Shown: in pieces, positions 1 to 28,948 of the stretch | How positions within the stretch are numbered: position 1 is the stretch's first letter | Layout: each line of letters opens with the position of its first letter | Source of the DNA: a virus | IMG/VR virus record: IMGVR_UViG_3300030107_006146 | Location: 8,718 to 37,665 of that record | DNA length: 28,948 bases | Strand: one strand, 5' to 3' | Translations under genes and position numbers: made by a program | Notes under the pieces: model-generated | Seen by the model: only the letters and a program-made list of their open reading frames with translations | Told to the model about the DNA's origin: nothing | Database searches by the model: none

Positions 1-76
1 CGTATGTTGCTCCGCCGATTACTACGTTATCACCTGTTTGTCCTGCTACATTTTGATTGGCATTAAAGATGGACAT
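1..76 (-). CDS. Start of an unidentified leftward gene (partial)
   Basis: The first 25 codons of a leftward gene run off the left edge. The ATG at 76-74 follows an AGGGAG Shine-Dalgarno sequence (complement of 85-90) at 8 bases, and the frame stays open to the edge. The predicted start reads MSIFNANQNVAGQTGDNVV, then a Gly-rich stretch. That is too little to name a family. It is divergent from the gp33-like gene, so 77-179 must hold signals for both directions. A structural or replication protein is equally possible. Confidence 0.6.
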   Translation of the reverse strand, partial: MSIFNANQNVAGQTGDNVVIGGATY

Positions 77-129
77 GAAGCATTCTCCCTGCTTTTAATT
101 AATAGTTTTACATTATATATATTTAATCC

Positions 130-158
130 TTGAGTCCTATTTTTACATGTTGTATAAT
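130..158 (+). promoter_or_regulatory. Sigma70-like promoter before the gp33-like gene
   Basis: TTGAGT at 130-135 and a perfect TATAAT at 153-158 are separated by 17 bases. The predicted start near 165 leaves a very short leader that begins at the Shine-Dalgarno site (164-171). The -10 box is preceded directly by TG, as in the promoter upstream of gp32, which suggests one recognition mode for both genes. This is a pattern match only; TATAATTC also partly resembles the T4 late octamer. Confidence 0.45.
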
Positions 159-179
159 TCCATAAAAGGAGTAAATCAT

Positions 180-410
180 ATGATATTATTTATGGATAAA
201 AATGATGTTTCTAAAGAAATAGAAACACATGTTGAGAAGAATGGCGGTTCTTATATCGATGCCGTCCTATTCATCTCAGAGAAGTACACTGTAGAGCCAG
301 AACAGATGAATAAGTATCTGACAAAGCCTATCAAAGAAAAGTTAGAAATCGAGGGCAGAGAATTAAACATAATCAGAAAGAAAAAATCTAAACTACCACT
401 TTTTGATTGA
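180..410 (+). CDS. gp33: gp33-like late transcription co-activator
   Basis: This small protein (76 residues from this start) resembles the short gp33 proteins of marine T4-like phages. Those share an N-terminal acidic helix, a central 'YIDAVLFISEKY' type segment, a 'KPIKEKLEIEGRELN' type helix and a basic C-terminus ending in a hydrophobic tail (here KLPLFD). In T4, gp33 bridges host RNA polymerase to the sliding clamp gp45 and works with gp55 at TATAAATA late promoters; the C-terminal hydrophobic tail is the clamp-binding part. I chose the ATG at 180 because AAAAGGAG (164-171) lies 8 bases before it. An in-frame ATG at 147 has no such site and would add eleven residues. Closeness to gp32 matches the T4 neighbourhood, where gene 33 lies near gene 32. 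Confidence 0.7.
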   Translation: MILFMDKNDVSKEIETHVEKNGGSYIDAVLFISEKYTVEPEQMNKYLTKPIKEKLEIEGRELNIIRKKKSKLPLFD

Positions 411-434
411 TCTCTATTGATACTAATGTATAAT
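407..434 (+). promoter_or_regulatory. Promoter for gp32
   Basis: TTGATC (407-412), a 16-base spacer and TATAAT (429-434) make a good sigma70-like promoter overlapping the stop of the gp33-like gene. Its predicted start, near 441, lies just before the first leader hairpin. The same stretch reads TATAATTA (429-436), one base away from the T4 late octamer, so early/middle and late use are both possible. Confidence 0.45.
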
Positions 435-443
435 TACAAAAGA

Positions 444-486
444 TGCAGGGAGGTCCTGCACAGTTTTAATCGTGGGGAGTTCCCAC
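444..486 (+). promoter_or_regulatory. Tandem hairpins in the gp32 mRNA leader
   Basis: Two perfect small hairpins lie between the predicted transcription start and the gp32 ribosome binding site. The first pairs TGCAGG (444-449) with CCTGCA (455-460) around a GAGGT loop. The second pairs GTGGG (472-476) with CCCAC (482-486) around a GAGTT loop. The pentaloops differ at one base. T4 gp32 represses its own translation by binding a structured leader, so a control role is plausible but inferred. The second hairpin ends 4 bases before the AAGGAG site (491-496). Confidence 0.5.
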
Positions 487-502
487 AAAAAAGGAGAACC
501 AT

Positions 503-1387
503 ATGAGTTCATTTTCAGATTTCAAAAATCGTTCACGAAACAATATCTCAAATCTTACACAGAAACTTGAGGATATGAACAAGAAGGATTCGTATAAAGA
601 TGACCGTTTCTGGCGTCCAGAGTTGGACAAGTCCAGTAACGGTTTTGCTGTTATTCGATTCCTTCCTGCGGCGGGAGAAGAAGATCTTCCGTGGGCAAAG
701 TATTATTCTCATGGATTCCAAGGTCCCGGTGGTTGGTACATCGAGAATTCACGCACTACCTTCGGTGAGAAAGATCCAGTCTCAGAGATGAATAGTAAGC
801 TCTGGAATTCTGGTTCGGAAAAGGACAAGGACATTGCTCGAAGCCGTCGTCGAAAGACGAATTATGTTTCAAGCATTTACATTGTTTCCGATCCTGCGAA
901 TCCACAGAACGAAGGAAAGATTTTCCTGTATCGTTATGGACAGAAGATCTTCAATAAGATTCAAGAGGCTATGCAACCCGAGTTCCAAGATGAAGAACCA
1001 ATCAATCCGTTTGACTTCTGGACTGGTGCAGACTTCAAGCTGAAGATTCGTAAAGTTTCTGGTTATCTTAATTATGATAAGTCAGAATTCGCATCACCTT
1101 CGCCTCTTCTCGGCGGTGATGATGCTCAACTTGAGGATTTGTGGAAGAAGCAGTATAGTCTTTCAGAGTTTACGGATCCTGCCAAGTACAAGAGCTACGA
1201 AGAACTGAAGACTAAACTTCAGACAGTTCTTGGTGATGATATTCGTGCAGTAATGGATAAGAAGCCAAGCACAGTTGAAAATGTAGAGGTCACAGAAACT
1301 AAATCCGAGGATGCAGATGATTCTTCAAGTGCGGTTGAAGAAAGTGATGCTTTGTCATATTTTGAGAAACTTGCAGCCGACGATTGA
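503..1387 (+). CDS. gp32: gp32 single-stranded DNA-binding protein
   Basis: At 294 residues it is close to T4 gp32 (301). It coats ssDNA during phage replication, recombination and repair. The N-terminal arm is basic (FKNRSRNN, residues about 7-14), as in the cooperativity arm of T4 gp32. The OB-fold core includes WYIENSRTTFGEKDP, the basic RSRRRKTNYVSS block, DPANPQNEGKIFLYRYGQKI and VSGYLNYDKSEF, all aligning by eye with T4. The tail (about 258-294) is rich in Asp, Glu and Ser and ends EKLAADD, like the acidic T4 tail that recruits partner proteins. The His/Cys zinc ligands of T4 gp32 are missing: where T4 has a Cys-rich loop, this protein has EKDPVSEMNSKLWN. The start is set by AAGGAG 6 bases upstream of the ATG. 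It is led by two hairpins and followed by a terminator. Confidence 0.93.
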   Translation: MSSFSDFKNRSRNNISNLTQKLEDMNKKDSYKDDRFWRPELDKSSNGFAVIRFLPAAGEEDLPWAKYYSHGFQGPGGWYIENSRTTFGEKDPVSEMNSKLWNSGSEKDKDIARSRRRKTNYVSSIYIVSDPANPQNEGKIFLYRYGQKIFNKIQEAMQPEFQDEEPINPFDFWTGADFKLKIRKVSGYLNYDKSEFASPSPLLGGDDAQLEDLWKKQYSLSEFTDPAKYKSYEELKTKLQTVLGDDIRAVMDKKPSTVENVEVTETKSEDADDSSSAVEESDALSYFEKLAADD

Positions 1388-1390
1388 GGC

Positions 1391-1422
1391 AAGGGAGGGG
1401 GAAACCCCTCCCTTTCTTTTTT
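1391..1422 (+). terminator. Strong intrinsic terminator after gp32
   Basis: A perfect 10-base-pair stem, AAGGGAGGGG (1391-1400) with CCCCTCCCTT (1405-1414), closes a GAAA tetraloop and is followed by C and a run of T to 1422. It begins a few bases after the gp32 stop. The T run overlaps the stop codon of the convergent tape-measure gene. Read leftward, the hairpin is the same but lacks a good U tract, so its main direction is rightward. Confidence 0.92.
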
Positions 1423-3838
1423 AGAACATTTCTGATCTTGTCTGATCTCTTCCGCTTCTTCTGAATGATGGGTGATTTGAATTTCCTGATGAAGAAACTG
1501 TAGAACTGATATTTGTAGATGTTACGTTCGTAGGAGCGTTTGTTGTGTTTGCAACAACAACGGTCGGACTTGATGTTCCATTTAATTTTGAATTTGTTGA
1601 TAAATCTTGTGCTAGTTGGGCCTTTCCTAATGTATTTGAATGGACAGCAGTAGATGAATCCATAGCTTTAGCTAACATTCCTCCAACAATTTCAACAGAT
1701 CTATCAAGAGGCATTACTATTTCTGGTCCAGCTTCTCCCATTAATGCTACCATTGCTTTACGGACAAGGCCTCCCTCTGCTAATGCTCCTGTTGGTTCCG
1801 GGAATACTTGTGTAAGATCGGCTGGAGCAGGTTTATCCGCCCCGACCCAGGCCAGTGTCGATGAAAGACTGCCGGTATGCTCACCTTTGATAGTTTTTCC
1901 TTGATAGGTAAGTTTTCCTCCCTCTAAATAAGCTCCATTTGGAAAATAGAATTCCCCAAACTGGTCTCCAACCCACCACTTTGAGTGTTCGAAGTTTCCT
2001 CCGTCAGCAACACCTTGGTAAATAGGATCCTGAGCAAATATTCCTACCGCTTGCTCAGGGGTGATTATGCCTTGCATTACGTTATCTCGTACTCTATCTA
2101 CTAAACTTTGTAAGAAGCCTGCTTGAGTCGAACTCCAAGCATTCCAAGCCCTTCCCAGTTTAATTCCGTTTGCGTCAGTATGCCAATCATTTACATAACC
2201 ATCTCTAAATTCATCAGCTAAATTTTTTGCTTCAACTCTAAGCTGATCATAGATTAGACCTTTGCCTCCAGTACCTTCCTCCTGCATAATCTGTTGGAAT
2301 TCCTCTGCACTTTCAAATCCCGCTGCGATTCGGGCTCGTCCCTCGTCAGACATTCCCAATATCTCTCCCGTTTTAAAATCTTTTCTCATTTTAAATTCAC
2401 TAAGATTTTCATTGCCTTCTTTTTCGGCGGTCTCAGCTTCCTCGGCCGTCATTGCGTGGAATTCCCCTGTCTCATGATCCTTATAAATGCTTTTTCCGCT
2501 TTTTGTTTTAAATCCAGTTTCGGTTTCTCTAGTTGAAGCCGACGCCCCCTCTGTTGCTTCTTTTCTTACTCTCTCTTCTTCTTTATTTAAACCGAAAATC
2601 TCGCCTAAAAAGTCTAAGACTGTATCCCAATTTAATGCTAACAATACTGCACCTACGACTGCTGCGATTAATGTTACAATCAATGCCCCTTTAAGCAACA
2701 ATGGTAATGCCATTGCCAACATAGGTAAAAATCTGGTTATCATTGAGAAAAGGCCACGGAATAGTCCTCCTTTTCCTTTACTAACACTCTTCACCGCATC
2801 TCCCAGAATGCTTGCCTTCTTTTCTGACTGCTCTTCTCTTCGTGAGAGTCTGCCCTTCAATCTGCTTCTTCTAGATTCAGAATCTCTTTTTCTCTCACGA
2901 TCATGCATCTGTTTGTTCGCCCTTGCGAAAGCACTCCTGTAGCCTTCGAACTGTTCGAACTGATCACCTAAGAGATCGTGTGTTAAATTATCTCCGTTAA
3001 AAGTAGCCAATATTAGTTTATCTAATCTATCTGCTATTCCATTTGCCATCTCAACAAGAATAGATGAAATATTTTCTAATAGTTTAGGAACTTCGCCTGA
3101 CTCGTCTTTGCCTTCTTTATCTTTATCTTCACCTTTACCTTTTTCCTCTTCGCCTTTCTTCTTTTTACCTTTAAATCCAAAAAGTGAACCTATGGAGCCG
3201 GCTGCTCCTTTCCCAAGATCTTTTGCTAAGCCAAATCCAACATTTTTTACTGTTCTGATAAAAGGCAGTTCCAGAACTGCACTAACGGGACCTAAGATTT
3301 CAGCGAAATCTTGTTTAAGTCCGGATCCTAGGCCTGTCATGACATTTTTACCTGCCTCGGTCATAGACTCCCCTATAGTTCCAAGGGAAGACTTCATGTT
3401 TTCAAAAATTTTATCTCTATGACGTTCTCTTCTATCGTTATCTCTATCCTTTTTATCTTGTTGTCTTTTTTCAAATCTCGCTTTCGGGGTTCTCAATCCC
3501 TTAATCGTAGTTTGATTTTCTTTCATTTCATTTAGAAGTTCACCTACGTTCTGTTTTTTATTCCTTTTAGCATCGCCAGGAGTGAGTGCGTTTTTAGCTG
3601 CTGATAAAACTCCACCAGAAGTTTGAGAAGTTTGTCCTTTGAATGCTTTAAATTGTTGACCTCCAGCACCAGCACCACGCATCGCTGCTGTGGCCTGTTC
3701 TTTAATTTCAACGGGGAATACTCCTCTAGCCTGAAGTGCCTCCATGACATCTTCCGCAGAGGCGGCATTTAATGATCCCGTTACTTCTCCTCCACCTTGG
3801 CTTTCAGGTTTAACCGCTTTGTAATTAAATTTTGGCAC
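1421..3838 (-). CDS. Probable tape-measure / tail-length protein (gp29 position)
   Basis: This 805-residue protein would span the tail tube and set its length. The evidence is partly position, directly downstream of a chaperone pair with a probable -1 frameshift, and partly sequence. It has long Lys/Glu/Arg-rich helical regions (about 95-150 and 300-345), a charged low-complexity stretch near 220-252, and a hydrophobic segment near 362-405 that could cross a membrane. Near 700-712 is GEAGPEIVMPL, a motif I know from the C-terminal parts of many tape-measure and tail proteins. T4 gp29 is shorter (590). The start is a GTG at 3838-3836; AGGA 7 bases upstream overlaps the end of the chaperone extension, so translation may be coupled. 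The first 47 residues resemble the N-terminus of GspF/PilC secretion proteins. The C-terminus is Ser/Thr/Asn-rich. Another large virion protein is the main alternative. Confidence 0.6.
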   Translation of the reverse strand: MPKFNYKAVKPESQGGGEVTGSLNAASAEDVMEALQARGVFPVEIKEQATAAMRGAGAGGQQFKAFKGQTSQTSGGVLSAAKNALTPGDAKRNKKQNVGELLNEMKENQTTIKGLRTPKARFEKRQQDKKDRDNDRRERHRDKIFENMKSSLGTIGESMTEAGKNVMTGLGSGLKQDFAEILGPVSAVLELPFIRTVKNVGFGLAKDLGKGAAGSIGSLFGFKGKKKKGEEEKGKGEDKDKEGKDESGEVPKLLENISSILVEMANGIADRLDKLILATFNGDNLTHDLLGDQFEQFEGYRSAFARANKQMHDRERKRDSESRRSRLKGRLSRREEQSEKKASILGDAVKSVSKGKGGLFRGLFSMITRFLPMLAMALPLLLKGALIVTLIAAVVGAVLLALNWDTVLDFLGEIFGLNKEEERVRKEATEGASASTRETETGFKTKSGKSIYKDHETGEFHAMTAEEAETAEKEGNENLSEFKMRKDFKTGEILGMSDEGRARIAAGFESAEEFQQIMQEEGTGGKGLIYDQLRVEAKNLADEFRDGYVNDWHTDANGIKLGRAWNAWSSTQAGFLQSLVDRVRDNVMQGIITPEQAVGIFAQDPIYQGVADGGNFEHSKWWVGDQFGEFYFPNGAYLEGGKLTYQGKTIKGEHTGSLSSTLAWVGADKPAPADLTQVFPEPTGALAEGGLVRKAMVALMGEAGPEIVMPLDRSVEIVGGMLAKAMDSSTAVHSNTLGKAQLAQDLSTNSKLNGTSSPTVVVANTTNAPTNVTSTNISSTVSSSGNSNHPSFRRSGRDQTRSEMF

Positions 3839-3847
3839 TTATTTTTC

Positions 3848-4036
3848 CTATCTTCTTTGTTGCTGTTCTATTCTCTTGTTTTCATCCTGAATATATTTTT
3901 GTACCTGTGACATGTAAATTTCCCTTTCCCAAGGTAACATTTCTTCTAATTCTGTTATGCTCCAGCCGTGATGTTGTGCTAATTGAAATACTATGACATA
4001 ATGAGCATACAGATTCATATGGGAAAGGCCTAGACG
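3848..4036 (-). CDS. gp51-like tail chaperone extension, read by -1 frameshift
   Basis: This reading frame is -1 to the gp26-like gene and continues from the TTTTTTC site. It adds 62 residues, giving a predicted fusion of about 311 residues. It includes FQLAQHHGWSITELEEMLPW, followed by EREIYMSQVQKYIQDENKRI, and ends in a Gln/Arg tail. The pattern 'W-S-I-x-E-[LI]-E-x-M-x-P-W-E-R-x-x-Y' is what I would expect of the downstream half of phage tail-assembly chaperones (lambda GT type) and of gp51-like proteins. An internal ATG lies at 4018-4016 (56 residues), but no good Shine-Dalgarno site precedes it, which favours frameshifting over a separate start. The TAG stop (3850-3848) overlaps the ribosome binding site of the tape-measure gene. 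Confidence 0.7.
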   Translation of the reverse strand, partial: RLGLSHMNLYAHYVIVFQLAQHHGWSITELEEMLPWEREIYMSQVQKYIQDENKRIEQQQRR

Positions 4037-4782
4037 AAAAAATCATTTAATCCTTCCAATACTATTTCATTGTGTTCCGGTAAAGGTTCATCGTTTTCAT
4101 TTCTTTCTGGATCAACTGGAACTTTATATTTTATCTTCTTTGTTAATTTTGGACATTTATCGAAGAAACCAACTACCTTCTCAAATTGTGGAACAGTCAT
4201 AGATTCAACAAATTCTTCAACCTCTTTTAATGGTATTTCTGATGTTAAAAATGATTCATCCTTTGTCCATACTTCTTCAACGCATGTGCAAATTATTTTG
4301 AATAGATTTTTAACATCTCCCAATTTAGAATAATCTTTTACTTTTGCTTTTTCTAAAGAGTTCAATGAAGGATATTTAAGAGTTACTCCTACTTCATCTG
4401 AAAGTTTTATCTTGTTATTAGGAGCCTTTTTATTCATTTTAATTGTAGTTAGATCTAAATCTATGCTTATTTGTTTGCCCGTCAGGGGACAAATTATATT
4501 TGGTTTAACCTTTTCTCCTACGGATTTAGAACGAAGATGTAAAAAGATATATTCTAAATCTCCTATCGCAAGATCTCCTGCATCATCAATTTCATCAACA
4601 CAATTTGCAACTAAATTTTTAATTGCATTTAGAATTGATTTTTCGGAATTTTGCTCTAATGCAAGTAATAAAACTTTTTCTTCCTTTACCTTATAAGGTC
4701 TAAAAGACACTTCTTTTCCAGACAAAGGCAACTTTAGTTGATATTGGGGTATTTCTGATTTTAATATTGATGCAATTGACAT
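4030..4782 (-). CDS. gp26: gp26-like baseplate hub / tail assembly chaperone
   Basis: This 250-residue protein resembles the T4 base plate protein family that includes gp26 (Pfam T4_baseplate). Family features seen: an N-terminus of the type IPQYQLKLPLSGKEVSFRPY, then VKEEKVLLLALEQ, a central CPLTGKQISIDLDL segment, and a C-terminal region with EVEEFVESMTVPQFEKV. In T4, gp26 is listed as a hub component needed for hub assembly. In this phage the gene sits where tail assembly chaperones sit, directly upstream of the tape measure, and its last codons carry a slippery sequence. AGGAG 8 bases before the ATG sets the start. The upstream gap carries a 24-base element also found before gp53. The unshifted form ends DFFV at the TAG at 4032-4030. 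Confidence 0.75.
   Translation of the reverse strand: MSIASILKSEIPQYQLKLPLSGKEVSFRPYKVKEEKVLLLALEQNSEKSILNAIKNLVANCVDEIDDAGDLAIGDLEYIFLHLRSKSVGEKVKPNIICPLTGKQISIDLDLTTIKMNKKAPNNKIKLSDEVGVTLKYPSLNSLEKAKVKDYSKLGDVKNLFKIICTCVEEVWTKDESFLTSEIPLKEVEEFVESMTVPQFEKVVGFFDKCPKLTKKIKYKVPVDPERNENDEPLPEHNEIVLEGLNDFFV
4036..4042 (-). promoter_or_regulatory. -1 ribosomal frameshift site (T TTT TTC)
   Basis: On the leftward strand the last codons read GAT TTT TTC GTC TAG. The heptamer T-TTT-TTC fits X-XXY-YYZ exactly, so both tRNAs can re-pair after slipping back one base. The stop follows after one further codon. The -1 frame then stays open for 61 more codons with a chaperone-like sequence. I did not identify a clear downstream stem-loop or an upstream Shine-Dalgarno stimulator. 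Confidence 0.7.
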
Positions 4783-4791
4783 AATATATTC

Positions 4792-4815
4792 TCCTATATT
4801 TTATAAAATAAAGTT
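4792..4815 (-). promoter_or_regulatory. 24-base promoter-like element before the gp26-like gene
   Basis: Read leftward, this block holds TTTTATAAAATATAGGA and ends in the Shine-Dalgarno site of the gp26-like gene. It matches 6946-6969 on the other strand at 23 of 24 bases. TATAAAAT is related to, but not the same as, the T4 late octamer TATAAATA. A variant late promoter with a built-in ribosome site is the simplest reading. Confidence 0.4.
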
Positions 4816-5476
4816 AATCAATAGTAGTAGTATCCGGGCCCGGCGGCGGCGGTGGCGGCGGAATTTCCGCTTCTTTCCATTTCCTGAATGAGAAGGTAAC
4901 AGCTTGACGCACATAATCATCTATCGAATTGTAACTTAATGAAATTGGTTGAATAGATTTAGGGTAAACTTCCTCTAGTTCTACACCCATCACAGATTCC
5001 CCTTTATCATTTTCTAATGTAATTACCATTGTTCCTGTATATTGATCTCTGCCTGTAATCATTAATGCATTGTCGCTTATGATAATATCCATCCATTTAG
5101 AAAACGCTGTTCTGTGTTTTTCTATGGTATTTACAGACAATATGAATACTAATTCTAAATCTCCAGAATATAATCTCTCGTATGGAATATCATAAATCGG
5201 TCCCCATATTCTTCTTTGAATGGTTGCTAAAGATCTTCCTGGCAATGCTGTGCTTTCTGCTAATTCATATGTGACATCCTTGCCACCCATCAGATTAGGC
5301 ATAGTAAGTTTACAAGTATATTTGGTAGGTCTTAATAAACCACCTTGAATGCTCTCTACTATTTTGTCTATCTGGCCGGACCCCATGGAGGCCTGTATTG
5401 AAGCCGGGCCTTCCTCCTGCGGAGGAAACCCTTGGTCCTCAAGAAACCCGGGCGGAAATAATTGTGGTTCTGGCAT
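4814..5476 (-). CDS. Tail-tube-fold protein, probably gp54-like tube initiator
   Basis: This 220-residue protein carries the pattern of the gp19/gp54 tail-tube fold: LTMPNLMGGKDVTYELAE, then ALPGRSLATIQRRIWGP, IPYERLYSGDLELVFILS, FSKWMDIIIS, and a late AVTFSFRKWKE strand. In T4, gp54 sits on the baseplate with gp48 and starts tube polymerisation. The major tube protein gp19 is the other candidate, but that gene normally sits beside the sheath gene, which is not here. The neighbours (chaperone, tape measure, gp4 and a gp48-like gene) favour gp54. Both ends are Pro-rich: MPEPQLFPPGFLEDQGFPP at the start and seven consecutive prolines near the end, encoded by a GC-rich patch (about 4834-4862) that stands out from the AT-rich surroundings. 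AGGAG precedes the ATG. Confidence 0.55.
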   Translation of the reverse strand: MPEPQLFPPGFLEDQGFPPQEEGPASIQASMGSGQIDKIVESIQGGLLRPTKYTCKLTMPNLMGGKDVTYELAESTALPGRSLATIQRRIWGPIYDIPYERLYSGDLELVFILSVNTIEKHRTAFSKWMDIIISDNALMITGRDQYTGTMVITLENDKGESVMGVELEEVYPKSIQPISLSYNSIDDYVRQAVTFSFRKWKEAEIPPPPPPPGPDTTTID

Positions 5477-5491
5477 TTTTTTCTCCTGCCA

Positions 5492-5932
5492 TTATTTATT
5501 TGGAAAAATATCCTTTTCCGTTAATATCAAAAAATTCCAGTTATTTTTCTTTACATATTCTCTTGCTGCCTCCCATTTTGCAGAATTAATTTCAAATGTG
5601 AGACATTCTGAAAGATAAGACTTTTTTGATTTTCTTTTTCTTTCTGGCATTTTTGTTTGTTTATGAGGTTTTACTTCAATTATGGTCGTTTCAATCTCAT
5701 TTCTTTTGTTTTTCTTTTCTACGATAAAATCTGGATAATATCTATGCATTTTTTTATCGACTGGGGAATAGTATGGTATTGAAATCTCTTCGCTTCCCCA
5801 GCGTATGATGTTTTTATTAGAATCTAAATATTTACAAACCTGTCTTTCCCATAAGGATCGACATATAACCTTGTCAGGATCTCCGATGTATTTTTTCCGG
5901 TTAATTACTTTGTATCTCGATTTATATGCCAT
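5492..5932 (-). CDS. gp4: gp4-like head completion protein (nuclease fold)
   Basis: At 146 residues this is close to T4 gp4 (gp50), which acts on the filled head before the tail joins. The family resembles TnsA-type PD-(D/E)xK nucleases. Visible features: YIGDPDKVICRSLWERQVCK with Glu29, WGSEEISIPYYSPVD, HRYYPDF with Asp68, and IIEVKPHKQT with Glu86 and Lys88. The ExK and upstream Asp match the expected metal-binding set. The C-terminus (KWEAAREYVKKNNWNFLILTEKDIF) also matches the family pattern. It is the first gene of the leftward block and is divergent from the gp48-like gene, with a 52-base gap between the two starts. Its stop lies 15 bases before the next leftward gene, so co-transcription is likely. 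Confidence 0.88.
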   Translation of the reverse strand: MAYKSRYKVINRKKYIGDPDKVICRSLWERQVCKYLDSNKNIIRWGSEEISIPYYSPVDKKMHRYYPDFIVEKKNKRNEIETTIIEVKPHKQTKMPERKRKSKKSYLSECLTFEINSAKWEAAREYVKKNNWNFLILTEKDIFPNK

Positions 5933-5952
5933 TCTATTTTAATCCTTATACA

Positions 5953-5960
5953 TATTTATG
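5953..5960. promoter_or_regulatory. Possible late-promoter octamer in the gp4/gp48 divergent gap
   Basis: Read leftward, the octamer is CATAAATA, one base from the T4 late consensus TATAAATA. It lies upstream of the gp4-like gene, whose AAGG ribosome site follows closely. The rightward reading, TATTTATG, is a poorer match. The gap must start transcription in both directions, but in such AT-rich sequence a 7/8 match alone is weak evidence. Confidence 0.3.
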
Positions 5961-5984
5961 AGCCAAATAAAGGAATAAAAAAAC

Positions 5985-6926
5985 ATGTCTGAACTTAGTT
6001 TTCCTTCGCGGGATGGAGAAAACCTTGGCGTTGCACATTGGGTGAATTTTAGAGGCTATGAGCCCGAGAAGGGCTGGGAGATAACCTATTCTGGTGATGA
6101 GCAACTGTCAACAAAACCAAAGGTTAGCATATATCTTCCCGCCCCCCAAAATATACAAGAAAATAATTCTCAACAATATCAGAATTTAAATTTTGATACC
6201 TTCGCAGTGGGGGGCGAAGTAATTGACAAGTTAACTAAGGACCTTGGCCAAAGTACGTCAATCGGGGAGGGTATTGGAACAATCGTCAGTAATGCTGTGT
6301 CTGAGGGAGGAGCTATCGCTGAGTTAGTGGGAGGACAACTGCTTCGTCAGGCTCCAATGGCTGCTCAAGCAGAATTATTAATGAACGGAACTGTAAGAAA
6401 TCCAAGAGAACAAAAACATTTTCAATCTCCAGCATTTAGAACATTTTCATATACTTGGGAATTAGCATCAATACGAGAAGATCATCCGGAGAAGATTCAG
6501 AATGTCATTAATGCTTTTCGTAAATGGACCGCTCCTTCAGTCATGCAGGCCGAAGGTGCTAAGGAGGGTTTCGAGGCAAGTGCCGATGCAGCTAAGTATG
6601 TTGCAACTTATAAAACCCCTTTAGTTTGGAAAGTTTCACATATGATGGCCTCTGGAGATGGAACTGATGTTAGTGCTACTAATAAATGGGGTGTTTTTGG
6701 AGTATGTGTAATAACAGATGTAAATGTAAATTACAACGGTGCAGGTGTATATGCCGCCAGTAACGCCTCGGCACCTACTTTTGTAAACTTAACAGTTAAC
6801 TTCTCAGAACAAAAACTTCACAACAGAGAAAGTTTAGAAAAAATAATGAACGATCCGACGAACAGGGGCAACCCGGCCCCGCCCCCAGGCCAACTGGGAA
6901 TTGATTACTTCCCAGGCATCGATTGA
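5985..6926 (+). CDS. gp48: gp48-like baseplate tail-tube protein
   Basis: This 313-residue protein resembles the gp48 family, which caps the hub and seats the tube together with gp54. The central part NPREQKHFQSPAFRTFSYTW, followed by PEKIQNVINAFRKWTAPS, matches the family's 'F-R-x-F-x-[FY]-x-[FW]' and 'I-x-x-F-K-x-x-x-A-P' pattern. The end holds VCVITDVNVNYNGAGVYA, then VNLTVNFSEQKLHNRE, like the closing strands of a tube fold. Gly/Ala-rich helical stretches near 85-130 are unlike the rest. The C-terminus is Pro/Gly-rich. AAAGGAA sits 8 bases before the ATG. T4 gp48 is slightly longer (364). The gene is split from its usual partner gp54, which lies on the other strand here. Confidence 0.65.
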   Translation: MSELSFPSRDGENLGVAHWVNFRGYEPEKGWEITYSGDEQLSTKPKVSIYLPAPQNIQENNSQQYQNLNFDTFAVGGEVIDKLTKDLGQSTSIGEGIGTIVSNAVSEGGAIAELVGGQLLRQAPMAAQAELLMNGTVRNPREQKHFQSPAFRTFSYTWELASIREDHPEKIQNVINAFRKWTAPSVMQAEGAKEGFEASADAAKYVATYKTPLVWKVSHMMASGDGTDVSATNKWGVFGVCVITDVNVNYNGAGVYAASNASAPTFVNLTVNFSEQKLHNRESLEKIMNDPTNRGNPAPPPGQLGIDYFPGID

Positions 6927-6945
6927 TGTGGCGTAAATGGCGCAG

Positions 6946-6969
6946 AACTTTACTTTATAAAATATAGGA
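6946..6969 (+). promoter_or_regulatory. 24-base promoter-like element before gp53
   Basis: This block contains CTTTATAAAATATAGGA and is identical at 23 of 24 bases to the leftward element at 4792-4815. AGGA at its right end is the ribosome binding site of the gp53 gene, 9 bases from the ATG. The shared length, about three times a late-promoter octamer, suggests a common origin or a longer recognition site. Confidence 0.4.
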
Positions 6970-6978
6970 TATAAAAAA

Positions 6979-8043
6979 ATGTATTTTAAACCATTCTCAA
7001 AAACAACTTATGATTTTCCTTCTGTCAATCTCTATGGGATAGAGATGGTTAATGTGTTGAAAAGAGCAAAGTTTCTTTTTGATAATGCTTTTACTGCTAG
7101 AGCATATCAGAGATATGAAGTGAAGGCACAAGATACTGCTGATATCATTGCTCATCAGTTTTATGGAAGCTCCGATTGGTGGTGGTTAGTTCTTATGTTT
7201 AATGATATAACAAATCCATTTATAGAGTCATATAGAGAAAAGAAAGATATGAATGGTTATAGAACAAGAGAACAATCAACCGTTCAGGAAAAAATATTTT
7301 ATATCGAAAGAACAAGCGGCCTTCCTGAAAGAGACTTCAGGACAGGAGATATATTAGTTAAAGGAGATTCCTCTGCAACAAAGGAAACTGTTGGAGAGGG
7401 AGGTTCTTTAGTTTATGATGCCCCTCAAATCAACACAGGTGGTGTTATAGACATACTTCCAATTAGAAACTGGGATCCCACATTCAGAGCCGCTAGAGTT
7501 AGTGGTGAAAAATTAAATAGTTTTAGCGAAGGTGATGTCGTGATGGTTATAGAAAAAGAACCCGGAGAGGTTCATGCTTGGCCAGTGGTATGGGGAACCA
7601 TTAAAAAGATAGTGCATCCAGATGATGCTATCGTGGATGTAATTGAGAATAAAAGCGGAAGAAGTGTTCCTCCAACATTAAATCATAAAAGTTTATCTGT
7701 TCAGCAAACAACACCAATCAATTTAAAGTCAGGAACAAACAATGATTACGGAGACACCATTATTGGTGGCGTTTTAGGATTTGACGGTTCGGCCGGAACC
7801 ACATATTCTAACAATTACACTCCGATTGTTTATAAAGAACTAGATGTTTCCGAGAGATCTTTAGGAAGAATAAAACTACTAAATGATGATTTTAAATTCC
7901 AAGCATACAATCTAATGAAAGAAGCATTGAAGGGAGAACGAGGAAATAAATTGGTATATTCTTCTAAGAGAAAGAAAAGACTTAGAAACACCCCAATCGC
8001 CAATTTGAATAATAATTCAACCGATACATATAACGTATATTGA
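6979..8043 (+). CDS. gp53: gp53 baseplate wedge protein
   Basis: The first 90 or so residues are a clear gp53 domain: MYFKPFSKTTYDFPSVNLYG, a hydrophobic DIFRR-like helix (VNVLKRAKFLFD), YEVKAQDTADIIAHQFYGSS, and DWWWLVLMFNDITNPF. In T4, gp53 completes the wedge and lets six wedges join around the hub; its fold is LysM-like. At 354 residues it is much longer than T4 gp53 (196). The extra part (about 100-300) seems to be a mostly beta insert containing FRTGDILVKG and EGDVVMVIEKEPGEVHAWPV. The end, IKLLNDDFKFQAYNLMKEAL, looks like the usual closing helices. The gene follows the gp48-like gene and precedes the hub gene, as in other marine T4-like phages. Confidence 0.85.
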   Translation: MYFKPFSKTTYDFPSVNLYGIEMVNVLKRAKFLFDNAFTARAYQRYEVKAQDTADIIAHQFYGSSDWWWLVLMFNDITNPFIESYREKKDMNGYRTREQSTVQEKIFYIERTSGLPERDFRTGDILVKGDSSATKETVGEGGSLVYDAPQINTGGVIDILPIRNWDPTFRAARVSGEKLNSFSEGDVVMVIEKEPGEVHAWPVVWGTIKKIVHPDDAIVDVIENKSGRSVPPTLNHKSLSVQQTTPINLKSGTNNDYGDTIIGGVLGFDGSAGTTYSNNYTPIVYKELDVSERSLGRIKLLNDDFKFQAYNLMKEALKGERGNKLVYSSKRKKRLRNTPIANLNNNSTDTYNVY

Positions 8044-8056
8044 ATGGAATTAAATT

Positions 8057-9736
8057 ATGACAAGTGGCGAAAGACAACTACAATCTCAAATCATATATGA
8101 TACTGTTTCTATAAGAAAAGGAACAGGTAATGCATCTTCTGATGATCCAGGCGATACTATTGATTTATTGACTTCAAATGCGATAGAGAAATTAATAATT
8201 TTTGAAGATATGTTTGCTCCTTGTTTATCGGGAAAGTTGCAAGTAAAAGACTTTTCTGATTTTGGTGCTATTTTGCCTCTTAAGGGAAATGAGGTTCTAG
8301 ATATTATCATAAGAGAACCCGACTCAGAAGAAGGACTAATATACTTACCTCCATTTCACATTTATTCTGTAGAACAAATAGATGGCGATATGAATTCAAT
8401 GCGGGCATATGAGATATATTTCACTGCGAGAGATCTCACAATGTCAACTTATGATGATGCTCATCTATATGAAGATATGAAAGAATCTAATCCAGAACTT
8501 TCTCAATATTATGGTTACATTCATGATTTTGTTAAAGATTTATTATCTAGAAATTATCAATTTGATATGCTGAACTATGAATTCCCCCTTTCCGAAAGGG
8601 TAGAAGAAACCACTAATAAGATTTGGTATAGACCGAAAGAAGAAGAATATTCTTCTCTAAGAAAAGATGGACCTCAAAGATTTTTAGATCTTATACATCA
8701 ACTAGCAGAAAATGCTTATCATGAAGATGAAGGTGAAGGCGGCGGCGTAAAAGCAAATTACATGTTCTACCAAGATTTAAAAAAATGGAATTTCAAATCT
8801 GTTCATTCTATGATTGAAGAGGGAGAAGAGGTTCCAGAGGAAAAAAGTTATTTCTTTAATATGGACATGAGTGGAGAAAGTGGGGTACTTGCTAGAAATA
8901 GAATATTAAATATATCAAGGGCAAAGAGAGCAGATCATATTGATCTTTTAGAGAGCGGAGCGTATAGAACAAATTTTGTTTACTATAGGCCTAAAATAGA
9001 CACAGAAAATTATCCTCTTTGGTTCACTAGCAATCTTAAGAAATTTTATTACAGAGTAAATTGTAGATACAGAGATCACTTTCCTGCTGCGATTGTTGGC
9101 TTCGAACAAATAGATGATTATGTTCCAAGATGGAGATATGCTTTTGCCGAAGTTTATCTTGTTTTTGATTATGAAAATAATAAACCATCATTTAAAATAA
9201 AACCGATTAATCATGGAGGAACTAGATCTTGGGTCACTTATGAGGAAAGTGGTCCACATTGGATAATTGGAGAAGAAGAGGGAGAAGATTACAAATACTT
9301 TGGTCGATCTGCCTTTAACACAATGGAAATGGGCAATGATGGATTCTATGATTATGAAGGGGAAGAGACAGGAAGATTAGGCTGGGAATCCCCCGGAGTA
9401 AGAATTGACTCTATGTTATGGGAAGACGGGTGTTTTAAAATTCAACCAATTAGAGGCTCTATGACCGAAGTTCAATCTGAGGAAGAAGATGGAGAAACTA
9501 TTCCGGGAGAACATCAATCCGGCCCGGATGGAGAAAAGAATAATGTTAAAAGGCTAATATCTCCTTTAATTGACGATGATCAAGACGTTACTGGAATATA
9601 TCCAGTTGTTGATATGAAGATATATTGGGATCAAGAAAATAATCCTCAATATTTCTTTACAGCATCAAACACAGTGGATGGTGAGTGTGATCAAGAGGAC
9701 GATGATTGTAAAGATCTTCCAACCGAAGAACAGTGA
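8057..9736 (+). CDS. Baseplate hub protein, gp27-like N-terminal part
   Basis: This 559-residue protein has a pattern I associate with hub proteins of T4-like marine phages: IEKLIIFEDMFAPCLSGKLQ, VKDFSDFGAILPLKGNEVLD, then PPFHIYSVEQ and MRAYEIYFTARDL (residues about 40-130). This fits an outer beta-barrel domain of the gp27/gp44 hub fold. Later parts hold long acidic stretches (EDEGEGGGVK, EEGEEVPEEK, EEEDGETIPGEHQ) and a Cys-containing acidic tail. The strand-rich closing domain I would expect of a hub ('leRvGDiI...SGkyLI...H...') is not seen here but appears in the protein starting at 12710, so hub functions may be split. The start has only a weak GGA site in TGGAATTAAATTATG. T4 gp27 is 391 residues. 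Assignment rests on pattern and position. Confidence 0.55.
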   Translation: MTSGERQLQSQIIYDTVSIRKGTGNASSDDPGDTIDLLTSNAIEKLIIFEDMFAPCLSGKLQVKDFSDFGAILPLKGNEVLDIIIREPDSEEGLIYLPPFHIYSVEQIDGDMNSMRAYEIYFTARDLTMSTYDDAHLYEDMKESNPELSQYYGYIHDFVKDLLSRNYQFDMLNYEFPLSERVEETTNKIWYRPKEEEYSSLRKDGPQRFLDLIHQLAENAYHEDEGEGGGVKANYMFYQDLKKWNFKSVHSMIEEGEEVPEEKSYFFNMDMSGESGVLARNRILNISRAKRADHIDLLESGAYRTNFVYYRPKIDTENYPLWFTSNLKKFYYRVNCRYRDHFPAAIVGFEQIDDYVPRWRYAFAEVYLVFDYENNKPSFKIKPINHGGTRSWVTYEESGPHWIIGEEEGEDYKYFGRSAFNTMEMGNDGFYDYEGEETGRLGWESPGVRIDSMLWEDGCFKIQPIRGSMTEVQSEEEDGETIPGEHQSGPDGEKNNVKRLISPLIDDDQDVTGIYPVVDMKIYWDQENNPQYFFTASNTVDGECDQEDDDCKDLPTEEQ

Positions 9737-9749
9737 TGGATATTAAATT

Positions 9750-12686
9750 ATGGCAATGCATCATAAATCCTGTTGTTGTAATGAATGCACGGATGTTCCG
9801 CCCGCTGCGTTCATATACATTGGCACCGATACTTCACAGACATGTGGAAGAATAGAACAAGAAGAATTAAATAATTACTTAACATATAATCCAGATTTAT
9901 TTTACTCTGGTGTATGTTATGAATGGTTTACAAATGAATGTACGCCTTTCTGTTTGCAAAATGAAGATGTAATACACCCCGTCGTAGAAGCAGATAAATT
10001 CGAAATCGATAATGATTATGTCTTCGAAGAGGAAATAGAAAATAGAGATGGGACTACCACCACGGTAAACAAAGTTAGAGTTGGTTTAGAGGTTAGAGTG
10101 AAACCAATCGGAACTTGGTGGCCTTTCGGTTCTGAGTTTGATTTAGCCGGAGGTTTTGATTGTAGTAAAACCGGAGAAGATTGCGTTCCAGCTTTACCAG
10201 ACGCCGATGCATTTCCGGATAGTTTACCAGAAGATGTATTTGATCCCGGGCCTCTTGATATTCCTCTTTGCGATTCTTGGTGTCAGGATCATCCTACTCC
10301 AGAATGTTATGATTTGCCAATAGAAAAAGTAGAATATGAAAGGTACAACAACCCCGAATCAGTTGAAAATGCAGCCGCTGCAATTAATGATATGATTCAA
10401 GAAAGATTTGGTCCTCAAATATTAAGCGACGAATCTATAAACCCATATCCCGGTCAAATATATTTCGGTGTCGATAACACAGGATCAATGACATGGTGTA
10501 CCGAGTCAGATCAAAGTGATGGGATTGATAATCCCGGTGCATGGCAAGTAGCAAAGGCAGTTTATGATAAATTTGTGGAAATATGGGGAGAAGAGGCTGC
10601 ATCATTTAAATTTAATCCATACCATTCTAAGTTTGATCCTGAAGTTGGAAAGTTCACCGATGAAAGAAACGTATATACACCAGAACAGCCTGGAAGAAAA
10701 CCTGTTGAATTTTGTGCCGGTCATTCGTGCGATAGAAGTTGTTTCTTGTGGGATTATCCTACAAATCCTAATTATTGGTGGTTTGCAGATTTAATTCCAC
10801 CTGCGGTGCAATTTAAAAATTATACCAAACAGGAAGAAGAGTGGTTAATTGAAGATGAAGACAAAATCTACTGCTCTGAGAAATCAGATAAAAGTTTATT
10901 TTATTGCAACTGTGAACAGGCCGGAGATCTTCCTACTTATGCTTTGCAGCAAATGGAAGAGACATTGGCGGTTTGGGAATTGCCTGTTTTTTATTATGAT
11001 AATCATCCATTCCCTAAGTATTCTGCTGATGGTTCTGGTGGAGATATCTACGAGGATACTTTTGTTATAACTGGAGAGGATTACTTGGGTGGAATCAACA
11101 ACATGATGGCTAAACACTTTAAATGTTGTAACTGTGATAAAGAAAAAATAGAGAGTTGTGGTTGGCCAGACAATAATCCTCTTCCGGGTTGGTGGGAGTG
11201 CCAAGACGATGAAAAAAATCCTGACGGTTTCTGTGGTTGGGGAGGACTAGGATGGCCTAGAGCTTTTGGGAACGCTTTTGATTCTCCAGTAAAACTTCGT
11301 GAAGATCTAAAAGGAAATGATCATTTTGAAAAATGCAATGATGGTGCTGCACCTTGTACCATTTCATATATGTTGCCTTATACCATAAGAAACCAATATA
11401 ATTTAGGAAGTTCTGAGGATTGTGAAGTCGCTTTGCAGAATGTTCAAGCAATGGGAGTACCTTGCAAGTGTCCATCTCAAGAGCCTCCAAGAATTGATAT
11501 ATCTCTGTGGGATAATGCTTGTGACACATCTATGGTATTTCCGTGTCCAGATGATCTGATTGAAGAAGAAGAATTTATTTGTGATCCTAACAATTACAAT
11601 ACAGGTGAACCACCTTCGACTGACACTCCAACAGAAGAAATTATTATATGTGTAAAAGAATGTGATGGTGAATCAGAACCAGTTTGTCAGGAAACCACTG
11701 CTGATGAATGTGAAGGATTTTGGCAAGGAGTTGTCGCTGAGCCAGGAGCCTGTTGTTATGGGGAATATTGTTATCAAACAGCCGAAGTTTGCTGTGTGTC
11801 TGCTGGTGGAGAGTTTATTGGAGGACCGTGTCAAGTTCCTGTGGAAAACTCACCATCCTCACCGGAGCCGCCCGAGGATGACTATGACGGCGACTTTCCA
11901 GTCGAGGAAGATATCCCTGTCGATACGCCTAATGTCATTATGAGGTCGGCATGTGATCCAAAAGAAGATGAATGTGATCCTGATAAAGTAACATATGTTT
12001 GCTGTGATAATGAAGGAAATTTAGTTGAAGTTCCGGATGATCCCTGTTTCGGTTTCAATATAAACCCAGAACTGCCTGAAACATGTTGTTGTAATCCTAG
12101 AGGCTTTTATGAATGTATAGATTGTTTAGATTGTGATGACGACAATAGTAGCGGCGGCGGTGGACCAGGAGAAGACACTGGTGCATGTTGTAATGGTAAT
12201 ACTTGCTCAAGAGTTCATCCATCAGAATGTTCAGGAATGTTTGTAGGAGGAAACTGCGGGCCACGGACATGTGGCGAGGACGATCCAGAACCAAAGCCCT
12301 GTTGTGTTGGGGAAGGGACTGGAAGTGCAGATTGTTATCCGAATCTGGAACCAGAAACATGTACAGCAATAGGTGGCAACCCAATTTCAAGTTGTAGCGA
12401 ATGTACCGATGGTGAGTATTGTAATCCTGATGAATGCAATGGATATCGAGGCGATGATGATGGTGGAGATAGTAATGAAAATGGAGGCCTTGGAACATAT
12501 TATTGTTGCAGAAGCATCAATGGACCATGTGAGAAATGTGCGTGCGGAAATGGGGATGGTGCATATGGATGTATAGAATCTACTTGTAGCGTTAATTGTG
12601 GCGCATTTATTTGTGAAGGTGAGGCATTTGCACATAACTTGTGTAGCACTTGTTCTGGCTTCGGTGCTTGCAGTCAGGGCGGATAG
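9750..12686 (+). CDS. Large Cys-rich virion protein with a VWA-like motif
   Basis: I do not recognise this 978-residue protein as a T4 homologue. It has about 80 cysteines by hand count, starting with CCCNEC near residue 8. At 238-247 it reads YFGVDNTGSM, which fits the metal-site motif D-x-T-x-S of von Willebrand factor A (VWA) domains (Asp242, Thr244, Ser246). The VWA-like region may extend to about 460, where FVITGEDYLGGINNMMAKHF lies. Residues about 620-978 are very Cys-rich, with 'GACC' repeats starting near 666 and 811 and a related PCC unit near 850, separated by acidic Pro-rich linkers. No signal peptide or membrane segment is evident, so I infer a virion component that oxidises outside the cell and may act in adsorption. 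It lies between two hub-like genes with short gaps, in the same operon. VWA folding is likely but not proven. Confidence 0.6.
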   Translation: MAMHHKSCCCNECTDVPPAAFIYIGTDTSQTCGRIEQEELNNYLTYNPDLFYSGVCYEWFTNECTPFCLQNEDVIHPVVEADKFEIDNDYVFEEEIENRDGTTTTVNKVRVGLEVRVKPIGTWWPFGSEFDLAGGFDCSKTGEDCVPALPDADAFPDSLPEDVFDPGPLDIPLCDSWCQDHPTPECYDLPIEKVEYERYNNPESVENAAAAINDMIQERFGPQILSDESINPYPGQIYFGVDNTGSMTWCTESDQSDGIDNPGAWQVAKAVYDKFVEIWGEEAASFKFNPYHSKFDPEVGKFTDERNVYTPEQPGRKPVEFCAGHSCDRSCFLWDYPTNPNYWWFADLIPPAVQFKNYTKQEEEWLIEDEDKIYCSEKSDKSLFYCNCEQAGDLPTYALQQMEETLAVWELPVFYYDNHPFPKYSADGSGGDIYEDTFVITGEDYLGGINNMMAKHFKCCNCDKEKIESCGWPDNNPLPGWWECQDDEKNPDGFCGWGGLGWPRAFGNAFDSPVKLREDLKGNDHFEKCNDGAAPCTISYMLPYTIRNQYNLGSSEDCEVALQNVQAMGVPCKCPSQEPPRIDISLWDNACDTSMVFPCPDDLIEEEEFICDPNNYNTGEPPSTDTPTEEIIICVKECDGESEPVCQETTADECEGFWQGVVAEPGACCYGEYCYQTAEVCCVSAGGEFIGGPCQVPVENSPSSPEPPEDDYDGDFPVEEDIPVDTPNVIMRSACDPKEDECDPDKVTYVCCDNEGNLVEVPDDPCFGFNINPELPETCCCNPRGFYECIDCLDCDDDNSSGGGGPGEDTGACCNGNTCSRVHPSECSGMFVGGNCGPRTCGEDDPEPKPCCVGEGTGSADCYPNLEPETCTAIGGNPISSCSECTDGEYCNPDECNGYRGDDDGGDSNENGGLGTYYCCRSINGPCEKCACGNGDGAYGCIESTCSVNCGAFICEGEAFAHNLCSTCSGFGACSQGG

Positions 12687-12694
12687 TATAAATA
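12687..12694 (+). promoter_or_regulatory. T4-type late-promoter octamer (TATAAATA)
   Basis: This is an exact match to the T4 late octamer just after the stop of the Cys-rich gene. The expected start, about 6 bases downstream (near 12700), falls inside AGGAGG (12697-12702), so a transcript starting here would lose part of that ribosome site. It may therefore be weak or a coincidence. Confidence 0.35.
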
Positions 12695-12709
12695 CTAGGA
12701 GGAAATAGT

Positions 12710-14104
12710 ATGCCATATCCAACAGAAAATATAGAACCAATTCTTCCGGAAGGAAGCACCGTATCAGGAGCAGGGTACGAAAAGCAATACGATTGTGTAA
12801 GGCCTGGTTGTCATTATGATTTAAGACATTTTGACTACTATTTGAATGTAAATGAAAATCCTGAACCTTTCTTTGTAAAAGAAAAAGTAGAATATAACCA
12901 CGAAGAAGATTATAAAAAATGGAAGCATATTGAAAAGTATGACATTTTAACTGAAACTGAAACAGCAGAAGATACAACCTTTGCTGGAGAGGATATGCTT
13001 CCCAAAAATACTCAACTAACAAAATTATTTAATGGTTATGGATATAATTACTCTAATAAAATTGGAGTCGGTAATTCTAAAAATGTTTGGTATAGTCATA
13101 CTGATTTAGAATTAGATCGAATGATTGAAATTAAAAGAACAATTCGTGATCCAATCATAGAAAAAATAAATGAAGCAAAAGAATATGAGGACAAGTATAA
13201 ACAATGTTTAGCAAAGAAAGAAGCAGAACGAAGAATACAAGAATTTAATCTTCCAATCGAAGACACTACTTTTGGTATAACATTTGATTGTGAAGAATAT
13301 TCATGTGAAGGGCTGCAAGAAAAAATTAATTCAATTCCACTAGAATGCGAATTGATAACTGAAAATCTAGGAGAAGATTTTTCAGGATGTGATCTTAACA
13401 AGTATTGGTGGTATGGTTGGTTGCCAAATGAATGGTTGGACACAAAGGTATCTAACATTCAAGATAAGATTCCATTTTCTGGCTCTACAATGGGGGTATC
13501 TATATTCAACGATCCTCAAACAGAAGGGCCTCCTTACCAATCTATAATTGGAATGTACCAGTGTCCTGTTTTAAATCCAAATGATGATCAACAGGATCTT
13601 GTGGATAATCCTAAACATGATGCACCATACTATGGTCATTATGGTGGCTTTACTGCTGATGTTTGTGGATGTATTCAGAATCCATTGTCTATGGTTCCTG
13701 ACTATTTAAATAAGTGTAATTTTCCAGCGACAGGAGTTTCTTATTCGAATTATCTAGAGTATGTTGGCAGTGTAGATGCAAGGTATTGGGATACTCCTCT
13801 TAAATCTAGACTCTATAGAAAAGCCCAAATGGCACAATTATTTGCACAAGAATTATCATTTACTGCTCCCGGAAATTTAACATTAAGAGTAGGAGATATT
13901 ATCAATATAACTCTTCCTCAGATGATTACAAGTGAAAATATATTTGAAAAAGATCCGGGAATCAATCCGATGAGTGGCAAATGGTTAGTTATAAAAATAG
14001 AACATCTCATGGATAGTAGTAATTACTATTACATTTCAGTTTCTTGTGCAAGAGATTCTTCTGCTTTGGGAAATCCAAGTGAAAGTGGTGAAAATGGCGA
14101 ATAA
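12710..14104 (+). CDS. Baseplate hub-like protein, C-terminal domain present
   Basis: This 464-residue protein is recognisable only at its end. Residues about 370-455 read QLFAQELSFTAPGNLTLRVG, DIINITLPQM, MSGKWLVIKIEHLMDSSNYY and VSCARDSS. This is the 'GDii-i...SG-kwlI..i.H....YY..v...rDs' pattern that closes hub proteins in T4-like marine phages and gp44-type hubs. The first 360 residues are unlike a known family. They carry more cysteines than usual, a Lys/Glu helical stretch (about 140-185), and aromatic segments such as KYWWYGWLPNEW. It has the best Shine-Dalgarno site in the window (AGGAGG, 7 bases from the ATG). With the protein at 8057 it may supply the two halves of a hub. An independent structural protein using the same domain is also possible. 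Confidence 0.5.
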   Translation: MPYPTENIEPILPEGSTVSGAGYEKQYDCVRPGCHYDLRHFDYYLNVNENPEPFFVKEKVEYNHEEDYKKWKHIEKYDILTETETAEDTTFAGEDMLPKNTQLTKLFNGYGYNYSNKIGVGNSKNVWYSHTDLELDRMIEIKRTIRDPIIEKINEAKEYEDKYKQCLAKKEAERRIQEFNLPIEDTTFGITFDCEEYSCEGLQEKINSIPLECELITENLGEDFSGCDLNKYWWYGWLPNEWLDTKVSNIQDKIPFSGSTMGVSIFNDPQTEGPPYQSIIGMYQCPVLNPNDDQQDLVDNPKHDAPYYGHYGGFTADVCGCIQNPLSMVPDYLNKCNFPATGVSYSNYLEYVGSVDARYWDTPLKSRLYRKAQMAQLFAQELSFTAPGNLTLRVGDIINITLPQMITSENIFEKDPGINPMSGKWLVIKIEHLMDSSNYYYISVSCARDSSALGNPSESGENGE

Positions 14105-14108
14105 AACA

Positions 14109-14116
14109 TATAAATA
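14109..14116 (+). promoter_or_regulatory. T4-type late promoter before gp25
   Basis: TATAAATA matches the T4 late octamer exactly and lies between genes. A start about 6 bases downstream (near 14122) gives a leader of about 19 bases carrying the intact AAAGGAA site at 14128-14133. Spacing and position make this the most convincing late promoter in the window; it would drive gp25, gp6 and following genes. Confidence 0.6.
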
Positions 14117-14140
14117 TATTAAAGCCTAAAGGAATAAAAA

Positions 14141-14617
14141 ATGCCACTATATGGAAGAGGATATACGGGAACAAATGTTGTTGCTGCTGGATCGGAAAAG
14201 GAATATGTGTATTCTGATTTTTTTCTTGCATTCAAACCTAGTACAATGTTTTTAGAACAAGGGCTTTCCGGGGACATCATGAGAAAATATGATTCCGAAT
14301 CAGTTAGACAATCTGTTCGTCAGATAGTATTGACAAATAACTATGAGAGACCATGGAAACCAAATTTTGGCTGTAATATTAGAGGATCTTTATTCGAGTC
14401 AATGGCTTCTGGATGGGTTAAATTTGAAATTTCGAGAACAATAGGTGAGCAGCTAAAAATATATGAGCCTAGAATAGAATTAGAAAATATTATAGTAAAC
14501 GAAGATCCCACTTATAATTCTTTAGATATTCAAATAGATTATAAAATAAAACCAGTATCTTTGAATACTCTCACACAGACAGTAGAAGTTCAAGTTGTAT
14601 TAGAAAGGGTAAGATAA
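14141..14617 (+). CDS. gp25: gp25-like baseplate wedge protein
   Basis: This 158-residue protein matches the gp25 / P2 gpW family of wedge proteins, which help trigger sheath contraction. Visible family pattern: DSESVRQSVRQIVLTNNYER, then PWKPNFGCNIRGSLFES, ISRTIGEQLKIYEPRIELEN, and a closing strand pair (LDIQIDYKI, TQTVEVQVVLERVR). The conserved 'E-R-P-W-x-P-x-F-G' and 'Y-E-P-R-I' positions are present. T4 gp25 is 132 residues; the extra length is at the N-terminus (YGRGYTGTNVVAAGSEKEY). The stop and the gp6 start overlap as TAATG, so translation of the two is coupled. Confidence 0.9.
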   Translation: MPLYGRGYTGTNVVAAGSEKEYVYSDFFLAFKPSTMFLEQGLSGDIMRKYDSESVRQSVRQIVLTNNYERPWKPNFGCNIRGSLFESMASGWVKFEISRTIGEQLKIYEPRIELENIIVNEDPTYNSLDIQIDYKIKPVSLNTLTQTVEVQVVLERVR

Positions 14618-16341
14618 TGGCTTACATAGAAGGGTTCACAGGATCTCAAAATCCGGTTCTTGTTTTAGGAAACTTAGATTTCGAAGAGATCAAGTCATCT
14701 CTTGTAAATTATCTTAAACAGTCTGGTCAATTTAAAGATTATGATTTTGAAGGATCTGCTCTTGCAACATTGATTGATTTGTTAACTTATAACTCAACTC
14801 TTTATAGTTTTTATGCAAATATGGTGGCAAACGAATCTTTCTTAGATACAGCAGTGAAACGAGAGTCAGTTTATTCTCTAATAAAACCTTTGTCATATCT
14901 TCCATCATCAAGAAGATCCCCGAAGGCAGATGTTCTTGTTACCGGAAGCGGAGAAACCATTAAATTTGGTGACATGTTCACAGGCAATGGTTATCAGTGG
15001 ACTCCTGATAAAGACTATTATATAAATGGAAATACTGAAATCACATTACTTCAGGGAAACAAAATGGAAAGAGTTTCCGGTTCTTTATATGACAGTTCTA
15101 CAACCCATCAAAAATTCTCAATCCCAGATTTGGAAATTGATACTTCCACTTTAAGTGTATATGTTGATGAAGGTCAAGGATATCAGAAATGGAATAATGC
15201 AGGAAAGGTGGTAGGGAATATAAGTGGATTTACTGCTGGATCTAAAGTTTATTATCTTACTGGATCTTATGATGGAGGTTATGAAATATATTTTGGTGAT
15301 GGCGTTTTAGGAAAAAGACCTGAACATCAATCTCAAGTTTTGTTTGAGTATTTAGTCACTTCCGGCCCGGATGGAAATGGAACAGGAACATTTATCAGTA
15401 CCGTGCCAGGAATTTCGGTTGTTGAAACTAGAAGAGGGGCGGTTGGAGGTTCAAATCAAGAATCACTACAGAATATAAAAGATGCTGCTCCCAGAATGTT
15501 CCAGTCTCAGGGAAGAGCGGTAACGAGTGGCGATTATCAAGTTATGTTGAGTAATAATTTTGGTACTGGGATAGAATTTGCAGTATGGGGAGGAGAGGAA
15601 AACGATCCTCCCAATTATGGAAGGGTTTATGTTTCTGCAATTACTCCAAATAGAGAAGACTTAACAGATGGACTAAAGGAAGAAATAATTTCATATTGCA
15701 AAGATAAGTCAGTTGTTTCTGTTCTTCCTGAATTTATTGAGCCTTTATTCACAGATATTCAGGCAAGAGGAACTATAACTTGGGATTCTTCTAAAACATA
15801 TAGAACAGAGGAAGAAATATTACAACTAATTAGTAATTACAATTCCGATTATGATTTAGAGGCATTCAATTCATCATTTACTTTTTCCAATTATATTAGT
15901 GGCCTTCAGGAGTTAGATCCTAGTATTGTAGGTCAAAATGTTTCATTATATCTTTCGAAGACATTTTCTGCATCAGAGACTTCTGAAGTTAATTCTTTAA
16001 CTATTAATTTTCTGAATACTTTAAGAGATCCATTAGGAACTCCATCTTCAACTATAGAAACATTAGAGCCTTTTGTAGTTCAAAGGACTGATCAGCAAGT
16101 AGTTGTATTTTTACAAGATGATGGTTTTGGAAAAATAGAAATGAGAGATTCGAGCAATTATGGTTTGATTGATGTTGTTGGTTCTGTAAACTATTCTACT
16201 GGGAGAATTCAATTAAATAATTTAAGAGCGATTTCAGATTTTACACTTTTAGTTGATCCAGAATATAACACAATTAGCAGTAACAAAAATCTAATTCTTT
16301 CTATGAAAGAACATGATATTGAAATTATATCAATAAATTAG
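14617..16341 (+). CDS. gp6: gp6-like baseplate wedge protein
   Basis: This 574-residue protein matches T4 gp6 (660), the Baseplate_J-like protein that forms the iris-like wedge ring. The N-terminal signature is plain: FEEIKSSLVNYLKQSGQFKD followed by YDFEGSALATLIDLLTYNST, YANMVANESFLDTAVKRESV, and SLIKPLSYLPSSRRSPKADV. The central region has the Baseplate_J pattern YEIYFGDGVLGKRPEHQSQV, then AAPRMFQSQGRAVTSGDYQV. The C-terminal part shows FVVQRTDQQVVVFLQDDGFG and a beta-rich end. Its start is inside the gp25 stop (TAATG). The order gp25-gp6 matches gpW-gpJ of P2. Confidence 0.92.
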   Translation: MAYIEGFTGSQNPVLVLGNLDFEEIKSSLVNYLKQSGQFKDYDFEGSALATLIDLLTYNSTLYSFYANMVANESFLDTAVKRESVYSLIKPLSYLPSSRRSPKADVLVTGSGETIKFGDMFTGNGYQWTPDKDYYINGNTEITLLQGNKMERVSGSLYDSSTTHQKFSIPDLEIDTSTLSVYVDEGQGYQKWNNAGKVVGNISGFTAGSKVYYLTGSYDGGYEIYFGDGVLGKRPEHQSQVLFEYLVTSGPDGNGTGTFISTVPGISVVETRRGAVGGSNQESLQNIKDAAPRMFQSQGRAVTSGDYQVMLSNNFGTGIEFAVWGGEENDPPNYGRVYVSAITPNREDLTDGLKEEIISYCKDKSVVSVLPEFIEPLFTDIQARGTITWDSSKTYRTEEEILQLISNYNSDYDLEAFNSSFTFSNYISGLQELDPSIVGQNVSLYLSKTFSASETSEVNSLTINFLNTLRDPLGTPSSTIETLEPFVVQRTDQQVVVFLQDDGFGKIEMRDSSNYGLIDVVGSVNYSTGRIQLNNLRAISDFTLLVDPEYNTISSNKNLILSMKEHDIEIISIN

Positions 16342-16351
16342 GAAATAATAT

Positions 16352-17830
16352 ATGACTATTACAGGTTTTATTGGCGATAATGATGCTGGTGCATGTGGAG
16401 GTAACATGTATGACCAGGCATATTATCTGGTAAGTGCCAATCAACCTAAATTAGTTCAGACATATTCAAATTTTTTCAATTCAAAAAGAATTCCGGGGTA
16501 TATACATCAAATATATCCTGATTTTTCTAGGTTCGTGGAAGAATTTTTTAAATGGTTATCAGCAGAAAATGAAATAGGTATTCAAGAAATAATTACAGAT
16601 ATTGATACGACTCCGGATCTTATGATAAAGTTGTTTAAATCAATATATGCAAACGGATTCCCAGATCAAACATTTGATTTCACAGGACCGGAATCTGAAA
16701 GAGGAGAAGTTCTTGTAGACTTTAATTTGCCAAACTCTGGTCGAGTTGATGTAAGAAACTTTTTAGCAAACTGTAAAGATCTTTATCAATATAAAGGAAC
16801 ACCAGAATCGTTTGAATATTTCCTAAGAGTATTTTTTGACTCCGATTCGACAATAACAGAACCGAAAACTTTTATTCTTCGTTGCTCTGATGCTCCATAT
16901 AGAGGAGTATCTGCTGGTACTACTGGTTCTCCATGTTATCATTGGGGAATGACTGGTGATTGTTTGCCCGGAGGAATTAGACCCAATGCTGGAATGATAG
17001 GAACATCCGGGTGTCCAACAGGTCCTTGCTGGACTGATACCTTGGGCAGATTGTGTTGGGCTGGAGGCAGCTATGACGATGAAGGATTTGAAATATTGCC
17101 TCCTTGTGATAAAAAAGGATGTGCGCCGGGATCTCCATGTGGAGTATATTATGACGATGAATTAGGAACTCTTAGTGGTCTTAGTAGAATACAGGATAGT
17201 AAGTATTGGCAAAACTATTCATACTTAATCGATGCTCAAGTTCCTGTAAATGTTTATCTGCCAAAATTAAAACAGTTACTGAACCCTGCCGGTCTTTATA
17301 TTGGAGCCAATTATTCCGTTTGGGATGATATTCCACAACCCGGAACAACAGGAGAAGTTTATCCGGTGGAGCAACCAGTTATAGGAAATTATGCTCCCTA
17401 TAGGCTTCAAACTTATACTAATTTAAGAAGTAATAATAGTGATGTTGATTTATATCCATGCGGATATAATCCTGATGTCGGTGGTACTTATACAAGTCAA
17501 CATACTGTTGACAATTTTGGTTTACATTTTAAGAATGAAGATGGTTCCACTGGTCATCAACCATATGAAGATAAACTTGGAGTTTCCTCCTTTGATACAT
17601 TTGCTCCTCTTGGAAAGACAGGACATACAGGAGGAACGGCAGCCGCAGAAATTGGTTTTAGCTATTTTAGAGTATATCATCATCCAAGCTCTTGGTCGTT
17701 TTCAGTCCCTTCAGGAATTTCTTTTGGCGCAGTGAATCTTGGAGATTTTCTATACTTAAGTGCTATAAATACTAGTACGGGAACTCCAAATGATCCAGCA
17801 GATGATGGTTCGGGAACAGGATGTCCATAA
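16352..17830 (+). CDS. gp7 / P2 gpI-like baseplate protein with a Cys-rich insert
   Basis: The 492-residue product follows gp6, the position of gp7 in T4-like phages and of gpI in P2. The N-terminal third has a pattern I know from wedge or tail-tip proteins: IYPDFSRFVEEFFKWLSAEN (about 55-75), DIDTTPDLMIKLFKSIYANG (85-105), and NCKDLYQYKGTPESFEYFLR (140-159). Residues about 178-263 then hold nine cysteines in a Gly/Pro/Thr-rich loop, with C-x(n)-G patterns such as GCPTGPCW and KKGCAPGSPCG, unlike the rest. Next comes a YWQNYSYLIDAQVPVNVYLP segment and a beta-rich Gly/Ser end with a final GCP. It is much shorter than T4 gp7 (1032), so the name is a guess from position. A late-promoter octamer lies inside its 3' end. 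Confidence 0.5.
   Translation: MTITGFIGDNDAGACGGNMYDQAYYLVSANQPKLVQTYSNFFNSKRIPGYIHQIYPDFSRFVEEFFKWLSAENEIGIQEIITDIDTTPDLMIKLFKSIYANGFPDQTFDFTGPESERGEVLVDFNLPNSGRVDVRNFLANCKDLYQYKGTPESFEYFLRVFFDSDSTITEPKTFILRCSDAPYRGVSAGTTGSPCYHWGMTGDCLPGGIRPNAGMIGTSGCPTGPCWTDTLGRLCWAGGSYDDEGFEILPPCDKKGCAPGSPCGVYYDDELGTLSGLSRIQDSKYWQNYSYLIDAQVPVNVYLPKLKQLLNPAGLYIGANYSVWDDIPQPGTTGEVYPVEQPVIGNYAPYRLQTYTNLRSNNSDVDLYPCGYNPDVGGTYTSQHTVDNFGLHFKNEDGSTGHQPYEDKLGVSSFDTFAPLGKTGHTGGTAAAEIGFSYFRVYHHPSSWSFSVPSGISFGAVNLGDFLYLSAINTSTGTPNDPADDGSGTGCP
17764..17771 (+). promoter_or_regulatory. T4-type late-promoter octamer upstream of gp8
   Basis: An exact TATAAATA inside the end of the gp7-like gene; the match to the copy at 12687 extends to 12 bases (TATAAATACTAG). 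A start near 17777 would give a leader of about 71 bases before gp8. Because it lies within coding sequence, chance is a real possibility. Confidence 0.35.
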
Positions 17831-17847
17831 TTTAAGGTAATACAAAT

Positions 17848-19428
17848 ATGAGTTATAGAAAAGGAATAAATCGATTAATGTCTCAGGCTTTCCTTAAAAA
17901 TATTGGGGAAAGAAATCTTTCTCTAGTTTTTGGGAAATCAGCACCAGAGGCAAGTGGTGATAATCCTTCACAGAAAACTGGTTATAGGTCTCCTCAAGAT
18001 GCAGAGGACATATCCGGTGTTGTAGGAGTAAATCTTTCAAAGGATAATTCTTCTCAATGGTTTTCTCTAATAGCAAGAAACATTCAGTGGACTAGAGGTG
18101 CGATATACGACGCCTGGGACAACACAAAAGTCATGGATGATAAAAACTTCTATGCAGTTGTTACTGATGAATTTGGTGTGAAAAGAGTTTATTGGTGCCT
18201 TGATAATAACTATGGAGCTTTATCAACATCTCCCCCGTCTGGCACAAATCCTGCCCCCAAAAGAACTAGTGATGGTTATCTTTGGTCTTACTTATATACC
18301 ATTAGCGGTCAAATGAGCAAATTTGTAACTTCAAAGCATATTCCAGTTCCATCTATACAGCAAATAGATGATCTGGATTTAAATCCAGTAAATTCAAATA
18401 ATCCTTTAAAACTAGCAAGGGATACAATCAACTATTGGAACTCAAGACCTAAAAGTATAATTAGATTTACTCTTCCAGAAACAGAATTGAGAAGAGTTAG
18501 ATTTGCAACGAAACCCGTCATTAAAATAATTGAAATAACTGATGATCCATGCACCTTTGATATTACCACAGAACATTTTACAAATTCTTGGAACTCTTCG
18601 GAGGATGGTCATAAATTAATTAGAATCGAAGTTAAAAATCCGGGTAAAAATTACACTCAATCTTTTAATAATTTGTATATGAACCCAGAACCCCAATACC
18701 CAGCAGATTATAGTGCAAATTTACTTGTCGGAAATTCTCAAGCAGCAGGACTACAAGGTCCTTTGATTTATATTGTATTATCTCCAGATGGTTTAGACTT
18801 TGCTACTCTTCTTGGAGCAGATAGTGGAATGGTCGTTTATAGTGTAGATTCAAGTAGACTCGCTCAAATAACAGATGCTACAAGTTTCAATAAAGTGTCT
18901 TTGGTAGAAAATCTTTATGACTATAATGGAGACTTTATTTCCAACACCAAGAAAGGTGATAGTCCATTTAGAATGTCAACAAGAGTTACTGTTGATACTG
19001 GATCTGTTTTAGCCAATAATGCCAGTATTGCATCTTCACAAATAAATGCAAATTCAAAGAGGGCTTTGGGGAGAATTGCTCACGCAAGTTCAGACACAAA
19101 GACATTTGAAGTTATAGGAGATGGTAAAAATTTAGCAGTCAATGATAAGTTGTTTTCAGCATCTACATTGCCACCATCGACAAGAAATACTAGATCAGCT
19201 TCTTTATCTTGGAGCGGAAAACACACCGCTTCTACGAATGAATTAGTTGGAGCAGCAACAGATTTAACAACTGTACAAAGTATCCAATTAGGAAATGGAA
19301 AATTAGGCCCAAAAAGTGAAATTCTTCACACTCAAACATTAACAACAACAGATTCTATTACTTCCGGACTTCAATCTTATCAGGTTCGTTTGGTTATAGG
19401 TGATAACACTGGTAACATAGTTTATTGA
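17848..19428 (+). CDS. gp8: gp8-like baseplate wedge protein
   Basis: This 526-residue protein resembles gp8, the wedge part that contacts gp7 and gp10 in T4. The matching part is the first 200 residues: LSLVFGKSAPEASGDNPS, ARNIQWTRGAIYDAWDNTKV, KNFYAVVTDEFGVKRVYWCL, DNNYGALSTSPPSGTNPAPK, and TSDGYLWSYLYTISGQMSKF followed by IPVPSI. The spacing of 'W-x-x-G-x-I-Y-D', 'Y-x-C-L-x-N' and 'D-G-Y-x-W-x-Y-x-Y' fits marine gp8 homologues. It is longer than T4 gp8 (334). The extension (about 230-526) has repeated beta segments and a Ser/Thr/Asn-rich end. The start is supported by AAGG 11 bases upstream. A near-consensus late octamer (GATAAATA, 19427-19434) follows the stop. Confidence 0.75.
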   Translation: MSYRKGINRLMSQAFLKNIGERNLSLVFGKSAPEASGDNPSQKTGYRSPQDAEDISGVVGVNLSKDNSSQWFSLIARNIQWTRGAIYDAWDNTKVMDDKNFYAVVTDEFGVKRVYWCLDNNYGALSTSPPSGTNPAPKRTSDGYLWSYLYTISGQMSKFVTSKHIPVPSIQQIDDLDLNPVNSNNPLKLARDTINYWNSRPKSIIRFTLPETELRRVRFATKPVIKIIEITDDPCTFDITTEHFTNSWNSSEDGHKLIRIEVKNPGKNYTQSFNNLYMNPEPQYPADYSANLLVGNSQAAGLQGPLIYIVLSPDGLDFATLLGADSGMVVYSVDSSRLAQITDATSFNKVSLVENLYDYNGDFISNTKKGDSPFRMSTRVTVDTGSVLANNASIASSQINANSKRALGRIAHASSDTKTFEVIGDGKNLAVNDKLFSASTLPPSTRNTRSASLSWSGKHTASTNELVGAATDLTTVQSIQLGNGKLGPKSEILHTQTLTTTDSITSGLQSYQVRLVIGDNTGNIVY

Positions 19429-19451
19429 TAAATAATAGAACTTAGGAGAAA

Positions 19452-20108
19452 ATGATGGCAGTATTTTATTCATATCAAGATTCAGGATTAGACGATTGGG
19501 ACAAAGATAAAAATTATGTTCAAATCGGTTTTAGGCCTGGATTTGCTGTTCAAGCAAGAGAGTTGACACAAATGCAAACAATTCTCCAAGCTCAAATAAC
19601 TGCTCTTGCAAGGAGATTTATGCAGAGTGGAAGTTTGGTTGATGCTAATTTGACTTTAGCTTCACCATCATCGCCAAACAATCAAGGATTATGGACAGGA
19701 TCAATAAGTCCCGGATATGTTTATATCGAGCCCACAGGAAAAGATGTGGGGTATTTCGTAAATAACAAATCAAGTATTTCATTTTCTGCGGAAGCTACAG
19801 TGGATTCAATTACAAGAGTTTATGTTTTATATGAAGAAGTTCAAGTTAATGCCGAAGGCGATGACTTCCCGGCGCAAGGCGGATTTTCAAGAGTAACAAC
19901 AGATTCATCTCTTTTTGATAATGCTCAAGGTTTTTCAAATGCCTCTGCTCCCGGCGCTTCTAGATATCAGATAAATATACTTGGAATGGGTTCCTATTTT
20001 GAAGGACAGGGAAATCTGCCAGTAAACGCTGCGGAAGTATTTTATATTCAAAACATAGGTGGAACTTGTAAAGCATACTATAGCGACACGGGATCTCAGA
20101 TTAATTAA
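19452..20108 (+). CDS. Short DUF4815-like baseplate/fibre attachment protein
   Basis: This 218-residue protein has the N-terminal signature of phage structural proteins carrying a DUF4815-like domain: YQDSGLDDWDKDKNYVQIGF, then RPGFAVQARELTQMQTILQ and LARRFMQSGSLVDANLTL. Such proteins link the baseplate edge to fibres in T4-like marine phages as far as I know, and are usually several hundred residues long. Here only the head domain and one beta-rich segment (VYVLYEEVQV to INILGM) remain. The next gene, a 1120-residue fibre, may supply what is otherwise part of the same chain. AGGAG (19444-19448) sets the start at 19452; a second ATG follows directly. Confidence 0.55.
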   Translation: MMAVFYSYQDSGLDDWDKDKNYVQIGFRPGFAVQARELTQMQTILQAQITALARRFMQSGSLVDANLTLASPSSPNNQGLWTGSISPGYVYIEPTGKDVGYFVNNKSSISFSAEATVDSITRVYVLYEEVQVNAEGDDFPAQGGFSRVTTDSSLFDNAQGFSNASAPGASRYQINILGMGSYFEGQGNLPVNAAEVFYIQNIGGTCKAYYSDTGSQIN

Positions 20109-20120
20109 GGATAAGAAAAA

Positions 20121-23100
20121 ATGGCTGGATATTTTGGTGGTTGCACAGGTTATACATATGCTTACAACTCCTCGGGCTTAGATGGCGGAGGCGGTAATGG
20201 TACTTACTATACTTGGCCTCTTCCTGGCGGAACTGGTAATATATTCCCTAGCGAATATGGAGGTTCTCCTTCAGAAGAATATGCAGGCTATGATGAGTGG
20301 AGTGGAGCAAGAGGATTTACTGAAGATGTAAATTATGCTTATTACAAAATACCAGATGTTAGTTTAAATGATACATTTGAGTCTTGGAGAAGAAAAACTA
20401 ATCAAGACATAATTGAAAAACTTAATATTTTACATGTTTATGGAGCAACTCCTGGCGATGGAATGATGATGAATCTTTCTACCGGCGGAACTTTAGCAGT
20501 TGCTTTCTCAGGAAATGTAATGAGAACCCACTCCACTTTCTGCAATCATATGAGTGTGGGAAAATCTTTGAAAGTGGGCAATTCATATATTGGTTCAGAT
20601 GATAAAGACGCATCTATATCTGATCAATATAATGTAAGAGAAAATATTTTAGTTATAAACCATAATGAGTCTCCAACTATTGGCTCAAGTCTTGCCGGTT
20701 TTGTTGTTGGTGGTTTTGCAACAGGACCAGATCCAACAAGTATTGATAGTAGTGACGGCGGAGATCATGATGATGCCTTTGTTTATGATAGACCATATTG
20801 GCTTCATAAAAATAATATGTGGAGAACAAAGGAAGGACTTTGGTTAGAAGGCAAATTGCTCCATAAAGAGGTATTCACTGGTTTGACTGGTGGTCCATAT
20901 GGACCCACAAACCAATATGTCTTTGGTAGCACCGGGGGAGATTATCCATACGGTCCTTACGGTTATACCGGCGAAACTATGGATCATTCTAATCCATTCT
21001 TTGACGGTGCAGACGATTCTGCTGAAAGCGGAGTTGTTCGAATTCACTTCGGACCTACTCTAGCAGGATATAATTTCTTAGACATAGACGGCCGAGGAGG
21101 AAGAGCAGGAGTCACTGGTCACATTTGGAGAGGTGTTGGTGGTAAGACTGGTGCATTAGTCATAGGAAATACTGCCGGACCTGTCATGGACTTTGACACA
21201 GATGGGTTTGTAAACATATACCGAGGCGCCAATAAGAAGAGAATAGTAAAAGGAAATCATGGATTTACTTTCGGTAATGTTATTCGCTATAGCGGAACAA
21301 CACAAGGTTACACATATGCTTCAGCGGCAGGTGCAAATGAACCTCATGGATATTTCACCAGAGCAGCGGAAGCAATTGGAATGGTTTCAAATGTTGTCGA
21401 TCACGAAACATTCGATTTAACTTTCAGTGGCGAAATAACAGGAACAAAAGCAGAATGGAATGCAACATTAAGAGAAGATCATACTGAAGGTTTGGTTCCT
21501 GGTCATGTTTACTTCTTATCAACCTCTACTTCTCCGGGAGATAGAGGAAGAATACAGCACGCATCACCGATTGTGTCGGGAACTGTAAATAAACCCATGC
21601 TTCTTGCAACTGGAAATACAAGCGGAATCATTCTACCATATAGAGGTCAATATAATTCTCCGACTGGCTGTACTGGCGGAAGCGTTGGGCTTGATGGCGC
21701 AAGTGGTGACGAAAAGATTTTATTCGATCAAGGATACAATACTTCAGAACAAACATTCAATGAAGGTGATATTGTTGCCTTAGCAAGTGATAAAAATTTT
21801 GCATCAGGACTTCAACTTGCGGATAATAGAAATGTATCAACATCAAAAGTAATTGGAATCGTGTCATATGTTGATACTACACTTGGATTTATTCGAATTG
21901 TAACTTCGGGTGCGGTTACTTTCCAAGAGAAGGTCCTTGATACCGGAAGAGGAACACATTATCTTCACGAAAATGGTCAAGCAACAACAACACCATCCGG
22001 TGCATTTACTGTTAAAGTTTTTGATGCAATATCGCCTACTCGAATTGTAGTACATATCGGAGAACCCGAAATAAGTACTCCTGTGTTGGGTGCTGGATCT
22101 CATAAGAGAAGAGGTTCTGAAAAATCTATACCTGGCATGGATTTAAGCATAGCAGGACCGACTGGTGCAACTGGATTTACTTATGATAATGCAACACATG
22201 TGAATGTAAATCATATTGTCAACCCTGACTTTGGAATTTGGCAAAGAGGAGTTGGCGTAACAGGTGCAACAGGATATGTTGGAAATACTAACACTTACTT
22301 TGCAGACAGATGGTTGAGAGTTTCACAGACAGGAACGGGACCTCACTCTGGCAACCCATTCACAGGAAAGAGTGCAGGTACACATAGAACTTTAGATTAT
22401 GCACTAAGAAGAGGTTCTTTCGATAAGAAGCAAACTGAAGTCGAAGGACATCCGGATTATTATGCGATTGTTCGGGGTGCAATAACTTATCCTGGCGGAA
22501 CAAACACTAATGAATGGCACAGAGTAGAACAAAGAATTCCTGACTGCACATCTTTCGCTGGTGAAGTTATGACAGTTTCATTCTATGCGAAAGGAGCGGC
22601 AACTGGAGATTGTGCGGTCGCATGGCTTCAGAATCTAACAGGAACAACTGGTGCAGCGCCGGGTGCAACATTCGCAGGACTGTATTCAAGTGTTGCACAA
22701 ACAGGAAAGACAGCTAGTGAACTTGTAACACCAATCACTACTTTCCGAGTGGGAACAGGTTGGGAAAGATATGCTTACGCATTCTTTGTTCCAGAGATTT
22801 CAAATGAAGCAGGAGCATCAGCAGCACTTTCCTCAATACAAACTGGAGTAACAGCCGATCACTTTGCATCTCTTGCCTTCTATACTCAATGGACATCGCT
22901 ACCGAATGGTGAACATAAGAATCTTTACTTCGATCATGACTTATCTCTCGCACAGGTTAAATTGGAAAGAGGTAATATTTCGACTCCGTTTAATCCAGTA
23001 GATCCTAATGAAGAATTGAGGAAGTGCCAGAGATTCTATCAGACGAGTTATGAGTATAACATTCCTCCGGGAACAATTACATTAAGAGGTGGGCAAGGAA

Positions 23101-23483
23101 ATGGTACAGTAGCAGATACTACTGGAGTTCACTTCATAGTTCCCGGTTCTATGAAACATGTTCATACCTTCCCAATACCAATGAGAAAGAAACCTAATTC
23201 TTGTAGATTGTTCTCGCCAAGCGGAACACCAGATGAAGGATTCAATAAAGATGTTGGTAAGGACATGAAGTATGTTGCCGGAACCATGAGTTCTCTTGGT
23301 TCGAGAAGACAAACATCTGGAAATTCATTAAATGTTGGTTGTACCGCAGACTCTTCATTGGGAGTAGAAATTTCAGTGAAAGCTGGAGCAGAGAAACTAG
23401 ATAGTATAGCAATTCACTACGAAGTGGATGCAGAATTCAACAACGCAATGCCTTCAAGTGTAGATAATTCAACGGCATCATGA
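20121..23483 (+). CDS. Large tail fibre protein
   Basis: This 1120-residue protein is a fibre by its architecture. The N-terminal part is Gly/Tyr-rich, followed by LNDTFESWRRKTNQDIIEKL (about residue 82-102), an attachment helix that I know from marine myovirus fibres. Residues about 379-510 and 547-655 form two related beta domains (INHGFT-like start, IGMVSNV or IGIVSYV core, ending in a HVYFLS or THYLHE segment). A collagen-like GPTGATG lies near 677. From about 700, NPDFGIWQRG, then YFADRWLRVSQTGTG, LYFDHDLSLAQVKLERGNIS, TPFNPVDPNEELRKCQRFYQ form the carbohydrate-binding-type domain common at the ends of phage fibres. The last 150 residues are a distinct beta-rich tip ending with Ser/Asn. 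A short GGATAAG sits before the ATG. The receptor is unknown. Confidence 0.75.
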   Translation: MAGYFGGCTGYTYAYNSSGLDGGGGNGTYYTWPLPGGTGNIFPSEYGGSPSEEYAGYDEWSGARGFTEDVNYAYYKIPDVSLNDTFESWRRKTNQDIIEKLNILHVYGATPGDGMMMNLSTGGTLAVAFSGNVMRTHSTFCNHMSVGKSLKVGNSYIGSDDKDASISDQYNVRENILVINHNESPTIGSSLAGFVVGGFATGPDPTSIDSSDGGDHDDAFVYDRPYWLHKNNMWRTKEGLWLEGKLLHKEVFTGLTGGPYGPTNQYVFGSTGGDYPYGPYGYTGETMDHSNPFFDGADDSAESGVVRIHFGPTLAGYNFLDIDGRGGRAGVTGHIWRGVGGKTGALVIGNTAGPVMDFDTDGFVNIYRGANKKRIVKGNHGFTFGNVIRYSGTTQGYTYASAAGANEPHGYFTRAAEAIGMVSNVVDHETFDLTFSGEITGTKAEWNATLREDHTEGLVPGHVYFLSTSTSPGDRGRIQHASPIVSGTVNKPMLLATGNTSGIILPYRGQYNSPTGCTGGSVGLDGASGDEKILFDQGYNTSEQTFNEGDIVALASDKNFASGLQLADNRNVSTSKVIGIVSYVDTTLGFIRIVTSGAVTFQEKVLDTGRGTHYLHENGQATTTPSGAFTVKVFDAISPTRIVVHIGEPEISTPVLGAGSHKRRGSEKSIPGMDLSIAGPTGATGFTYDNATHVNVNHIVNPDFGIWQRGVGVTGATGYVGNTNTYFADRWLRVSQTGTGPHSGNPFTGKSAGTHRTLDYALRRGSFDKKQTEVEGHPDYYAIVRGAITYPGGTNTNEWHRVEQRIPDCTSFAGEVMTVSFYAKGAATGDCAVAWLQNLTGTTGAAPGATFAGLYSSVAQTGKTASELVTPITTFRVGTGWERYAYAFFVPEISNEAGASAALSSIQTGVTADHFASLAFYTQWTSLPNGEHKNLYFDHDLSLAQVKLERGNISTPFNPVDPNEELRKCQRFYQTSYEYNIPPGTITLRGGQGNGTVADTTGVHFIVPGSMKHVHTFPIPMRKKPNSCRLFSPSGTPDEGFNKDVGKDMKYVAGTMSSLGSRRQTSGNSLNVGCTADSSLGVEISVKAGAEKLDSIAIHYEVDAEFNNAMPSSVDNSTAS

Positions 23484-23500
23484 TAAATGGAGTTAAATAA

Positions 23501-25009
23501 ATGGTAACAAACTCATCAATTCTAAATCCTTCCTCTTGCGTAACAGATGTTAATGCTACAACTGCAAGTAAAATAGCATTCAATGTTACTCAAGATAATC
23601 ATGGATTTACTGTCGGTACTCCTGTACGCTGGAATAGTGGGATTGATGATTTCCCGGATGGATATACCGCAGCACAAGCCAATAGTGCCTATAACGCTGA
23701 AGTTGTCGGAATTGTTTCAGAGGTAACAGGCGAAAATACTTTTGAATTAACAATCGCTGGAATTGTTAAAATGGATCAAATGTTTAGTAATACTACAGGA
23801 GTTATTCCTGCCGGTATGACTAGAGATGATGTTTATTTTCTAAGCGGTTATACTCAAGGTTGGATGGATAGTCAAAGACCAACCACACAGGGTTGGGTAG
23901 CAAAACCATTAATGACTAGAATTGCTGAAGATGCGAACGGTAGCATATACGGTGCTGTAACAAATTATGTTGGTAGTTTATTGGGGGGAAATGTTGCAGT
24001 ATCTCTGGGTAGTTTGATTCCTGTTGGAACAATTCAGGCTTTCTTAGGAGAAAAAGGACAAGTTCCTCAAGGTTGGGCTTATTGTGATGGTGTTGGATTC
24101 ACCGATGAGCATTCTGCCCCAGGCTTTAAAGTTACAAAGTATCCAGAATATTTTTCTGTAATAGGAAGAAAATATGGATGGGTAGAAACTTTAAAAACAA
24201 ATTGGCAAAGCCCTCAAATTGGTGATAGAGTAGAGCAAGTTGTAGATGGACGAACAATTTCTGGTATTGTCGCAGGAATTTCTGGTGGAGCAGACGATAA
24301 TGGAAGAAGATATGTTTTAGTAAAACAATCATATGACAATGATATTCCAATGGAATTAAATGGAAACTTTTTCGAGAATAAAGATGATTTAGTTAAAGGT
24401 TCCGATCCAGATGAAAAGGACAAAACAATTTCGCCAAAATTTGACTTGTTTGAATTTGCACATAGTGAAGGCGGAACACAATTCCAAGTAAAAGCTGCGG
24501 ATGGAAGTTCGTCTAATTTTGTTAACTATACAGATGTGAATCAAAAAAATGGAGTATATTCAGTTCTCCCACCTGATCTTAGAAGTAGAATGTTATTTGG
24601 TGCAGAAGAAAAACCAGTGGGAGAAATTGTAAATACCGCTGGAGGCACTCAAATACCAAAAGACATATCTGGTGATCCTGACGTTTTGGCCAGAAAGGGT
24701 GGTCATTCTGATAACTCATTGCAATCAGCAAATATAAATGAAGATGGAGAAATACCATACAACGCTGGAAGTGGAAGTCTAAGTGATGGTAATCCTTTTG
24801 CTACAGGATGGTCCTTAAGAGAATCGAATATGCCTCCATATATGACTGTGAATTGGATCGTAAGAGTTGATCCTACTGCATATGCGGCGATAATTGATAA
24901 ACTGGAGATTAAGAATCTTAAATTGACAAATCTGCCCACAAGCGATTCTGGTGCTGAACAATACACAGTTTACAGAGACGATGAAACTTTAAAGATTAAA
25001 CCGACTTAG
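23501..25009 (+). CDS. Tail fibre with collar domain (gp12-like)
   Basis: This 502-residue protein carries a phage tail collar domain, as in T4 gp12 short tail fibres: IPVGTIQAFLGEKGQVPQGW followed by AYCDGVGF (about 171-198), and KYPEYFSVIGRKYG (about 207-221). The usual 'LPDLRGR-x-x-x-G' follows only near residue 357 (LPPDLRSRMLFGAEE), so about 135 residues with a separate beta-rich, charged domain are inserted in the collar. The end has 'NMPPYMTVNWIVRV', the usual closing motif, and a short extension. Residues about 33-160 form a beta domain (NHGFTVGTPVRW, AEVVGIVSEVTGENTFELTI) related to two domains in the preceding fibre. GGAG lies 8 bases upstream of the ATG. It probably binds a surface sugar, but the target is unknown. 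Confidence 0.72.
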   Translation: MVTNSSILNPSSCVTDVNATTASKIAFNVTQDNHGFTVGTPVRWNSGIDDFPDGYTAAQANSAYNAEVVGIVSEVTGENTFELTIAGIVKMDQMFSNTTGVIPAGMTRDDVYFLSGYTQGWMDSQRPTTQGWVAKPLMTRIAEDANGSIYGAVTNYVGSLLGGNVAVSLGSLIPVGTIQAFLGEKGQVPQGWAYCDGVGFTDEHSAPGFKVTKYPEYFSVIGRKYGWVETLKTNWQSPQIGDRVEQVVDGRTISGIVAGISGGADDNGRRYVLVKQSYDNDIPMELNGNFFENKDDLVKGSDPDEKDKTISPKFDLFEFAHSEGGTQFQVKAADGSSSNFVNYTDVNQKNGVYSVLPPDLRSRMLFGAEEKPVGEIVNTAGGTQIPKDISGDPDVLARKGGHSDNSLQSANINEDGEIPYNAGSGSLSDGNPFATGWSLRESNMPPYMTVNWIVRVDPTAYAAIIDKLEIKNLKLTNLPTSDSGAEQYTVYRDDETLKIKPT

Positions 25010-25024
25010 GGGGAAGTTTAAAAC

Positions 25025-26197
25025 ATGAGTGACTATCCCTCTCTAGTAACTTCAGTTAGCGCCCATCCTTTCAATATAGGAAGGTTGGGCGATACTGGTC
25101 CAGAAGGAAGCAGCAGTGTTATTCAGGGACCTACCGGAGCAACAGGTGCCACCGGTCCCCTCGGAGCAAGCGGTCCAACAGGACATCCAGGCGCAACAAT
25201 CACTGGCGTAACTTATACAAGCACCGGTCCAAATGCACATCACCTGATTGTTCAGTACGCGGGAGGTTTAACTACCGATGGCGGTTTCTTTAGAGGTCCT
25301 ACTGGTCCTTCAATATATCATTTGTTTGGTGAGAATTTAGGTCAAGCAACTGGTGGATCAATATTTAAAGAAAGCATTAATGGCGTTCTTAAACTTAGAA
25401 GTTTAACTGGTGGCGGTGGTGTTACAGTAAGAGACTATAAAGAAGAAGGTAAAATTGCAATCGGTTTTACTTCATATGATTCAGTTCAAGCATATGGAGC
25501 TACTGGTGAGTTAGTATTCTTTAGCATGAATTCTTTAGGAAGCACTGGATTATCTGGTGCAACTTTAACAAGTTATTATCCTGGTCCTACCTTTGCTCTA
25601 AAAGCAACAACAATGAGATATGATGAAGTCTCTGGAAGAATATCTCCATATCAATATGAGTGCGAAACAAATACTATGTTGTATAAAATAAATCCAATGA
25701 AGTTATTATCGATTGATGCAGCAAGAGATAATTTATCTAAAGGAAATCATTGGATAATAAAACCAAACGAAGACTATGAAAAATTAATTGGTTATGAAAA
25801 TCCGGTTTTCCCAGAAAATGAAAGACCGTTTATTCGTATAATTGATTCATCTTCAACGGAAGAAGACTATGATGAATTTGAAGATACTTTTGGAAAATTC
25901 ACTGGTCTAGGATTCACTCTAATAGTTGAGGGAGGCGATAATTCTGGAGTCAGACCGGTTAGACTTGATTGTGATGAATTTGAACGAGGTGCAACGCCAG
26001 AAAGAATTACTGATTATCAATACACAGAAACATTCCCTAAAAATTGGAAATTCCCTTATAACGCCGAGCCTACTCTTACAAACGGAATAGATATTATACA
26101 GTTCATAAGTATAGGAACGGAAGATTTTGATACAGGCAGAAATGAGTGGTATGGTTTTTATGTCCGAAGCGAATCAGAGAATCCGTTTTATTATTAA
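25025..26197 (+). CDS. Collagen-like virion protein A
   Basis: This 390-residue protein begins with a short head (LVTSVSAHPFNIGRLGDTG) and a collagen-type Gly-x-Thr/Ala run, including GPTGATGATGPLGASGPTG (residues about 20-56) with a second short GPTGPS near 97. Such repeats form trimeric stalks in phage fibres. Two beta-rich modules follow: one with GATGELVFFSMNSLGS (about 159-174), and one with FTGLGFTLIVEGGDNSG and NGIDIIQFISIGTEDFD, ending NEWYGFYVRSE. The same two modules, in the same order, occur in the next gene. It contains only two cysteines. GGGGGAAG precedes the ATG. It is an adsorption or surface-decoration candidate; its position in the virion is not certain. Confidence 0.6.
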   Translation: MSDYPSLVTSVSAHPFNIGRLGDTGPEGSSSVIQGPTGATGATGPLGASGPTGHPGATITGVTYTSTGPNAHHLIVQYAGGLTTDGGFFRGPTGPSIYHLFGENLGQATGGSIFKESINGVLKLRSLTGGGGVTVRDYKEEGKIAIGFTSYDSVQAYGATGELVFFSMNSLGSTGLSGATLTSYYPGPTFALKATTMRYDEVSGRISPYQYECETNTMLYKINPMKLLSIDAARDNLSKGNHWIIKPNEDYEKLIGYENPVFPENERPFIRIIDSSSTEEDYDEFEDTFGKFTGLGFTLIVEGGDNSGVRPVRLDCDEFERGATPERITDYQYTETFPKNWKFPYNAEPTLTNGIDIIQFISIGTEDFDTGRNEWYGFYVRSESENPFYY

Positions 26198-26206
26198 GGA
26201 TTATTT

Positions 26207-28885
26207 ATGAGTAGTAGTGCCCATATTATGATTTTAGGTCCAACAGGAGGCACCGGCGCTGCTGGTGGTGACTGTCCGGCTGAGTTTATAAATTCTGGTT
26301 GTTTGGATGGAATATGCGGTGCAACATTTGGCGCAACTGGTGCAACTGGTGCTACTGGACATACTGGTGCTACTGGTCCTAGAGGTAGGGCGGGAGTTGG
26401 TTTTGGTTACTGCGGACCAACAGGACCACAAATAACTATTATAAATGATGATGGAACAGAAACCATAACAACAGCAACTTATGATGCTCGTTATTATCGA
26501 TATGCTGGCTTATGCGGAGATTCTCTTGTTTTATTCTTGGCTACTGGTTCGACCGGAGGAGGATATACATTAGAGGTTCCCGGAAAAATAGGTGTAGGAC
26601 ATCCTCGCATACAGAATGGTGTAATTGCTGATATTCGTGGAGCAACAGGAACAACGGGTCCAACAGGTCCTGTTAAAATTGAAACTGTTGGAAGTGGTGT
26701 ATCAATTCTATTCTCGAATATATTTGAAGATGGTAGCAATTTAGGTCCCACCGTGGAATTTAAAACTCTCTTCTCGAATGGTGATGCAGAAATACAAGTT
26801 TTTGACAATACCATTTATATTTCCGGTTTAGCAGCAGATGCTCCTGATGGCATTGACATGGGAATCACTGGTGAAATAATTTACATGAGAGGCGAAACTT
26901 ATGCTGATGGGGCAGCAGATACTTTCTGGAATGCAAGCACAGGAACGGGTTGGCCGATCCCAACATCTTACGAAGATGATCCTGCTGCCGGTGCATCTGC
27001 TTATCACGAAGCACTTACAGCTAGATTAATAGATCATAGAGAAATAATTAAAAGACATGGAAACCAGCGTGGATTTACTGCATATCCTGTGGGCTATGCA
27101 GAGGCCACACAAACAGATGTTAATCTGAAATTAGAACATGGAAACATACAAAAAGTATATTGCGGTCTTACCACTGGACATATTTACTTACCCACGGATG
27201 GAGCAACTCCTACAGGAAGAACTCATGATGTGGTTCAAAACTTTACTTTAATTCTTCATAACGCAGGAAATCATGGTCTTCTCACAGGAGAAAATCCAGA
27301 ACACGATGTACATCGTCATATACTTGGACCAGATGGGGGAGATAAAACTCCAATCTTCCCAGAATACCATCAAAATGGCAATTGGAATGATACAAAGTTT
27401 TCTTCGGCGGAAACTGGATCAATCGATATTTTACACTTTATTCGTAAACCAATTTCAAGCACGGAAGCTAAATGGTATGCAATAAATCCAAGTCTAGGAT
27501 TTAAAGAATCATCAGAATTTTCTTATAATGCTGATGAGGTTGGAGCTTGCTGTGATGAAAGTTTCTTCTTGAACGGAGGAAATGGTTGTGTAGATTACAC
27601 GTTAGCAAAAGATTGTCTTGAATTAGAGAACTCAACATTCCACCCAGAGACTTTGTGTAGAGATACTTCATGTGTTGGTAATGACGGTGCTTGTTGTACA
27701 ATGGGAACTTGTATTCAAGCAACCCATTATGATTGTGAAGAAGTTGGTGGATATTTTGTAAATGATGCTTCTTGTGATGATCCTAGCTGGTCATGCAATG
27801 ATTATCCATGCAATTGTGCAACTCCTCCAACTGGAGCATGTTGTTATGAAAATTCAGAAAATGATTGTATTGATTGCATACAAATGACTGAAAATCAATG
27901 CACTAACTTAGGAAATTTGAGTGACGATTTTAACGCTACGTTTAGAGGAATTTATACTGAATGTGGAGTGAATACTTGTGGGAATAGCACTTGCGCCGAA
28001 TGGGGTGCGTGTTGCTATATGGATTCCGAATGTAAGTCAGAAACACTTTGTAATTATACCACACCGGAAACATGTTCCGTTCTTGGAGGAATTTATCATG
28101 GAAATGAGAGCGAGTGTTGTTCTCTTGTTCCAATACCACAGAAGAAAGAAAAATGGTTAGGTTGTTATTGTAAAAATGGCGGGGTAAATTGTATCTGGGG
28201 AGATACCTATAATGATGTTAGAAATAACATAGCCGCGTTTAATATAAGTGAAGAATGTTGGAATATTTTACTATGGAATCCGAGTGATGGAGACTTTACA
28301 TATCCTGATGATGGTTGGGTTCCTTGTTTTGCATCACAGCTAGATGAAAATGGAAATCTAATTCCAAATCCTGCTTGCACTCAAGGAATATGTGCAAATT
28401 GTGATGATTGTAATTGTGCTTCTATAATCGATAGTAAACCTCTTGGAAGATGCTGCTTCCCGTTTGCGATACCAGTTGTAAACTTAAATGGACAGAGTAT
28501 AACTGTAAACTGCTTACCAGACTACGATGAAGATTCATGTTATGCATCTGGTGGTGTTGATTGGGAACAAGGTGCAGCTTGCCCAGAGGGTGGTTGTGAT
28601 ACTCCAGAAGTGCCAGAATGTATTGATTGTGATGAAAGCAGAGTTTGTTGTGTGGGCGGAAAATGTGTAAAGGCAACAAGCGAAGAAGAATGTGATGTAA
28701 TTGGCGGAGAGTTTCATCCTGATGTGTCCAGTTGTGAGAACATCGACTGTTGCATTGATCAATCTGGAGCATGTTGTTTGTCAACTGGTTGCGTACAAGA
28801 ACATCCATATAAATGTGCCGTTCTGGGAGGTATATTCCAAGGTATAGGAACTGATTGTAATAATTTAGAAATTGATTGTTGCTGA
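26207..28885 (+). CDS. Collagen-like protein B with Cys-rich GACC repeats
   Basis: This 892-residue protein has three parts. Residues about 8-65 are Gly-rich and include the collagen-type run GATGATGATGHTGATGPRG. Residues about 145-440 hold modules paralogous to those of the preceding gene (ITGEIIYMRGETY; FTLILHNAGNHG; TGSIDILHFIRKPIS; AKWYAINPS). From about 446 to the end come seven 'GACC'-type units beginning near residues 446, 494, 543, 600, 747, 813 and 854, each with about six cysteines and mostly a conserved GG-x-[FY]. A longer spacer near 645-730 is less repetitive but still Cys-bearing. The final unit ends in DCC just before the stop, so the protein looks complete. The repeats match those at the C-terminus of the gene at 9750. 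I infer an extracellular, disulfide-stabilised adhesin or decoration; no enzyme motif was seen. Confidence 0.62.
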   Translation: MSSSAHIMILGPTGGTGAAGGDCPAEFINSGCLDGICGATFGATGATGATGHTGATGPRGRAGVGFGYCGPTGPQITIINDDGTETITTATYDARYYRYAGLCGDSLVLFLATGSTGGGYTLEVPGKIGVGHPRIQNGVIADIRGATGTTGPTGPVKIETVGSGVSILFSNIFEDGSNLGPTVEFKTLFSNGDAEIQVFDNTIYISGLAADAPDGIDMGITGEIIYMRGETYADGAADTFWNASTGTGWPIPTSYEDDPAAGASAYHEALTARLIDHREIIKRHGNQRGFTAYPVGYAEATQTDVNLKLEHGNIQKVYCGLTTGHIYLPTDGATPTGRTHDVVQNFTLILHNAGNHGLLTGENPEHDVHRHILGPDGGDKTPIFPEYHQNGNWNDTKFSSAETGSIDILHFIRKPISSTEAKWYAINPSLGFKESSEFSYNADEVGACCDESFFLNGGNGCVDYTLAKDCLELENSTFHPETLCRDTSCVGNDGACCTMGTCIQATHYDCEEVGGYFVNDASCDDPSWSCNDYPCNCATPPTGACCYENSENDCIDCIQMTENQCTNLGNLSDDFNATFRGIYTECGVNTCGNSTCAEWGACCYMDSECKSETLCNYTTPETCSVLGGIYHGNESECCSLVPIPQKKEKWLGCYCKNGGVNCIWGDTYNDVRNNIAAFNISEECWNILLWNPSDGDFTYPDDGWVPCFASQLDENGNLIPNPACTQGICANCDDCNCASIIDSKPLGRCCFPFAIPVVNLNGQSITVNCLPDYDEDSCYASGGVDWEQGAACPEGGCDTPEVPECIDCDESRVCCVGGKCVKATSEEECDVIGGEFHPDVSSCENIDCCIDQSGACCLSTGCVQEHPYKCAVLGGIFQGIGTDCNNLEIDCC
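26323..26400 (+). repeat. Collagen-like coding repeat
   Basis: Tandem nine-base units of the form GGTGCAACT / GGTGCTACT encode Gly-Ala-Thr triplets here. A shorter, less regular run of the same type lies at about 25081-25194 in the preceding gene. These tracts can recombine or slip, which would change stalk length. Confidence 0.7.
27542..28882 (+). repeat. Cys-rich GACC protein repeats (seven units)
   Basis: Units start near 27542, 27689, 27836, 28007, 28448, 28646 and 28769. Typical spacing inside a unit is CC-x(3-5)-C-x(6-9)-C-x(2-3)-GG-x-[FY]-x(4-8)-C-x(3-6)-C. The first two intervals are about 147 bases each; others differ. The repeats are similar in protein but diverged in DNA, so they are not a recent tandem duplication. 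Confidence 0.65.
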
Positions 28886-28889
28886 AAAT

Positions 28890-28948
28890 ATGGATGATGC
28901 ACAGCAAATTATGAATGGGCATGCACGTATGGCTATAGATAATCTTGC
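28890..28948 (+). CDS. Possible start of the next gene (partial)
   Basis: An ATG at 28890, five bases after the preceding stop, opens a frame that runs to the right edge and starts MDDAQQIMNGHARMAIDNL. There is no clear Shine-Dalgarno site, but several genes in this block start from similarly weak sites after short gaps. Too little is visible to name it, and the true start could be the in-frame ATG seven codons downstream (28911). Confidence 0.35.
   Translation, partial: MDDAQQIMNGHARMAIDNL

Follow-up and report, generated by a model that had tools for sequence, protein, structure and literature searches.

The window, that is, the whole stretch of viral DNA analysed (28,948 nt; positions 8,718 to 37,665 of the IMG/VR record IMGVR_UViG_3300030107_006146), carries a gp26-like gene whose 3′ end overlaps a second open frame shifted by -1, followed by a long gene for a probable tape measure protein. 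The features of this locus are as follows:

4030..4782, minus strand: TAC-N, gp26-like, the putative short form of a tail assembly chaperone, 250 aa
4051..4057, minus strand: SD-like GGAAGGA, a candidate 5′ frameshift stimulator, with 8 nt separating it from the heptamer
4043..4045, minus strand: TGA of the -1 frame, which abuts the heptamer on its 5′ side and closes the frame
4036..4042, minus strand: slippery heptamer T_TTT_TTC, in the X_XXY_YYZ phase of the 0-frame
4030..4032, minus strand: TAG stop of the 0-frame, one sense codon past the heptamer
3848..4036, minus strand: TAC-C, the gp51-like extension of the C-terminus, read in the -1 frame and made up of 62 codons and a stop
4016..4018, minus strand: ATG inside the -1 frame, unlikely to be used as a start
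1421..3838, minus strand: probable tape measure protein, 805 aa, with a GTG start and its own AGGA at 3849-3846

On the minus strand the TAC-N gene ends with GGA TTA AAT GAT TTT TTC GTC TAG, in which GAT corresponds to positions 4044-4042. After the heptamer the -1 frame reads RLGLSHMNLYAHYVIVFQLAQHHGWSITELEEMLPWEREIY... and stays open down to a TAG stop at 3850-3848. Upstream of the heptamer it has no open codon in the window and, because the TGA at 4045-4043 closes it, no start codon before the ATG at 4018-4016. The predicted TAC-NC fusion has 311 aa, composed of 249 residues through the second Phe and 62 new ones. These readings agree with the original prediction, which had placed T-TTT-TTC at 4042-4036, one sense codon before the stop, had given the junction peptide, and had the -1 frame continue to 3848 with a chaperone-like sequence. 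The -1 peptide matches phrog_634 ('baseplate hub assembly catalyst', E 5.4e-23). TTTTTTC occurs 21 times in the 37.7-kb contig, and in phase at 2 of the 9302 codon positions scanned, so that the heptamer alone is not rare. Its rarity was dropped as evidence for frameshifting, and the proof was therefore taken from a comparison of relatives.

Both parts of the locus fall into the T4 gp26/gp51 family, the short form through matches to PF12322 (T4_baseplate, E 2.6e-51) and phrog_150 ('baseplate hub', E 8e-53), and the extension through phrog_634. An HMM built from the -1 domains matches the C-terminus of T4 gp51 (E 3e-8 in a 3-sequence search). T4 gp26 (208 aa) is covered by PF12322 end to end and corresponds to the N part only, while T4 gp51 (249 aa) shows PF12322 over residues 1-201 and a gp51-type domain at its C-terminus; in the alignment of T4 gp51 with an HMM of the conceptual fusion products there is no break at the junction. 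With gp26 as the counterpart of TAC-N and gp51 as that of TAC-NC, it follows that T4 replaces the frameshift by one gene for the short form and a second, fused gene for the long form. Unlike the locus described here, T4 has two separate, divergently oriented full genes and no frameshift. The description of gp26 and gp51 as two hub genes, which the prediction had cited as the usual one, does not fit this locus, where they form a single chaperone, gp26 its N part and gp51 its C extension, and T4 gp51 itself is N plus C. The TAC-N of the window is 31-40% identical to those of its relatives; judged by sequence, the window is a new, divergent member of the T4-like TAC genes.

For the comparison we assembled 94 homologous loci, comprising the window, 6 contigs, 7 isolate phages and 80 IMG/VR contigs. 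To find the contigs we used similarity to the 0-frame protein and not the heptamer, and three of the isolates (L009-L011) were chosen from matches to the -1 peptide. Alignment of the junction across relatives, which the original prediction had proposed as a check, revealed a T-run heptamer in phase, close to where gp26 stops, at all 94 loci (TTTTTTC at 81, TTTTTTT at 12 and TTTTTTA at 1). The domain encoded in the -1 frame is the same throughout the distinct loci listed, one contig ending inside it. Among the 89 distinct loci the P-site codon is always TTT, and the codon before it varies in its amino acid (S, D, A, N, H, G) while its third base is always T. Under synonymous usage this constancy of NNT and TTT has a log10 probability of -30.7, a value that overstates the case because relatedness among the loci is ignored. 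Taken across the aligned sequences, a chance origin of the heptamer and the -1 ORF is excluded.

The heptamer is also kept in 7 of 8 further isolates picked for diversity. In Pseudomonas phage Cygsa01, a distant relative (L104, ~3050-3270), it is lost, and a TAATG stop-start overlap is present instead. Loss of the heptamer together with separately started genes had been named in advance as the observation that would speak against frameshifting, and the arrangement in this phage counts against it. In Cygsa01 the ATG of the C part overlaps the stop of the N part, possibly a third arrangement of the two parts.

The -1 frame is constrained as protein. Over codons 2-15 its pN/pS is 0.23, and over codons 2-6, the five codons ending at the position of the window's ATG, it is 0.32, against 1.55 and 1.21 for the other two frames used as controls. 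Purifying selection thus acts on the -1 frame even upstream of the internal ATG. At the same time, the frame shows little sign of a start of its own. No SD motif of at least 4 nt precedes the ATG at 4018-4016 in the window, in line with the earlier remark that this ATG has no convincing ribosome site, and SD motifs are absent before the first ATG of the -1 frame in 87 of 89 loci. The position of the start varies among these loci, 22 of which have no ATG before codon 16, and at 88 of 89 the open stretch of the -1 frame that precedes the heptamer contains no start codon. A -1 ORF that is under protein-level selection and has no start of its own is what characterises a frameshifted chaperone of the G/GT type. 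The -1 peptide is matched by 535 phage records and, among the matches listed, most begin at its residue 1 or 2.

These results bear on the simplest alternative, in which two separate genes are present and the second starts at ATG 4018 by translational coupling or reinitiation, with no frameshift. In its favour, the ATG lies 11 nt past the gp26 TAG, gp51 appears in public records as a separate gene that starts internally, and Cygsa01 has the TAATG overlap and no heptamer. Against this stand the missing SD at ATG 4018, the start position that is not conserved among relatives, the purifying selection on the -1 frame before the ATG and the synonymous conservation of the heptamer; moreover, the SD-like element is more than 30 nt from the ATG in the window, too far to serve it. 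We therefore consider two separately started genes improbable. As to the public records themselves, that of Synechococcus phage ACG-2014b (L010, 2508-2687) leaves the chaperone C part unannotated, with the -1 ORF intact, and it is in records other than this one that the separate gp51 genes are found.

Candidate stimulators of frameshifting were seen on both sides of the heptamer in relatives. Aligned at the heptamer, the relatives show GGAGGG-like purines that end 9 nt upstream, the version in the window being GGAAGGA. This element pairs with the anti-SD sequence more strongly than synonymous resamplings do (z -9.3), and in a scan of the last 70 codons of 76 representatives the effect was confined to the two intervals that cover the site (z -7.4 and -8.8), values elsewhere ranging from -1.9 to +4.6, with controls that leave part of the shared-ancestry effect in place. 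The 9-nt distance in the relatives falls within the 9-14 nt given for -1 stimulators in a 2016 review (PMC5009743). Just 3′ of the heptamer, the relatives fold better than synonymous controls (aggregate z -21, with z below -2 in 49% of loci, and -4.2 to +0.2 in the other stretches tested), again with part of the shared ancestry left in the controls. One stem register shows compensatory changes, with 19 cells in which both sides are changed and none of 500 shuffles as high, in an alignment whose rows were chosen partly for having the hairpin. In the window no downstream stem-loop was detected (z 0.24; z +0.77 against synonymous controls), though many relatives have one. We regard it as rather likely that the chaperone frameshift sites of T4-like phages are three-part cassettes, made of an SD-like element 9 nt 5′, a T-run heptamer and a stem-loop about 5-7 nt 3′, of which the 3′ part turns over between lineages, the lineage of the window relying on the 5′ element. 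The -1 cassette of E. coli dnaX likewise has an upstream SD-like element, a homopolymer heptamer and a downstream stem-loop, as in many of the relatives; it differs in gene and purpose, and the window itself is without the stem-loop.

A fusion could also arise if RNA polymerase slipped on the T run and altered the number of U in the mRNA. The run is homopolymeric, with 6 T here and 7 in some relatives, but six Ts are short for transcriptional slippage, most relatives end the run with C, all keep the X_XXY_YYZ phase, and the SD-like and stem-loop elements point to ribosomes, so that slippage of the polymerase is very unlikely. Homopolymer runs are common sites of sequencing error, yet an assembly or sequencing indel that splits one in-frame gene can be set aside as having a negligible probability and is already contradicted, the same junction being present in 94 loci that include finished isolate genomes such as those of P-SSM2 and KVP40.

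The AlphaFold model of TAC-N, computed from input rows of the window and IMG/VR only, is of high confidence, with a mean pLDDT of 91. In a fold search against the PDB the two matches of highest probability were 3fgx (0.69, E 1.0), which we take to be an XkdN-type phage chaperone, and 2ob9, the HK97 tail assembly chaperone (0.63, E 0.38; ~86 columns, TM 0.19/0.40). Because of these E-values, 1.0 and 0.38, neither of which is significant, the matches are suggestive only, and the predicted fold of TAC-N weakly resembles that of the HK97 chaperone. A fold search against a viral library returned gp26-family proteins, as expected, and a PDB sequence search with the TAC-N profile gave a single chance-level match.

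The 805-aa product of the downstream gene is hydrophobic over a long segment around residues 363-400, carries a GEAGPEIVMPL motif and matches the RcGTA tape measure family weakly (E 4e-4, below the cut-off). The Caulobacter phage Cr30 gene at almost this location carries a tape measure annotation. Relatives of the 805-aa protein were not found in viral contigs, and T4 gp29, included with the downstream ORFs of relatives in one phmmer target set, was not among the 24 matches listed. The gene is a probable tape measure gene, weak as its sequence similarities are. Its first ~56 residues weakly resemble the N-terminus of GspF/XpsF type II secretion proteins (E 0.002-0.006, far below the cut-offs). 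Directly upstream of the chaperone gene, 4814-5476 on the minus strand encodes a tail-tube-like protein (phrog_45, phrog_3629) with a proline run near its end; the protein appears to be a second tube or initiator paralog. Farther away, the large proteins encoded at 9750-12686 and 26207-28885, which may be fibre or adhesion proteins of the virion, contain cysteine-rich motifs of the GACC type in repeated copies, and 25025-28885 also has collagen-like Gly-rich repeats.

Conservation of the heptamer, selection on the -1 frame, collinearity with T4 gp51 and the weak likeness to the HK97 fold lead us to conclude that the locus is, with high probability, a frameshifted tail assembly chaperone of the G/GT type in a T4-like phage, placed before a probable tape measure gene. 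Most ribosomes would stop at the TAG at 4032-4030 and yield the 250-aa TAC-N ('gp26'), and a minority would slip back one base on T_TTT_TTC and yield the 311-aa TAC-NC with its 62-aa 'gp51' extension; the upstream SD-like sequence probably helps the slippage. That this happens in the cell, and at what efficiency, we infer from the comparative data. If lambda gpG/gpGT is a guide, TAC-N would be present in many copies and coat the product of the adjacent probable tape measure gene, and the few copies of TAC-NC would recruit tail-tube subunits through their extension. The likeness to lambda lies in the layout, a short chaperone and a -1 frameshifted long form beside a probable tape measure gene; here the 250-aa TAC-N carries a PF12322 domain, and T_TTT_TTC serves as the slippery site. 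The original prediction, a -1 frameshift joining gp26-like and gp51-like parts, is thus supported by the comparative evidence. Of the G/GT layout that it proposed, the chaperone role is well supported by the same comparisons, and the tape measure is likely, with weak sequence evidence.

That gp26 and gp51 of T4-like phages act as tail assembly chaperones, as had been predicted, and that frameshifting takes place in T4-like groups, has been proposed before. Vladimirov, Gautam and Davidson 2022 (Virology 566:9-15) reportedly described frameshifting as conserved in several T4-like groups, with T4 using genes 26 and 51. Of two papers citing Vladimirov et al. 2022, one cites it for poly-T slippery signals in the TAC-N genes of T4-like phages (PMC12846349) and the other relays from it that, in some T4-like phages, a short gene together with a fused long gene takes the place of frameshifting (PMC10885494). 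Going by these accounts, the 26/51 pair, the frameshift idea and the chaperone conclusion are shared with that work; the finding is real and correctly read, and an arrangement of this kind had been published for T4-like phages in 2022. The contig of the window differs as a divergent member of the group. A literature text search for the pair of SD-like element and stem-loop, or for its lineage-specific loss, returned only general papers and no such description, Vladimirov et al. 2022 being reached through citing papers only.

In the 2016 review, G-T frameshifting counts as a conserved trait of long-tailed phages 'except T4' (PMC5009743). The locus of this uncultured, divergent marine phage indicates, contrary to that review, that the T4 superfamily, taken as a whole, is no exception to the rule of tail-chaperone frameshifting. 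Several public records give the gp51 of cyanophage-like genomes an internal start or omit it; the appropriate annotation for gp51 in such genomes is the C portion of a protein made by frameshifting. To measure what sets the ratio of short to long form, the elements conserved on either side of the heptamer offer concrete targets. If the reading of the sites as three-part cassettes is true, then, with the lineage of the window lacking the 3′ part and relying on the 5′ element, this ratio would be retuned lineage by lineage.
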